From positions 62,001 to 126,000 of the forward strand of contig CAMFIF010000003.1 in the NCBI GenBank assembly GCA_945952415.1: DNA of 64,000 bases, written 5' to 3'. The notes below the pieces were generated by a model that worked only from the letters and a program-made list of their open reading frames with translations, made no database searches and was not told the origin of the DNA. Source of the DNA: an uncultured Rhizobium sp. GTDB lineage: Bacteria > Pseudomonadota > Alphaproteobacteria > Rhizobiales > Rhizobiaceae. A program made the position numbers and the translations under genes. Positions 1 to 64,000 of this stretch are shown here, in pieces; positions within the stretch are counted from its first letter, which is position 1, and every line of letters begins with the position of its first letter.

Positions 1-1604
1 TGGCCACCGGCTATAGCCGGGCCGAGGTGATCGGCCGTTTCTTCGCCAGCATGGTCGACCCCGCCGACAGCGAGCTCTATTCCAGCCGCGGGCGCGAGAC
101 CGATGAAACCGGCGCCCGCAAGGACGTGACCGTGCGCTTCCTCAAGGCCAATGGCGAGCGCATGGACGTGCTGATCGTCGAAACGCCGCCCGGCGGCGGG
201 GATCTGCGCAGTTCCTTCTCGCTCAGCGTCATGACCGATGTGACCGCGCTGAAGGAATCCGAGGCGCGCATTCGCCGCCAGGCCGTGACAGACCACCTGA
301 CGGGCCTGATGAACCGGAAGGGCTTCGAGGCGGCTCTCGAAGAGCGCATCCGCCAGGCCGACGAGACCGGCCAGGAACTGGCCTGCCTGTTCATCGATCT
401 CGACCGCTTCAAGTGGATCAACGACAATCTCGGCCATGCCGCGGGCGATACGGTGCTCTGCGATGTGGTGGGCAAGCTGCTGCCGGTGCTCAAGCCCGAG
501 GATTGCGTCTCCCGCCTCGGCGGTGATGAATTTGCCATCCTGCGCATGGCGCCCGAGGCCCAGCACTCGGCGTTCCAGCTCGCAAAAGCGATCACCGAAC
601 TGTTCGAAAACCCCTTCGATACGGGCACGACCATCGAGGCGCGCCTTTCGGCCAGCATCGGCATAGCCTTCTACCCCCAGCACAGCCGCTCCGGCGCGGA
701 ACTGCTGCAGATGTCCGACATGGCCATGTATGCCCGCAAACGCGAGGGCAAGAACGGCGCGCAGGTCTACGATCCATCGATGACCGATCAGACCCGCCGG
801 CGCGCCGAACTGGAGGAATTCATCGAGGCCGGCCTTTCGCATGACTGGCTGGACGCCTATTTCCAGCCCGTCGTGAACCTGAAGAGCGGCGACATCGTCG
901 GCTTCGAGGCGCTTCTGCGGCTGCTCCACCCGGAGCGCGGTGTGCTGCCCCCCGGCGACATCATTTCCGTTGCCGAGGAAACCGGCAGCATCATCCGCAT
1001 CGGCAACCGCATTCTGGAAAAGTCGCTCGCCCATTTCGCCCGCATCGTCCATGAGCATGACCTGCCGGATGCCTATGTGGCGATCAATTTCTCGCCGCTG
1101 CAGGTCGAATCGAGCCTGCCCGCCCGCCTGGCCGCGCTGATCGAGCGCCATGGCATCCGCCCGGATGCGCTCGTGGTCGAAATCACCGAAGCGGTGCTGC
1201 TGCAGGGCAACCCCGACGTGCTGGCGATCCTCGACCAGATCCGCAAGTTTGGCTGCCGCATTGCCCTCGACGATTTCGGCACGGGTTATTCCTCGCTGAG
1301 CTATCTCAACCGTTTCCCGGTCGATATCGTCAAGGTCGACCAGTCCTTCATCCGCGCGCTCACCGCCGGCGGGCGCGAGGCGCATGACCGCAGCCGCATG
1401 CTGGTCGAGGGTATTGCCGCCATTTCGCACAAGATGGCCTGCACCGTCATTGCAGAGGGTATTGAATCCCAGGAGCAATGGCGCATACTCTTGGAAATGG
1501 GCGTGGATTGCGGACAGGGCTATCTCTTCAGCCGTCCCCTGCCCATCGACGAACTCGTCGAGATGATCGAAAGCGATATCGCGCAGGCCAGAACGCCCGC
1601 ATGA
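1..1604 (+). CDS. PAS-GGDEF-EAL diguanylate cyclase/phosphodiesterase, 5' end outside the window
   Basis: SRLGGDEFAIL (GGDEF), GFEALLRL (EAL), DDFGTGYSSLSYL and AEGIES motifs. The N-terminus looks like a truncated PAS domain; the ORF track begins at an internal Met (27). Confidence 0.93.
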   Translation, partial: ATGYSRAEVIGRFFASMVDPADSELYSSRGRETDETGARKDVTVRFLKANGERMDVLIVETPPGGGDLRSSFSLSVMTDVTALKESEARIRRQAVTDHLTGLMNRKGFEAALEERIRQADETGQELACLFIDLDRFKWINDNLGHAAGDTVLCDVVGKLLPVLKPEDCVSRLGGDEFAILRMAPEAQHSAFQLAKAITELFENPFDTGTTIEARLSASIGIAFYPQHSRSGAELLQMSDMAMYARKREGKNGAQVYDPSMTDQTRRRAELEEFIEAGLSHDWLDAYFQPVVNLKSGDIVGFEALLRLLHPERGVLPPGDIISVAEETGSIIRIGNRILEKSLAHFARIVHEHDLPDAYVAINFSPLQVESSLPARLAALIERHGIRPDALVVEITEAVLLQGNPDVLAILDQIRKFGCRIALDDFGTGYSSLSYLNRFPVDIVKVDQSFIRALTAGGREAHDRSRMLVEGIAAISHKMACTVIAEGIESQEQWRILLEMGVDCGQGYLFSRPLPIDELVEMIESDIAQARTPA

Positions 1605-1750
1605 TCCGCCCGCAACCGGTGCGAAGAAGAAGAAAGAGGGGACCGGTCGCAGCAGGACTCAGTCAGGGCCAGAGCCAGCCTGCCCGTGGCCTTCAGGGTT
1701 CCCCGGGGCCACCGGCGCCGTGCCTTCGTTGACTCGACTGGGAGAGCGAG

Positions 1751-2503
1751 ATGAAGCGTATTCTGGCATCGACGGCAGTCCTCCTCCTCTTTTGCCTCGG
1801 GCGGGCGGAAGCAGAACCGCTCCGGGTGCTTACTGAGCCCTATCCCGGCTATTCCTTCGACGTGAAGGGCGAGATTGTCGGTTCGGGTGCCGACCAGGTG
1901 CATCTGATCCTGACCCGGGCGAAGATCGAATACCGCATGGAAATGATGCCCTGGGCCCGGGCCTATCACCTCGCCACCCATGAACCGAACACCTGCATCT
2001 ACGCCACCAACCACACGCCGGAGCGCGACCCGCTGTTCAAGTGGATCGAGCCGCTCGGCGGCGGGCGGGTGGTGCTGGTGAAAAAGGCAGGCACCGCGGT
2101 CGCCCCGAAGACGCTTGAGGAGGCCAAGGCCTTCACCGTGGGCGTGCAGCGGGGCGATTATGCCGCCGACTACCTTCAGAAGAAGGGCTTTCGGAAGCTG
2201 GACTATGCCTCGGATTTCGGCCTGACGCTGAAGAAACTGGTGAGCGGCCGCATCGACCTCGCCATGACCTCGGAGGCGGCCTTCCGGGCGGAAGCGGACA
2301 AGGGCCAGCCGCTGGAGGAAGTGCTCTCCATGCCCGCCGCCATCTATGCCCTGGCCTGCAGCCTCGACGTGCCGACCGCAACCGTCCGCAAGCTGCAGAG
2401 CGAACTGGATGCGCTGGTTCTGAGCGGCGAGCAGGACCGCATCTACCGGAAATATGGCATGCCCGCCCAGCATCTGCAGAACTTCGTGCAAAAAACCGAT
2501 TGA
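1751..2503 (+). CDS. Periplasmic solute-binding protein, SBP_bac_3-like (amino-acid type)
   Basis: Signal peptide MKRILASTAVLLLFCLGRAEAEP; EPYPGYSFD, AYHLATHEPNTCIYATNHTPERDPLFKWI pattern typical of the family. Confidence 0.75.
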   Translation: MKRILASTAVLLLFCLGRAEAEPLRVLTEPYPGYSFDVKGEIVGSGADQVHLILTRAKIEYRMEMMPWARAYHLATHEPNTCIYATNHTPERDPLFKWIEPLGGGRVVLVKKAGTAVAPKTLEEAKAFTVGVQRGDYAADYLQKKGFRKLDYASDFGLTLKKLVSGRIDLAMTSEAAFRAEADKGQPLEEVLSMPAAIYALACSLDVPTATVRKLQSELDALVLSGEQDRIYRKYGMPAQHLQNFVQKTD

Positions 2504-2590
2504 CGCCGCTTCGGCCCGACGCCAAGTAAGCCCCGCGGTGCCGCCCGGAATGCGCTGGAGCGGCCAGGTTCAGCAAGGATGGGGTGCACC

Positions 2591-3322
2591 ATGCGGGTGA
2601 TTGCCGGTCTCGGAAATCCGGGCAGCAAATATGCCGGAAACCGGCACAATATCGGCTTCATGGCTGTCGATGCCATCCATCGCCGCCATGGCTTTTCCGG
2701 CTGGTCGAAAAAGTTCAAGGCCGAGATTGCCGAAGGGGAGATTGGCGGCGAACGCGTGCTGCTGATAAAGCCGCAAACCTTCATGAACCTCTCGGGCGAG
2801 GCGGTGGGCGAAGCCATGCGCTTCTACAAGCTCACCCCGGCCGATATCACCGTGCTCTATGACGAGCTCGATCTCCCCCCGGGCAAGGTGCGGGTGAAGG
2901 TTGCCGGCGGCCATGGCGGCCATAATGGCATCAAGTCGCTCGATGCCCATTGCGGCAAGGATTACCGCCGCGTGCGGCTCGGCATCGGCCATCCCGGTTC
3001 CAAGGAACAGGTGCACAACCATGTGCTGGGCGATTTCGCCAAGGCCGACCGCACCTGGCTGGAACCGCTGCTCGACACCATTGCCGACCATGCGGACATG
3101 CTGCTGCGCGGCGAAGATTCGCAGTTCCTGAACAAGATCGCGCTGGCGACAGGCGGCAAAGTGGACGAGACCGCGCCGGCGGAAAAGCCGAAGCCGCAGA
3201 AGGCGGCAGCCGGAAAGTCTCACATCCATCAGGCACGCAACCACGCCCAGCCGAAAGCCCTCCCCGCCACCGGTCCAATGGCGGACATGCTGAAGAAGCT
3301 CTTCGGCGGAAAGACCGAGTGA
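2591..3322 (+). CDS. pth: Peptidyl-tRNA hydrolase
   Basis: [27 protein letters not shown] and HNGIKSL motifs; internal ATG at 2591 preferred over 2579. Confidence 0.96.
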
Positions 3323-3754
3323 TCAGACGAGCTTGAGGTTGCTGAGCCGGAACAGGAAGAGATCCCAGAGCCAGAGCGCGACGAAATCCACCGCCTGCCG
3401 GAATATGAGATCCAGACCGGGAACCAGAAGCAGCGCGCCAAGACCGCCCGCCACGGCGAACTGGCAGGCGATGCGCAGATTTTTCAGGCTGTGCAGCTCG
3501 TAATAGCCGTTCTCGTCATACTCGGTGCCAACCAGATGATCGGTCACGCTGTAGTTGCCGCTGAGGAAGTCGTCGGTAAAGCTGTAGCCGTCACGCGGCG
3601 TGTTCGTGTAGCCCCGATCCGGATAGACATTGAAAATCCCCCGAACCGCATGATGCAACAGGCCGAAGAACAGAAAGACGGGAACGGCAATGGCATAATA
3701 GGCAAGCGGCATCATCCACTCCGGCAGGCACAGGTTCGGCCGCCATGAAAGCAT
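3323..3754 (-). CDS. Small hypothetical membrane protein
   Basis: ORF 3323..3859; probable start at MLSWRPN (3754). Two hydrophobic segments. Confidence 0.55.
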   Translation of the reverse strand: MLSWRPNLCLPEWMMPLAYYAIAVPVFLFFGLLHHAVRGIFNVYPDRGYTNTPRDGYSFTDDFLSGNYSVTDHLVGTEYDENGYYELHSLKNLRIACQFAVAGGLGALLLVPGLDLIFRQAVDFVALWLWDLFLFRLSNLKLV

Positions 3755-3879
3755 GCCCGCATTAACAATTCCGTGCCGAGGCCGGCAGCCAAGGATTTCC
3801 CCCTTCGACCCTTGACCTTCTCGGCCCCTTTCCGCAAAAGGCATGCAACAGGAATTCAAGACGAAGACAGGGCCTCACC

Positions 3880-4983
3880 ATGGGTTTCAAATGCGGTATC
3901 GTCGGGCTGCCGAATGTGGGCAAGTCCACGCTCTTCAACGCGCTGACGCGCACGGCGGCAGCGCAGGCGGCCAACTATCCCTTCTGCACCATCGAGCCGA
4001 ACACCGGCGAAGTGGCCGTGCCCGATCCGCGCATGAAGGTGCTGGCCGATAGCGCCAAGTCGAAGGAAATCATCCCGACGCGCATATCCTTCGTGGATAT
4101 TGCCGGTCTGGTGCGCGGCGCTTCCAAGGGCGAAGGCCTCGGCAACCAGTTCCTCGCCAATATCCGCGAGGTGGATGCGGTGGTTCATGTGCTGCGCTGC
4201 TTCGAGGATGACGACATCACCCATGTGGAAGGCCGGATCAACCCCGTCGCCGATGCCGAAACCATCGAGACCGAGCTGATGCTTGCCGACCTCGACAGCC
4301 TGGAGCGCCGCGTGGAGCAGACCCGCAAGCGCGCCACCGGCAAGGACAAGGACTCGATGGCGCAGCTGCCCATCATGGAAGCGGTGCAGAAGCTGCTCTC
4401 CGAAGGCAAGCCCGCCCGCGTGCTGGCCCAGAGCCTCGGCGCAGACGAGGTGAAGATCCTGCGCGGGCTCAACCTGCTCACTTCCCATCCCGTGCTCTAT
4501 GTCTGCAACGTGGCGGAAGCCGATGCCGCAACCGGCAATGACCATACCCGCGCCGTGGAAGCCATGGCCAAGGAACAGGGCGCCGAATGCGTGATCATTT
4601 CCGCCAATATCGAGGCGGAAGTGGCCCAGCTGCCGGATGAGGAAGCCAAGGAATTCCTGGAGGCCCTCGGCCTTCACGAGGCCGGTCTCGACCGTCTCAT
4701 CCGCGCCGGCTATCACCTGCTCGATCTCATCACCTATTTCACCGTCGGCCCGAAGGAAACCCGCGCCTGGACCATCGTGCGTGGCACCAAGGCGCCACAG
4801 GCGGCGGGCGTGATCCACTCGGATTTCGAGCGCGGCTTCATCCGCGCCAACACGATTGCCTATGAGGATTTCGTCAAGTTCGGCGGCGAAACCGGCGCCA
4901 AGGAAGCGGGCAAGGCCCGCGACGAAGGCAAGGAATATGTCGTGCAGGACGGCGACGTCATCCACTTCAAGTTCAATACCTGA
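3880..4983 (+). CDS. ychF: Redox-regulated ATPase YchF (Obg-family P-loop protein)
   Basis: [34 protein letters not shown]-terminal TGS-like region ending [13 protein letters not shown]. Confidence 0.97.
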
Positions 4984-5023
4984 TCGGTCTTGTTCCCGTC
5001 CGTGTGCTTCTGGCTGCCGCCCT

Positions 5024-6121
5024 TCACCGAAGAGGCGGCAGTTTTCGTTTCAGTCCAGCCGGCAGATTGCCGACAACCGCCCGCCGCAGCGCCGGCCAGA
5101 GAACGCCGATGGTGAGAACGATCGCCCCGAGCACCATCAGCGAGATGAAGAAGATGCTGCTGAAACTGTCGAGCCTGTGCTGAAGAAGCGTCGCGACGGA
5201 AAAACCAAGCGACAGCAGCGAGGCCGTCACGAAGGCGCGGCGATCCATGACGATACCGAAGAGGATGAAGAGCGAGACCACCGCCACCACGGTCATCGGC
5301 TGTCCGCGCGCGATGGCGCCCACATCCCACCCGTCGAGATCGGGGAAGCGAAGGGAGAAGATCAGCCCCAGCAGCGAATAGAGGAGCGCCGGCGCCGTGA
5401 CGAGATGCAGCCAGAAGGCCACATCCGAACGGCGCGTGATCCGCGCCGGGTCCTTCAGATCGAACCAGATCGCCGTTGCCAGAAGCCCGAGCGCCCCGGC
5501 AAGGCAGAAGGAGAGAAGGAGAACCGGATGGTGTGCCCCATCCCCGTAGAAGACCGATTCCGTTACGGCAGCGAGCGTGAGGATGAGCGTGCCGCCACAG
5601 AGAACGATCATCGAGGACAGCGCCACCGGCACCCGGTATCGCCAGTAGAAGGGCACGAAGCCGATGATGTAGCCCACCAGGAAGGAGAAGAACGTCGTCG
5701 CCGTCTCTTCCGGTTGCTCCGTGAAGAGATCTCCCATCAGCCACATGACGAAGGCCGTGATCGCGCCTGCATAGGCAAGCGTCAGGGTGAAGGCCGGAAG
5801 GGCGAGGCGCTGCCGCCGCACCAGAAGCTCGGCAAGGGGGATGATGGCGACGAGGGACCAGGCCGGATGGGTGAGGCCCGAAATGCCCGCAAGCAGGATG
5901 ATGACGCCGATGGTGATGAGAATATCGTGAAAGCCGCGCACGAAGCGCGGCATTTCCGTATCTTCCAGCGCATTGGCCACCGGATCGGTCGCCGCGGACG
6001 CCGCAGGAGGGCCATCACTGCGCCGCCCTGCCAGAAACTCCGCCAGTCTTTCGGCCTGTTCCGGGGAGATGATCCCCGCGCCCGCAGCCGCCGCCAGTTC
6101 CCGTTCGATCATGCCATCCAT
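5024..6121 (-). CDS. DUF2157-like polytopic membrane protein
   Basis: Soluble N-terminus (MIERELAAAAGAGIISPEQAERLAEFL) followed by about 10 hydrophobic segments. Confidence 0.55.
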   Translation of the reverse strand: MDGMIERELAAAAGAGIISPEQAERLAEFLAGRRSDGPPAASAATDPVANALEDTEMPRFVRGFHDILITIGVIILLAGISGLTHPAWSLVAIIPLAELLVRRQRLALPAFTLTLAYAGAITAFVMWLMGDLFTEQPEETATTFFSFLVGYIIGFVPFYWRYRVPVALSSMIVLCGGTLILTLAAVTESVFYGDGAHHPVLLLSFCLAGALGLLATAIWFDLKDPARITRRSDVAFWLHLVTAPALLYSLLGLIFSLRFPDLDGWDVGAIARGQPMTVVAVVSLFILFGIVMDRRAFVTASLLSLGFSVATLLQHRLDSFSSIFFISLMVLGAIVLTIGVLWPALRRAVVGNLPAGLKRKLPPLR

Positions 6122-6225
6122 GTCCGCCCCGCGCCTCAAGAGCCGGAAACGCTCCGGCCATGGGCTCCATTCTTAAACCGGATTCCGGTGAATGAAAGGC
6201 CCAAGCGAGGCGAAGGGTTAATCGC

Positions 6226-6432
6226 TCAGGCGCGCTTCACCGGACAGGTGGAAAGCCCGAGAAGACTGTAGAGCGGGCAGGTAGAGAAAAGCCCGGTCGC
6301 CAGCGGCACGATGCCGATCAGCAGCGCGAAACGCCAGGGCATATCGGGCTTCAGAAAGAAAAGGGCAATGAGGACGAGGCCCAGGCCGATCCGCAGAACG
6401 CGGTCGAGGGTGCCGACATTGGTCTTGAACAT
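6226..6432 (-). CDS. DUF2892 (YgaP-like) small membrane protein
   Basis: MFKTNVGTLDRVLRIGLGLVLIAL and GLFSTCPLYSLLGLSTCP signature. Confidence 0.9.
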   Translation of the reverse strand: MFKTNVGTLDRVLRIGLGLVLIALFFLKPDMPWRFALLIGIVPLATGLFSTCPLYSLLGLSTCPVKRA

Positions 6433-6511
6433 GAACAGGGGTCTCCTTCTAGAACCGGCCTTTCAAAGGCCTGCCCCTCCCCTAACCTGTCCGCCCCGCC
6501 CCGTCGGTGAC

Positions 6512-7174
6512 TTAGTCACGCGCCGCAGCCAAACGCTGCGCAAGACGCGCCCGGTCGGAGAGCCTGAGGCCGCCCCGTTCGAGCGCGATCAGGCCAGCCG
6601 AGGCAAGCGCGTCGAGCCTCCGGGACACCACTTCCCGCGCCGAACCGATCGCCACCGCCAGCTGCTGGTGCGTGGCGCTCACCCGCCCTTCCGCATCGGC
6701 CCTTTGGAGAAGCTCACGCACCAGCCGCTCCTCCACCTTCACGAAGGCGACCTGTTCCAGCACGAAGAGCGAATCCGACAGCCGGTGCGCAAAGGCGCGG
6801 AAGACGAAGCTGCGGAACCCTTCCGATTGCGCCATCAGCCGGAGAAACAGCGCGGGCGGAATGAGATAGCCCTCCGCATCGGTCTCCGCCACGCCTTCGC
6901 CGTGATAGGGCGCGTCCCCCAGCAGGCCGAGCGTCGTCTGCAGGCAGCTTTCGCCGGGCTCGACCCGGTAGAGCAGCAGCTCCCGGCCGTTTCGACCCGT
7001 GAGATAGACATGGATGCGCCCCTTGAGGAGCACGATGAAGCCGCGCGCCGGATCGCCCGGGCGAAACAGCACCTCTCCCGCTTCCACCTGGTGGAGAGCC
7101 AGCTTCTGAAGCTCCGCCCGGACATTTTCGTCAATATCGCCGGAAATACCGAGCGCATGAGACCAAAGGGGCAT
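6512..7174 (-). CDS. Crp/Fnr-family transcriptional regulator
   Basis: cNMP-like domain (EVLFRPGDPARGFIVLLKGRIHVY) and HTH (VSATHQQLAVAIGSAREVVSRRLDAL). Start probably MPLWSHALG (7174). Confidence 0.9.
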   Translation of the reverse strand: MPLWSHALGISGDIDENVRAELQKLALHQVEAGEVLFRPGDPARGFIVLLKGRIHVYLTGRNGRELLLYRVEPGESCLQTTLGLLGDAPYHGEGVAETDAEGYLIPPALFLRLMAQSEGFRSFVFRAFAHRLSDSLFVLEQVAFVKVEERLVRELLQRADAEGRVSATHQQLAVAIGSAREVVSRRLDALASAGLIALERGGLRLSDRARLAQRLAAARD

Positions 7175-7241
7175 GAAGGCACCTTGAAAAGCTGGAATTT
7201 GCTCTCCATTGTGCAGCCCGAATTCCGCCAGGGGAAGAGGC

Positions 7242-7712
7242 ATGGCCGAAAAGCTTTATTGTTATGAAGATTTTACCGTAGGACGCAGCTTTCCGCTCGG
7301 CCCGCGCGACGTGACGGCGGAGGAGATCATCGATTTCGCCCGCGAATTCGATCCCCAGCCCATGCATCTCAGCGAAGAGGCGGGCAAGGCAAGCATTCTG
7401 GGCGGCCTCTCCGCCTCCGGCTGGCATACGAGCGGCATGATGATGCGCATGCTGACCGACAGTTTCCTGCTGCAATCCTCCTCGCAGGGCTCGCCAGGCA
7501 TCGATTTTCTCGAATGGCGCAACCCCGTTCTTGCGGGCGACCGGCTGTCCGGCAAGACCACGGTCATAGAAGCCCGCCCGCTGAAATCCCGCCCGGGCAT
7601 CGGCCTCGTGCGCTTCCGCCACGAAGTGGTGAACCAGAAGGGCGAGCCGGTCTGCACCGGCGAAAATGCGATCATGATGGGCATGCGCCAGGCCCGGGAG
7701 AATGCCGCATGA
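7242..7712 (+). CDS. MaoC-like dehydratase (hot-dog fold)
   Basis: FDPQPMHLSEEAGKASILGGLSASGWHTSGMMMRM motif. Confidence 0.9.
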   Translation: MAEKLYCYEDFTVGRSFPLGPRDVTAEEIIDFAREFDPQPMHLSEEAGKASILGGLSASGWHTSGMMMRMLTDSFLLQSSSQGSPGIDFLEWRNPVLAGDRLSGKTTVIEARPLKSRPGIGLVRFRHEVVNQKGEPVCTGENAIMMGMRQARENAA

Positions 7713-8176
7713 GACTGACCGAGGTTTACCCCGTCGGCCAGAAGGTCGAGATCGGCACCGTGCATTTCTCCGCCGAGGATATCATCCGCTTCGCCACCCG
7801 CTTCGATCCGCAGGTCTTCCATGTGGATGAGGAAGCGGCCAGGCAATCGCTGTTCGGCGCGCTCTGCGCCTCCGGGTGGCACACCTGTGCGGGATGGATG
7901 AAAAGCTATGTGACCTTCTTCGAGGCCGAGGACCGTCGGCTGCGCAGCGAGGGCAGGGAACCGCCGAAGATGGGGCCATCCCCCGGCTTCAAGAAGCTCT
8001 CCTGGCTGCGCCCCGTCTTTGCCGGAGATACGATCACCTATTCGGTAACGCCGCTCGGCCACCGCGATCTCTCCTCCCGCCCCGGCTGGATCATGAACCA
8101 GGTTCTGTGCGAGGGCGAGAACCAGCGCGGCGAACCGGTCGTCCGCTTTGAAAGCGCCATCGTCGAATTTGCCTGA
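7709..8176 (+). CDS. Second MaoC-like dehydratase
   Basis: FDPQVFHVDEEAARQSLFGALCASGWHTCAGWM; ATGA start/stop overlap with the preceding CDS. Confidence 0.9.
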   Translation: MRLTEVYPVGQKVEIGTVHFSAEDIIRFATRFDPQVFHVDEEAARQSLFGALCASGWHTCAGWMKSYVTFFEAEDRRLRSEGREPPKMGPSPGFKKLSWLRPVFAGDTITYSVTPLGHRDLSSRPGWIMNQVLCEGENQRGEPVVRFESAIVEFA

Positions 8177-8227
8177 AAGGCGAGACGAAACCGCCCCGCC
8201 AGGAGTGATGCAAGCGGCCGTGAAGCC

Positions 8228-8686
8228 TCAGTTCGTCTTCACCGGTGTAGCGAGAATACTCTGGATCTTCCAGTCGCTGCCCTGCTTGACCCAGAATTGG
8301 GTGACGTTCAGGGCGAAGTCCTTCGTTTCGCCGCTCTTCGCACCGACCGTGAAGGTAACCGGCACGAATGTTTCGGCAGCCCCCTCGTTGAGGATCACGA
8401 CTTTCGGCGGTTTTCCATCCGTTTTCATCTTCCAGACGCCCTTGTAGAGCGCCTCATATTGCTTCACCGCGGGATCGTGCCCCCAGAGCACCATCGGGCC
8501 CCGGATCAGAAGGAAGTCCTCCGAATTCACCATCATCCTGCTGACAGTTTCGATATCGTGGGCATTCTGCGCATTGAAATAGGTGGTAGCAGCGGCAATC
8601 ACATCGCCCGCTTCACCCGCCACCGCATGCCCTGCTGCGGTTGCCGTGATGGCCAGAACGAAACAGAATTTGGCAATCGACGTCAT
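8228..8686 (-). CDS. Secreted SnoaL/NTF2-like (DUF4440-type) protein
   Basis: Signal peptide MTSIAKFCFVLAITATAAGHAVAGEAG; AAATTYFNAQNAHDIETVSRMM...EALYKGVWKM pattern. Confidence 0.65.
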   Translation of the reverse strand: MTSIAKFCFVLAITATAAGHAVAGEAGDVIAAATTYFNAQNAHDIETVSRMMVNSEDFLLIRGPMVLWGHDPAVKQYEALYKGVWKMKTDGKPPKVVILNEGAAETFVPVTFTVGAKSGETKDFALNVTQFWVKQGSDWKIQSILATPVKTN

Positions 8687-8754
8687 GACGTCTCTCCTCA
8701 TCAATTGTTGAAAATACCAGATATTACAATTTCATTTAGTTTATTAGCATATAA

Positions 8755-8785
8755 ATAGGCCGAAGCAAGTGCTCCGGCCCGAGAT
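8755..8785 (-). terminator. Putative intrinsic terminator of apt
   Basis: Minus strand GGCCGGAGC-ACTT-GCTTCGGCC followed by TATTTATATG. Confidence 0.65.
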
Positions 8786-8808
8786 ATTTATCAGAGGTTG
8801 AAGACGGC

Positions 8809-9366
8809 TTAGTGGCCGGAAAACTCCACCAGGGTGCGCACTTCCACACCCAGCGCCTCGAGCTTGGCCCGGCCTCCGAGATCCGGCAGGTCGATGACGA
8901 AGCAGGCGGAAACCACGTCCGCCCCGATCTGGCGCAAAAGCTGCACCGCCCCCACCGCCGTGCCGCCGGTCGCAATCAGATCGTCGACAAGAATGACCTT
9001 CTCGCCCGGCAGGACCGCATCGCGATGGATCTCCATTTCATCCACGCCATATTCCAGGCTGTAGGCGATGGAGACCGTTTCATGCGGCAGCTTGCCCTTC
9101 TTGCGGATCGGCACGAAGCCGGCCGAAAGCTGGTGCGCCACCGCGCCGCCGAGGATGAAGCCCCTTGCCTCCATGCCGGCGATCTTGCGGATGTTCATGC
9201 CCACATAGGGGTTCACCAGCTCGTCCACCGCCCGCCGAAAGGCACGCGGGTTGCCGAGAAGCGTGGTGATGTCCCGGAAGATGATGCCGGGCTTCGGATA
9301 ATCGGGAATGGAGCGGATGGTATCGGCAAGTTCCGATCGGGAAATGGACATGGAAATTCCGTTCAT
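8809..9366 (-). CDS. apt: Adenine phosphoribosyltransferase
   Basis: [19 protein letters not shown] and [25 protein letters not shown] loop. Confidence 0.97.
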
Positions 9367-9419
9367 GATGCTGACGCGAGGACCGCGCGGAGATTAACAA
9401 CTCCACCGGGTCATGACCA

Positions 9420-9452
9420 TGAAAAAGGCGGCCCGGGGGCCGCCTTTTCCGT
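9420..9452 (-). terminator. Terminator downstream of petABC
   Basis: AAAGGCGGCC-cggg-GGCCGCCTTT hairpin with T-run on the minus strand. Confidence 0.8.
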
Positions 9453-9475
9453 CTCTTCGGATCGCTCCGGAAGGA

Positions 9476-10351
9476 TCAATGTTCCTTGTTGGCGTAGACC
9501 GACTTCTTCGTCACGTAGATGAGTGCGGTGAAGATCGCCAGGAACACCATGACCATGAAGCCGGTGCGCTTGCGCTCCGGCAGGTGCGGTTCGGCAGCCC
9601 ACATCAGGAAGGCGGCAACGTCCTGCGCATACTGGTCGAGCGTCTGCGGCGAGCCATCGTCATAGGTGACCTGGCCGTCGGAGATCGGCTGCGGCATCGC
9701 AAGCGCCTTGGCAGCGATGAAGTAGGGGTTGAAATGCGTACCCTGGGCCACTTCGACGCCAGCCGGCGGCTCCTGGTAGCCGGTCAGCAGCGAGTAGATA
9801 TAGTCCGGGCCGCTTTCCTGATACTGGGTGAAGATGTCGAAGATGAAGGTCGGGAAACCGCGTTCCACGCCACGGGCCTTCGCGATCAGCGAGAAGTCCG
9901 GCGGGGCGGCGCCGTTGTTGGCGGCAGCGGCGGCTTCGACATTCGGGAAGGGCGACGGGAAGCGATCCGACGGAACCGCCTTGCGGGTGAACATTTCACC
10001 ATCGCCGTTCGGGCCGTCCTGCACTTCATATTCCGAAGCATAGGCCTTCACCTGGTCTTCCGAATAGCCCAGATCTTCCAGGCTGCGGAAGGAGACCAGG
10101 TTCATGGAGTGACAGGCCGAGCAGACTTCCTTGTAGACCTTCAGGCCGCGCTGAAGCTGGGCCTTGTCATACTTGCCGAACGGGCCGGCGAAGCTCCAGT
10201 TGACATGCTTCGGCTTCAGGATCGGATAGTGCAGGTTCTTCTCGGCATGTTCCACGGCCTCCTTGAGGTCCGCGGTTTCCGCGGCGAGCACGGCGGTGGC
10301 CGCGCCTGCCAGGATGCCCAGCGACAGAATGCTTGCAACAAGCTTTTTCAT
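9476..10351 (-). CDS. petC: Cytochrome c1 of the cytochrome bc1 complex
   Basis: Signal peptide; VCSACHSMNLVSFR heme motif; C-terminal TM anchor. Confidence 0.95.
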   Translation of the reverse strand: MKKLVASILSLGILAGAATAVLAAETADLKEAVEHAEKNLHYPILKPKHVNWSFAGPFGKYDKAQLQRGLKVYKEVCSACHSMNLVSFRSLEDLGYSEDQVKAYASEYEVQDGPNGDGEMFTRKAVPSDRFPSPFPNVEAAAAANNGAAPPDFSLIAKARGVERGFPTFIFDIFTQYQESGPDYIYSLLTGYQEPPAGVEVAQGTHFNPYFIAAKALAMPQPISDGQVTYDDGSPQTLDQYAQDVAAFLMWAAEPHLPERKRTGFMVMVFLAIFTALIYVTKKSVYANKEH

Positions 10352-10378
10352 GGTTTCAGTCCCTCTCTGTCGCTTCTA

Positions 10379-11647
10379 TCAGGCGCTTGCGCCAGCCGTC
10401 TTGCCGCTCTTTTCGAGCACGGCTTCGGTGATCGAATTCGGAATGCGGCGCGGCGTTTCGAACAGGCCGAGCAGCGGCATGATCACGATGAAGAAGGCGA
10501 AGTAGTAGAGCGTACCGAGCTGCGCCATGAAGGTGTAGAGGTCGGTGGGCTGACGCGAGCCGAGCCAGCCGAGCAGGATGCAGTCGACGACGAACAGCCA
10601 GTAGAACAGCTTGTACCACGGACGGTAGACGGCCGAGCGCACCTTGGACGTATCGAGCCAGGGGAGGAAGAACAGCACGATGATCGAGCCGAACATCACC
10701 AGAACGCCGCCGAGCTTCGAGTCGATCGGGCCGATGTTGAAGGTGATGGCGCGCAGCATCGCGTAGAACGGCAGGTAATACCATTCCGGAACGATGTGAG
10801 CCGGGGTCTTCAGCGCGTTGGCCTGGATGTAGTTGTCCGGATGACCGAGATAGTTCGGCATGTAGAAGACGAACCAGGCATAGACGATCAGGAAGATCGA
10901 TACGCCGAGCGCATCCTTCAGCGTCGCATAGGGCGTGAAGGGCACGGTATCGGTCTTGGTCTTGACTTCGACGCCGGTCGGGTTGGTCTGGCCAGTCACG
11001 TGCAGGGCCCAGATGTGCAGCACGACGACGCCGGCGATCATGAAGGGCAGCAAGTAATGCAGCGAGAAGAAGCGGTTCAGCGTCGGATTGTCGACCGCAA
11101 AGCCGCCGAGCAGGAACTGCTGGATCCACTCGCCCACCCAGGGGAAGGCCGAGAAGAAGCCGGTGATAACGGTTGCGCCCCAGAAGGACATCTGACCCCA
11201 GGGCAGAACATAGCCCATGAAGCCGGTTGCCATCATCAGGAGGTAGATGACCACGCCGAGAATCCAGAGGATTTCGCGCGGCGCCTTGTAGGAACCGTAA
11301 TAGAGGCCGCGGGCAATGTGCAGATAGACCGCGATGAAGAAGAAGGAGGCGCCGTTGGCATGCATGTAGCGCAGCAGCCAGCCATGGTTCACGTCGCGCA
11401 TGATCTTTTCGACCGAGGCGAAGGCAACCGTGGTTTCGGCGGCATAATGCATGGCAAGAACCACGCCGGTGAGGATCTGCACGATCAGCATGACCGAGAG
11501 CATCGCACCGAAGGTGTAGGCATAGTTCAGGTTGCGCGGAACCGGATAGGCAACGAAGCTGTCATAGATCATGCGCGGCAGCGGCAGGCGCGCGTCGATC
11601 CACTTCTCAAGTCCGGTCGATGGTTCGTAAGACGAATGACCACTCAT
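10379..11647 (-). CDS. petB: Cytochrome b of the bc1 complex
   Basis: [53 protein letters not shown]. Confidence 0.97.
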
Positions 11648-11660
11648 AATCAGTATCCCC

Positions 11661-12239
11661 TTAACCGATCTTGATCACTGTATCGGAAATGAACGAATAG
11701 TTCGGAACGGCAAGGTTCATCGGAGCCGGACCCTTACGGATACGGCCTGCCGTATCGTAGTGGGAACCGTGGCACGGACAGAACCAGCCGCCGAAATCCC
11801 CCGCCTGACCGAGCGGCACGCAGCCGAGATGGGTGCAGGAGCCGATCATCACGATCCAGTTTTCCTTGCCTTCGCCGGCGGAGCGGGAAACATCGGTGGC
11901 CTGCGCGTCGGGAGCGATATTGGCGTTGCGCGCAACCGGATCCTTGAGGTCGGTCAGCTGTACGGCCTTGGCTTCTTCCACTTCCTTGTCGGTGCGGTTG
12001 CGGATGAAGATCGGCTTTCCGCGCCACTTGGCCGTCAGCGACATGCCCGGCTGCAGCGCCGAAACGTCGACTTCGATCGAGGCGAGAGCGAGCGTCGAAG
12101 CGTCCGGCCGCATCTGGTCGATAAACGGCCATGCAACGGCCGCTGCGCCGACTGCGCCGGCCATTCCTGTGGTCAGATAAAGGAAATCGCGGCGAGTTGG
12201 CTCGCCCAAGGTTTCGCTTTTGATGTCGTGTTCGCTCAC
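11661..12239 (-). CDS. petA: Ubiquinol-cytochrome c reductase Rieske iron-sulfur subunit
   Basis: [10 protein letters not shown] and [20 protein letters not shown] Rieske boxes; TAT-like N-terminus ([10 protein letters not shown]). Confidence 0.97.
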
Positions 12240-12515
12240 GGCTTAACCATCCTCTCACGCAATAAGTCTGCGATTGATCCGTAGTGCCCCCGCCGAATCA
12301 ATCCCGTGGCCATAGTTTAGCCACAGATTCCCCGGCAATCCGGCGCGTTCTATGCCTGATCAGCGTTTATGTCCAGCCTTCGCAAGGAGATAAGGACGGT
12401 TTGTCGCGGGATTTTCTTGGTGAATAACGGGCGAAGCCGGCCGTGAAAATGGGCGAGGCCCATACCTCCCCGCGCCCATGCCTTTGCACCCATGAGGGAC
12501 AAGGCGCGGAAAGCC

Positions 12516-14456
12516 CTATTCCGCTGCCTCGTCGAGCGCGATGAAGCCGCCCGATTGCCGGGCCCAGAGCTCGGCATAAAGACCGCCGGCGGCAATCAGC
12601 GCCGCATGCGTGCCCTCCTCGATGATCCGCCCCTTGTCCATCACGACGAGACGGTCGAGAGCGGCGATGGTGGAGAGCCGATGGGCGATGGCAAGCACCG
12701 TCTTGCCCTCCATCAGCCGGTCGAGATTGGTCTGGATTGCCGCTTCCACCTCTGAATCGAGCGCCGAGGTTGCCTCGTCGAGCACGAGGATCGGCGCATC
12801 CTTGAGGAGCACGCGGGCAATGGCGATGCGCTGGCGCTGACCGCCCGAGAGCTTCACGCCCCGCTCGCCCACATGGGCGTCGAGCCCCTTGCGGCCGTTC
12901 TGGTCCTGGAGCCCGGCAATGAAGATATCCGCTTCCGCCAGCCGGATCGCGCGGTTGAGTTCGTCCTCGCTCGCCCCCGGCCGGCCGAGCAGGATATTGT
13001 CGCGGATCGAGCGATTGAGCAGCGCCGTATCCTGCGTAACCATGCCGATCTGTGCCCGAAGCGATGTCTGGGTCACGGCCGAGACATCTTCGCCGCCGAT
13101 GGATATGCGCCCGGCCTCCACGTCGTGGAAGCGGAGAAGCAGGTTGACGAGCGTGGACTTGCCGGCGCCCGAGCGGCCGACGATACCCACCTTCTCTCCC
13201 GGGCGGATGGTGAGGTTCAGGCCTTCGATCACGCCCTTGCCGCGCCCGTAATGGAAGGTCACGTCATCGAAGCGGATCTCCGTGGATTGCGGGCAGATTG
13301 GCCGCGCATCGGGACGATCCTTGAGACGGATCGGTTCGGACAGCATCTCGGCCGCATTCTGGATGGTGCCGATATTGCGCATCACCGAGTTGAAATGGGT
13401 CATCATACGGCTGAGCAGCATGTTCAGCCGCAGAACCAGACCGAGCGTCACGGCAACGCCGCCCGCGGTAATAGCGCCCTTGAACCAGAGATCGACGGAA
13501 TAACCCGCAACGGCCGCGATCATCAGGCCGGAGAGAAGGGCAAGCGACGCCCTGACGCCGGTGATGTGCCGGGCGAAATGCTTCACCGCATCATGCACCT
13601 TCTGGAAGCCCGCCTTGACGTAATTGTCATTGTCCTCCTCGCGCCCGAAGAGCTTCAGCGTCTGGATATTGGCATAGGCATCGACGATCCGGCCCGTGAG
13701 CTGCGAATTCGCCTCGGCCGACCCCCGCGACAACTTGCGGATGCGCGGCACGAAGTACCGGGAAATGGCGAGAAAGCCCAGCACCCAGACCATGACGATT
13801 GCGGCAAGCCGCCAGTCCACCTGTGCGAAGAGGAACATAGTCGAGGCGGTATAGATGACGATGAACCACACATTCTGGAGCAGGGAAACCATCAGGTCGC
13901 CGGTTGCCTGCCCCGCTGCCAGCACCTTGGTGACGATGCGGCCGGAGAAATCGTTCTGGAAGAAGCCCACCGACTGGCGCGCCACATGGGCATAGGCCTG
14001 CCATCGCGACATGGTGTAATAGCCGAGGATGACGGTCTGTTCCTCGACCAGCGCGCCGAGCGTGACGGCCAGGAAGCGCACAAGCACCACCACGGCCAGC
14101 ATGAAGCCAAGCTCGCTGCCATGGGCGGCGATCAGCCCCTGCCAGCCGGCAGCGGGCGAAACGGTGCCCAGCATGTCCACGATCCGGCCAACGAAGTAGA
14201 AGAGCCCTGCCTCCAGCATGGCCACCACGCCGCCGAGCAGCAGCATGGCCAGAAACGGCCAGCGGGCCGGCGAAATATAGAACCACACAAAGGCCCAGAG
14301 CGAGCCGGGAGGCGTGAGGTTCTCCCGCGGCGCGAAGGGATCGATCCAGGTTTCGAAGAGTCGGAGAACGGAGCGGATGAGCATGCCCGCCATATAGGAC
14401 CGATCGCTTCGCCGTCCAACTGAATTTCGTGTAATGATGGCATACGGATTGTTCAC
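12516..14456 (-). CDS. ABC transporter, fused transmembrane and ATPase domains (multidrug/lipid exporter type)
   Basis: Walker A GIVGRSGAGKSTL, signature KLSGGQRQRIAIARVLL, Walker B ILVLDEATSALD. Exact start uncertain. Confidence 0.93.
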   Translation of the reverse strand: MNNPYAIITRNSVGRRSDRSYMAGMLIRSVLRLFETWIDPFAPRENLTPPGSLWAFVWFYISPARWPFLAMLLLGGVVAMLEAGLFYFVGRIVDMLGTVSPAAGWQGLIAAHGSELGFMLAVVVLVRFLAVTLGALVEEQTVILGYYTMSRWQAYAHVARQSVGFFQNDFSGRIVTKVLAAGQATGDLMVSLLQNVWFIVIYTASTMFLFAQVDWRLAAIVMVWVLGFLAISRYFVPRIRKLSRGSAEANSQLTGRIVDAYANIQTLKLFGREEDNDNYVKAGFQKVHDAVKHFARHITGVRASLALLSGLMIAAVAGYSVDLWFKGAITAGGVAVTLGLVLRLNMLLSRMMTHFNSVMRNIGTIQNAAEMLSEPIRLKDRPDARPICPQSTEIRFDDVTFHYGRGKGVIEGLNLTIRPGEKVGIVGRSGAGKSTLVNLLLRFHDVEAGRISIGGEDVSAVTQTSLRAQIGMVTQDTALLNRSIRDNILLGRPGASEDELNRAIRLAEADIFIAGLQDQNGRKGLDAHVGERGVKLSGGQRQRIAIARVLLKDAPILVLDEATSALDSEVEAAIQTNLDRLMEGKTVLAIAHRLSTIAALDRLVVMDKGRIIEEGTHAALIAAGGLYAELWARQSGGFIALDEAAE

Positions 14457-14477
14457 ACCTTATCGGGAGGCACCCTC

Positions 14478-14939
14478 ATGACCAGACCCCTTCTCCTCGC
14501 CTTCGCTCTCATGGCGGTCCTTTCAGCCCCGGCGCTGGCCGGCGACTGGGAACATTATGAAAATGGCCGCTTCCGCTTTTCCATCGATGTGCCCGGCGGC
14601 TTCCTGGCCAAGCCCGCCCCCGAAAATGGCGACGGCCAGAAATGGACGACCCCCGACGGCTATGCCGAACTCATGGCCTATGGCAGCTACGGCGCGCGCT
14701 TCGAGACGGAAAAGGCGGCAGCCAAGGCCGATCCGGCAGCCCGCTATTTCGCCTCCGGCAAGGGCTGGTTCGTCGCCTCCGGACTTCGCGACCGCACGAT
14801 CTTCTACGTCAAGACGATCAGGGGCTGCGACGATGCCCTCATCACCTTCCGCTTCGATTATCCCGCCCTGCGCAAGATCAGCTATGACGGCCTGATCAAG
14901 CGCATCGCCAAGAGCCTGAAGAGCCTCCCCTGCGATTGA
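14478..14939 (+). CDS. Secreted hypothetical protein
   Basis: Signal peptide MTRPLLLAFALMAVLSAPALAGDW; ENGRFRFSIDVPGGF. Confidence 0.7.
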   Translation: MTRPLLLAFALMAVLSAPALAGDWEHYENGRFRFSIDVPGGFLAKPAPENGDGQKWTTPDGYAELMAYGSYGARFETEKAAAKADPAARYFASGKGWFVASGLRDRTIFYVKTIRGCDDALITFRFDYPALRKISYDGLIKRIAKSLKSLPCD

Positions 14940-14954
14940 GCCCACCCTTGTGTA

Positions 14955-14998
14955 TACCCTGGGTAACCCGTATAAAAGAATATTCTGAATTTCAGAAT
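14955..14998 (+). promoter_or_regulatory. Candidate operator region of the downstream TA module
   Basis: Perfect inverted repeats TACCC-T-GGGTA (14955-14965) and ATTCTGAA-T-TTCAGAAT (14982-14998) upstream of the toxin ATG. Confidence 0.55.
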
Positions 14999-15023
14999 TG
15001 TAGCTTTTAAATTACGGTCGCCC

Positions 15024-15326
15024 ATGTTAATCTTGAAACAGACCCAGGCTTTCAGGGATTGGCAGCAATCCCTGAGGGATCCCCTTGCGCAGGCGGCAGT
15101 TGCCTCAAGGCTGGCAAGGCTTGCCTTGGGTCAGCTGGGTGATTGCAAATCTCTGGGTGGAGGTTTGGCGGAGGTTCGCATTCACACGGGGCCTGGCTAT
15201 CGCATCTATTTCCTGCGGCGTGGAAGCGAACTTATTCTACTCCTTTACGGAGGCAGCAAGGCAGATCAGTCACGCGATATAGAACGGGCACGGGATCTTG
15301 CGAGGAGGTACGGCGATGAAGACTGA
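15024..15326 (+). CDS. Type II toxin, RelE/ParE-HigB-like (addiction-module killer protein family)
   Basis: FRDWQQSLRDPLAQAAVASRLARLALGQLGDCKSLGGGLAEVRIHTGPGYRIYF...LLLYGGSKADQSRDIERA pattern. Confidence 0.88.
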   Translation: MLILKQTQAFRDWQQSLRDPLAQAAVASRLARLALGQLGDCKSLGGGLAEVRIHTGPGYRIYFLRRGSELILLLYGGSKADQSRDIERARDLARRYGDED

Positions 15327-15657
15327 GGAATTGCTACCCTATGATCCCGCAGAAACCCTGCGCGACCCGCGGTCCCTTCCCCTCTTCCTCACCCTCGCCT
15401 TCGAAACCGCCGATGCCGGCTATATCGCCCATGCGCTGGGCATTGCGGCCCGCTCCGAGGGGATGACGGAAATCGCCCGGAAGACGGGGCTTTCCCGCGA
15501 GGCGCTTTACCGCTCGCTGACGGAAAATGGCAATCCGACGTTGAAATCCGTGCTCGCGGTTCTCGCCGCCATGGGCCTTTCGCTGGCCGTGGTGGAAAAG
15601 CGAGAGGACGAGGCGGCAGAACCAGAACCTGCCCCAGAGCCCCGCCGAAAGGCATGA
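15316..15657 (+). CDS. Cognate antitoxin, HTH addiction-module antidote
   Basis: ALGIAARSEGMTEIARKTGLSREALYRSLTENGNPTLKSVLAVLAAMGL; overlaps the toxin 3' end by 11 nt. Confidence 0.88.
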   Translation: MKTEELLPYDPAETLRDPRSLPLFLTLAFETADAGYIAHALGIAARSEGMTEIARKTGLSREALYRSLTENGNPTLKSVLAVLAAMGLSLAVVEKREDEAAEPEPAPEPRRKA

Positions 15658-15709
15658 CGCCGGCCCGAAGGCCGGCGTCGCTGCGGATCGAGATGAAGAG
15701 ACAAAGGGA

Positions 15710-17614
15710 TCAGTCCCATTCCTCTTCGGTTTCATATTCGGCTTCCGCCTCGGCGCGAGCCTTCTTGCGGGCCTCCTCTTCCGGATCCACCTGGTCAGGC
15801 AGGAAGCCGCCGGACTGGCGCGCCCAGAGATCGGCATAGATGCCATCGCCGGATGCCAGCGCCTGATGGGTGCCGGTTTCGATGACGGCGCCCTTGTCCA
15901 GCACCACGAGGCGGTCCATTTCGGTCAGCGTCGACAGGCGGTGCGCGATCGCGATCACCGTCTTGCCCTCCATCAGCGAGAAGAGGTTCTCCTGAATGGC
16001 GGCCTCTACCTCTGAGTCAAGCGCCGAAGTCGCCTCGTCGAGGATGAGGATCGGCGCATCCTTGAGGAAGACGCGCGCGATGGCAATGCGCTGGCGCTGG
16101 CCGCCGGAGAGCTTCACGCCCCGTTCGCCCACATGGGCATCGAGACCCTTCCGGCCCTGCAGGTCTTCCAGCTGCTGGATGAAATCCCAGGCATTGGCCC
16201 GCTTGGCGGCGGTGATGATCTCCTCGTCCGTGGCATCGGGACGGCCATAGGCAATGTTTTCGCGGATGGAGCGGTGCAGCAGCGAGGTATCCTGCGTCAC
16301 CACACCGATCATCGAACGCAGGCTGTCCTGCGTTACCGTCGCGATGTCCTGCCCGTCGATGAGAATGCGCCCGCCCTCGAGATCGTAGAAGCGAAGCAGC
16401 ATGTTCATCAGCGTCGTCTTGCCGGCGCCGGAGCGACCAACGAGACCGATCTTCTCCCCCGGACGGATGTGGAGCGAGAGATTGTCGATCACGCCCTTTG
16501 CCTTGCCGTAGTGGAAACGGACATTCTCGAAGCGGATGTCGCCTTCCCTGCCCGCAAGCGGCTTCGCCGCACCGGCATCGACGATGTCATGGGGCTTCGC
16601 CAGCATGTCCATGCCGTCATAGACCATGCCGATGTTTTCGAAGAGCGCGGAAACCTCCCACATGATCCAGTGGGACATGCCATTGATGCGCATGACGAGA
16701 CCAATGGCGATCGCAATCGCCCCGGTCGTCGCATCCCCCGACAGCCAGAACCAGATCGACAGTGCCGCCACGGAGAAGAGCGTGACGTAATTGTTGATCT
16801 CCACCAGCGTCTGCAGCCAGGTCACCAGCCGGAACTGGCGGTATACCGTCTGCAGGAATAGGTTCATGCTCTCGCGGGCATAGGTTTCCTCGCGCCCGGC
16901 ATGGGAGAAGAGCTTTACCGTGGCGATGTTGGTGTAGCTGTCCACCACGCGGCCCGTCATGGTGGACCGGGCATCCGCCTGATCGGACGAGCTCTTGCGC
17001 AACTTCGGAATGAAGAGCGCAATGAGGGTGATGTAGATCACCAGCCAGATCAGGATCGGCAGGACCAGACGCCAGTCCGCACTCGCGACGACGAAGATCA
17101 TCGAGGCGAAATAGGAAACCACATAGATGAAGACGTCGAGCAGCTTCATCACCGTTTCGCGGACCGCAAGCGAGGTCTGCATGACCTTGGTGGCCACGCG
17201 GCCGGCAAAGTCATTGGCAAAGAAGCTCATCGAATGGCGCAGCAGATAGCGATGCATCTGCCACCGGGCAATCATCGGATAATTGCCGAGCAGAACCTGG
17301 TGCATGATGAAGCTGTGGCAGAGGCTCAGCAGCGGCATCGCCACCAGCACGCCGGCCATGGCAATCAGCATGTGGCCATTATCGGCCAGGAAGGTCTCCC
17401 GGCTCGAGGTGGACAGCCAGTCGACGATCGCACCGAGGAACTTGAAGAGCAGCACTTCGCCGGTGCCGAGAATGGCAGTCAGGCAGCCGAGCAGCAGCAG
17501 CCAGGGCGCGGCAGCCCGGGAATAATGCCAGCAGAAGGCAAAGAGTCCCCGCGGGGGCGCCGTGGGAGACTGCTCGGGAAAGGGATTGAGTCGGTTTTCA
17601 AACCAGGCAAACAT
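15710..17614 (-). CDS. ABC transporter, fused transmembrane and ATPase domains (paralog of 12516-14456)
   Basis: GLVGRSGAGKTTL, KLSGGQRQRIAIARVFL, ILILDEATSALD. Start probably MFAWFENRLNPFPE (17614). Confidence 0.93.
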   Translation of the reverse strand: MFAWFENRLNPFPEQSPTAPPRGLFAFCWHYSRAAAPWLLLLGCLTAILGTGEVLLFKFLGAIVDWLSTSSRETFLADNGHMLIAMAGVLVAMPLLSLCHSFIMHQVLLGNYPMIARWQMHRYLLRHSMSFFANDFAGRVATKVMQTSLAVRETVMKLLDVFIYVVSYFASMIFVVASADWRLVLPILIWLVIYITLIALFIPKLRKSSSDQADARSTMTGRVVDSYTNIATVKLFSHAGREETYARESMNLFLQTVYRQFRLVTWLQTLVEINNYVTLFSVAALSIWFWLSGDATTGAIAIAIGLVMRINGMSHWIMWEVSALFENIGMVYDGMDMLAKPHDIVDAGAAKPLAGREGDIRFENVRFHYGKAKGVIDNLSLHIRPGEKIGLVGRSGAGKTTLMNMLLRFYDLEGGRILIDGQDIATVTQDSLRSMIGVVTQDTSLLHRSIRENIAYGRPDATDEEIITAAKRANAWDFIQQLEDLQGRKGLDAHVGERGVKLSGGQRQRIAIARVFLKDAPILILDEATSALDSEVEAAIQENLFSLMEGKTVIAIAHRLSTLTEMDRLVVLDKGAVIETGTHQALASGDGIYADLWARQSGGFLPDQVDPEEEARKKARAEAEAEYETEEEWD

Positions 17615-17937
17615 AGGATTTGTCCTTAAGAGACGGAGCCCGGACGGCAAGACGCACCGGTCAGGAATTCGCGGCGGGACGTCCGGATGCGCTCACGCGC
17701 AGGATGAATGGTGTTTACGGAAAATACGCGAGGCCTGACGGGGTGTCAGGGTGTGGCTGGTCGCCATGCGAGGAGGCGCGTCACAGCGTCTGTTGTCACG
17801 GCGGCCTCCTGTTTCGCGTTTAAGATGTCAGGACACTATCGCGAGCCCGGCGATTTGGGAACTATCAATTTTGGCGGGGCCGCCCTTCGCCGACGCCATG
17901 TTGCCGGAACACCACATTGCCGCTAGAGAAATCGCCC

Positions 17938-18414
17938 ATGAACAAGCCCCGCATCGCCCTTTATCAGCCCGACATTCCCGGAAACACCGGCACCATCCTG
18001 CGGCTTGCGGCCTGCCTCGGCTTCGGCGTCGACATTATCGAGCCCGCCGGCTTCGATCTCTCCGACCGCAACCTGAAGCGGGCGGGCATGGATTATCTGG
18101 CCCTTGCCGCACTGACCCGGCACGTCACCTTCGAGCGGTTCGAGGAATGGGCTGTCGGCAACGGCCGGCGCCTGGTGCTCGCCACCACCCGGGCGTCCCT
18201 GCCCTATTGCGATTTTCGTTTCTCGGCGGAGGACATTCTTCTCTTCGGCCGGGAAAGTGCCGGCGTGCCCGATGCCGTTCATGCACGGGCCGATGCGCGG
18301 ATCCGCATTCCCATGGTCGAGGGCCAACGCTCGATCAACCTGGCCGTGTCGGTGGGCATGATCGCCGGGGAAGCGCTGCGCCAGACCGGCACGTTTCCGG
18401 ACCGTCAAAATTAA
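17938..18414 (+). CDS. trmL: tRNA (cytidine(34)-2'-O)-methyltransferase (SPOUT)
   Basis: MNKPRIALYQPDIPGNTGTILRLAACLG...LLFGRESAGVPDAVH...RSINLAVSVGMI. Confidence 0.93.
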   Translation: MNKPRIALYQPDIPGNTGTILRLAACLGFGVDIIEPAGFDLSDRNLKRAGMDYLALAALTRHVTFERFEEWAVGNGRRLVLATTRASLPYCDFRFSAEDILLFGRESAGVPDAVHARADARIRIPMVEGQRSINLAVSVGMIAGEALRQTGTFPDRQN

Positions 18415-18485
18415 CGAACGCCCTTTTCCTTTTGTTTAGATTTCAGTGTTACCTGATATTCTAAATCAATGAAGGATGAGATTGC

Positions 18486-18746
18486 ATGCCACGCAAAGCG
18501 CCGATCGAAACCCGCAGCAAAGAGGACGAAGTTCTCATCCCCACACGGCATGGCACCGAAACAGCGCCGTCGCACCCGACAAGGCGCCGATACCTGGCGC
18601 TCGGCCACGCGATGCTTTTCGGAAAGGTTGCGGCCCTTATCGGCGTATCCTTTCTTCTGAGCCTGCCGGCAGCGGCCCGTTTGATCCACACCGGCCTCTT
18701 TGCCATAGCCATAGCCTTCATCGGCGGGCCATTCCTCTCCTCCTGA
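18486..18746 (+). CDS. Small hypothetical membrane protein
   Basis: 86 aa with charged N-terminus and two hydrophobic segments; coding evidence is weak. Confidence 0.4.
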   Translation: MPRKAPIETRSKEDEVLIPTRHGTETAPSHPTRRRYLALGHAMLFGKVAALIGVSFLLSLPAAARLIHTGLFAIAIAFIGGPFLSS

Positions 18747-18771
18747 TCCCTGCGCAAAAGCCGGAGTCCTC

Positions 18772-19611
18772 ATGACCCAAGAGAAAACCATGGAAATCCT
18801 GGACAAGAAGCTCGAGAAGGCGGAATCGCGCGGGGAACTGCGCTTGCATTTCCAGCCCCGCATCGACATTGAATCCGGCCGGATCGTCTCGGCCGAGGCT
18901 CTCCTGCGCTGGGAACAGGACGGCAGCCTGGTGCCGCCCGACAATTTCATCCCCATCGCCGAAAAGACCGGGCTTATCCGCGATATCGGCGCCTGGGTGA
19001 TCGAGGAAGCCTGCCGCAACTGTCGCCGCTGGCAGGAAATCGGGCTGAAAGGGCTGCCGGTTTCGGTCAATGTCTCGGCGGTGCAGTTTCGCTGGGGCGA
19101 CCTGGAGCGGATCGTCGCCGATGCACTGCGCCATTCGGGCCTCGATCCCAACCTGCTGGAAATCGAGATCACCGAAAGCCGAACGCTGGAGGAAGAGGAT
19201 ACGAGCGGCCAGATCACCCGCATTGCCGCAACCGGGGTGCGCGTTGCGATTGACGATTTCGGCAGGGGCTATTCTAATCTCGCCCGCATCGGTCAGCTGG
19301 ATGTGCAGACGCTGAAGATCGACAAGTACTTCGTCAACAATCTCGAAGGCGATCCGAAAGCGCTGGCGCTGCTGGCGGCGATTGTCGATCTCTCGCGACG
19401 CATGGGGCTCGAAGCCGTGGTCGAGGGCGTGGAAACCCAGGCCGTTGCCGCCCAGCTTGCCACCATCGGATGCTCGCGCGCCCAGGGCTTTCTCTGGTCG
19501 AAGCCGCTGCCGCCGGTGGAATTCGAAACCTTTGCGCTCGCCCTGACACCGATAATGGTGCAGACGGAAACGTCCGAAGACGCCTGGAAGGCCCGCCGCC
19601 TCAGCGCCTGA
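18772..19611 (+). CDS. Stand-alone EAL-domain c-di-GMP phosphodiesterase
   Basis: AEALLRW, SVNVSAVQF, EIEITES, IDDFGRGYSNL, LKIDKYFV, VVEGVET, QGFLWSKPL; catalytic residues appear conserved. Confidence 0.93.
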   Translation: MTQEKTMEILDKKLEKAESRGELRLHFQPRIDIESGRIVSAEALLRWEQDGSLVPPDNFIPIAEKTGLIRDIGAWVIEEACRNCRRWQEIGLKGLPVSVNVSAVQFRWGDLERIVADALRHSGLDPNLLEIEITESRTLEEEDTSGQITRIAATGVRVAIDDFGRGYSNLARIGQLDVQTLKIDKYFVNNLEGDPKALALLAAIVDLSRRMGLEAVVEGVETQAVAAQLATIGCSRAQGFLWSKPLPPVEFETFALALTPIMVQTETSEDAWKARRLSA

Positions 19612-19635
19612 ACTGCGCCGGCTTCTCTGAAGACA

Positions 19636-19896
19636 TCAATCCGCGCTGGGCAGCCGCCGCATGGTGAACTCTATCCTGTCCCCCTCCAGCTGGCGCCAGC
19701 TTTCCACCTCGGTCCAGTAGGCTGCCTTGGGAAATGCATCGAACCATTCCCGCGCCTTGACCCGCGCATCCTCGCGGCTCATGCAGAAGGTTTCGCGCAC
19801 GAAACCCTGGCCCGGCGCTGCGCTGCCGGCGGCGCGATGCGCCCGAATGCGCTTCTTCAGGCCATCGAATGCGGGCGGTCCGGGAATGCGTGCCAT
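19636..19896 (-). CDS. Hypothetical protein
   Basis: ORF 19636..19920; likely start MARIPGPPAFDGL. Confidence 0.5.
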   Translation of the reverse strand: MARIPGPPAFDGLKKRIRAHRAAGSAAPGQGFVRETFCMSREDARVKAREWFDAFPKAAYWTEVESWRQLEGDRIEFTMRRLPSAD

Positions 19897-20056
19897 GGCT
19901 GCCGATCCTTTCTCCCGCAAAACATAATCATCCTCCGTTCGGCTTGCGAGTCAAAAACCGTTAATATAGCCCAATCCCTTGCTGACAGGCCGCCGGCTTG
20001 GCTGCTAGACACGGTTGAATTTTAGCAATCGGCCAAAAACCCATTTGGAGACAGGC

Positions 20057-20968
20057 ATGGAAAGACCGGACTTACCCCGCGGGCTTCCTGAGGATCTCGA
20101 AGAAAAGAAACTGGCGGCCCGTCAATGGTTCGAGCATCTGCGCACGAACATCTGTCAGATCTTCGAGTCGCTGGAAGATGAGCTTTCCGGCCCCTTCCGC
20201 GAGATGAAGCCTGGCCGCTTCATCCAGAAGGAATGGCTGCGCGAGGAAGGCAACGGCGGCGGCGGGCTGATGTCTATGATGGAAGGCCGCGTCTTCGAGA
20301 AGGTCGGCGTCCACACCTCGACCGTCCATGGCGAGTTCTCGCCCGATTTCCGCAACCAGATCCCGGGCGCGGCGGAAGATCCGCGCTTCTGGGCCTCCGG
20401 AATCTCGCTGATCGCCCATCCCCGCAATCCGAACGTGCCGACCGTGCACATGAACACCCGCATGGTGGTCACCACCAGCCTGTGGTTCGGCGGCGGAGCG
20501 GACCTGACCCCGGTGCTCGATCGCCGCCGCACCCAGGAAGACCCGGATACCGAACTCTTCCACAAGGCGATGGAAATCGTCTGCGCCCGCCATCCGGTCG
20601 CCGATTATCCGCGCTTCAAGACCTGGTGCGACGAATATTTCTTCCTGAAGCACAGAAACGAGCCGCGCGGCGTGGGCGGGATCTTTTATGACTGGCTGCA
20701 TTCCGACAGGGAAAAAGGCGGCTGGGCCGCCGATTTCGCTTTCACCCGCGATATGGGCCGGGCCTTTTCCATGGTCTATCCCAAGATCGTGCGCAGCAAT
20801 TTCAACCAGCCCTTCACCGAGGAGGACCGCGAGGAGCAGCTGATCCGGCGCGGACGCTACGTGGAATTCAACCTGCTGTATGACAGGGGCACGATTTTCG
20901 GCCTGAAGACCGGCGGGAATGTGGATTCCATCCTCTCCTCCCTGCCGCCCATGGCCCGCTGGCCTTGA
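20057..20968 (+). CDS. hemF: Oxygen-dependent coproporphyrinogen III oxidase
   Basis: [60 protein letters not shown]. Confidence 0.97.
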
Positions 20969-21081
20969 CAGCCTGCGACAAAAAAACAACCCAAGGCTTT
21001 TTTTCGTTGGGGGAACAGGTGATTCGGGCGTAATGTGCGCTGGCAATATCCTTGTAGCATGAATCCACTTGGGAGGGCCTC

Positions 21082-21393
21082 ATGGATACGACTGCGCACA
21101 CCGCGGAAACGCCGCCCGTTTCCGTCGAAACGGCAAAACCGGCAGCATCTGGATCCACCGATGGATCGCGGCTGATCGGAAGCGCCGAAATGATCGACCG
21201 CCTGGCCAAGGCCTTGCGGCTGAAAAGCGGGCTCGACCTGCCCCACGCCTATTTCGTAGAACAGGTAAAGCTCCAGCTCTCCGGCAGCCCGGCCTTCGAT
21301 CGGTCGCTGGAAGGAAATGCGGCGCTGAAGGCGAGCCGCGCCGCCGCCTATCATGGCTCGGCCTGCTTCGAGGCCTGGGCCATGCGGGATTGA
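21082..21393 (+). CDS. Hypothetical protein
   Basis: 103 aa ORF preceded by GGGAGG; no family recognised. Confidence 0.5.
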   Translation: MDTTAHTAETPPVSVETAKPAASGSTDGSRLIGSAEMIDRLAKALRLKSGLDLPHAYFVEQVKLQLSGSPAFDRSLEGNAALKASRAAAYHGSACFEAWAMRD

Positions 21394-21409
21394 CGGAGAT
21401 CCATGTCGA

Positions 21410-21431
21410 CCATGGCCAGAAATGGCCATGG
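21410..21431. repeat. Perfect 9-bp inverted repeat with GAAA loop
   Basis: CCATGGCCA-GAAA-TGGCCATGG read directly in the sequence. Confidence 0.8.
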
Positions 21432-21484
21432 CATCCCCTTTCGACCGTCCTACCTGACAGGTCAGTACAAAAGGAGGACCGACC

Positions 21485-21673
21485 ATGCGACTGTTCGAAT
21501 GTGGATCCCTGGTGCCGGGCTGCGCCTGGCATACGCGTGCCGAGGAAGATGCCGAAATCGTGCGCCGCGCGGTTGAGCATATGCGCAGCACTCATGGCGA
21601 AGAAGTGATCCGCGAAAGCATGGTGGATCGCATCAAGGGGCGGATCACCGCGGAAAAGATCCCTGCCGGCTGA
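21485..21673 (+). CDS. DUF1059-like small protein
   Basis: LVPGCAWHTRAEEDAEIVRRAVEHMRSTHG; AAAAGGAGG ribosome-binding site. Confidence 0.82.
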   Translation: MRLFECGSLVPGCAWHTRAEEDAEIVRRAVEHMRSTHGEEVIRESMVDRIKGRITAEKIPAG

Positions 21674-21685
21674 ACCGGAGGCTGC

Positions 21686-22966
21686 TCAGATCCGGCGTGC
21701 AAAATCCTCGAGCCGGGAAAGCAAATCCTGTTTTTCGGGCGTGAAATTGCGCTCCACCCAGTAACGTTCCATCTGCGCGAGGATTTCGCCGAGCTTCGGG
21801 CCGGCAGCTATGCCCGCCGCGATGAGATCGGCGCCCGTGACCGGAAGGACCGGCTTTCGATAGGCCTCGGCGCGCGTCAGCAAGTGCTGCAGCTGAAGGC
21901 TTTCTGCCATGGCTGAAGGATTGCCACCGGCCGCGCCCCGCGCCGAGGCGACCGCGAGCCGGAGCCGGGTGACGATACCCGTCTCGCCATGACGATAGAG
22001 CATCCGGTCGAGCGCGGTTCCCGCAAGATCCGCCTTGACCGCCGGCGCCATGGCAAAGGCCTGCAGGAAAGCCGCTTCCGCCCGCGAAAGCCGCAGGCGG
22101 GTGGCAAGGGCGGCGAGCCGCTCCGGATCGGGCGGAACGATGGCGGCAAGGCGCAGCATCGGATCGGCCTCCCAGCCGAGCGCCGCACCGGCTTCGACAA
22201 GCGCTGGGATGAGATCGATCCCCCATTTCTCGCTTTCGGGAAGGATTTCCGTGAGAATGCCCGCCTGCCGCATCCAGAGAAGCGCACGGCCAGGATCGGG
22301 CGCGGCGAGAAGCTTCTTCAGCTCCGACCAGATCCGCTCGGCCGAAAGCGCCTTCAGCTTGTCGCGCCCGCGCGCCGCTGCCCGCAACCCGTCCGCATCG
22401 GGGCGGAACTGGCCGTAATAGGCAAAGAATCGGAAGAAGCGGAGAATGCGCAGATAGTCCTCCGCCACCCGCTCGGCTGCATTTCCGATGAAGCGAACGG
22501 TACCGCGCTCGATGTCCTTCAACCCATCGACCAGATCGATCACCTGGCCGTTCCGGTCCGCATAAAGTCCGTTGATCGTCAGATCCCGCCGCTCGGCATC
22601 TGCCTGCCAGTCCGTGCCGAAGGCGACTTCCGCATGGCGGCCGTCGGTGGAGATATCGCGCCGAAGCGTCGTCACTTCGAACGGCTTTCCATCGACGACA
22701 AGCGTCACGGTACCATGGTCGATCCCCGTCGGCACGGCCTTGATACCCGCCCCGGCCGCAAGCGCCATCACGGCCTTCGGCTCGAGCGTCGTTGCAAGGT
22801 CGATATCGGCCACCGGATAGCCCATCAGGCTGTTGCGCACCGCGCCGCCGACGATCCGGGTCTCCGCTCCGTCCTGGTTGAGGAGATCGAGCACCTTCTG
22901 AAGCGGGGCCGCCTGAAACCAGGTCTCTCCGGCAAGGGAAGGAAGGGCGCCTTCGGCAGGGCTCAT
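21686..22966 (-). CDS. cca: CCA-adding tRNA nucleotidyltransferase / poly(A) polymerase family
   Basis: IVGGAVRNSLMGYPVADIDLATTL, RRDLTINGLYAD, DYLRILRFFRF. Confidence 0.92.
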   Translation of the reverse strand: MSPAEGALPSLAGETWFQAAPLQKVLDLLNQDGAETRIVGGAVRNSLMGYPVADIDLATTLEPKAVMALAAGAGIKAVPTGIDHGTVTLVVDGKPFEVTTLRRDISTDGRHAEVAFGTDWQADAERRDLTINGLYADRNGQVIDLVDGLKDIERGTVRFIGNAAERVAEDYLRILRFFRFFAYYGQFRPDADGLRAAARGRDKLKALSAERIWSELKKLLAAPDPGRALLWMRQAGILTEILPESEKWGIDLIPALVEAGAALGWEADPMLRLAAIVPPDPERLAALATRLRLSRAEAAFLQAFAMAPAVKADLAGTALDRMLYRHGETGIVTRLRLAVASARGAAGGNPSAMAESLQLQHLLTRAEAYRKPVLPVTGADLIAAGIAAGPKLGEILAQMERYWVERNFTPEKQDLLSRLEDFARRI

Positions 22967-23607
22967 GCATAAAGCCTTTCAAACATGGTTCGCAAAATCC
23001 CGGCGGTGATACCCCAGATCATCCAGTCGCCATAGGGCATGCGGTAGAAATGCCGCTCCATGCCCTGCCAGACCGCGCTGTCGCGCTGGTGGTTGTCGGG
23101 ATCCATCAGGAAGGAAAGCGGCACTTCGAAGACATGGGCCACCTCATGCGGATTGGGGCGGATCTCGAAGCCGCGCCGGACGACCGACAGCACTGGCGTG
23201 ATGCGAAAGCCGGTCATGGCATAATAATCGGGAAGCCGCGCGACCGGCTCGACGAAATGGCGGGGAAGGCCGATTTCCTCCTCCGCCTCCCGCAGCGCCG
23301 CCACCTCGGGCGAACCGTCGCCGGGGTCGATCGCCCCACCCGGAAAGGCGATCTGGCCGGAATGCTTGCGCAGCGACTGCGTGCGCTGGGTGAGCAGCAC
23401 CTTCGCCCCGTCCTCATCGTCGATGACCGGCACGAGAACCGCCGCATCGCGCAGGTTCAGTCCCTCTATATGGCTGATCGATTCCGGGTTCAGCACATGA
23501 TCGCCGTGGTGGCGCCAGGCAAGCTCCACCGGCAGGCCCCGCTGGTCAAGCGCACGGCTGCGGAAATCCTCCGCACTGAAGGGCAAGGCAAAAGCGGCGG
23601 CCTTCAC
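22963..23607 (-). CDS. NUDIX CoA pyrophosphatase-like
   Basis: GGAIDPGDGSPEVAALREAEEEIGL Nudix box; ATGA overlap with cca. Confidence 0.92.
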   Translation of the reverse strand: MKAAAFALPFSAEDFRSRALDQRGLPVELAWRHHGDHVLNPESISHIEGLNLRDAAVLVPVIDDEDGAKVLLTQRTQSLRKHSGQIAFPGGAIDPGDGSPEVAALREAEEEIGLPRHFVEPVARLPDYYAMTGFRITPVLSVVRRGFEIRPNPHEVAHVFEVPLSFLMDPDNHQRDSAVWQGMERHFYRMPYGDWMIWGITAGILRTMFERLYA

Positions 23608-24275
23608 GCGTCACCGGAAAGGGCGTTGAGATCGGCTTGCGGCATGACGGGAAAGATCGAGCCCGCCGAGCGCAGCGCAAACATCGGCACGCCGTCCAGG
23701 TCGATAACCTCCCCCAGCGCGACGAGATCATACATGACGGCCCGCGAGATCAGCGCCTCCAGACGGCCGCGCACGAGGATATAGGGCTTGAGCTCGCGGT
23801 TCCGGCCGTGAATGACGAAGCGGAGCGGATGGTCCGCATCGGCCCGCACCACGTCGCCCACATTGGTGCGGAAGGTAAGAACCGGCTCTCCCGCCTCTTC
23901 GGTGCGCTGCATTTCCACGGCGACGAAGGGCGCATCTTCCACCCGGATGCCCACCTTTTCCACAGGGGTGACCAGATAGGTCTTCCCGTCCTCGTCCCGG
24001 CGCAGCACCGTGGAAAAGAGCCGCACGAGAGGCGCGCGTCCGATCGGCGTACCCAGATAGAACCAGGTGCCATCGGCCCGAATTTCCATGTCGAGGTCAC
24101 CGCAGAAGGGTGGATTCCAGCGCTCCACCGGCGGCAGTCCCCCGGCGCCCGCATTGGTATCGGCAGCAGCCCGCTGGATCAAGGCGGCCAGCCCCGCCGC
24201 ATCGCCCGTTGCCTGAATTCCCTCGGTTGCCATGATTGCGTCTCGCTTTATGTCTAGAACCAATGAGATAGTCAT
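23604..24275 (-). CDS. DUF1285 family protein
   Basis: NPPFCGDLDMEIRADGTWFYLGTPIGR...LVRLFSTVLRRDEDGKTYLVTPVEK. Confidence 0.9.
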   Translation of the reverse strand: MTISLVLDIKRDAIMATEGIQATGDAAGLAALIQRAAADTNAGAGGLPPVERWNPPFCGDLDMEIRADGTWFYLGTPIGRAPLVRLFSTVLRRDEDGKTYLVTPVEKVGIRVEDAPFVAVEMQRTEEAGEPVLTFRTNVGDVVRADADHPLRFVIHGRNRELKPYILVRGRLEALISRAVMYDLVALGEVIDLDGVPMFALRSAGSIFPVMPQADLNALSGDA

Positions 24276-24379
24276 TTGATGCGCGCTTGTCAGCCGTCAA
24301 CTTGCTATAAGCGACACTAGGGTAATCAGATCGGTGAAGGACGGCGATTCGCGCCGCGCACCGACAAGCGGAGACCAGC

Positions 24380-25393
<1,014 letters not shown>

Positions 25394-25396
25394 GTC

Positions 25397-26296
25397 GTGG
25401 CACCGATCGGCGAGACCAGCCCGGCCTTCGCCTCCAGGGAGGCACTTCAGCTCGCGCATGAGCGCGCGGCCCTGATGCCGGATTGCCTGGTCGAGGCGCG
25501 CCGCGTGGCCAATTCGGTCATTTCGGGCTGGCATGGCCGGCGCCGGCGCGGCATGGGCGAAAATTTCTGGCAGTTCCGCCCCTATGCCGAAGGCGAGAGC
25601 TTCAGCCGCATCGACTGGCGCCGCTCTGCCCGCGACGACCATACCTATGTGCGCGACCGGGAATGGGAGGCAGCCCATACGATCCTGCTCCATGCGGATC
25701 TCTCCCCCTCCATGCGCTACCGGTCGCGCTTTGCCCCCGTCTCCAAGGAGGCCCGCGCCCTCGTGCTGATGCTGGCGCTGGCGGAAACCCTCGCCCGGTC
25801 AGGCGAAAGGCTTGGGGTTCCTGGCCTTCTCGAGCCGCAGGCGAACCGGCAGGCAGCCGAGCGCATTGCGGTTGCCCTCGCCCATGCCGCGCAGACGCCT
25901 GCCCTTCCCGATCCCGCCGCCATCAGGGGCAGCGTCGACCTGATCCTCTTCGGCGATTTCCTCGACCATCCGGACAGGATACTGACTGCGCTGAAGCCGC
26001 TCGCCCATCGCGGCATTCGCGGCCATCTGGTGGAGATTGCCGATCCCGCGGAGGAAAGCTTCCCCTATGCGGGACGCACCGAATTCATCGATCCGGAAAC
26101 CGGCCGCAGCCTGACGGCCGGCCGGGCGGACAGCCTTGCCGAGGATTATCGGCAGGCCTATCTGGCCCGGCGCGAAACCCTTGCCGCCGAGATGCGGCGC
26201 ATGGGCTGGAACCATGTGATCCACAGCACCGACCGTCCCGCCTCCGAGCCGCTTGCCGCGCTTCATCTGATGCTTTCAGCGGATGGCCGGCCATGA
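25397..26296 (+). CDS. DUF58 family protein
   Basis: GWHGRRRRGMGENFWQFRPYAEGESFSRIDWRRSAR. Confidence 0.93.
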   Translation: MAPIGETSPAFASREALQLAHERAALMPDCLVEARRVANSVISGWHGRRRRGMGENFWQFRPYAEGESFSRIDWRRSARDDHTYVRDREWEAAHTILLHADLSPSMRYRSRFAPVSKEARALVLMLALAETLARSGERLGVPGLLEPQANRQAAERIAVALAHAAQTPALPDPAAIRGSVDLILFGDFLDHPDRILTALKPLAHRGIRGHLVEIADPAEESFPYAGRTEFIDPETGRSLTAGRADSLAEDYRQAYLARRETLAAEMRRMGWNHVIHSTDRPASEPLAALHLMLSADGRP

Positions 26297-29115
26297 GCGC
26301 GCTCGGTTTTGCCACACCGGCCGTGCTGGCGGCCCTCATCGCCCTTCCCGCCATCTGGTGGCTGCTGCGCATCACGCCGCCGCGCCCTGAACGGGAAGTG
26401 TTTCCGCCCTTCCGCATTCTTGCCGCCCTGCTGAAGCGGGAGGAAACCCCGGCGAAAAGCCCCTGGTGGCTGACCCTGCTGCGCTTGCTGCTGGCTGCAG
26501 CCGTGATCTTTGCCATGGCGGGCCCGGTGCTCAATCCGCGCCAGGCGGCCCTTTCGGCAGCGGGACCGCTCGTGCTGGTGATCGACAACAGCTGGGCTGC
26601 CGCCAATGACTGGGATGCCCGCCTGGCCGCGGCCGAAGAGCTGATCGACGAAGCAGAAAGCGCCAACCGGCCGGTATCCTTCCTGCTGACCGTGGACGAC
26701 AAGCCCGATGCGACGCCCCTAAGCGCCGCCGAGGCCCGCACCCGACTGCTCGCGGCCCGCCCGCGCCCCGTTTCCGTCAACCGCGATGGGCTGGCGGATC
26801 GGCTCGCCGCAGGGCTTTCCGGCACCGCGCCGGGCACGCTCGCCTATGTGACCGACGGGGTAAGCCTTGCCGAAGGAGACCGCAGCATCGAAGCCTTGAC
26901 CGCACTGAAGCCGGGCGATTTCCGCTTGCTCGCAGGCGATGGCAAGGTCGCGATCGCGGTCACCGATGTCCGCAACGTCAATGACGGCATGCAGGTGACG
27001 GTCTCCCGCCTCGACGCCCGGGACGCAGCCGAAATGCCCCTCACCGCCTATGACCGCCAGGGTCGGGCGATCGCGTCCGAGAATCTCGTCTTCTCGACGG
27101 GCGCGACCGAGGCGAAAACCGTGCTCAAGGCGCCGCTCGACATTCGCAATGATTTCGCCCGCCTCGCGGTCGGCACGCTTTCCAATGCCGGCTCGGTTCA
27201 CCTGCTCGACGAAGGATCGAAGCGGCGCCGTGTCGCCATCCTCGGCGGCGAGACGGCGGATGCGGAACGGCCCCTGCTCTCCCCCGTCTACTATATCAAG
27301 CGCGCGCTCGCGCCCTTTGCCGATATTTCCGAATCCCGTGTTTCCGGGCTGGATGCGGCGCTGAAGGAGCTGCTGGCAACCCGCCCCTCCGCCATCGTCA
27401 TGAGCGATGTGGGCAAGGTACCGGCCGCAGCCGCCAGGGCGCTTACCGATTACATAGAGGCCGGCGGCACGCTCATCCGCTTTGCCGGACCGCAGCTGGC
27501 GGCAGCCGGCAAGGACGATCCCTTCGCGACCGTGCCGCTGCGCGAAGGCGAACGCCGCTTCGGCGGTGTCCTCTCCTGGAGCGAACCGCAGGCGCTCGCC
27601 CCCTTTCCGGAAACCGGGCCTTTCGCCGGCCTGCCGCCGGCAGAGGACGTGAAGGTGCGCCGCCAGGTGCTGGCCGAACCCTCGCCGGATCTCGCGGCCC
27701 GTACCCTGGCGAGCCTCAGGGACGGCACGCCCCTCGTCACCATGCGCCGCCTCGGGCGGGGCTCGATCGTGCTCTTCCATGTGAGCGCCGAAACCAGCTG
27801 GTCCGATCTGCCGCTATCAGGCCATTTCGTCGATATGCTCCGCCAGCTCGTGCAGATGGCGCGAGCGCCGGTGGGCAAGCCCGATGCCGACGGCAAGACC
27901 CAACCGCTTCCGCCCTATCGGCTGCTCGCCGCCGATGGCTCGCTTTCGGCGGAAACCGGCAATGCCCGGCCGCTCAACCCGGCGCGCGATCTCGCCAAGG
28001 CGGCCGATCTCACCCATCCGCCCGGGCTCTATGGCGAGGAAGAAGGCTTCCTGGCGCATAATCTTCTGCCGGAAGGAAGCAGGATCCGCCCGCTCGATCC
28101 CGGCCAAAGGGCCGCCCCCTGGGTGAAGCGCCTGCCGGTCACCGGCCCGCAACCCGTCAATCTGACGCCCTGGTTCCTGGGGGGCGCGCTGCTGTTCCTG
28201 CTGATTGATGGCCTTGTCATGCTCTGGCTGAATGGCGCTCTCGCCCTCCCCCGCAGGCGCTCCGCGGCCGCGGTTCTTCTGGCGCTGGCATGCTTGGCCG
28301 GGATTTCGCTTGAGCCGGCACCTTCCCGGGCGGACGATAGCCGCCCCGGCGATGAGGTGCTGCTGAAGCATCTCGACACCACCCATCTCGCCTATGTGGA
28401 AACCGGCGAGAAGGAAGTGGACGAGATATCCCGCATGGGACTTTACGGCCTCACCCAGTTTCTCACCTTCCGCACGGCGCTGGAGCCCGGCGAACCCGTG
28501 GCAATCCATCCTGAAAAGGACGAGCTCTCGGCCTTTTCGCTGATCTACTGGCCGGTCAGCGCCAGTGCGCCCATGCCGACGCCGGAAGCCATCGGCCGCA
28601 TCGGCGCCTATATGCGGGCGGGCGGCACGGTTCTCTTCGATACGCGCGACCAGTCCGAACAGTCCTTTGGCGGTAGCGGTCAGGCGACCCCGAACGGCGA
28701 ACGGCTGCGCGCCATCCTCGCCGATCTCGACATTCCGCCGCTCGAACCCGTGCCGCGCGGCCATGTGCTCACCCGCTCCTTCTATCTCATGAACCAGTTT
28801 CCGGGACGCTATGCGGATTCCCCCCTCTGGGTGGAAGCGGGACAGGGAAGCGACAAGAGCGGCGCGCGAAGCAGCGATGTCGCCCCCGTCTCCGCCGACG
28901 GCGTGACGCCGATCATGATCACCGCCAATGATTTTGCCGGCGCCTGGGCCATAGACGACATGGGCAATCCCCAGCTTCCGACCGTTCCGCCGGACGAGAA
29001 CCAGCGCGAATATGCCTACAGGGCCGGCGTGAACATCATGATGTACATGCTGACCGGCAACTACAAGGGTGACCAGGTGCATGTGCCGGCCCTTCTCGAA
29101 AGGCTGGGCAACTGA
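26293..29115 (+). CDS. BatA-like N-terminus / DUF4159 membrane protein
   Basis: MSALGFATPAVLAALIALPAIWWLLRITPP start; C-terminal DUF4159-like region (HLDTTHLAYVETGEKEVDEISRMGLYGL). ATGA overlap with DUF58. Confidence 0.88.
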   Translation: MSALGFATPAVLAALIALPAIWWLLRITPPRPEREVFPPFRILAALLKREETPAKSPWWLTLLRLLLAAAVIFAMAGPVLNPRQAALSAAGPLVLVIDNSWAAANDWDARLAAAEELIDEAESANRPVSFLLTVDDKPDATPLSAAEARTRLLAARPRPVSVNRDGLADRLAAGLSGTAPGTLAYVTDGVSLAEGDRSIEALTALKPGDFRLLAGDGKVAIAVTDVRNVNDGMQVTVSRLDARDAAEMPLTAYDRQGRAIASENLVFSTGATEAKTVLKAPLDIRNDFARLAVGTLSNAGSVHLLDEGSKRRRVAILGGETADAERPLLSPVYYIKRALAPFADISESRVSGLDAALKELLATRPSAIVMSDVGKVPAAAARALTDYIEAGGTLIRFAGPQLAAAGKDDPFATVPLREGERRFGGVLSWSEPQALAPFPETGPFAGLPPAEDVKVRRQVLAEPSPDLAARTLASLRDGTPLVTMRRLGRGSIVLFHVSAETSWSDLPLSGHFVDMLRQLVQMARAPVGKPDADGKTQPLPPYRLLAADGSLSAETGNARPLNPARDLAKAADLTHPPGLYGEEEGFLAHNLLPEGSRIRPLDPGQRAAPWVKRLPVTGPQPVNLTPWFLGGALLFLLIDGLVMLWLNGALALPRRRSAAAVLLALACLAGISLEPAPSRADDSRPGDEVLLKHLDTTHLAYVETGEKEVDEISRMGLYGLTQFLTFRTALEPGEPVAIHPEKDELSAFSLIYWPVSASAPMPTPEAIGRIGAYMRAGGTVLFDTRDQSEQSFGGSGQATPNGERLRAILADLDIPPLEPVPRGHVLTRSFYLMNQFPGRYADSPLWVEAGQGSDKSGARSSDVAPVSADGVTPIMITANDFAGAWAIDDMGNPQLPTVPPDENQREYAYRAGVNIMMYMLTGNYKGDQVHVPALLERLGN

Positions 29116-31181
29116 TGGATCTCGTTTTCCAGCCGCTTCTTCCCTGGCCGCTGATTTCGCTGGCCGCCCTGGCAATCGTGGTCGTTGGCGCCATCGGCTT
29201 CCACCGCTCCCTGCGCGGCGCGGCGCTGCGGATCGCTATGGGCCTGCTGCTCGTCGCGGCCCTTGCCAATCCGGTACTCCGGCAGGAAGACCGCGAGCCG
29301 CTCTCCACCATCGTCCCCGTGATCATCGACCAGAGCCAGAGCCAGCAGCTGCCGGACCGCCAGAAGGCGACGCAAAAGACCGCGGAAGCCCTGAAGGAGC
29401 GCCTGTCGCGCATAGCCGGTGTGGAACCGCGCCTGGTGGAGGCAAGGCCCGATCCGGAAAGTGATGCCCCCTCCACCCGTCTCTTCGCCGCGCTCTCCGA
29501 TGCGACCGCGGATGTGCCGGCCGGCCGCATCGGCGGCGCGCTCTTCATCACCGATGGCCAGGTGCATGATATTCCCGCCAACGGCAGGCCCCAGGGGCTT
29601 TCCGCCCCGGTTTCCAGCCTCATCACCGGGCGCGAGGGCGAAACCGACCGCCGGGTGGAAATCGTCAAGGCCCCCCGCTTCGGCCTGAAAGGCAAGGAAG
29701 TGGAAGTCCTCTTCCGCGTGACGGATGACGGCGCCCCGGAGGGTCAGCCGGCGCGGGTGACGGTGCGGGTGAACGGCAGCGAAACCGCGACGCTCAATGC
29801 GGTGACCGGCGCGCCCACCGCCTTCCGCTTCGAGATCGGCCGAGCCGGTGCCAATGTGGTGGAAATCGCCGCAGAGCCTCTGCCCGGCGAGATCAGCGAA
29901 ACCAACAACCGCGCCATCCAGCTGATCGAGGGCATTCGCGAAAACATGCGCGTGCTTCTGGTCTCGGGCGAGCCCCATGCGGGCGAACGCACCTGGCGAA
30001 ACCTGCTGAAATCCGATGCCTCCGTGGATGTGGTGCATTTCACCATCCTGCGCCCGCCCCAGAAGCAGGACGGAACGCCGATCAACGAATTGTCGCTGAT
30101 CGCCTTCCCAACGCAGGAACTCTTCGTCGACAAGATCAACGAATTCGACCTGATTATCTTCGACCGCTATCAGCACCGCGGCGTGCTGCCGCTGCTCTAT
30201 TATGATTACATCGCCCAATATGTGGATCGCGGCGGCGCCCTGCTGATTGCGGCAGGTCCCGAACATGCCGGCGAGGATTCCATCGCGCTTACTCCCCTCC
30301 AGGGTGTACTGCCCGCTGCCCCCGATGGCATGGTGATCGAGAAGGGCTTCTATCCCCGCATTTCGGAAGAGGGCAAGAAACACCCCGTCACCCGCGGGCT
30401 TGAGGGCGGGGCAAGCGAACCGCCCGCCTGGGGCCGCTGGTTCCGCACCATCGGTGTTGAGCCGCCGGCGGGCAAGGTGGTCATGGAAGGCGCCGACAAG
30501 CGCCCGCTGCTGGTGCTGAACCGCGCCGGCGAGGGCCGCGTGGCCATGCTGCTGTCCGATCAGGGCTGGCTCTGGGCCCGGAATTTCGAAGGCGGCGGCC
30601 CCCATGCCGCCCTTTACCGCCGCATTGCCCACTGGCTGATGAAGGATCCCGACCTCGAGGAAGAGGCGCTGACCGCCTCGGCCTCGGGAAACCGCATTCT
30701 GGTGACCCGCCAGACGATGAACGGCGACCCCGGACCCGCCCGGGTGAAAAGCCCCTCGGGCCGCGAAACCGACCTGAAGCTCGCCGAAGCCGAACCCGGC
30801 CTCTACCGGGCCGAAATGCCCGTCGAGGAAACCGGCCTATTCGAGGTGAAGAACGGCGATTTCACCGCCCTTGCCCATGTGGGCACGGCCGATGCACCCG
30901 AATTCAAGGCGATGATTTCAACGGACAGGAAGCTCCTGCCGGTGGCCGAGGCGACCGGCGGCATGGTTGCGCGGATCGGCAATCCCGACAATCCCGAAAT
31001 CCCGGCGATCCTGCCGATCCGGGATGGCGCGCGCGTCGATGCCGATGGCCGCATCCTCATCCGCATGAGCAGCGAATCCGTGCTGAAGGGCGTCACCACC
31101 CTGCCGCTCCTCGGCGGCTATGCGGGCGTCCTGCTGCTGGTCATGGGCCTCGGCCTCACCTGGTGGCGCGAGGGGCGCTGA
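29115..31181 (+). CDS. Large membrane protein of the MoxR cluster (vWA/glutamine-amidotransferase-like)
   Basis: N- and C-terminal TM segments; VIIDQSQSQ and VLLVSGEPHAGERTWRNLLKSDASVDVVHFTILR; overlaps the preceding stop. Confidence 0.8.
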   Translation: MDLVFQPLLPWPLISLAALAIVVVGAIGFHRSLRGAALRIAMGLLLVAALANPVLRQEDREPLSTIVPVIIDQSQSQQLPDRQKATQKTAEALKERLSRIAGVEPRLVEARPDPESDAPSTRLFAALSDATADVPAGRIGGALFITDGQVHDIPANGRPQGLSAPVSSLITGREGETDRRVEIVKAPRFGLKGKEVEVLFRVTDDGAPEGQPARVTVRVNGSETATLNAVTGAPTAFRFEIGRAGANVVEIAAEPLPGEISETNNRAIQLIEGIRENMRVLLVSGEPHAGERTWRNLLKSDASVDVVHFTILRPPQKQDGTPINELSLIAFPTQELFVDKINEFDLIIFDRYQHRGVLPLLYYDYIAQYVDRGGALLIAAGPEHAGEDSIALTPLQGVLPAAPDGMVIEKGFYPRISEEGKKHPVTRGLEGGASEPPAWGRWFRTIGVEPPAGKVVMEGADKRPLLVLNRAGEGRVAMLLSDQGWLWARNFEGGGPHAALYRRIAHWLMKDPDLEEEALTASASGNRILVTRQTMNGDPGPARVKSPSGRETDLKLAEAEPGLYRAEMPVEETGLFEVKNGDFTALAHVGTADAPEFKAMISTDRKLLPVAEATGGMVARIGNPDNPEIPAILPIRDGARVDADGRILIRMSSESVLKGVTTLPLLGGYAGVLLLVMGLGLTWWREGR

Positions 31182-31202
31182 AGCGCCCCTCAATCACCGA
31201 TT

Positions 31203-31754
31203 TCAGCCGAAGCTGATATGGGCAATCACCGGTTCATCTCGGCGAAGAGCGATGTTCACACGATCCGGGCTATAGTCCAAGGTTAAGGCGTCGCCTTCGC
31301 GATAGATCCTCACATGATGCCCGATGAGAGCGGAAATGGGCATTTCGCTTGTCTGCCCGGTTGAACTGCCCGCGTCCCGGAGTTTCCACGGCCATGGAAC
31401 CCAGCGGTCGCCGTCCACCAGATCCAGAGTGAAGCCTGCCTCCCGGGAGTCTGCGCGGGCATGAACTCTCACGCCTTTAAGCGCATTGCCGGCGCCCCAG
31501 AAGTTCTCGATATCCAGCTCTGTCGTCAGTGTCGCCGTCACGGTTGAAATGACCTGAAGGCTAACCCCAGCCGGCTCGTCAGCCTGAAAATCGAAATCCT
31601 GAATGCCGTCTTTCGGCGGGGTGATGTAACGCCACGGCGTGAGCACCGGATTTCTCCATCCGGATGTCGGCACCTTGCCCTCCGCATGGATTTCAATTGG
31701 CTTGTCGCCGCTTTTTTGAAGCGTAAGCGCACTTATCTCCATCACTCGCTGCAT
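31203..31754 (-). CDS. Hypothetical protein with I78-inhibitor-like C-terminus
   Basis: C-terminus LIGHHVRIYREGDALTLDYSPDRVNIALRRDEPVIAHISFG resembles the I78 peptidase inhibitor motif. Likely start MQRVMEIS. Confidence 0.55.
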   Translation of the reverse strand: MQRVMEISALTLQKSGDKPIEIHAEGKVPTSGWRNPVLTPWRYITPPKDGIQDFDFQADEPAGVSLQVISTVTATLTTELDIENFWGAGNALKGVRVHARADSREAGFTLDLVDGDRWVPWPWKLRDAGSSTGQTSEMPISALIGHHVRIYREGDALTLDYSPDRVNIALRRDEPVIAHISFG

Positions 31755-31837
31755 GGGATCCTCCTCCTTGCCCCAATACACAAGAGAGAATACCACCTTT
31801 AGTGAGATAGTAAATCAACCATTAACACGCTGAAGTT

Positions 31838-32356
31838 TTATTTCCGCCACGCGATCACGCCCTTCAGCCGCCCGTGCACGTCAGAGGCGAAGGGCACGAC
31901 GAGAACGCGGTGCTGGTCGACGGGGCCGGGAAAGATGAGGGATTTGGGCTCGACCCGCTCGAAGCCGATCTTCTGGTAATAGGGCGGATCCCCGACGAGG
32001 ACCACGCCTTCCGAGCCCGCCTTCTCGGCCGCATCGAGTGCCAGGCGGCAAAGCTTCTGGCCGATGCCGAGATTCTTGTGCGAGGGCCGGACCGCGAGCG
32101 GACCGAGGAGATGGCCTCTGACCCCGCCCGCCATCACGGGCGTCATCCGCACCGAGCCGATCACCGCGCCCTTGTCCGTGCAGACGAAAGAGAGGGACCG
32201 GTCATGGGGACCCTGTTCGCGGATGCGCGCCGCCGCACGGGCAAAGCGGCCGGGACCGAAGGCCTCGTCATTGATGAATTCGATGATGGCGTCGTGGGAG
32301 GCGTCCTCGGCGAGGTAGGCAAAGTCATGCTTCTTCATGGAAGGGTCCGGGGTCAT
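31838..32356 (-). CDS. GNAT N-acetyltransferase
   Basis: LGPLAVRPSHKNLGIGQKLCRLALDAAEKAG...VVLVGDPPYYQKIGFERV. Confidence 0.92.
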   Translation of the reverse strand: MTPDPSMKKHDFAYLAEDASHDAIIEFINDEAFGPGRFARAAARIREQGPHDRSLSFVCTDKGAVIGSVRMTPVMAGGVRGHLLGPLAVRPSHKNLGIGQKLCRLALDAAEKAGSEGVVLVGDPPYYQKIGFERVEPKSLIFPGPVDQHRVLVVPFASDVHGRLKGVIAWRK

Positions 32357-32596
32357 GCGGGCAGAGAAAAGGTCTGGGTCACGCCGTGGTGGCGTGGCAT
32401 CTTTCCTTCAGCGTCGTCGCAGAACCCGTGCGTTCATGAAGATTTGTACCGTCCCGATGGATGAAAATCGTGGGAACGCCGATAGCAGGTATTTTTCTCC
32501 GCGCCAACAAAAAACGCAGTGTTCACCAGGCGCTCACTCGCTTTCATGCGGCAAAGCCCTATGCTTGCCCCGACAAAGTCAAGGAAAGACAGCAAG

Positions 32597-33574
32597 ATGG
32601 GCATGTTGATCGAGGGCGTCTGGCACGACGTCTGGTACGATACGGAAAAGACCAGGGGCCATTTCAAGCGGGCGCAGTCCCGGTTTCGCAGCTTCGTGAC
32701 GGCCGATGGCAGCGCCGGGCCGACGGGCGATGCCGGCTTCAAGGCAGAGGCCGGGCGCTATCACCTCTATGTTTCGCTCGCCTGTCCCTGGGCGCATCGC
32801 ACGCTGATCTTCCGCAAGCTCAAGGGTCTCGAGGACGTGATCGGCCTGTCGGTCGTCGATCCGCTGATGCTGGAAAACGGCTGGGAATTTCATGACCGCG
32901 ATGGTGGAACCGCCGATGGCCTCTTCGGTTCCGATTATCTCTGGCAGGTCTATACCCGGGCCGAACCCGCCTATTCCGGCCGGGTCACCGTGCCCGTGCT
33001 CTGGGACAAAAAGACCGGCACGATCGTCTCGAACGAATCATCCGAAATCATCCGCATGTTCAACAGCGCCTTTGACGGACTGACCGGCAACCGGCTGGAT
33101 TTCTATCCCGAACCGCTTCGCGCCGACATCGATGCGCTCAATGCGGAAATCTACGATGCGGTCAATAACGGCGTCTACAAGGCGGGCTTCGCCACCACCC
33201 AGGATGCTTATGAGGAAAGCGTCGCCGCTCTCTTTGCCATGCTGGACCGGCTGGAGGCGCGGCTTTCCACCAACCGCTACCTGATGGGTAAGGACCTCAC
33301 CGAGGCCGACTGGCGGCTCTTCACGACGCTGGTGCGCTTCGATCCCGTCTATGTCGGCCATTTCAAGTGCAACATCCGCCGCATTGCCGATTATCCCCAT
33401 CTCCAGGCCTATCTGAAGTCGCTTTATCAGCATCCCGGCATTGCCGAGACCGTCAATTTCCGGCACATCAAGGAGCATTATTACCGGAGCCACCGAACCA
33501 TCAATCCCACGGGCGTCGTCCCGGTCGGGCCGCTGATGGATCTGGAAAGCCCGCATGGGCGGGAAGCGCTTTGA
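32597..33574 (+). CDS. Glutathionyl-hydroquinone reductase (YqjG/ECM4-like GST)
   Basis: YVSLACPWAHRTLIFRKLKGLE and YHL...GRVTVPVLWDKKTGTIVSNESSEIIRM. Confidence 0.93.
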   Translation: MGMLIEGVWHDVWYDTEKTRGHFKRAQSRFRSFVTADGSAGPTGDAGFKAEAGRYHLYVSLACPWAHRTLIFRKLKGLEDVIGLSVVDPLMLENGWEFHDRDGGTADGLFGSDYLWQVYTRAEPAYSGRVTVPVLWDKKTGTIVSNESSEIIRMFNSAFDGLTGNRLDFYPEPLRADIDALNAEIYDAVNNGVYKAGFATTQDAYEESVAALFAMLDRLEARLSTNRYLMGKDLTEADWRLFTTLVRFDPVYVGHFKCNIRRIADYPHLQAYLKSLYQHPGIAETVNFRHIKEHYYRSHRTINPTGVVPVGPLMDLESPHGREAL

Positions 33575-33594
33575 CACGGAAAGGAAGGCTGAGG

Positions 33595-34500
33595 ATGCGG
33601 CAGGCGGTGACACTTCTCGATGGCGGCATGGGGCGTGAACTCGCCCGTTCGGGCGCGCCCTTCCGCCAGCCCGAATGGTCGGCCCTGCCCCTCATCGAAG
33701 CCCCGGAATTCGTCGGCAAGGCCCATGCGGCCTTTGCTGCGGCGGGTGCCGATATCATCACCACCAATTCCTATGCGGTCGTCCCCTTCCATATCGGCGA
33801 GGAACGCTTCCAGAAGGACGGGTTCCGGCTTGCGCGGCTGGCGGGCGAGATTGCCCGGCAGACGGCGGATGAAAAGGGCGTGCGGGTTGCGGGCTCCCTT
33901 CCCCCGGTCCTCGGTTCCTACCGGCCGGACCTCTTCAACGAGACCGAGGCCACGCCGATCCTGAACGTGCTGATCGAAGCGCTCTCCCCCTCGGTCGATC
34001 TCTGGCTTGCAGAAACCCTGAGCTCCACCGCCGAGGCCCGTCTTGTGCGCAGCCTCCTTGGCCATGACAGCCGACCGCTCTGGATTTCCTTCACGCTCGA
34101 TGATGGCCGGGCAAGGGATGTGGAAACGGGCGCGATCGCGCCTGCACTCCGCTCGGGCGAAACCATTGCGGCGGCAGCGGAAGCGGCCCGCTTCTGCGGC
34201 GCCCAAGCCCTGCTTTTCAATTGCAGCCAGCCGGAAGTGATGGAGGCGGCGGTCAAGGCGGCGCGCGCCGTCCTGCCTCCGTCGATCCGCATCGGCATCT
34301 ACGCCAACGCCTTCGCCACCGAGGCTGACGATACGGATGCGAATGCCGATCTGCACGACATCCGCCCGGATCTGACCCCGGAAAACTATCGGCGCTTCGC
34401 CGAGAAATGGGTGCGCGCCGGCGCAAGCCTGATCGGCGGCTGCTGCGGCATCGGCCCGGAACATATCGAGGCGCTCTCCGAGGCAATGAAGAACGCCTGA
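33595..34500 (+). CDS. Homocysteine S-methyltransferase family protein
   Basis: LLDGGMGRELARSG, NCSQPE, and Zn-binding GASLIGGCCGIGPEHI. Confidence 0.9.
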   Translation: MRQAVTLLDGGMGRELARSGAPFRQPEWSALPLIEAPEFVGKAHAAFAAAGADIITTNSYAVVPFHIGEERFQKDGFRLARLAGEIARQTADEKGVRVAGSLPPVLGSYRPDLFNETEATPILNVLIEALSPSVDLWLAETLSSTAEARLVRSLLGHDSRPLWISFTLDDGRARDVETGAIAPALRSGETIAAAAEAARFCGAQALLFNCSQPEVMEAAVKAARAVLPPSIRIGIYANAFATEADDTDANADLHDIRPDLTPENYRRFAEKWVRAGASLIGGCCGIGPEHIEALSEAMKNA

Positions 34501-34509
34501 CACTTCCCC

Positions 34510-35016
34510 TCACCAGTAATGGCTGGGCGGCCTTTCGCCGGAAAGCTCGGCCAGCCGGTCAAGCGTCGCCCGCGTCAGGCCATCGGGCAGGTCATCGAGG
34601 CGAAAGAAGCCGCATTCGGCAATCTCCCGGTCCGGCAGGCGCGGTGCGGTCTGGCGCACCAGCGCCCGGTAGAAGAGCACATGGTCCCGCCGGCTGATCC
34701 GGGTGTTGAAATAGGCGTGGAAGAGCACCGGGGGCTCGACAAGTTCGAGATTGCCCTCCTCGCGAAGCTCCTTCTCCAGGGCATCGAAGGCGGTTTCGTT
34801 GCGCTCCACCCCGCCGCCCGGCATGTACCAGCCGGGCACATAGGTATGACGCACAAGAAAGATCCGCCCCTCCTCGTCGAAGCAGGCCGCGCGGACGCCC
34901 AGCGTCATGCCGCGGCGAAAGCGGAAATAGACATGCAGCAGCGAGACACCCAGGCGCTGCAACGCTCCCTGCATCTCCGGCACGCCCTTTTCCGCCATGT
35001 CCCTTGCCCCCGTCAT
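34510..35016 (-). CDS. NUDIX hydrolase
   Basis: GGGVERNETAFDALEKELREEGNL Nudix box. Confidence 0.9.
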   Translation of the reverse strand: MTGARDMAEKGVPEMQGALQRLGVSLLHVYFRFRRGMTLGVRAACFDEEGRIFLVRHTYVPGWYMPGGGVERNETAFDALEKELREEGNLELVEPPVLFHAYFNTRISRRDHVLFYRALVRQTAPRLPDREIAECGFFRLDDLPDGLTRATLDRLAELSGERPPSHYW

Positions 35017-35038
35017 GTCCGCTGTCTATGTGTCTCGT

Positions 35039-35989
35039 ATGTTCACGCTCGCCCACATATCCGATGTCCATCTGGGACCCCTTCCGAAGCTCACGCTCCT
35101 GGAACTCGCCTCCAAGCGGATCACCGGCTTTGTGAACTGGCACCGCAACCGGCGCAAGCATCTTTTTCCGAACGCGCTGATCCAGGTGCTGGAGGATATC
35201 CGGCGCCACCAGCCGGACCACCTGGCGATAACCGGCGATCTCGTGAACCTCGCCTCGAAGACCGAGCTGATCGGCGCGCGCGACTGGCTGGAAATGACCG
35301 GGAAGCCGCTCGATACCTCCGTCGTCCCCGGCAATCACGATGCCTATGTGCGCGGTGCCTATGAGCGGGCCATGGCGCTGTGGCACGATTATGTCCGGGG
35401 CGATGATACGCCCGCCATCTTCGATCCGGACCGGAAACTCTTTCCCTATATCCGCCGCCGCGGTCCGGTGGCGCTGATCGGCTGTTCGAGCGCGATAGCG
35501 ACGCCACCCTTTTCCGCCGCCGGCTTCTTCAGCCCGCGCCAGGCGAAGGAAACCTTGAAGCTCCTCCATGCGGCAAGGGCCGAGGGGCTGTTCCGGGTAA
35601 TCATGATCCACCATCCCCCCGTCCGCGGCGCCGCCGACACGCACAAGCGCCTGGTCGGCATCGGCCGCTTCGGCGAGGTGCTGAAGGAAGCGGGCGCCGA
35701 ACTGGTGATCCACGGCCATACCCATGTGAATTCGCTTTTCTGGCTGGAGGGACGGGACGGGCGCGTGCCGGTGGCCGGCATCGCCTCCGCAAGCCAGGGT
35801 CCGGGCGGACACAAGCCGCGTGCCGGCTACAATCTCTTCCGCATCAGCGGCACGGCGGGCCACTGGCATCTCCACCAGGAGCGCCACCAGCTGAACGCGG
35901 CGGGAACGGGGATAGAGCTGACCGGCCACATTCCGCTTCTGCCCGAACCCAATGCCGATCACGGGAATTTGCTTGCCCGTCCCGTTTGA
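35039..35989 (+). CDS. Calcineurin-like metallophosphoesterase
   Basis: MFTLAHISDVHLGPL, ITGDLVNLA, VPGNHDAY, HGHTHVN. Confidence 0.95.
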   Translation: MFTLAHISDVHLGPLPKLTLLELASKRITGFVNWHRNRRKHLFPNALIQVLEDIRRHQPDHLAITGDLVNLASKTELIGARDWLEMTGKPLDTSVVPGNHDAYVRGAYERAMALWHDYVRGDDTPAIFDPDRKLFPYIRRRGPVALIGCSSAIATPPFSAAGFFSPRQAKETLKLLHAARAEGLFRVIMIHHPPVRGAADTHKRLVGIGRFGEVLKEAGAELVIHGHTHVNSLFWLEGRDGRVPVAGIASASQGPGGHKPRAGYNLFRISGTAGHWHLHQERHQLNAAGTGIELTGHIPLLPEPNADHGNLLARPV

Positions 35990-36045
35990 CGGCGGGTCGC
36001 CAGCGCCTATTCTTCCTTCCGTCACCACACCGGAGGAGGATGGTC

Positions 36046-36606
36046 ATGACCCCGCATCTGAAACGCTTCGCGGCGCTTGCCGTTTTCGCAGGCCTCTCCC
36101 TGGGGCTCTCTGCCCCCGTCTTCGCCGCCGGCGAGGAAACGGATGAAACCGCCCCGCCGCCGAAGACCGAAACCACCACCAAGTGCAAGGACGGCAAGGT
36201 CTGGGACAAGAAGAAGAAGGAATGCGTGACGCCCGAACAGAGCGGCTTCAACGATGACGACCTCTACAAGGCCGCCCGCGAATTCGCCTATGCCGCCCAG
36301 TATGACAATGCCATCCGCGTGCTGACGCTCGCCTCCAACCAGAACGACCCCCGCATCCTGAACTACCTCGGCTATTCGAACCGCAAGGCGGGCCGCATGG
36401 AGCTGGGCATGGGCTATTACAAGAAGGCGCTGCAGGCGGATGAAAACTACATCCTCGCCCGATCCTACATGGGCCAGGCGCTCATCGAACAGGGCGACGT
36501 GAAGGCGGCGAAGGTGCAGCTCGTGGAAATCCGCGACCGCGGCGGCGAAAATACCTGGGCCTACCGCTCGCTGCTCCAGGCGCTGAACGGCTACGGCACC
36601 TATTGA
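36046..36606 (+). CDS. Secreted TPR-repeat protein
   Basis: Signal peptide; AQYDNAIRVLTLASNQNDPRILNYLGYSNRKAG TPR-like repeat. Confidence 0.82.
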   Translation: MTPHLKRFAALAVFAGLSLGLSAPVFAAGEETDETAPPPKTETTTKCKDGKVWDKKKKECVTPEQSGFNDDDLYKAAREFAYAAQYDNAIRVLTLASNQNDPRILNYLGYSNRKAGRMELGMGYYKKALQADENYILARSYMGQALIEQGDVKAAKVQLVEIRDRGGENTWAYRSLLQALNGYGTY

Positions 36607-36648
36607 GGATGGAAATCCGGCGGGGTCAGTCCCCGCCTGGCCCCTCGC

Positions 36649-37410
36649 CTATCGGCCGGGAACGGCCCTGAGAGCGGCCACGACCGCATCGGGCCGCTCC
36701 TCGATCAGCATGTGACCGGCACCGGAAAGGACGGTTACCGCGATTGAACGAGGAAGCTGCAAAGCCTGTGAGACGGGCAGAATTCCGTCTTCGTCGCCCC
36801 ACAGAACAGAAACCGGCATCGTCAGCCCGCCGAGCGCTTCGACGGGGAGCACGCCCTGTCTGCCCTCGCCATCGACCATGGCGGCAAAGATCTCGCAGAG
36901 CGCTTCATGGGCGCCCGGCTGGCTGCGCGCCGCCGCAAGATCCGCGATCAGCTCCTCCCCGAAACGAAAACCCGCCGCCGCCATCGGCGCAAGCGCGGCC
37001 CGGAGCAGTTCCGGGCTTGTCGCATCCCGCCAGGCGGCAAGCGCGCCCGCCTGGATGTCCGGTCCGAAGCCACCCGGTGCAAGCAGCGTCAACGAGCGCA
37101 CCCGCTCGCTGTTGCGCAGCGCGATGAGCGCTGCCACCGCCCCACCCAGCGAATGGCCGCAGAGATGGAAACCCTCTATCTTGCGGGCCGCGAGATCGGC
37201 ATGGATCGCCTTCGCCACGCGCCCGGCACCGCCCGCCCCCTCGGACACGGACCGGCCATGGCCTGGAAGGTCATAGGCGAGGACGGGTATCCCGGGATCG
37301 AGACCCTCCGCCACCGCCCGCCAGGCGGAGGAAAGACCGCCGAAGCCATGCAGCAGGACAAGGGGCGTTCCACCCCCCGTCCGGCCGAAACATTCGGCGT
37401 GAAGCGCCAT
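36649..37410 (-). CDS. Alpha/beta hydrolase
   Basis: LVLLHGFGGLSSAW, HLCGHSLGGAVAALIAL nucleophile elbow. Confidence 0.88.
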   Translation of the reverse strand: MALHAECFGRTGGGTPLVLLHGFGGLSSAWRAVAEGLDPGIPVLAYDLPGHGRSVSEGAGGAGRVAKAIHADLAARKIEGFHLCGHSLGGAVAALIALRNSERVRSLTLLAPGGFGPDIQAGALAAWRDATSPELLRAALAPMAAAGFRFGEELIADLAAARSQPGAHEALCEIFAAMVDGEGRQGVLPVEALGGLTMPVSVLWGDEDGILPVSQALQLPRSIAVTVLSGAGHMLIEERPDAVVAALRAVPGR

Positions 37411-37413
37411 GGC

Positions 37414-39129
37414 TCAGGCCTTTGCCGCGCGTTCGGCAAGCACCCGGTTGGCCGCCGAGACCACCGCTTCCAGCGACGCCGCGACGATATTGGTGTTGAT
37501 GCCGACGCCGAAGAGCTTGCCCCCGCCATGGGCGATTTCCATGTAGCAGATCGCCGCCGCATTCGATCCGTGCTGGAGCGAATGTTCGGAATAGTCGAGC
37601 ACGCTCATGTCGATGCCGAGATAGGTGGAGAGGGCATTGACGAAACCGTCGATTGGTCCGTTGCCCCGGCCTTCGATGCGGGTGGAAACGCCCCTGTCGA
37701 GGATTTCCGCATCGACGATCCGCTGGCCCTTGTGCTCGGGATCGGCAAAGGTGTGGTGATCGACGAATTCGATCCGCGCGCCCGGCTGGTTCACATAGCG
37801 CTCGAGGAAGCGCTCGTAGATGGCCTTCGACGGCAGCTCCTTGCCCTGTTCGTCGGTGATGCGCTGAATGTCCTCGCGGAATTCGACCTGCAAGTTGCGC
37901 GGCAGGTTGAGCCCGTAATCCTGCTGCAGCACATAGGCGATGCCGCCCTTGCCGGACTGGGAATTGATGCGGATGATTGCCTCATAGGTCCGGCCCACAT
38001 CCTGCGGGTCGATCGGCAGATAGGGCACTTCCCAGATGGGCTTGTTGGCGGTCTTGATCGCCTTCATGCCCTTGTTGATCGCATCCTGGTGGGAGCCGGA
38101 GAAGGCGGTATAGACGAGTTCGCCCACATAAGGGTGCCGCTCGGGGATCGCCATCTCGTTGGAATATTCATAGACCGCCTTGATCCGCTCGATATCGGAG
38201 CAATCCAGCATAGGGTCGACGCCCTGCGTATACATGTTGAGTGCCAGGGTGACGATATCCACATTGCCGGTGCGCTCGCCATTGCCGAAGAGCGTGCCTT
38301 CCACCCGGTCGGCACCCGCCATCAGCCCGAGTTCGGTCGCGGCAATGCCCGTGCCCCGATCATTGTGGGGATGCAGCGAAATCAGCACGTTCTCGCGCGA
38401 ATCGATGTTCCGGCACATCCATTCGATCTGGTCCGCATAGATGTTCGGCGTCGACATCTCGACGGTCGAGGGCAGGTTGAGGATCAGCTTGTTGTCCGCC
38501 GTCGGCTTCACTTCCGCAATGACCGCATTGCAGATCTCCAGCGCCACGTCGAGTTCGGTGCCCGTAAAGCTCTCCGGCGAGTATTCGAAGCGATAATTGC
38601 CGCCCGCCCTGGCCGCCATGTCCATGATCATCTTTGCCGCATCCACGGCGATCTGCTTGATGCCGGCCACATCCTTGCCGAACACCACGCGGCGCTGCAG
38701 CTCGCTGGTGGAATTGTAGAAATGGATGATCGGCCGATGGGCGCCTTCCAGCGCCTCGAAAGTGCGGGTGATCAGTTCCGGACGGCACTGCACCAGAACC
38801 TGCAGCGACACATCCTCGGGCACATTCCCCTCTTCCACGCACCAGCGGGCAAAGTCGAAATCGGTCTGCGAGGCGGAGGGGAAACCGATTTCGATTTCCT
38901 TGAAGCCCATGTCGAGCAGGAGATTGAACATGCGGGCCTTGCGGTCATGGCCCATCGGGTTCACGAGCGACTGGTTGCCGTCGCGCAGGTCCACCGAGCA
39001 CCAGATCGGTGCCTTGTCGATGACCTTCGAGGGCCAGGTGCGCTCCTTCAGGTTCACCTGCGGATAGGGCTGATACTTGATTGCCGCTTCAGGCATGCCC
39101 TTGCGGGCGGAATTGCGGGTGGCTTCCAT
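37414..39129 (-). CDS. leuA: 2-isopropylmalate synthase
   Basis: APIWCSVDLRDGNQSLVNPM, ISLHPHNDRGTGIAATELGLMAGADRVEGTLFGNGERTGNVD. Start MEATRNSARKG at 39129 assumed. Confidence 0.95.
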   Translation of the reverse strand: MEATRNSARKGMPEAAIKYQPYPQVNLKERTWPSKVIDKAPIWCSVDLRDGNQSLVNPMGHDRKARMFNLLLDMGFKEIEIGFPSASQTDFDFARWCVEEGNVPEDVSLQVLVQCRPELITRTFEALEGAHRPIIHFYNSTSELQRRVVFGKDVAGIKQIAVDAAKMIMDMAARAGGNYRFEYSPESFTGTELDVALEICNAVIAEVKPTADNKLILNLPSTVEMSTPNIYADQIEWMCRNIDSRENVLISLHPHNDRGTGIAATELGLMAGADRVEGTLFGNGERTGNVDIVTLALNMYTQGVDPMLDCSDIERIKAVYEYSNEMAIPERHPYVGELVYTAFSGSHQDAINKGMKAIKTANKPIWEVPYLPIDPQDVGRTYEAIIRINSQSGKGGIAYVLQQDYGLNLPRNLQVEFREDIQRITDEQGKELPSKAIYERFLERYVNQPGARIEFVDHHTFADPEHKGQRIVDAEILDRGVSTRIEGRGNGPIDGFVNALSTYLGIDMSVLDYSEHSLQHGSNAAAICYMEIAHGGGKLFGVGINTNIVAASLEAVVSAANRVLAERAAKA

Positions 39130-39290
39130 TCGTCTTCTCGTCTCTTTCGACCGCAGCATCGGCACCGCTGATAGCCTGTTTGCAGGCGGCTGGCGATAGG
39201 CTGCGGCGACCATCCATGGTCTCATATGCAGATTTTCAGATGGGTCGAGGAGCTCTTAGCGCAATAGCTTGCCCGGCCGCCGGGCGCTCC

Positions 39291-39416
39291 TCAACGGACC
39301 CGGCAACCGCGGATAAGGCCGAGAAGAAGAAGCGAGTTTGGCACGGCGGTGCGGACCGGCAGCGCGTGGCGGCCCGGTTCAAAACGCACATCAATGGAAG
39401 CGATCCGTGTCTTCAT
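39291..39416 (-). CDS. Putative Leu-rich leader peptide upstream of leuA (41 aa, MKTRIAS...PNSLLLLGLIRGCRVR)
   Basis: Contains CTT CTT CTT CTC GGC CTT ATC shortly before the stop. ATG lies just downstream of a -35/-10 candidate. A shorter GTG start at 39344 is also possible. Confidence 0.55.
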   Translation of the reverse strand: MKTRIASIDVRFEPGRHALPVRTAVPNSLLLLGLIRGCRVR

Positions 39417-39423
39417 GGCGGGG

Positions 39424-39452
39424 AAGCTAAGCGGCGCAAGCGCGCCGGTCAA
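39424..39452 (-). promoter_or_regulatory. Candidate promoter for the leu leader/leuA
   Basis: Minus strand TTGACC-17 nt-TAGCTT; -10 ends 8 nt before the leader ATG. Confidence 0.5.
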
Positions 39453-39551
39453 GCCCCAATACGCCCAAGATTGACTTTGGATTAGTCCGAGATTCACGCT
39501 TCTCAACTCTCCGGCCGCAAATAATGTATTAACAACCAAAAGAGGTGGAAT

Positions 39552-40172
39552 ATGCGCATTGCCCTAGCCCTTGTCCTTTCAGCCTGTGCCGTCGGCCTGG
39601 CCTCCTGCAACAGCCTGTCCAAGGAAGAATGCCGCGCGGCGGACTGGCGGGTGATCGGCGAGGCCGATGGCGCGGCCGGTTACGATCCCCAGTCGCGCTT
39701 TGCCGATCACACCAAATCCTGCGCCCGCATCAAGATCGTGCCGGACCAGTCCCTCTGGAGCGAGGGCTACAAGGTGGGCGTCACCCGCTATTGCACGCCG
39801 CTGAACGGACTTCAGCGCGGCGAAGCGGGCGATGGTTACTACAATGTCTGCCCGCCCAATCTCTCCGCTGGCTTCCTGCGCGGCTATGGCATCGGCAAGC
39901 GGGCCCATGAGGCGCGCTCGCGGCTGAACAGCCTGCGCAACGAAATCTCTTCCAAACAGTCGCAGATCGACCAGCTCTATAACGAGCTGAAGCAGACCCA
40001 GGATCAGCAGCGAAAATCGGACATTCGCCAGCAGATCGACGATCTCGACCGCGGCCTGCGCTGGGCCCGGCAGAATGCCTATGATGCCGAAACCGATCTC
40101 TATCCGATCGAAATGGATGTGCAGCGCTTCCGCCAGAATCCGAACGCGGTTCTGGTGCCGCCGGGCTATTGA
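39552..40172 (+). CDS. DUF2799-like lipoprotein
   Basis: Lipobox-like GLASC; NSLSKEECRAADWRVIGEADGAAGY; coiled-coil C-terminus. Confidence 0.85.
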   Translation: MRIALALVLSACAVGLASCNSLSKEECRAADWRVIGEADGAAGYDPQSRFADHTKSCARIKIVPDQSLWSEGYKVGVTRYCTPLNGLQRGEAGDGYYNVCPPNLSAGFLRGYGIGKRAHEARSRLNSLRNEISSKQSQIDQLYNELKQTQDQQRKSDIRQQIDDLDRGLRWARQNAYDAETDLYPIEMDVQRFRQNPNAVLVPPGY

Positions 40173-40175
40173 GCC

Positions 40176-41354
40176 TCAGGCGCGCCGGGCGGCCTTTGCC
40201 AGCCCCATGGCGAGGCCCCCCGCAAGAAGGCCCCAGAAGGCGCCGGATATGCCCGCAAAAGTGACGCCCGAGGCGGTGACGATGAAGGTGATCGCCGCCG
40301 CTTCCCGGGTGTCCGGCTCCTTGAGAGCCGCAAAGGCGGAGCCCGAGAAGGCACCGATCAGCGCAAGGCCGGCCACCGCCTGGATCAGCACCGGCGGCGC
40401 CAGCGCGACGAAACCCGTGACCGCCCCGGCCAGCAGCCCGAAGACCACATAGCCGATGCCCGCAATAATGGCTGCCCAGTAGCGCCGGGCGGGATCGGGA
40501 TGAGCATCCTCCCCCGCGCACATGGCGGCGGTAATGGCCGCAAGATTGACGGCATGGCCGCCAAAGGGTGCCGAAAACAGCGAGAAAAGGCCGGTCGTGG
40601 CAAAGAGCGGACCCGGATTGGGTTCGTAATGATTGACCTTCAGCACCGCGATACCGGGAATGTTCTGCGACGCCATGGTCACGATGAAGAGCGGCAGACC
40701 GAGCGAGATGATGCTGGGCAGATGAAATTCCGGCATGACCGGCACGACCGTGGGCCCCAGCGATTGCGACCAGGCGGAAAGCGCGCCGGGCGGAATGTCC
40801 ACCCCGAAGGCGAGCACGCCGATAAAGGCAATGAGCGCCGCCGGCACCGCATAGAGCCGCTTCCAGGCCGCCACGAAGAGCCAGGCAAGCACGATGGGAA
40901 GACCGAAGGCGGGATTGAAGGAAACGGCCTTCACCGGCGCATAGCAGAGCCCCACCAGAACCCCCGCCAGCATGGCATTGGCAAGCGGCGCCGGTATGGC
41001 GGCAACCGCCCGGCCGAGCGGCTTGAACAGCCCGGCAATCACGATCAGCACCGCACAGACCAGAAAGGCCCCGACCGCCGCCGGAAAGCCGCCGGCAACC
41101 GCACCCGCGCTGGCCAGCAGGGCCGCGCCGGGCGTCGACCAGGCAATGCTGACCGGAAGCCGCGTGGCAACGCTGAGCACGATGGCGCAAAGCCCCATGG
41201 AGATCGAAAGCGCCATCAGACCCGAGGCGGCCTGGGCATCGCTGGCCCCCACCGCCTTCAGGCCCTGCAGCACCACGGCAAAGGAGCTGGCAAAGCCCAC
41301 GAATGCGGTCAGGAGCCCCATGAAGAAGGCTTGCGGGGAAAGATCTTTCAGCAT
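40176..41354 (-). CDS. benE: BenE-family benzoate/H+ symporter-like transporter
   Basis: FVGFASSFAVVLQGLKAVGASDAQAASGLMALS...GAFLVCAVLIVIAGLF; start MLKDLSPQAFF. Confidence 0.85.
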   Translation of the reverse strand: MLKDLSPQAFFMGLLTAFVGFASSFAVVLQGLKAVGASDAQAASGLMALSISMGLCAIVLSVATRLPVSIAWSTPGAALLASAGAVAGGFPAAVGAFLVCAVLIVIAGLFKPLGRAVAAIPAPLANAMLAGVLVGLCYAPVKAVSFNPAFGLPIVLAWLFVAAWKRLYAVPAALIAFIGVLAFGVDIPPGALSAWSQSLGPTVVPVMPEFHLPSIISLGLPLFIVTMASQNIPGIAVLKVNHYEPNPGPLFATTGLFSLFSAPFGGHAVNLAAITAAMCAGEDAHPDPARRYWAAIIAGIGYVVFGLLAGAVTGFVALAPPVLIQAVAGLALIGAFSGSAFAALKEPDTREAAAITFIVTASGVTFAGISGAFWGLLAGGLAMGLAKAARRA

Positions 41355-41379
41355 GAAGACAAACCGGAAAGGGAGAGGA

Positions 41380-42282
41380 TCAGAGGGTGCTGGCAAACCA
41401 GTCGGTGGTCTTGGAAATCACGTCCAGCGCCTTGGACTGGTCGTCGCCGAGAACATTGAAAATGTGGTCCGCATCCGGGATCACATGGGTAAGCTTCGTC
41501 TGCGCCTTGGCGAGGCTTGCGAAATTCACCAGATAGGAAGCGGAGAAATCCTTGGCACCGGCAATTGCCATGTAGGCGCCGGTATAGCGGGCAATCGCCT
41601 CGTCCAGCTTGTGATTGCCGAGGCTGTCGAAGAAGGACTGCTTCAGCGCCATGGTCCGCCAGCCGAGATCGATGCCGACAATGCCGTCTTCCTTGGCACG
41701 GTCGAAGGCCTTCTGCCCGAGTTCCGACAGGAAATCGGCCTTGAAATCGCCGACAGAGGACCAGGTGGCGAGCGACTTGATCTTCTGCGGCTCATCGGCA
41801 GCGGCGAGCATGCCGATGCCCCCGCCGAGGCTGAAGCCGAGCACGCCGACCCGGGCGCTGTCTATGCCCTTGACCTTGGTGAGATAGGCGAGCCCCACCT
41901 TGGCATCGTCGAGCTGGCTGTCGATGGTCGTGGCACCCGTATCGCCGTCGCTCTTGCCGAAACCGCGAAAATCGATGCGGAGCGAAGCAATGCCGCGCAC
42001 CGCCAGCGCCTCCGCCTGCCGGGCGAAGAGCCCGCCCACCTCGTCACGCGCGCTGCCGAAGCCGTGCAGCATCAGCACCGCCGGTGCCGGCGGCGAATCG
42101 GGCTTCACCGTATCGGGAATATTGAGCGTTGCGGCAATCCCGCCATTCAGCATCACGGTGGTTTCTCCGGCAAGCGCCAGGATGGGCCGGGCAGCCAGAA
42201 GCAGGAACAGCGCCGCAAGGCGGAAAAGCCATGCCCGGCGTCGGCCCGCGCCGTCATGCCGCTCGTGATTGTGCTTTCCCAT
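41380..42282 (-). CDS. Secreted alpha/beta hydrolase (dienelactone-hydrolase/S9-like)
   Basis: VLMLHGFGSARDEVGG, RVGVLGFSLGGGIGML, PDADHIF. Confidence 0.85.
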   Translation of the reverse strand: MGKHNHERHDGAGRRRAWLFRLAALFLLLAARPILALAGETTVMLNGGIAATLNIPDTVKPDSPPAPAVLMLHGFGSARDEVGGLFARQAEALAVRGIASLRIDFRGFGKSDGDTGATTIDSQLDDAKVGLAYLTKVKGIDSARVGVLGFSLGGGIGMLAAADEPQKIKSLATWSSVGDFKADFLSELGQKAFDRAKEDGIVGIDLGWRTMALKQSFFDSLGNHKLDEAIARYTGAYMAIAGAKDFSASYLVNFASLAKAQTKLTHVIPDADHIFNVLGDDQSKALDVISKTTDWFASTL

Positions 42283-42387
42283 GGTTCCCTCCCGGACAGG
42301 CCTTGTCCGACAAGATCAAAGCAGACTTCGTAAGCCCGGACTATTCCGACAAATAGCGCCGCCTTACAAGTGGTTTCGGCGTCCCAT

Positions 42388-42418
42388 GAAAAAAGCGCCC
42401 GCTTTCGCAGGCGCTTTC
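42388..42418 (-). terminator. Terminator downstream of clpP
   Basis: Minus strand AAAGCGCC-TGCGAAAGCG-GGCGCTTTTTTC. Confidence 0.82.
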
Positions 42419-42443
42419 AACCATTTTGGAACGCTTTCAGGCC

Positions 42444-43031
42444 TCAGGCGCCGATTTCGCCCTGGTTCGAAATGATCTTCGAAACCAGACCGTAATCGCG
42501 GGCTTCCTCGGCGGAGAGCCAGTAGTCGCGATCCGTGTCCTTGGCGATCTTTTCGATCGGCTGGCCGGTGGCGGCGGCGAAAATCTTGTTCAGGCGCTCG
42601 TTCATCTTGATGATCTCGCGGGCCTGGATCTCGATGTCCGACGCCATGCCGCGGGTGCCGCCGGACGGCTGGTGCAGCAGGAAGCGGGTATTGGCGAGGC
42701 AGAGGCGGCGCTCCTTGGGAACGCTCACATAGATGAGCGCGCCGGCCGAGGCCACCCAACCCGTGCCGATCATCCAGACCTTCGGCTTGATGAACTTGAT
42801 CATGTCATGGATCGAATCACCCGATTCGACGTGACCGCCCGGAGAATTGACGAAGATGCGGATGTCCTCGTCGCTGGCAGCGGCGAGCGCCACGAGCTGC
42901 GAGCACACTTTTTGCGCCAGCTCCATGTTGATCGGGCCGTAAATGAAGATCGAACGGGACTTGAACAGGTTCGCTTCCGTTTCCTTGCCCAGCGGCAGTT
43001 CGGTCTTCTTGTCGTCTTCTTCGCTCATCAA
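42444..43031 (-). CDS. clpP: ATP-dependent Clp protease proteolytic subunit (ClpP paralog)
   Basis: [30 protein letters not shown] (Ser), FLLHQPSGG (His), [20 protein letters not shown]. Confidence 0.92.
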
Positions 43032-43292
43032 CCATCTCCAGATGTCGTTCTTTACAGCAGATAATGCGAGTCAGGCATGATGACAATGGAAGAAAGCGCC
43101 AAGCCGCCAAAGGGTGAAGGAATGCTTATAAGCAGCCGGCCCCTGCCCTGCGCCGCTAAGGCGACTTCGGAGGCGGCAGCTGCCGTCAGAAAATCGTCAT
43201 GGGGGGATGGACAGGGCTCCGTTTCGCGGTTCATCTTGTGCGATGCAATATGAGAGCCTGCTGCTGATCACCCGCACCGAGGAGCCCTGCCG

Positions 43293-43808
43293 ATGAAAAA
43301 ACTGGCCTTTCTCATTCCCCTTCTGATTGCCTCTCCGGCGCTCGCCCATGGCGGCCATGGCGTGGAGGCCGGTCTTCAGGCCGGGCTCCTCCACCCGCTG
43401 ACGGGGCTCGATCACCTCGCCGCGATGATGGCCGCAGGCCTTGCCGCCTCTTCCTTCCGCAGCCGGCCTGCCGTGCTCCTCGCCCTTGCCTTCCTCGCCT
43501 TCATGGCGGGCGGTTTCGGCCTTGCCCGCTTCGGCATGACCCTGCCGGCCGCGGAAGGCATGGTGATGCTCTCGGCCTTCGTGCTCACGGCCCTTGCCGT
43601 GTTGCCGCAGCGCTATGTCGCCTCGCTTGCCCTCATCGCCGGCTTCGCCTTGTTTCACGGCCACACCCATGGCCTGGAAACGAGCGGCGACCCGAGCGGC
43701 TTTGCACTCGGCTTTCTCCTCACCACCGCCGGGCTGATCGCCATGGGCTTCCTTGCCGGCCGCCTGCTGCGCCGGGCAAGCCCCGTTCTCCTGCCGGCCA
43801 TCCGGTAA
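43293..43808 (+). CDS. HupE/UreJ-family protein
   Basis: AHGGHGVEAGLQAGLLHPLTGLDHLAAMMAAGL signature and TM helices. Confidence 0.92.
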   Translation: MKKLAFLIPLLIASPALAHGGHGVEAGLQAGLLHPLTGLDHLAAMMAAGLAASSFRSRPAVLLALAFLAFMAGGFGLARFGMTLPAAEGMVMLSAFVLTALAVLPQRYVASLALIAGFALFHGHTHGLETSGDPSGFALGFLLTTAGLIAMGFLAGRLLRRASPVLLPAIR

Positions 43809-43810
43809 AA

Positions 43811-43840
43811 CAAAAGGGGGCAGCCTGCCCCCTCTCCGTC
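43811..43840. terminator. Convergent terminator between hupE-like and queF
   Basis: GGGGGCA-GCC-TGCCCCC between convergent genes. Confidence 0.65.
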
Positions 43841-43842
43841 TT

Positions 43843-44313
43843 TCAGCCGCGGCCGCGATAGGGCGAGACGCCCTGATCCGGCAGCCAGACATTCGCCGGC
43901 GGGGCTCCCGTCTGCCAGAAGACATCGATCGGGATGCCGCCGCGCGGATACCAGTAAGCACCGATCCGCAGCCACTTGGGCTCCAGAAGCGCGACCAGCC
44001 GCTTGGCGATATCGATCGAGCAATCCTCATGGAAGGCACCGTGATTGCGGAAGGAATGCAGATAGAGCTTCAGCGACTTCGACTCCACCAGCCATTCGTT
44101 CGGCACGTAATCGATGACGATATGGGCGAAATCCGGCTGGCCGGTCATCGGGCAGATGGAGGTGAATTCCGGCGCGGTGAACCGCACCACGTAATCCGTC
44201 CCGGCATGGGAGGCTGGCACCCGTTCGAGCACCGCTTCCTCCGGGCTTTTGGGGGCTTCCACATTCTGGCCGAGCTGGGAGAGGCCTGAAACGTCGGTCT
44301 TGCCCATGGGCAT
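43843..44313 (-). CDS. queF: NADPH-dependent 7-cyano-7-deazaguanine reductase
   Basis: [27 protein letters not shown] (catalytic Cys) and [22 protein letters not shown]. Confidence 0.96.
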
Positions 44314-44350
44314 TCTCCTTTGACGTTATGGCGCAACACAGGCGCCAAAC

Positions 44351-44388
44351 AAAAAACCGCGCCGGCAAGACAGGCCGGCGCGGCTTTT
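44351..44388 (-). terminator. Terminator downstream of trpE(G)
   Basis: CCGCGCCGGC-rich hairpin followed by TTTTTTG on the minus strand. Confidence 0.82.
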
Positions 44389-44422
44389 CCATAAACCGTC
44401 TCCCTCCCGGGAGATAGGGGCC

Positions 44423-46612
44423 TCAGGCGGCCTTGGTCTTTGCCTTGCGCGAAAGATGGGCCACCACGTTCTCGATCATCCGCATGCCGGCATCGCCGCC
44501 GAGCGTCATGATCGATTCCGGATGGAACTGCACCGCCGCAATCGGCTCCTTCGTGTGCTCGATGCCCATGATCGTGCCATCCTCGGTTTCCGCGGTGATG
44601 ATGAAATCCCGCGGCAGTGTCGTCGGATCGGCGAAGATCGAGTGATAGCGCCCGACCGTCACTTCCTTTCCGAGACCGGAGAAGACGATGCCGGGCTCCA
44701 GCACGCGGATGCGGGACGGCTTGCCGTGCATGGGGATCGCGAGATGGCGAAGCTCGCCGCCATAGGCTTCCGCCAGAGCCTGCAGACCGAGGCAGACGCC
44801 GAAGACCGGCAGATCGCGTGCGCGCGCCTTCTTGATCGTCGCCTTGCAGTCGAAATCCTTGGGGCTGCCGGGCCCGGGCGACAGCACGACCAGATCCGGG
44901 TTCAGCCGGTCGAAGATTTCCTCCGGTACCGGCGTGCGCACGGTGGACACGGTCGCGCCCGTCTGGCGGAAATAGTTGGCCAGCGTGTGCACGAAGCTGT
45001 CCTCGTGATCGACGAGCAGGATGTTGATGCCGGTGCCGACCTTGGCCGCATCGCGGCCCTTGCTTTCGGAATTTGCAGACTTGGCATCGCGGATCGCGGC
45101 AATCATGGCGGAGGCCTTCAGTTCGGTTTCGGCTTCTTCTTCCTGCGGAATGGAATCGTTGAGCAACGTAGCGCCCGCGCGCACTTCGGCAATGCCGTCC
45201 TTGATGCGGACGGTACGCAGCGTCAGCCCCGTGTTCATGTCGCCGTTGAAGCCCACCATGCCGATCGCCCCGCCGTACCAGGCGCGCGGGCTCTTCTCAT
45301 GCGCCTCGATGAAGCGCATGGCCCAGAGCTTGGGCGCACCGGTCACCGTCACCGCCCAGGCATGGCTGAGGAAGCCATCGAAGGCATCCGTGCCATCACG
45401 CAGACGCCCCTCGATATGGTCCACCGTGTGGATGAGGCGCGAATACATCTCGATCTGGCGGCGGCCGATGACCTTCACCGAGCCCGGCTCGCAGACCCGG
45501 CTCTTGTCGTTGCGGTCCACGTCCGAGCACATGGTGAGCTCGGATTCGTCCTTCTTCGAGTTCAGCAGCTTCAGGATCTGCTCGCTGTCGGCGATCGGGT
45601 CGTCGCCGCGCTTGATCGTGCCCGAAATCGGGCAGGTCTCGATGCGACGGCCGGACACGCGAACGAACATTTCCGGCGAGGCGCCGACCAGATATTCCTG
45701 CGCGCCGAGATTGATGAAGAAGGAATAGGGCGACGGATTGATCGCCTTGAGGCGCTTGGATATCGCCGAAGGCTTGCTTTCGCAGCGTTCCATGAACTTC
45801 TGGCCCGGCACCACTTCGAAGAGATCGCCCCGGCGGAAGCTCTCCTTCGCCTTCACCACCAGCTCGGAATATTCACCCGGACGATGATCGCCGCGCGGCG
45901 GGATCGTGTCCGTCATGCGGAAGGGCTCGGGGGTGATACTGCCCGCCTTGTTCGCGGTGGTCACGCCGTTCATCTCGAAATCATAGCGGTCGATCCAGGC
46001 CTTGGCCGCGTAGTTGTCGACGACGAGGATTTCGTCCGGGATGTAGAGCACCATGTCGCGCTGGTCGGCGGGGCGCTCCAGCTTGAAGTCGATGGCATCG
46101 AACTGGAAGGCGAGATCGTAACCGAAGGCACCGTAGAAGCCGAGATTGGCATCAGCCGAGGAGTGAAAGAGATCGGTGATCGCGCGCAGGACCGTAAAGA
46201 CGGTCGGGATCTTCGAGCGCTCCTCCTCGGTAAAGGCCCGATCCGGATCCTTCACCTTGAGATCGACGCGGCGGGGCGCAACGCCGGTGATGGAAATCTC
46301 GTCCACCGTCTCCAGCTTGCGGCTGATGAAGGAGAGCAGCACCTCGCCGCGTTCGTTATAGGCCTCCAGCCAGACATGGCGCCCGAAGCTCGACAGCCCG
46401 ACCGGCGGATCGATGATCGCCGTGTCCCAGCGAGTGTAGCGGCCCGGATATTCATAGTTCGAGGAGAAAACGCAGCCGCGCCGTTCGTCGAGCCGGTCCA
46501 CATAGGACGAGACCGCATCCGCATAGGGCGTGGAGCGCCGCTGGCGGGTGACGGTGATTCCCCCCTTCGTCTCGTAGATCTCAGCGCCGTCATCCCGGAT
46601 GATCGTGGCCAT
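44423..46612 (-). CDS. trpE(G): Anthranilate synthase, fused components I and II
   Basis: TrpE core plus C-terminal GATase ([28 protein letters not shown]); start [18 protein letters not shown]. Confidence 0.97.
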
Positions 46613-46656
46613 TCTCGCATTCCCCTTCTGCTCTCTGCCCGGGCTTGAGGCGGGTA

Positions 46657-46691
46657 ACAAAAAAGCCGCCTCGAAACTCTCGGGCGGCTTG
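46657..46691 (-). terminator. trp attenuator terminator
   Basis: Minus strand AAGCCGCCCG-agagttt-CGAGGCGGCTTTTTTGTT between trpL and trpE(G). Confidence 0.88.
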
Positions 46692-46729
46692 GTCTTTCGT
46701 CCTTTCGGACATGACTGGTCAAGGCCGCC

Positions 46730-46777
46730 TCAGCGAGCCCACCACCAGTTTGCAATCATGTTCAAGGACGTGTTCAT
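46730..46777 (-). CDS. trpL: trp leader peptide, MNTSLNMIANWWWAR
   Basis: ATG AAC ACG TCC TTG AAC ATG ATT GCA AAC TGG TGG TGG GCT CGC TGA upstream of the attenuator. Three consecutive Trp codons. Confidence 0.9.
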   Translation of the reverse strand: MNTSLNMIANWWWAR

Positions 46778-46785
46778 GGCCGGAA

Positions 46786-46814
46786 TTTCTAGCGGCAGAT
46801 TGGATGCGGCGCAA
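46786..46814 (-). promoter_or_regulatory. Candidate promoter for trpLE(G)
   Basis: Minus strand TTGCGC-17 nt-TAGAAA, placing the start site at or next to the trpL ATG. Confidence 0.55.
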
Positions 46815-46864
46815 GGGAAAAGCGTCAGCGGCCACTCATCCCAATCGCAAAAAACGAGAGCGTC

Positions 46865-46893
46865 TTGACTTAAATTCAGAAAATTCTTAAATA
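46865..46893 (+). promoter_or_regulatory. Candidate promoter of the PIN-type TA module
   Basis: TTGACT-17 nt-TAAATA; the spacer contains an AT-rich partial inverted repeat. Confidence 0.5.
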
Positions 46894-46921
46894 TTGCCTT
46901 GTTGCTTTCTGGAGATCGACG

Positions 46922-47161
46922 ATGACCGTGGTGGTCAAGATTGGCGAAGACAAGGCTGGCCTGGCGGACCTTCTTGCAAAAGTCGAGGGCGGCGAGGATG
47001 TGATCATCCAGCGGGGCAGCACGCCGGTGGCGCGAATGACCGGTATTGCGACTCAGCAGGACATTGCCTCCACCATTGCATCGATCAGGGCCGAGCGCGT
47101 CGCCAGAAAATCCACCAACATGTCGGAAATCCTCGAATGGCGGGATGAAGGTCGCCGCTGA
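46922..47161 (+). CDS. Phd/YefM/VapB-like antitoxin
   Basis: KIGEDKAGLADLLAKVEGGEDVIIQRGSTPVARMTGI pattern; paired with PIN toxin. Confidence 0.88.
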   Translation: MTVVVKIGEDKAGLADLLAKVEGGEDVIIQRGSTPVARMTGIATQQDIASTIASIRAERVARKSTNMSEILEWRDEGRR

Positions 47162-47562
47162 TGGCGTTGGTTGTCGACGCCTCCATCGCCGCCATCTGGT
47201 TTCTGCCCGATGAGAAGGATGGTCGCGCCGATAATATCCTTGACCGGCTGAATCACGAGAGTGCCCTCGTCCTTTCCCTCTTCTGGTTCGAAATCCGCAA
47301 TATCCTGATCAAGGCACACAAACGAAGCCGGCTGGACGAAGCCGGCTTGCGCAGAGCCATTATGCATTTGCGAAATCTGCCGCTGGTCGATCAAGGCAGC
47401 GGCAGTGACGGGCTCATTCTCTCGCTCTGCCTGAAAGAAGGCCTTACCGCCTATGACGCCAGCTATCTGGCGTTGGCGATGGAAAAGGACATTCCCATAG
47501 TGACGGCCGATCACGCGCTCGAAGCCGCAGCAGCGAGAAATGGCGTGCAAGTGGTCCGTTAG
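47161..47562 (+). CDS. VapC-like PIN-domain toxin
   Basis: MALVVDASIAAIWFLPDE, YDASYLALAMEKDIPIVTADHAL; acidic PIN residues present. Confidence 0.92.
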   Translation: MALVVDASIAAIWFLPDEKDGRADNILDRLNHESALVLSLFWFEIRNILIKAHKRSRLDEAGLRRAIMHLRNLPLVDQGSGSDGLILSLCLKEGLTAYDASYLALAMEKDIPIVTADHALEAAAARNGVQVVR

Positions 47563-47595
47563 GACGCCGTTCCCGGGAAGGTCAGCCCGCCCCTT

Positions 47596-47685
47596 TCGTC
47601 ATCCTCGGGCTTGTCCCGAGGATCTGCAATCGTCAATCAAGGCTGCTCGGTTGGTAGATGCTCGGGACAAGCCCGAGCATGACGA
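47596..47685. repeat. RIME-like paired palindromic intergenic element
   Basis: Arms CGTCATCCTCGGGCTTGTCCCGAGGATCTGC and GTAGATGCTCGGGACAAGCCCGAGCATGACG in inverted orientation, each with an internal hairpin. Confidence 0.82.
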
Positions 47686-47705
47686 ACGATGTGCCGATAC
47701 GAACG

Positions 47706-47742
47706 AAAAACCCGGCGCATCGCTGCGCCGGGCTCTTTATTT
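47706..47742 (-). terminator. Terminator downstream of fhs
   Basis: CCCGGCGCA-TCGC-TGCGCCGGG flanked by A/T runs. Confidence 0.8.
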
Positions 47743-47763
47743 CTGAACCTTCAAAGCCGGTTC

Positions 47764-49443
47764 TTAGAACAGACCTTCAATGTAGCCCTGTTCGTTGAGG
47801 TAGATCTTTTCCGAAGACGGAACCTTCGGCAGGCCCGGCATGGTCATGATCTCGCCGGTGATGACGACGATGAAGCCGGCACCGGCAGAGAGGCGAACCT
47901 CACGCACCGGAACGGTGTGGCCCGACGGCGCGCCGCGCAGGTTCGGGTCGGTCGAGAAGGAGTACTGGGTCTTGGCCATGCAGATCGGCAGGTTGCCATA
48001 GCCCTGCTCCTCCCAGGAACGCAGCTGGTCGCGGACCGACTTGTCGGCGATGACTTCGCCGGCATGGTATATCGACTTTGCAATCGTCTCGATCTTCTCG
48101 AACAGCGGCATTTCGTCCGGATAGAGCGGAGCGAACTGCGACTGGCCGGATTCGGCAAGCTCGACCACCTTCTTGGCGAGGTCTTCGATGCCGGCAGAGC
48201 CGTGGGCCCAGTGCTTGCAGAGGATGGCTTCGGCGCCAAGCGTGGCAACGTAGTCCTTGATCGCCTGGATTTCGCCGTCCGTATCCGAGAAGAAGTGGTT
48301 GATGCCTACGACGACAGGCACGCCGAACTTCTTCACGTTCTGGATGTGACGGCCTAGGTTGGCGCAGCCCTTCTTGACCGCGTCGATGTTTTCCTTGCCG
48401 AGGTCTTCCTTCTTCACGCCGCCGTTCATCTTCATGGCGCGAGCGGTCGCGACGATGACGGCAACGTCAGGCGAGAGACCGGCCTTGCGGCACTTGATGT
48501 CGAAGAACTTTTCCGCACCGAGGTCGGCACCGAAGCCGGCTTCGGTGACCACATATTCACCGAGCTTCAGCGCGGTGGTGGTGGCAACGACCGAGTTGCA
48601 GCCATGCGCGATGTTGGCGAACGGACCGCCATGCACGAAGGCCGGGTTGTGTTCCAGGGTCTGCACGAGGTTCGGCTGCATGGCGTCCTTGAGCAGAACG
48701 GTCATGGCGCCATCGGCCTTGATGTCGCGGGCGAAGACCGGGGTCTTGTCGCGGCGGTAGCCGATGATGATGTTGCCGAGGCGCTTTTCCAGGTCCTTCA
48801 GGTCGTTGGAAAGGCAGAGGATCGCCATCACTTCGGAAGCAACCGTGATGTCGAAGCCGGCTTCGCGCGGATAGCCGTTGGCAACGCCGCCGAGCGAGCA
48901 GACGATCTCGCGCAGCGCGCGGTCGTTCATGTCCATCACGCGGCGCCATGCGATGCGGCGGATGTCGATGTTCTGTTCGTTGCCCCAGTAGATGTGGTTG
49001 TCGATGAGAGCAGCCAGCAGGTTATGGGCAGAAGTGATGGCGTGGAAGTCGCCGGTAAAGTGGAGGTTCATGTCTTCCATCGGGACGACCTGGGCATAAC
49101 CGCCGCCAGCCGCACCGCCCTTCACGCCGAAGCAGGGCCCAAGCGAAGCTTCGCGGATGCAGATCACGGCCTTCTTGCCGATGCGGTTCAGGCCGTCGCC
49201 GAGACCGACGGTGGTCGTGGTCTTGCCTTCGCCGGCCGGCGTCGGGTTGATCGCGGTCACGAGCACGAGCTTGCCGTTCTTCTTGCTGCGCTGCTGGGCG
49301 ATGAACTCGGCAGAGATCTTCGCCTTGTCATGACCGTAGGGCAGAAGATGCTCGGACGGAATGCCAAGCTTGGCACCGATCTCGAGGATCGGCTTCTTTT
49401 TCGCGGCGCGCGCGATTTCGATATCGGACTTTACTTCTGCCAT
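47764..49443 (-). CDS. fhs: Formate-tetrahydrofolate ligase
   Basis: [68 protein letters not shown]. Confidence 0.97.
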
Positions 49444-49754
49444 TTGCATTCGCTCCCTGGGCAAACTGATTGGAAGGCAAGATGCGGGCAATAGAGCCGC
49501 AAATGCCCGTGAAAGACACGCCGGGATCTGCCACCTTGTTGGCCAATTGCGACATCACGTCGCTTGCGCCTCCATGTCCCTTGCCGATCCCCGCCTGAAA
49601 CAGCGGCACTCTAGCCCATTCGGGGCACCGGGGCATGGAAGGGCAGGCAAAATCCCGGTGGAAAAAGAGCCTCTTCCCGGAACGCTTGGCGCTTGAAGCG
49701 GCGGGGCAAGCCATGGCACAAGCGGAAAAGCCGTAATGCAGGGGCCCCAGGACC

Positions 49755-50282
49755 ATGAAATCGATCGAACTGGTTATCGAGCGCATAATATTGTCGAGCC
49801 GCTGGATTCTCGTGGTTTTCTACCTCGGCCTGGTCGGCGCGCTCGCCGTCTATGCGGTTTCCTTCCTCGGCAAGTTCTACAAGATGGCCATCCATGTGAT
49901 GGAATATGACGAGGCCGGAATGATTCTCGCGATCCTCGGTCTCATCGATGCGGCCCTGGTCGCCAGCCTGATCGTGATGGTGATGATTTCAGGCTACGAG
50001 AATTTCGTCTCGCGCTTCGAGGAAGCCGAGGAGAGCGAAGGCGAAAACGAAGTGTCGTTTCTGGGCAAGCTCGACAGCGGCAGCCTGAAGATCAAGGTCG
50101 CCTCCTCCATCGTGGCGATTTCATCGATCCATCTCCTGCAGGTCTTCATGAATGCGAACCAGTATGAGAACGACAAGCTTCTCTGGTTCACCGTCATGCA
50201 CCTTACCTTCGTCGTCTCGGCGCTCATGCTCGGCATCCTCGAAAAGACCGTCGCCAAGAAGAAATCCTCGCCCGAAGGCTGA
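49755..50282 (+). CDS. YqhA/UPF0114-family membrane protein
   Basis: IERIILSSRWILVVFYLGLVGAL...IDAALVASLIVMVMISGYENFVSRF. Confidence 0.9.
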   Translation: MKSIELVIERIILSSRWILVVFYLGLVGALAVYAVSFLGKFYKMAIHVMEYDEAGMILAILGLIDAALVASLIVMVMISGYENFVSRFEEAEESEGENEVSFLGKLDSGSLKIKVASSIVAISSIHLLQVFMNANQYENDKLLWFTVMHLTFVVSALMLGILEKTVAKKKSSPEG

Positions 50283-50391
50283 GGCAGAAAGGAAAGGCCC
50301 TGTTCTTTTTCAGGACACGGTTGATCCTTTCGCCAAACTTTGCCAGAATTCTAGAAATAATCGCCGGAAAACAGGACGGGGACAGAGAAAA

Positions 50392-50853
50392 ATGAAGGAA
50401 CTCGATCGGCTGGACCGCAAGATCCTTCGCGCACTCCAGAAGGAAGGGCGCCTGTCCAATATCGAACTGTCCGAACGGGTTAATCTTTCGCCAACCGCGA
50501 CCGCAGAACGGGTCAAGCGCCTCACCCGCGATGGCTACATCACCGGCTACATGGCCATCCTCTCCCCGGAAAAGCTCGGCCGCAACCTGCTCGTCTTCGT
50601 CGAAGTGAAGCTCGACCGCACGACGCCGGACGTCTTTGATTCGTTCAATGCCGCAGTGAAAAGATCCGACGACGTCATGGAATGTCACATGATTGCGGGC
50701 GGATTCGACTATTTGGTGAAGGCGCGCGTAGCAGGCATGGAAGCCTACCGCCAGTTTCTGTCGGAAGTCATCCTTCCCCTCCCCGGCGTTCGTGAAACCC
50801 ACACCTATGCGGTGATGGAAGAGGTAAAAGGCACCGCTCTTCTTCCGGTTTGA
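50392..50853 (+). CDS. Lrp/AsnC-family transcriptional regulator
   Basis: LDRLDRKILRALQKEGRLSNIELSERVNLSPTATAERVKRL. Confidence 0.96.
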   Translation: MKELDRLDRKILRALQKEGRLSNIELSERVNLSPTATAERVKRLTRDGYITGYMAILSPEKLGRNLLVFVEVKLDRTTPDVFDSFNAAVKRSDDVMECHMIAGGFDYLVKARVAGMEAYRQFLSEVILPLPGVRETHTYAVMEEVKGTALLPV

Positions 50854-51025
50854 CCACTTTCACTTGCAGAAACCGCTATAATTTATAATATCATGATGCG
50901 TGAATGCAAGATTTAGCATTGCAAAGGATTCGACTTACGTCTTAAATCCCGCCGCGTGCAAAAGACATACATCTGCAACATGATTGAGTCTCGGACTGAC
51001 GCTAGGTCCGGGCCGGAACGGTTCA

Positions 51026-51748
51026 ATGATTAATACCGGACGCCAAACCTTGCTGACTGGGGAACTTGCGGCAGCCAAAAGCCGGGAAGCACTGAGGATC
51101 GCACTGGGCAATGTGCGCCAGTCCTTCAATTACGACCACGTTTCCCTTTTGCGGGTACCGACGGAACAGGATCGCGCCATTGCGCCGCTGATCCTGGAGT
51201 CGACACTGCCCGGCGTCTTCGTGCGTGAATATGACCGGGCGCAGATGCTGACCGCAAGCCCGATTGCGACACAGCTGCGTCGTTCCCAGCTTCCGGTGTC
51301 CTGGTCGATCCAGGATCTGTCGAAGTCCGCGCTGAAGCAGCCGGTGCGCGACATGCTGGCCCTGATGGACCGCCACAAGCTGATGACGGGCGCGATCTTC
51401 TCCTTCTACCTCACCGATGGAAACCGCTATGGCATTCGCTTCGATGGCCAGCGCGCGGCTCTCACCCAGAGCGAGATGAACGAGTTGACACTGCTGTCGC
51501 TCCATGCGCTGGAAGTCTTCGGCCAGATCCATATCAACCGCGACCAGAACCACAGCCCGCTTTCAGCGCGCGAACTGGAAGTGGTCAGCTGGACCGCGCA
51601 GGGCAAGACCTCGGTCGAAATCGGGCAGATCCTCTCCCTCTCCGACCACACGGTGAACGCCTATCTGACCAATGCCATCCGCAAGCTGGATTGCGTGAAC
51701 CGCACCCAGCTCGTGGCCAAGGCCATCCGTCTGAAGCTGATCGCCTGA
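51026..51748 (+). CDS. LuxR-family regulator (autoinducer-binding-like domain plus HTH)
   Basis: LSARELEVVSWTAQGKTSVEIGQILSLSDHTVNAYLTNAIRKLDCVNRTQLVAKAIRL C-terminal HTH. Start MINTGRQ preferred. Confidence 0.9.
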   Translation: MINTGRQTLLTGELAAAKSREALRIALGNVRQSFNYDHVSLLRVPTEQDRAIAPLILESTLPGVFVREYDRAQMLTASPIATQLRRSQLPVSWSIQDLSKSALKQPVRDMLALMDRHKLMTGAIFSFYLTDGNRYGIRFDGQRAALTQSEMNELTLLSLHALEVFGQIHINRDQNHSPLSARELEVVSWTAQGKTSVEIGQILSLSDHTVNAYLTNAIRKLDCVNRTQLVAKAIRLKLIA

Positions 51749-51875
51749 TCCATCACGGCCACCGCAGGGCAAGCCGGAAGCGCCGGCCTTTTCCGGGCGT
51801 GGATGGGCGCGCGCAGTCTACCGTCCGAACAGATCCGCCCTTTCGTGAAAGCATCAGCGAAGGAAAGCACCTGTG

Positions 51876-51901
51876 AGAAGGGGCTCTTGCGAGCCCCTTC
51901 T
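51876..51901 (-). terminator. Hairpin downstream of the AAA+/DUF operon
   Basis: AGAAGGGGCTC-TTGC-GAGCCCCTTCT perfect 11-bp stem; no strong T-run. Confidence 0.55.
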
Positions 51902-51906
51902 GCCGG

Positions 51907-53025
51907 TCAGCGATCGATAATCGACCGGATCTCAACCAGGTTCGAACGAACCCTCAGAATATAGAAGCCCATGGTCGAAAGATGGTTGGGCATGATCCAG
52001 CCGTCCTCGCGCCCGTTGGAGATGATCGCGGGCTGGACCGCCAGCGCGCCCTGGAACTGCTTCAGGGTTTCAAGCCAGATCGGCTTCAGGTTGCGCTCGT
52101 TCAGCACTTGGTCGAAATCGGCGCGAACCGCGGAAAGGATCGCGTAATAGCCGTAGAGCTGGCCATAGGCAAACCAGAACCGGTCATCCGCCCGCGTGTC
52201 GAACCAGCCATTGGCATGTTGTTCCGCCCGCTCCTTGAGGATGGCGGATGTGCCGCCGAGCGAATTGGCCACCCGGTCCACGAAGATCAGCAGGTTATCG
52301 GCGCGCGTGTCGAAATTGGCAGTGCAGTTCTCGAGTTCGGCATTGAAAGCCTTGAGATCGGCAATCGCCGCCCGGTACTGGCTCGGCGTCGGCGTCAGCG
52401 GGCCGAAGGGCGAAAGGCCGAAATACCAGTTGGTTTCCTCATATTGCAGCTTGCTGCGGGCGCTCTGCAGGTTGTTGTTGATCGCAGACGTGCCGCGCAT
52501 GCGCACCAGCGTATCCACGAGCTCCACCGTGGTGCGCCGGACCGCTTCGTTCACGCCGCGCTGGAAGGAGGCCTTGTTGTCGAGGAAGGGCGTGTGATCC
52601 CAGTCGGTGCCGAAAAAGCCAAGCTTGTACAGCAGCATGGAGGAAATCCAGGCATTCTGGTTCACATTGTCGTCGATGAGCTTGGCGGTCACGTCGACCA
52701 CGGCGGAGCGCTGGCAGGTCTTGGCCGCCCCCGCCGCCGCCGGCTTTTCGAGACCTGCGGAGAGATTGCGCTCGCCGAGCTTGTAGCTGTCGACGAAATT
52801 CGGATCGAAATTCGTCCAGACCTGGGTCTGCACGATGAAATAGCCATAGCCGAGCACGAGGACCAGCAGGAAGCCGGCAACCGGCAGGCGCACCAGCCAG
52901 CTGCGCCCCCTGTACCAGCCATGCGCCGCCATGAAGGGCCAGACGAGCCATGCCACGACAAGCCCGAAACCGTGGCCGATGCCGCGGAACACGCGCTCGA
53001 AAAAGGCGATGATCGGATCAAGCAT
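51907..53025 (-). CDS. DUF2333-like membrane-anchored protein
   Basis: N-terminal TM (LVRLPVAGFLLVLVLGYGYFIVQ) then large soluble domain. Confidence 0.75.
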   Translation of the reverse strand: MLDPIIAFFERVFRGIGHGFGLVVAWLVWPFMAAHGWYRGRSWLVRLPVAGFLLVLVLGYGYFIVQTQVWTNFDPNFVDSYKLGERNLSAGLEKPAAAGAAKTCQRSAVVDVTAKLIDDNVNQNAWISSMLLYKLGFFGTDWDHTPFLDNKASFQRGVNEAVRRTTVELVDTLVRMRGTSAINNNLQSARSKLQYEETNWYFGLSPFGPLTPTPSQYRAAIADLKAFNAELENCTANFDTRADNLLIFVDRVANSLGGTSAILKERAEQHANGWFDTRADDRFWFAYGQLYGYYAILSAVRADFDQVLNERNLKPIWLETLKQFQGALAVQPAIISNGREDGWIMPNHLSTMGFYILRVRSNLVEIRSIIDR

Positions 53026-54316
53026 GGTCGTCCTCTCCCATTGCATAGAGTTTTTCGCGAATGGCTCGCTTGTCCTTCAGATATGAACTTGTCAGCCGCG
53101 ACACAACATGATTGCGGAAATTATCGCTGTATTTCTCATATCTGAGGTAGAAACCCTCCCGGTCGAAAATGAACCGGGAGAGGTAATCCTGGGGCACCTG
53201 CGCGGAAATCAGCCGGTTGGTCAGCCAGGCATCCCGATGCCCCGGCTCGGCGCGCACCAGAAGGAAGCGCGCGGGCGGCGGCACGAGATCGAGCCGCACC
53301 TCGCCCGTATCCCCGAGCTCCCGGAGCTTTTCTGTGAGGAAAGGATAGGTGCCATCGGCCGTCACCGCCGCCGCATTGCGCTGCAGGAAAGTCTGCACGA
53401 AGGCCGGATCGAGCCGGGAAAAGTCCGTATCGGGCGCGATATCGGCAATCAGCGTCTCCACGGCCATGGCACGGCGATGCTCGATCAGACCCGATTGCTG
53501 CACCCAGCTGGCGCGTGGCAATTGCAGCCGCCCGGACCGCGCCAGGAAATCGAAGATCAGCTTGGGATCGTCGGCGGGAATATAGCTCACCTGCCAGGGC
53601 CGCGAGCGGCGGAAACCCGGCGCCTTGGGGTCGCAGATCACGGTGGCAGTCTTGTCGTCGAGGAACACGTAGACACCGCCGAAATGATTGGCCCAGAAGG
53701 CCTCGTGCCGGAAGACGAGCTGGTCCGGCACCAGTGCATTCTGGCGGATGTCGCCGGTGACGCGGGCGAGATCCACCATCCGGTTGAGGGTCTGGTCGTC
53801 ACGCCAGAGATCCGTCTCCGCAACGAGCCGGTCCACGAGGCCACGCAGTTCGGCGGCTTTTCCCAGCACGTCGTCAGCGGATAGCACCCGGAACCGCACC
53901 TCGTTGATCGACAGCAGGTCATCGAGCGTGTCGACGACGGCCACCGAATCCTCGATCTCCCCATAGACCGCATCCTTGATGGTGATGGCATGGAGCGCAC
54001 GGGCATTCGCCTCGAAGAAGGCATGCATCAGCGCCGCCGTGTTCGAAAAGCTCGAATGGGCGAGCGGCAGGCGCTCCTGGTCTGGCGTGAGGATGATGAA
54101 GCGGCGGTTGACCTTCAGCGGGTCGAGATAATCCATGTCGTCAAGGGCCTGCGCCACCTCGGGCGAGAAGCCCACCATGTCGATGCGGAAGCGCTCGAGC
54201 GTGACCGGCGGCAGGCCGAAGCCGCTGAGCGCCTTGTTATAGCGCTCGATGAGATGCGGTTCCTCGATGGTGAGAAGCCGCCCGTAGACCAGTTCCGATT
54301 CCAGCAGTCTCTTCAT
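53018..54316 (-). CDS. Conserved hypothetical (DUF6638-like)
   Basis: Full-length ORF with consistent codon bias; overlaps the next gene start by 8 nt. DUF name from memory, needs a search. Confidence 0.65.
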   Translation of the reverse strand: MKRLLESELVYGRLLTIEEPHLIERYNKALSGFGLPPVTLERFRIDMVGFSPEVAQALDDMDYLDPLKVNRRFIILTPDQERLPLAHSSFSNTAALMHAFFEANARALHAITIKDAVYGEIEDSVAVVDTLDDLLSINEVRFRVLSADDVLGKAAELRGLVDRLVAETDLWRDDQTLNRMVDLARVTGDIRQNALVPDQLVFRHEAFWANHFGGVYVFLDDKTATVICDPKAPGFRRSRPWQVSYIPADDPKLIFDFLARSGRLQLPRASWVQQSGLIEHRRAMAVETLIADIAPDTDFSRLDPAFVQTFLQRNAAAVTADGTYPFLTEKLRELGDTGEVRLDLVPPPARFLLVRAEPGHRDAWLTNRLISAQVPQDYLSRFIFDREGFYLRYEKYSDNFRNHVVSRLTSSYLKDKRAIREKLYAMGEDDHA

Positions 54317-54361
54317 GCCGGGCACCCCATGGGCCGTTGGAAAGAAGCGATGGGGCGCATG

Positions 54362-56290
54362 TCAGTCCTCCCAGCGCCCGTCGCGTTTCAGGCCCTCGAT
54401 TTCCCGCACGGCCCTTTCGCGCTGCCTTTCGCGGCGGACGATCTCCGCCACCGCAGCGGCATCCGCCTTGTCCGCATAGCGAAATTCGCTATCGGCATAG
54501 CGATTGATTTCCTGCAGCACCATGTCGATGGTCACGGGGCCGCGCAACGCCGAAATCATCGCCACCTTTTCCTCATAGGGCTTGTGCAGGAAGGCACCGG
54601 GCGTGGCAAACCACTCGTCCGGCAGGTCCACATCCATCGCCCGCATCTTCACCGCATCGGCAATGTTCTTGATCGCACGTCCCGTGAAGCGCGGCTCCGC
54701 CTCGCGAATGCGGTAGAGATAGGTGCCGATATCGGCAAGCGTGCGTATGCCGCCGGTCTCCTTCTCGAAACGCTCCCAGATGGAAAGCAGCGCTTCCTCC
54801 GACGGGCGGGAGAACCGATCATAGGCCTCGGCAACCGGCTTGCGGATCCCCTGGCCTTCGAGCGCCACGTGATCGCCGGGCGGGATCGCCGTGTTCTTGC
54901 CCACCAGCATGCGGAAGATGTCGATGTAATCGTCGCGGGTCTGCGGCCCGTCCACCAGCCAGCGCGCGCCCGCCCGCTGGCGCAGCGCATCGTCCACATT
55001 CTCGGGATAGTTCGAGAACATGCCGAAGGTGGCATTGCCCCGGACGACCGTGGAGGCGCCCGCAAAGCTTTCCATCAGCACGGCGGTCACTTCCTGCTGC
55101 CCGGCCGAGGCCCGGTCGTCGTTGCGGCGCGCCGCGACCTGGTCGATATCGTCGATCGTGCCGAAGCCGATGACGTCGGGATTCATCACCGAACGGACGA
55201 ATTCCTTGCAGTTCTGCCCCGATTTGCCCTGATAGGAGGAAATCTGGTCGACGCCGAAATTCTCGTAATGGAAGGGATAGCCGGCCATCTGGCAGTAATC
55301 ATGGATCATGCCGGCCATCATCTGGATCAGCATGGTCTTGCCGGTACCCGGCATGCCATCGCCGATGAAGGTGAACAGAAAGCCGCCCACCTCCACGAAG
55401 GGGTTCATGCGCCGCTCGAAATCATAGGCAACCAGCATGCGGGCCAGCCGCATGGCCTGATGCTTTGCAACATGGTTGCCGACGATCTCTTCCGGCTTGC
55501 GGAAGGTCATGACCAGCGGCCGGCTGCGCTCCACCGGCGGGCGGTCGAAACCGTCGAGCACGAAATCCTCGGTCTCGAGCTTCAGATGAGCGTTCATGAA
55601 GGCAGCCAGGCCCGTGAACCGCCCCTTGCGTTCGATGAGGCCCTCGAGCACCACGCCGGCATAGCGTCTGGCAGCCGCCAGCATCGCCGCATCGTCGGCA
55701 GCGGAACCCACCGCCCGGTCGAGGCCAGCGACGAGCGCCTTCAGCGCATCCTGCGGCGTATCGAAGAGATAGTCCGGCCCCGCCATGTCGCCCGCGGCCT
55801 CCCCCTCCCCCGGGAGCATGCGCGAGAGATAGGCGGCAAAGGCAAAGGCGGCGATATAGGCAGAACCCGACAACAGGGCGCGAAACCGCTCCGCATCGGC
55901 GCCGGCCAGGGCCGCCTGCGCATTGCGGGATTGCAGCACTTCCAGCTCGGTCTGCCGGGCAAAGATCTGGGAGACGGCGAGCGCAACCTCCGCCCCCCGC
56001 CGGGTGCGATAGACCAGCATATGGGCTTCGGGCGAAAGAAGCGGATCATCCGGCCGGCGCGCGGCGACCGTTCGGATAAATTCCACCTCCCGGGTCCGGG
56101 AAAGCCCCGCCGTCGAAACCGTCGGCACGAAGCGGCGGCCGGTTCCGGCAATCGCGCCGGTCTGCGGCCCCTCGGTCGGCCCGACGAGAGCAAAACGCGT
56201 CACGAGCGCCTGCGCCACGGGCCTTTGCTTCAGGAGATCGGCCTCGGCGATCAGCGTCAGCCCGGCATCCTGTCCGGTGGGAGAAACCAT
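54362..56290 (-). CDS. AAA+ ATPase of uncharacterised operon
   Basis: Walker A GDGMPGTGKTMLIQ, Walker B-like VIGFGTIDDIDQVAARR, sensor-1-like FGMFSNYPENVDDALRQRAGARW. Confidence 0.9.
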   Translation of the reverse strand: MVSPTGQDAGLTLIAEADLLKQRPVAQALVTRFALVGPTEGPQTGAIAGTGRRFVPTVSTAGLSRTREVEFIRTVAARRPDDPLLSPEAHMLVYRTRRGAEVALAVSQIFARQTELEVLQSRNAQAALAGADAERFRALLSGSAYIAAFAFAAYLSRMLPGEGEAAGDMAGPDYLFDTPQDALKALVAGLDRAVGSAADDAAMLAAARRYAGVVLEGLIERKGRFTGLAAFMNAHLKLETEDFVLDGFDRPPVERSRPLVMTFRKPEEIVGNHVAKHQAMRLARMLVAYDFERRMNPFVEVGGFLFTFIGDGMPGTGKTMLIQMMAGMIHDYCQMAGYPFHYENFGVDQISSYQGKSGQNCKEFVRSVMNPDVIGFGTIDDIDQVAARRNDDRASAGQQEVTAVLMESFAGASTVVRGNATFGMFSNYPENVDDALRQRAGARWLVDGPQTRDDYIDIFRMLVGKNTAIPPGDHVALEGQGIRKPVAEAYDRFSRPSEEALLSIWERFEKETGGIRTLADIGTYLYRIREAEPRFTGRAIKNIADAVKMRAMDVDLPDEWFATPGAFLHKPYEEKVAMISALRGPVTIDMVLQEINRYADSEFRYADKADAAAVAEIVRRERQRERAVREIEGLKRDGRWED

Positions 56291-56293
56291 GGA

Positions 56294-57445
56294 TCAAACC
56301 TCGCTGATGACGTTGTCGCCGGAAATGACGTGCACCTTGAACCCGTCGAAGATCGTCTCCGCCTCGCCCGAGGCATAGAGCGCCTGATAGGCATCATGCG
56401 GCACGAGCGCGTGCTTGGCATAGGCGCTCACCCCCATGCGAGCCGCTTCGAGATCGCCCGTATCGATATGGAATTCCTGCATGGCCGGCGTCGAGGAGAA
56501 GAAGCCGCGGCTTTCGGGAATCTCCCGCACCGAGAGAATGTCCTGCACCGTCCAGGTCATCAGCCAGGCATTTTCCGAGCGGCGGACGCGGGAAAGGATC
56601 TCGTTGATCTTCGAATTGTTCTCGGTAATCCCGCTCGCATAGAAGGGACCGAGCACATAGCGCGTCAGCCGCTTGGGATGAAGCGAGGGGAAATCCCGGT
56701 CCATCGCCGCCGCAATGGTGGCGGGGGTCAGCGAATAGGCGCTGTTTGCCGTCACGAAGCGGTCGAAGGCCACCGCAAGCTCCGGATTGAGAAGTCCGCC
56801 CACGGGCAGCGGGATCTTGACCTCGGGATTGAGACGGCCCTCCCCGGTCACCAAGAGGCGCGCCACATTCTCGGAGGAATCCTCCACCCGCACCGCATAG
56901 ACCATGGGCAGCGTCGCCGTGCCGTCATAAGCGCCCCAACTCGCGAAATAGACCGGGCGGCGATTGTCCGGATTGACCGTCACATGCAGCGTTTCCGGCA
57001 GGGTGACGGGCTGGAAGAACTGTCCGCCGGACAGGCGCTCCAGATAGTGGCGCTCCGCCAGCCGCGATTGCAGCGCCTGCGGAAAGGCCCGCCGGGTGAG
57101 GATGAAATCCGCCATCTCCCGCTTCAGAGCCGGCGCATCGGGAATGGTGGAAAGCCGGTCCTTTGCCTGTGCCCGGTCGTTTTCCAGCTCCAGAACGGAC
57201 TGGAAAACCGGAAAGCCGCTTTCCGCCCGCGAGATCCGGAACTGGTCCATGAAACCGATGCGGCTTTCCCAGGCCGCAAAGGAGGTTTTCAGCCGGCCGA
57301 TATAGGGCAGGACCACGCTTGCGGCAAAATCCTCGCCGGAGAGCGCCTGCCCGCCGGCTTCGGGTTTCGCCAGCGTTTCGAGCCCGCGAAGGGCCGCCGC
57401 CATGCGCTGGAAATAGTCGGAGACGGCCTGTGTGGGTGTCAACAT
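56294..57445 (-). CDS. Conserved hypothetical protein of uncharacterised operon
   Basis: 383 aa ORF 3 nt from the AAA+ start; no family recognised. Confidence 0.6.
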   Translation of the reverse strand: MLTPTQAVSDYFQRMAAALRGLETLAKPEAGGQALSGEDFAASVVLPYIGRLKTSFAAWESRIGFMDQFRISRAESGFPVFQSVLELENDRAQAKDRLSTIPDAPALKREMADFILTRRAFPQALQSRLAERHYLERLSGGQFFQPVTLPETLHVTVNPDNRRPVYFASWGAYDGTATLPMVYAVRVEDSSENVARLLVTGEGRLNPEVKIPLPVGGLLNPELAVAFDRFVTANSAYSLTPATIAAAMDRDFPSLHPKRLTRYVLGPFYASGITENNSKINEILSRVRRSENAWLMTWTVQDILSVREIPESRGFFSSTPAMQEFHIDTGDLEAARMGVSAYAKHALVPHDAYQALYASGEAETIFDGFKVHVISGDNVISEV

Positions 57446-57490
57446 GGCGCAATCGGACCCCGCTGGGACAGTGAAGCCAGGGGAAGGCCC

Positions 57491-58579
57491 TTAGGATTTC
57501 ACGTAATTGGCGGCATTGTGCTTGTCCATCACCGACTGGAAGCGGCGGGCAAAGGCCTCGTCCGCCAGCTTCTTGCGGCGCTGGATATCCTGGGTGGCCA
57601 GCATGTTCTTCTCGTGCAGCTCCAGGAGGTCACCGATATGGCGCTGGGCCGCCGAGCCGATGCCGGCCATGGTTTCTTCCGCCGCCGTGTCCACCTGGCT
57701 GCCGAGCGTGTTGATCTTGTGTGCCACGTCCTGCTGTGCCGCCGTCTTCAGCGAATCCTCGAGTGCCTTGTAAAGCACGATGCGCTGCTCGGTATCGATG
57801 GTGAGCTTGTTGATCAGCGTGTTCTGCGCGGCGATCTGGTTGTTGAGCGAATCGACGAAGGTCTGGAACATCGAGGTGTAGCGTTCCAGCGTCTGGCTTT
57901 CGGCCAGAAGCTCCTGCTCGCGCGCCTGGGCCTGGTTGTAATCCGTGGCAAGGCGCGAGCGCTCGCCCTCAAGCTCGGTGCGCTGGTTCTGGTCGGTGGA
58001 CGCCGCGATGCGGTTTTCGATGTCGAGGAGCGCCGGGTTGAGGCTCTCGATCTTCTTCTGCACCTCGCCAAGGGCAGCCACCGCCTGCTTGCGCCGCTCG
58101 ATCACGTTGATCAGGCTGGCCTCGGACGACTTGTAGCGCTGGTCGAGCACCGCGCGCTGCTCCTTGAGGATGCCGACGATCATGTCGGATTTCGACAGAA
58201 GTTCCTGCAGATTACCGGCGAGAGACATGTTGCGCACCCGGTCGGTGCGCAGCCGCTGCATCTTCTGCTTGGAGAAGAGGCCGATGAACTTTTCCATGCC
58301 GGTATAGTTCTTCATGCTCTCGAATTCGGAGCCGAAGACATTGGTGGCATCTTCCAGGCCGATGATGAGATCGGCAATATTGCCCTCCATCACCTTCTGC
58401 TGGTTGATGACGTCCTGAATGCGGGCATTTTCGATATCGAAGGCCGCATCGCCCAGCTTCGTATCAGCCTTGGCAAACTGGTCGAGAACCTGCCCCGATT
58501 TTTCGATCTTGCCTCTCATCTCCTGCACCAGGGACTTGGTGCTCTCGATCTGCTGGTCGAAGGATTGCAGGCTGGCCAT
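57491..58579 (-). CDS. Soluble coiled-coil protein (possibly TelA-like)
   Basis: Start MASLQSFDQQIESTKS; heptad-rich helices throughout; no TM or signal peptide. TelA resemblance is weak. Confidence 0.65.
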   Translation of the reverse strand: MASLQSFDQQIESTKSLVQEMRGKIEKSGQVLDQFAKADTKLGDAAFDIENARIQDVINQQKVMEGNIADLIIGLEDATNVFGSEFESMKNYTGMEKFIGLFSKQKMQRLRTDRVRNMSLAGNLQELLSKSDMIVGILKEQRAVLDQRYKSSEASLINVIERRKQAVAALGEVQKKIESLNPALLDIENRIAASTDQNQRTELEGERSRLATDYNQAQAREQELLAESQTLERYTSMFQTFVDSLNNQIAAQNTLINKLTIDTEQRIVLYKALEDSLKTAAQQDVAHKINTLGSQVDTAAEETMAGIGSAAQRHIGDLLELHEKNMLATQDIQRRKKLADEAFARRFQSVMDKHNAANYVKS

Positions 58580-58831
58580 GAATTCAGGACTCCCCGTCGT
58601 TTGTCTGTTCCGGAAACTAGCGCCGGCAGCCTTCCCTCCGCAACCCTGAAGGCGAAGGAAAGCTGTGGCGCAACCCGGATTCTCACGATGCGCCCGAAAA
58701 CCGTGCGCTAAGCAATGTGGTGTGCCGGAAACCGAGTGCAAGAGCCGGGTGCGACAATCTGGCAGGCGAGAGGGAGTACGGCGCCGTGAGCAGCGCGGCG
58801 CCGTTGGTCGTGACGAGGCCTGCGGCGCGCC

Positions 58832-59215
58832 TTACTTGGCGGCGGCCGGATCCTTGAGATAGGCAATCACATTGGCCACGTCTTCCGCCTTCTTCAGGCC
58901 GACGAAGGACATCTTCGTGCCCTTCACCATGCCCTTGGGATCGGGAAGATAGGCCGAAAGCGTGGCTTCGTCCCAGGTCTTGCCGGCGCCGAAGGTCTTC
59001 ATGGCCGGAGAATAATTATATCCTGCATAGGATGCGACCGGGCGGCCGATGACACCCATCAGCGACGGACCGACCTTGTTGGTCGGCTCGGTTGCGGTGT
59101 GACAGGCGGCGCATTTCTTGAAGACGAGCGCACCGGCCTTGGCATCGCCATCGGCAAGGGCGGCACCCGCCGACAGCGTCAGCGCGGCAGCGAGCATGGC
59201 AGAGGTGAATTTCAT
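58832..59215 (-). CDS. Class I c-type cytochrome (cytochrome c2/c550-like)
   Basis: Signal peptide; FKKCAACHTATEPTNKVGPSLMGVIGRPVASYAGYNYSPAMK; KMSFVGLKK. Confidence 0.95.
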   Translation of the reverse strand: MKFTSAMLAAALTLSAGAALADGDAKAGALVFKKCAACHTATEPTNKVGPSLMGVIGRPVASYAGYNYSPAMKTFGAGKTWDEATLSAYLPDPKGMVKGTKMSFVGLKKAEDVANVIAYLKDPAAAK

Positions 59216-59343
59216 GGGTCTCTCCTTTGATGTCGGCGGGGACAGGCCCCGCTTCGACCAGGGAGCATATAGCAATCCGGCGACGAATTTCCGCACGACG
59301 GAATGACGCGGCCCTGACAAAGATCAATGACAGGGCGAAAGGA

Positions 59344-59937
59344 TCAGGACACCGCCTCGTCGCAGCGCATGATCTCGCTCCAGTGCCGGCGGCAATAGGA
59401 GACATATTTCTCGTTGCCGCCCACATCCACCTGCGCCCCCTGCCTGACGATCCGGCCCTCGCCGTCCAGCCGCGCCACCATGGTGGCTTTCCGGCCGCAA
59501 TGGCAGATGGTGCGGACTTCGCGGAGCTCGTCCGCTATCGCCAGCAATTCCCGCGAACCGGGAAAAAGCTTGCCCTGGAAATCGGTCCGCAGCCCGTAGG
59601 CCATGACGGGAATATGCAGTTCGTCGGAGACCCGGGCGAGCTGCCAGACCTGCGTTTCAGAGAGAAACTGCGCCTCGTCGATGAAGACGCAGGCAAGCGG
59701 ACCCTCGCCATGCATCCTCTCGATGATGGCAAAGAGATCCTCCTCTCCGCCGAAGGGATAGGCATCCGCCTCCAGCCCGATGCGCGATGAGATCCGGCCC
59801 CGTCCGGCCCGGTCGTCGAAGGCGGCGATGAAGATCGCTGTGCGCATGCCCCGTTCGCGGTAATTGTGGGAAGCCTGCAAGAGCAGGGTGGATTTGCCGG
59901 CATTCATTGCCGCATAACTGAAGTAGAGCTTGGCCAT
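59344..59937 (-). CDS. tdk: Thymidine kinase
   Basis: MAKLYFSYAAMNAGKSTLLLQASHNY, VFIDEAQFL, CHCGRKATMVARLD. Confidence 0.97.
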   Translation of the reverse strand: MAKLYFSYAAMNAGKSTLLLQASHNYRERGMRTAIFIAAFDDRAGRGRISSRIGLEADAYPFGGEEDLFAIIERMHGEGPLACVFIDEAQFLSETQVWQLARVSDELHIPVMAYGLRTDFQGKLFPGSRELLAIADELREVRTICHCGRKATMVARLDGEGRIVRQGAQVDVGGNEKYVSYCRRHWSEIMRCDEAVS

Positions 59938-60176
59938 GCCCCCTTCCCTAGTGCCGGCTCCCCCCGCTCCGCAATCGGGCCGCGAAAAAATAGGGCGCGA
60001 AGCCGCATAATCCACAGCCCTTTTTCTTGACGAAAGCCAGTTTGAAGGACTTTTTCGGCACGAAAACGCTGATGTCGCAATCCGGCATGCGAATCCGGCG
60101 CAAATACACAGCGCACCTTCCCGAAATCTGTCATATGCTCTATCGTGTAGGGATAAAAAACTGGGAGCCCACATCA

Positions 60177-61133
60177 ATGAATATGCAGCTCATGCTGAAG
60201 CTTGCCTTTGCCTCAACCATGTCCTTTGTCGCACTTTCCGCAGCACCCGCCCATGCGGCCGATCCGGAATCCTGCGCGACCGTGCGTTTCGCCGATGTGG
60301 GCTGGACCGACATCACCGCCACCACCGCCACCACCTCCGTGGTGCTGAAGGCCCTCGGCTACCAGACGGACGTCAAGGTCCTCTCGGTTCCGGTGACCTA
60401 TACCTCGCTGAAGAACAAGGATATCGACGTCTTCCTCGGCAACTGGATGCCGACCATGGAAGCCGACATCAAGCCCTATCGCGAGGACAAGTCGGTTGAA
60501 GTCGTGCGCGCCAACCTCGAAGGCGCGAAATACACGCTCGCCACCAACGAGAAGGGTGCTGCCCTCGGCATCAAGGACTTCAAGGACATCGCCGCCCATT
60601 CGGCCGACCTCGAAGGCAAGATCTACGGCATCGAGCCGGGCAATGACGGCAACCGCCTGATCCTCGACATGGTCGACAAGAACACCTTCGGCCTGAAGGA
60701 TTTCGAAGTGGTGGAATCCTCCGAACAGGGCATGCTGGCGCAGGTTGCCCGCGCCGAGAAGGAAGGCAAGCCGGTGGTGTTCCTCGGCTGGGCCCCGCAT
60801 CCGATGAACAACAATTTCAAGCTGACCTATCTGTCCGGCGGCGATGACATCTTCGGGCCGAACTATGGCGGCGCCACCGTCTACACCAACGTGCGCGGCG
60901 GCTATGCGGCCGAGTGCCCGAATGTCGGCAAGCTCCTGCAGAACCTCGCCTTCACCCTGCCGATGGAAGCAGACGTGATGGGCAAGATCTCCGACGAAGG
61001 CAAGGAGCCGGAAGCGGCTGCCACCGAATATCTCAAGGCCAACCCGGCCACGATCGAACCCTGGCTTGCGGGCGTGACCACGCTCGATGGCAAGGATGGC
61101 CTGGCGGCCGTCAAGTCCGCCCTCGGCCTCTGA
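60177..61133 (+). CDS. choX: Choline ABC transporter substrate-binding protein
   Basis: Signal peptide; VRFADVGWTDITATTATTSVVLKALGY...DVFLGNWMPTMEADIKPY. Confidence 0.93.
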   Translation: MNMQLMLKLAFASTMSFVALSAAPAHAADPESCATVRFADVGWTDITATTATTSVVLKALGYQTDVKVLSVPVTYTSLKNKDIDVFLGNWMPTMEADIKPYREDKSVEVVRANLEGAKYTLATNEKGAALGIKDFKDIAAHSADLEGKIYGIEPGNDGNRLILDMVDKNTFGLKDFEVVESSEQGMLAQVARAEKEGKPVVFLGWAPHPMNNNFKLTYLSGGDDIFGPNYGGATVYTNVRGGYAAECPNVGKLLQNLAFTLPMEADVMGKISDEGKEPEAAATEYLKANPATIEPWLAGVTTLDGKDGLAAVKSALGL

Positions 61134-61146
61134 GAAATACCTGATC

Positions 61147-61185
61147 AAAGGGCGGGCACCGGAAAAGTCCCGCCCTTTCTTCTTA
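61147..61185 (+). terminator. Intra-operon terminator/attenuating hairpin between choX and choW
   Basis: AAAGGGCGGG-caccggaaaagt-CCCGCCCTTT-CTTCTTAT. Confidence 0.8.
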
Positions 61186-61270
61186 TCCCCCCATTCAATC
61201 GATCTAGATATCGATCGGCACCCTATTGTTCTTGCGTGGGTCCGATAGCGAACACGAACAGGCTGGAAAC

Positions 61271-62146
61271 GTGGACTGGCTATCTTCTTACAAACTGCCG
61301 ATCGGGCAGGGAGCGAAGGCCTTTGTCGACTGGCTGACCACCAGTGGCGAATGGCTGTTCAACGCACTATCTGCCATCCTTCAGGCGAGCATCGACCTGC
61401 TGCTCTTCCTGCTGCAGGGGCCCTTTCTGAAGGGCACCGCGCTGGAACAGGTCTATCCGCTCATCATCATCGCGCTCATCTCGGCCTTCGCCTGGTACAT
61501 GCGCCGCTCGCTGGGCGTCACGCTGTTTACCGCCTTCGGCCTGCTGCTGATCGTCAACCAGGGCTACTGGAAGGAAACGACCGAGACGCTCGCCCTCGTG
61601 CTGGCGGCCAGCGCCGTCTCGATGACGGTAGGCATTCCGCTCGGCATTGCCGCCGCGCGCCGGCCGGTCGTCTATGCCATCATGCGGCCGATCCTCGACC
61701 TCATGCAGACGATCCCGACCTTTGTCTATCTCATTCCGGCGCTGATCCTCTTCGGCCTCGGCATGGTGCCGGGGCTGATCGCAACGGTGATCTTTGCCAT
61801 TCCCGCGCCGATCCGCCTGACCAGGCTCGGCATCATCTCCACCCCGCCGGCCCTGGTTGAAGCGGCCCAGGCCTTCGGCGCCACGCCCGGCCAGGTGTTG
61901 AAGAAGGTGGAACTGCCCTTCGCCATGCCGCAGATCATGGCGGGTCTGACCCAGACCATCATGCTCTCGCTGTCGATGGTCGTCATCGCCGCCCTCGTCG
62001 GCGCAAACGGCCTCGGCGTGCCGGTGGTGCGGGCGCTGAACTCGGTCAACGTCGCCAAGGGTTTCGAGGCAGGCCTCTGCATCGTCATCCTCGCGATCAT
62101 TCTCGATCGCGTGTTCCGGACTTCTGACGCGGGAGATGTGGCATGA
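61271..62146 (+). CDS. choW: Choline ABC transporter permease
   Basis: VGIPLGIAAARRPVVYAIMRPILDLMQTIPTFVYLIPALILFGLGMVPGLIATVIFAIPAPIRLT; GTG start likely (GTGGACTGGCTATCT). Confidence 0.93.
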   Translation: MDWLSSYKLPIGQGAKAFVDWLTTSGEWLFNALSAILQASIDLLLFLLQGPFLKGTALEQVYPLIIIALISAFAWYMRRSLGVTLFTAFGLLLIVNQGYWKETTETLALVLAASAVSMTVGIPLGIAAARRPVVYAIMRPILDLMQTIPTFVYLIPALILFGLGMVPGLIATVIFAIPAPIRLTRLGIISTPPALVEAAQAFGATPGQVLKKVELPFAMPQIMAGLTQTIMLSLSMVVIAALVGANGLGVPVVRALNSVNVAKGFEAGLCIVILAIILDRVFRTSDAGDVA

Positions 62147-63195
62147 CGGCGGCTGTCACCTTCAACAATGTTTCGATCATCTTCGGCAAGGAGCCGGATG
62201 CGGCCCTGAAGCTCGTCGACCAGGGCAAGTCCCGCGACGAGATCGGCCACGAGACCGGCATGGTACTGGGCGTGGCAGACGCGACGCTCACCATCGAGGA
62301 AGGCGAAATCCTCGTGCTCATGGGGCTTTCCGGCTCCGGCAAGTCGACCCTGCTGCGCGCCGTGAACGGGCTTGCGCCCGTGGTGCGGGGCGAGGTGAGC
62401 GTGGCAACGCCGGCGGGGCCGATCAACCCCTACCGCTCGACTGCGAAATCGCTCCGCGAATTCCGCATGCACATCGTCTCCATGGTTTTCCAGCAATTCG
62501 CCCTCCTGCCCTGGCGCACGGTGGCGGAGAATGTCGGCTTCGGTCTGGAACTGGCCAACGTGCCCGAGGCGGAGCGCAGCAAGCGCGTGGCCGAGCAGCT
62601 GGAACTGGTGAACCTCACCAAATGGGCCAATCGTAAGGTCAACGAGCTTTCCGGCGGCATGCAGCAGCGCGTGGGCCTGGCCCGTGCCTTTGCCACCGGC
62701 GCGCCGATCCTGCTCATGGACGAGCCCTTCTCCGCGCTCGACCCGCTGATCCGCACCCGCCTGCAGGACGAGCTCCTGGAATTCCAGCGTCGCCTGAAGA
62801 AGACCATCCTCTTCGTCAGCCACGACCTGGACGAAGCTTTCCGCATCGGCAACCGCATCGCCATCATGGAAGGCGGCCGCATCATCCAGTGCGGCACCCC
62901 GCAGGAGATCGTCAAGAACCCGGCAAACCAGTATGTGGCGGATTTCGTGGCCAACATGAACCCGATCAACATGCTGACCGCCGCCGACGTGATGCAGGGC
63001 GGCATAGCCCCCGGGCCGGCCGATGCGCCCGTTTCCGGCAATGCCGCGCCCACCACGCCGCTCGTCGACATTCTCGATACGCTCGCCCGCAAGCCGGGCA
63101 ATATCGGAGTTGTGGACAATGGCGCAATTATTGGCACAATCAATGCCCAGAACATCATTGAAGGGCTGACGCGCCACCGCCGCAAGGACGGCTGA
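62143..63195 (+). CDS. choV: Choline ABC transporter ATP-binding protein
   Basis: VLMGLSGSGKSTLLRAVNGLAPV, ELSGGMQQRVGLARAFATGAPILLMDEPFSALDPL; ATGA overlap with choW. Confidence 0.95.
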   Translation: MTAAVTFNNVSIIFGKEPDAALKLVDQGKSRDEIGHETGMVLGVADATLTIEEGEILVLMGLSGSGKSTLLRAVNGLAPVVRGEVSVATPAGPINPYRSTAKSLREFRMHIVSMVFQQFALLPWRTVAENVGFGLELANVPEAERSKRVAEQLELVNLTKWANRKVNELSGGMQQRVGLARAFATGAPILLMDEPFSALDPLIRTRLQDELLEFQRRLKKTILFVSHDLDEAFRIGNRIAIMEGGRIIQCGTPQEIVKNPANQYVADFVANMNPINMLTAADVMQGGIAPGPADAPVSGNAAPTTPLVDILDTLARKPGNIGVVDNGAIIGTINAQNIIEGLTRHRRKDG

Positions 63196-63227
63196 GCCGG
63201 CGCCCTTCTTTCCGGAAGGGCAGGCAG

Positions 63228-63977
63228 TTGAACGAGAAACCTTCGGTCCTCCGGGTGACCGACGACGATGCAAGACGGGAAGCGCGCACCCTCATGCGGG
63301 GGGCGCGCTTTTCTGCGCTTGCCGTCATCGATCCGCAGACGGGCTTTCCGAGCGCCACCCGCGTGCTGACGGCAACCGCACCCGACGGAACCCCGGTCAT
63401 CCTCGTATCCGCGCTCTCCGCCCATACAAGGGCGCTGGAGCAGGATCCGCGCTGTTCCCTCCTCTCGGGCGAACCCGGCAAGGGAGATCCGCTCGCCTAC
63501 CCCCGCCTCAGCCTCCAGGCCCGCGCCCGCCGGGTGGAGCGCAGCGAGCCGCTGCACCAGTGGCTGCGCGGCCGCTTCCTGCGCCGCCATCCCAAATCCG
63601 CGCTCTACATCGACTTTGACGATTTTCGATTCGTGAAGCTCGAACCGGTCACCGCGAATCTCAACGGGGGATTCGGCAAGGCCTATGTGATCGACGGTCA
63701 GGATCTCATAATCAGCCATCCGGACACGGAGCGCTTGGCTCAAAATGAACAGGAAATTTTAGAGGAAATCACAACTTCAAATTTAGGTTTGGCCCAGGAA
63801 GTTGCTAGAACAAAATATCGCGATGAGCGGGATGACTGGCAATTTACAGCTTTGGATATGGGCGGAATTGAAGTTTCCTCAAAAAATATTCTCCTGAGAG
63901 TGGAAATTCCATTCCAGGATATGAACCTGACTCATATGGCTTCAGACATTCGAAAAGTAGCATGTTCAATACCCTAA
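63228..63977 (+). CDS. HugZ-like / pyridoxamine 5'-phosphate oxidase-fold protein
   Basis: RGARFSALAVIDPQTGFPSATRVLTATAPDGTPVILVSALSAHTRALEQDPRCSLLSGEPGKGDPLAYPRLSLQ. The C-terminal part is AT-rich and atypical. Confidence 0.82.
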   Translation: MNEKPSVLRVTDDDARREARTLMRGARFSALAVIDPQTGFPSATRVLTATAPDGTPVILVSALSAHTRALEQDPRCSLLSGEPGKGDPLAYPRLSLQARARRVERSEPLHQWLRGRFLRRHPKSALYIDFDDFRFVKLEPVTANLNGGFGKAYVIDGQDLIISHPDTERLAQNEQEILEEITTSNLGLAQEVARTKYRDERDDWQFTALDMGGIEVSSKNILLRVEIPFQDMNLTHMASDIRKVACSIP

Positions 63978-64000
63978 TTTTAGTGATATACAATTATGTT

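Follow-up and report, generated by a model that had tools for sequence, protein, structure and literature searches.

We analyzed an operon of five genes within a 64,000-nt stretch of DNA (the window) from an uncultured Rhizobium sp. ORF calls on the window place all five on the minus strand between positions 51876 and 58579, tightly spaced and in the order A-B-C-D-E, as a sequence-only reading of the same DNA had described. Gene A (57491-58579) encodes a 362-aa, all-helical coiled-coil protein and gene B (56294-57445) a 383-aa protein; a Pfam scan assigned neither to a family. Gene C (54362-56290) encodes a 642-aa AAA+ ATPase in which an N-terminal region of ~270 aa without a known family precedes an AAA module at residues ~290-450 (PF00004; E = 3e-11, 44.3 bits vs. 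a curated cut-off of 21.2). Gene D (53018-54325) encodes a DUF6638 protein, 435 aa long if translation starts at a GTG and 432 aa if it starts at an ATG (54316); its full-length match to PF20343 (E = 8.5e-61) spans positions 2-412 of the 439-position model. Gene E (51907-53025) encodes a DUF2333 protein (PF10095; E = 4.7e-23, 82.1 bits vs. a cut-off of 22) of 372 aa from an ATG that overlaps D. The intergenic gaps are 45 nt between A and B, 3 nt between B and C, and 36 or 45 nt between C and D for the GTG or ATG start, respectively, while D and E overlap by 8 nt. The operon ends at a perfect 11-bp inverted repeat with a 4-nt GCAA loop (51876-51901, minus strand), again as first read; since a T run does not follow it, the hairpin departs from a textbook intrinsic terminator. 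A 1573-codon open frame (53990-58711, plus strand) covers most of the operon in antisense, probably as a side effect of GC-rich codon use.

Features of the five proteins

Gene C carries most of the sequence hallmarks of a classic AAA+ ATPase. Its Walker A motif (GDGMPGTGKT, 55334-55363, minus strand) is present in 141/141 C proteins, and a pore-loop-1-like motif (SYQGKSGQ, 55214-55237, minus strand) with its aromatic residue Y353 in 140/141. The Y353-Q-G of the pore loop, the sensor-1 residue N427, and the arginines R437, R439, and R443 of the second region of homology are invariant, Vibrio included. The exception is Walker B (GTIDDID, 55142-55162, minus strand), where Asp occupies the position of the catalytic Glu. 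The GTIDDIDQ spelling had been pointed out before and was borne out here: all 141 C proteins and the Vibrio protein read DD rather than DE, departing from the canonical hhhhDE pattern, so ATP hydrolysis by C may be slow or absent. The best sequence matches of C, all of low similarity, were an i-AAA protein (5ubv, 4.1e-6), AFG2, and CDC48. Like the classic AAA ATPases (Cdc48/AFG2, FtsH/i-AAA, PAN, and Vps4), C has a Walker A motif, an aromatic pore loop, a sensor-1 Asn, and an arginine region; unlike them, it has a DD Walker B, its own N-terminal region, and an operon of its own that it shares with A, B, and D. C belongs among the classic-type AAA+ ATPases, with a pore loop of the threading kind and a non-canonical Walker B.

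Comparison of the coiled-coil protein A with PspA/Vipp1/ESCRT-III and with TelA had been suggested, and profile comparison supported neither analogy. A resembles PspA/Vipp1, the bacterial ESCRT-III proteins (PMC8281802), in being an all-helical coiled-coil protein, but it lacks a profile relation to them (hhalign probability of 9% against PspA, PF04012) and is longer, at 362 aa vs. about 220-260 aa. TelA (PF05816) is a long helical protein of similar length, but its hhalign probability with A was 0.2%, no profile match was found, and the window's genome held no TelA match. The model of A is helical and of low confidence (pLDDT 67.6), and Foldseek found no PDB match to it at E ≤ 0.001. A ClyA-type pore toxin gave the best Foldseek score (E = 5.6e-3, TM 0.44), and we rejected this match as a likeness of shape because the model is low-confidence and helical.

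Sequence searches against solved structures gave no convincing relative for A, B, D, or E, and a relation of B to D was ruled out by a profile comparison probability of 0.7%. The AlphaFold model of D is confident (pLDDT 89.9, pTM 0.85) and matched nothing in the two structure libraries searched, where the best PDB match had E = 0.95 and the best viral-structure match E = 2.0. Gene E encodes the sole TM segment among the five proteins (about residues 40-71; 52813-52908, minus strand), confirming that a protein with a single N-terminal TM closes the operon. The domain beyond this segment probably lies in the periplasm. Most of E lies beyond the TM, and its two cysteines are conserved, with exactly two present in 115/129 E proteins; for these reasons E is more than an anchor. 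D and E belong to DUF6638 and DUF2333, and DUF1523 is the family that follows D in outgroup alphaproteobacteria (below). A literature search found no published function for any of the three: DUF6638 did not come up, and the mentions of DUF2333 (one) and DUF1523 (four) were incidental.

Conservation and membership of the core

A relative of C is present in 142 of the 248 genomes of the window's family, and 145 related loci were collected for a comparison of gene order. The order is A-B-C-D-E in 130 of the 145 and A-B-C-D in 8, and the other 7 hold a partial gene set, some of them at contig ends. The sequence-only reading had called for a survey of whether the genes co-occur in other genomes; they do, in an invariant order across those 130 loci. 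Within a single fixed draw of 348 genomes from the phylum, the 29 genomes that carry B are exactly those that carry D, and A occurs in the same 29 and as a degenerate copy in 5 more. Vibrio parahaemolyticus keeps A-B-C-D in the same order, at identities of 37, 26, 38, and 24%, respectively. A is the most conserved member, with 75-93% identity in most Rhizobiaceae-type loci. The genes are therefore a real evolutionary unit, with A, B, C, and D inherited together in fixed order.

The A-D core is present in single copy at a syntenic chromosomal place. In Sinorhizobium meliloti the block is flanked by thymidine kinase/choline-transport genes and by formate-tetrahydrofolate ligase, and the window's neighbours, read by eye from ORFs, are the same; the locus thus looks vertically inherited and chromosomal. 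Near the ligase gene of the window, an ORF on the plus strand (47161-47562) reads by eye as a PIN-domain (VapC-type) toxin. A phage origin was rejected, as a tblastn search of 50,697 phage records with C came back empty and no useful PHROG was found. Plasmid-borne mobility was likewise rejected, since only ten large replicons were involved and all were predicted to be non-mobilizable.

E does not belong to this core. The ORF after D looks like DUF1523 in the 5 loci inspected among 6 from outgroup alphaproteobacteria (2 confirmed by Pfam), and its probable periplasmic domain is framed by two TMs, one on either side. Because DUF1523 replaces DUF2333 in these outgroups, the Vibrio locus is without DUF2333, and DUF2333 occurs in many genomes without A-D, the core is A-B-C-D. 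DUF2333 is not part of it, and the membrane gene beside it varies between DUF2333 and DUF1523. The earlier view of E as a membrane anchor holds in so far as E is a membrane partner with one TM; it falls short in that E is outside the core and is more than an anchor. The DUF2333 gene of some gammaproteobacterial loci (L215, L220/L290, L291, and L305) has a PspA gene (PF04012-type) 0.7-2 kb away, and at L273 a PspA-like ORF lies ~1.4 kb downstream of D.

At the same chromosomal site (L255-L259), five genomes from two Rhizobiaceae genera are missing all three of B, C, and D and keep a degenerate A (A*) adjoining an intact DUF2333 gene. Residues 275-300 of A (the SLKTAAQQDVAHKINTLG region; 57680-57757, minus strand) are conserved where B, C, and D are present and largely deleted where they are not: identity over this segment is 54-96% in the ABCD loci compared, Vibrio included, and 0-15% in the A*-E loci, with 17-20 of the 26 residues missing in the four of five A* that were aligned, a loss known from these two genera only. 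The simplest reading is that the segment would serve B, C, or D. Together, the co-loss and the segment deletion point to A as a partner or substrate of B/C/D. A* is, overall, 26-31% identical to the window's A, compared with 38% for Vibrio A in the same alignment. Because A* has diverged throughout, relaxed selection after the loss of B, C, and D stays an alternative to the loss of a binding site.

Exchangeable genes between C and D

The C-D junction (54317-54361; no strand assigned) is empty in the window and serves as a cargo slot in its relatives, more than half of which carry toxin-antitoxin (TA), HEPN/Abi-like (including AbiJ), or DUF559 genes there. Among 142 loci, a junction longer than 300 nt separates C from D in 80, B from C in 15, A from B in 9, and D from E in none; 60 loci have no C-D cargo. 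TA pairs of at least four type II families occupy 49-50 of the 142 C-D slots. By ORF clustering, with representatives of the cargo families named by Pfam, PIN with Phd occurs in 20 loci, ParE-like with RHH in 12, ParE-like with HTH in 12, HicAB in 6 (1 shared with PIN-Phd), and DUF559 in 24 (3 shared with PIN-Phd); examples are L041, L045, L046, L070, L106, and L159 (TA families or DUF559). Models of the slot families matched 49 C-D slots vs. one site in 744 kb of flanks of the same loci, a comparison that retains some bias from models built on the slot families themselves. None of the slot TA families was found at the other junctions of the operon. A FastTree phylogeny of C covering 139 loci shows 51 changes of cargo state, and the second gene of the TA pair usually stops no more than 30 nt from the start of D. 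Different TA pairs have been acquired repeatedly at one fixed spot inside the A-D block. The cargo belongs to known type II TA families (ParE with RHH, ParE/RelE with HTH, PIN with Phd, and HicAB), but, unlike other such modules, it is nested at one set position within a conserved operon of non-TA genes.

In the second alphaproteobacterial family that has many members, the slot holds AbiJ_NTD4, HEPN-like proteins of ~240 aa (weak assignments, below the Pfam cut-off), small membrane proteins, or nothing. Some loci carry unrelated cargo, which by eye includes phospholipase-D-like, pilus-like, and membrane proteins, as well as an IS element. In S. meliloti Ak57 (L224:12679-13842), ISRm16 occupies the slot and adjoins a DUF559-like endonuclease gene. 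Elsewhere in the operon, eight loci (L148 and L159 among them) carry a Fic-domain protein, identified by Pfam, at the B-C junction, and L091 and one other locus carry at the A-B junction a protein that looks SPFH/prohibitin-like by eye.

A candidate remodelling machine and its alternatives

The reading we put forward, with slightly less than an even chance of being right, is that these genes make up a so far undescribed AAA+ machine for protein remodelling, in which C would act on A, with B and D as adaptors and E reaching to the envelope. C would form a ring that grips A, to which it would be recruited through the 275-300 segment by way of B and D, and it would pull apart or reshape assemblies of A; E would couple this cytosolic complex to the envelope. 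The slot genes may act as addiction or back-up modules, making it costly to lose the operon, or the core may act beside growth-arrest effectors. Alongside the observed co-inheritance, gene order, and co-loss, the remodelling of A by C, the adaptor roles of B and D, and the envelope link through E are what we infer. Given its retention from rhizobia to Vibrio and the repeated uptake of TA genes into its slot, the A-B-C-D block looks like a real cellular machine. Of the membrane-associated AAA+ remodelling machine first suggested, the co-inherited operon was supported, as were its AAA+ motor, the coiled-coil protein that co-evolution links to this motor, and the membrane partner; the analogy to ESCRT-III/PspA and TelA was not. 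The block was also proposed as a candidate for an undescribed system, in agreement with our literature search, which found no paper describing it.

That a coiled-coil protein and a classic AAA ATPase share one operon, and that the pore-loop context of C looks Vps4/Cdc48-like by eye, might suggest that the pair of A and C is homologous, if divergent, to that of ESCRT-III (PspA/Vipp1) and Vps4. We regard this as highly improbable, given the poor profile comparison of A with PspA, top Foldseek matches that were ClyA-type toxins and other long helices, none of them significant, and a Pfam scan of C that did not find MIT, the N-terminal domain of Vps4. C could instead be a nucleotide-binding scaffold or an ATP-gated switch rather than a motor, with the DD of Walker B stopping or slowing hydrolysis. 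The presence of DD in every C protein and in Vibrio fits this idea; however, the pore loop and arginine region, which are important for a working ring, are as well conserved as Walker A, and we consider a scaffold unlikely.

The cargo slot invites two further explanations. The long C-D junction may simply tolerate insertions, and TA genes, being frequent travellers, would then be uninformative on the machine. Slots with unrelated cargo agree with such neutrality, but the near absence of the slot TA families from the flanks, their absence from the other junctions, and the close fit of most TA genes (≤30 nt) to D do not; we find it doubtful, if the most credible of these alternatives. Alternatively, the A-D core might itself be a defence or stress-arrest system that senses phage or envelope damage, with the slot gene (TA, AbiJ, HEPN-like, Fic, or DUF559) as its exchangeable effector. 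Cargo mostly of toxin- or defence-like families of unrelated origins, at one slot in two distant families, speaks for this view, as do weak matches of C to the TRIP13 and IetA defence AAA models. Those AAA matches were all that a search of the core genes against the PADLOC 2023 anti-phage models returned, with no system matched. Defence systems are usually patchy and mobile, whereas this core is vertically inherited, syntenic, in single copy, and without phage relatives, and 60 of 142 loci carry no cargo; a defence role for the core is improbable in our judgment. Less probable still is an elaboration of the remodelling machine, in which an AAA+ motor, unusual in its Walker B, would remodel a coiled-coil polymer by means of two adaptors, one with a fold that lacks a PDB match, and a swappable membrane partner, and would have a dedicated socket for exchangeable TA/Abi effectors controlled by its activity.

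S. meliloti, further alphaproteobacteria, and Vibrio share a conserved four-gene core for which we found neither an assigned function nor a paper, and the A-D block is open to direct work in laboratory rhizobia. Genomes without B, C, and D mark a probable contact site on A, and the fixed TA slot offers a testable case for asking how, and for what reason, chromosomal operons come to host addiction modules.
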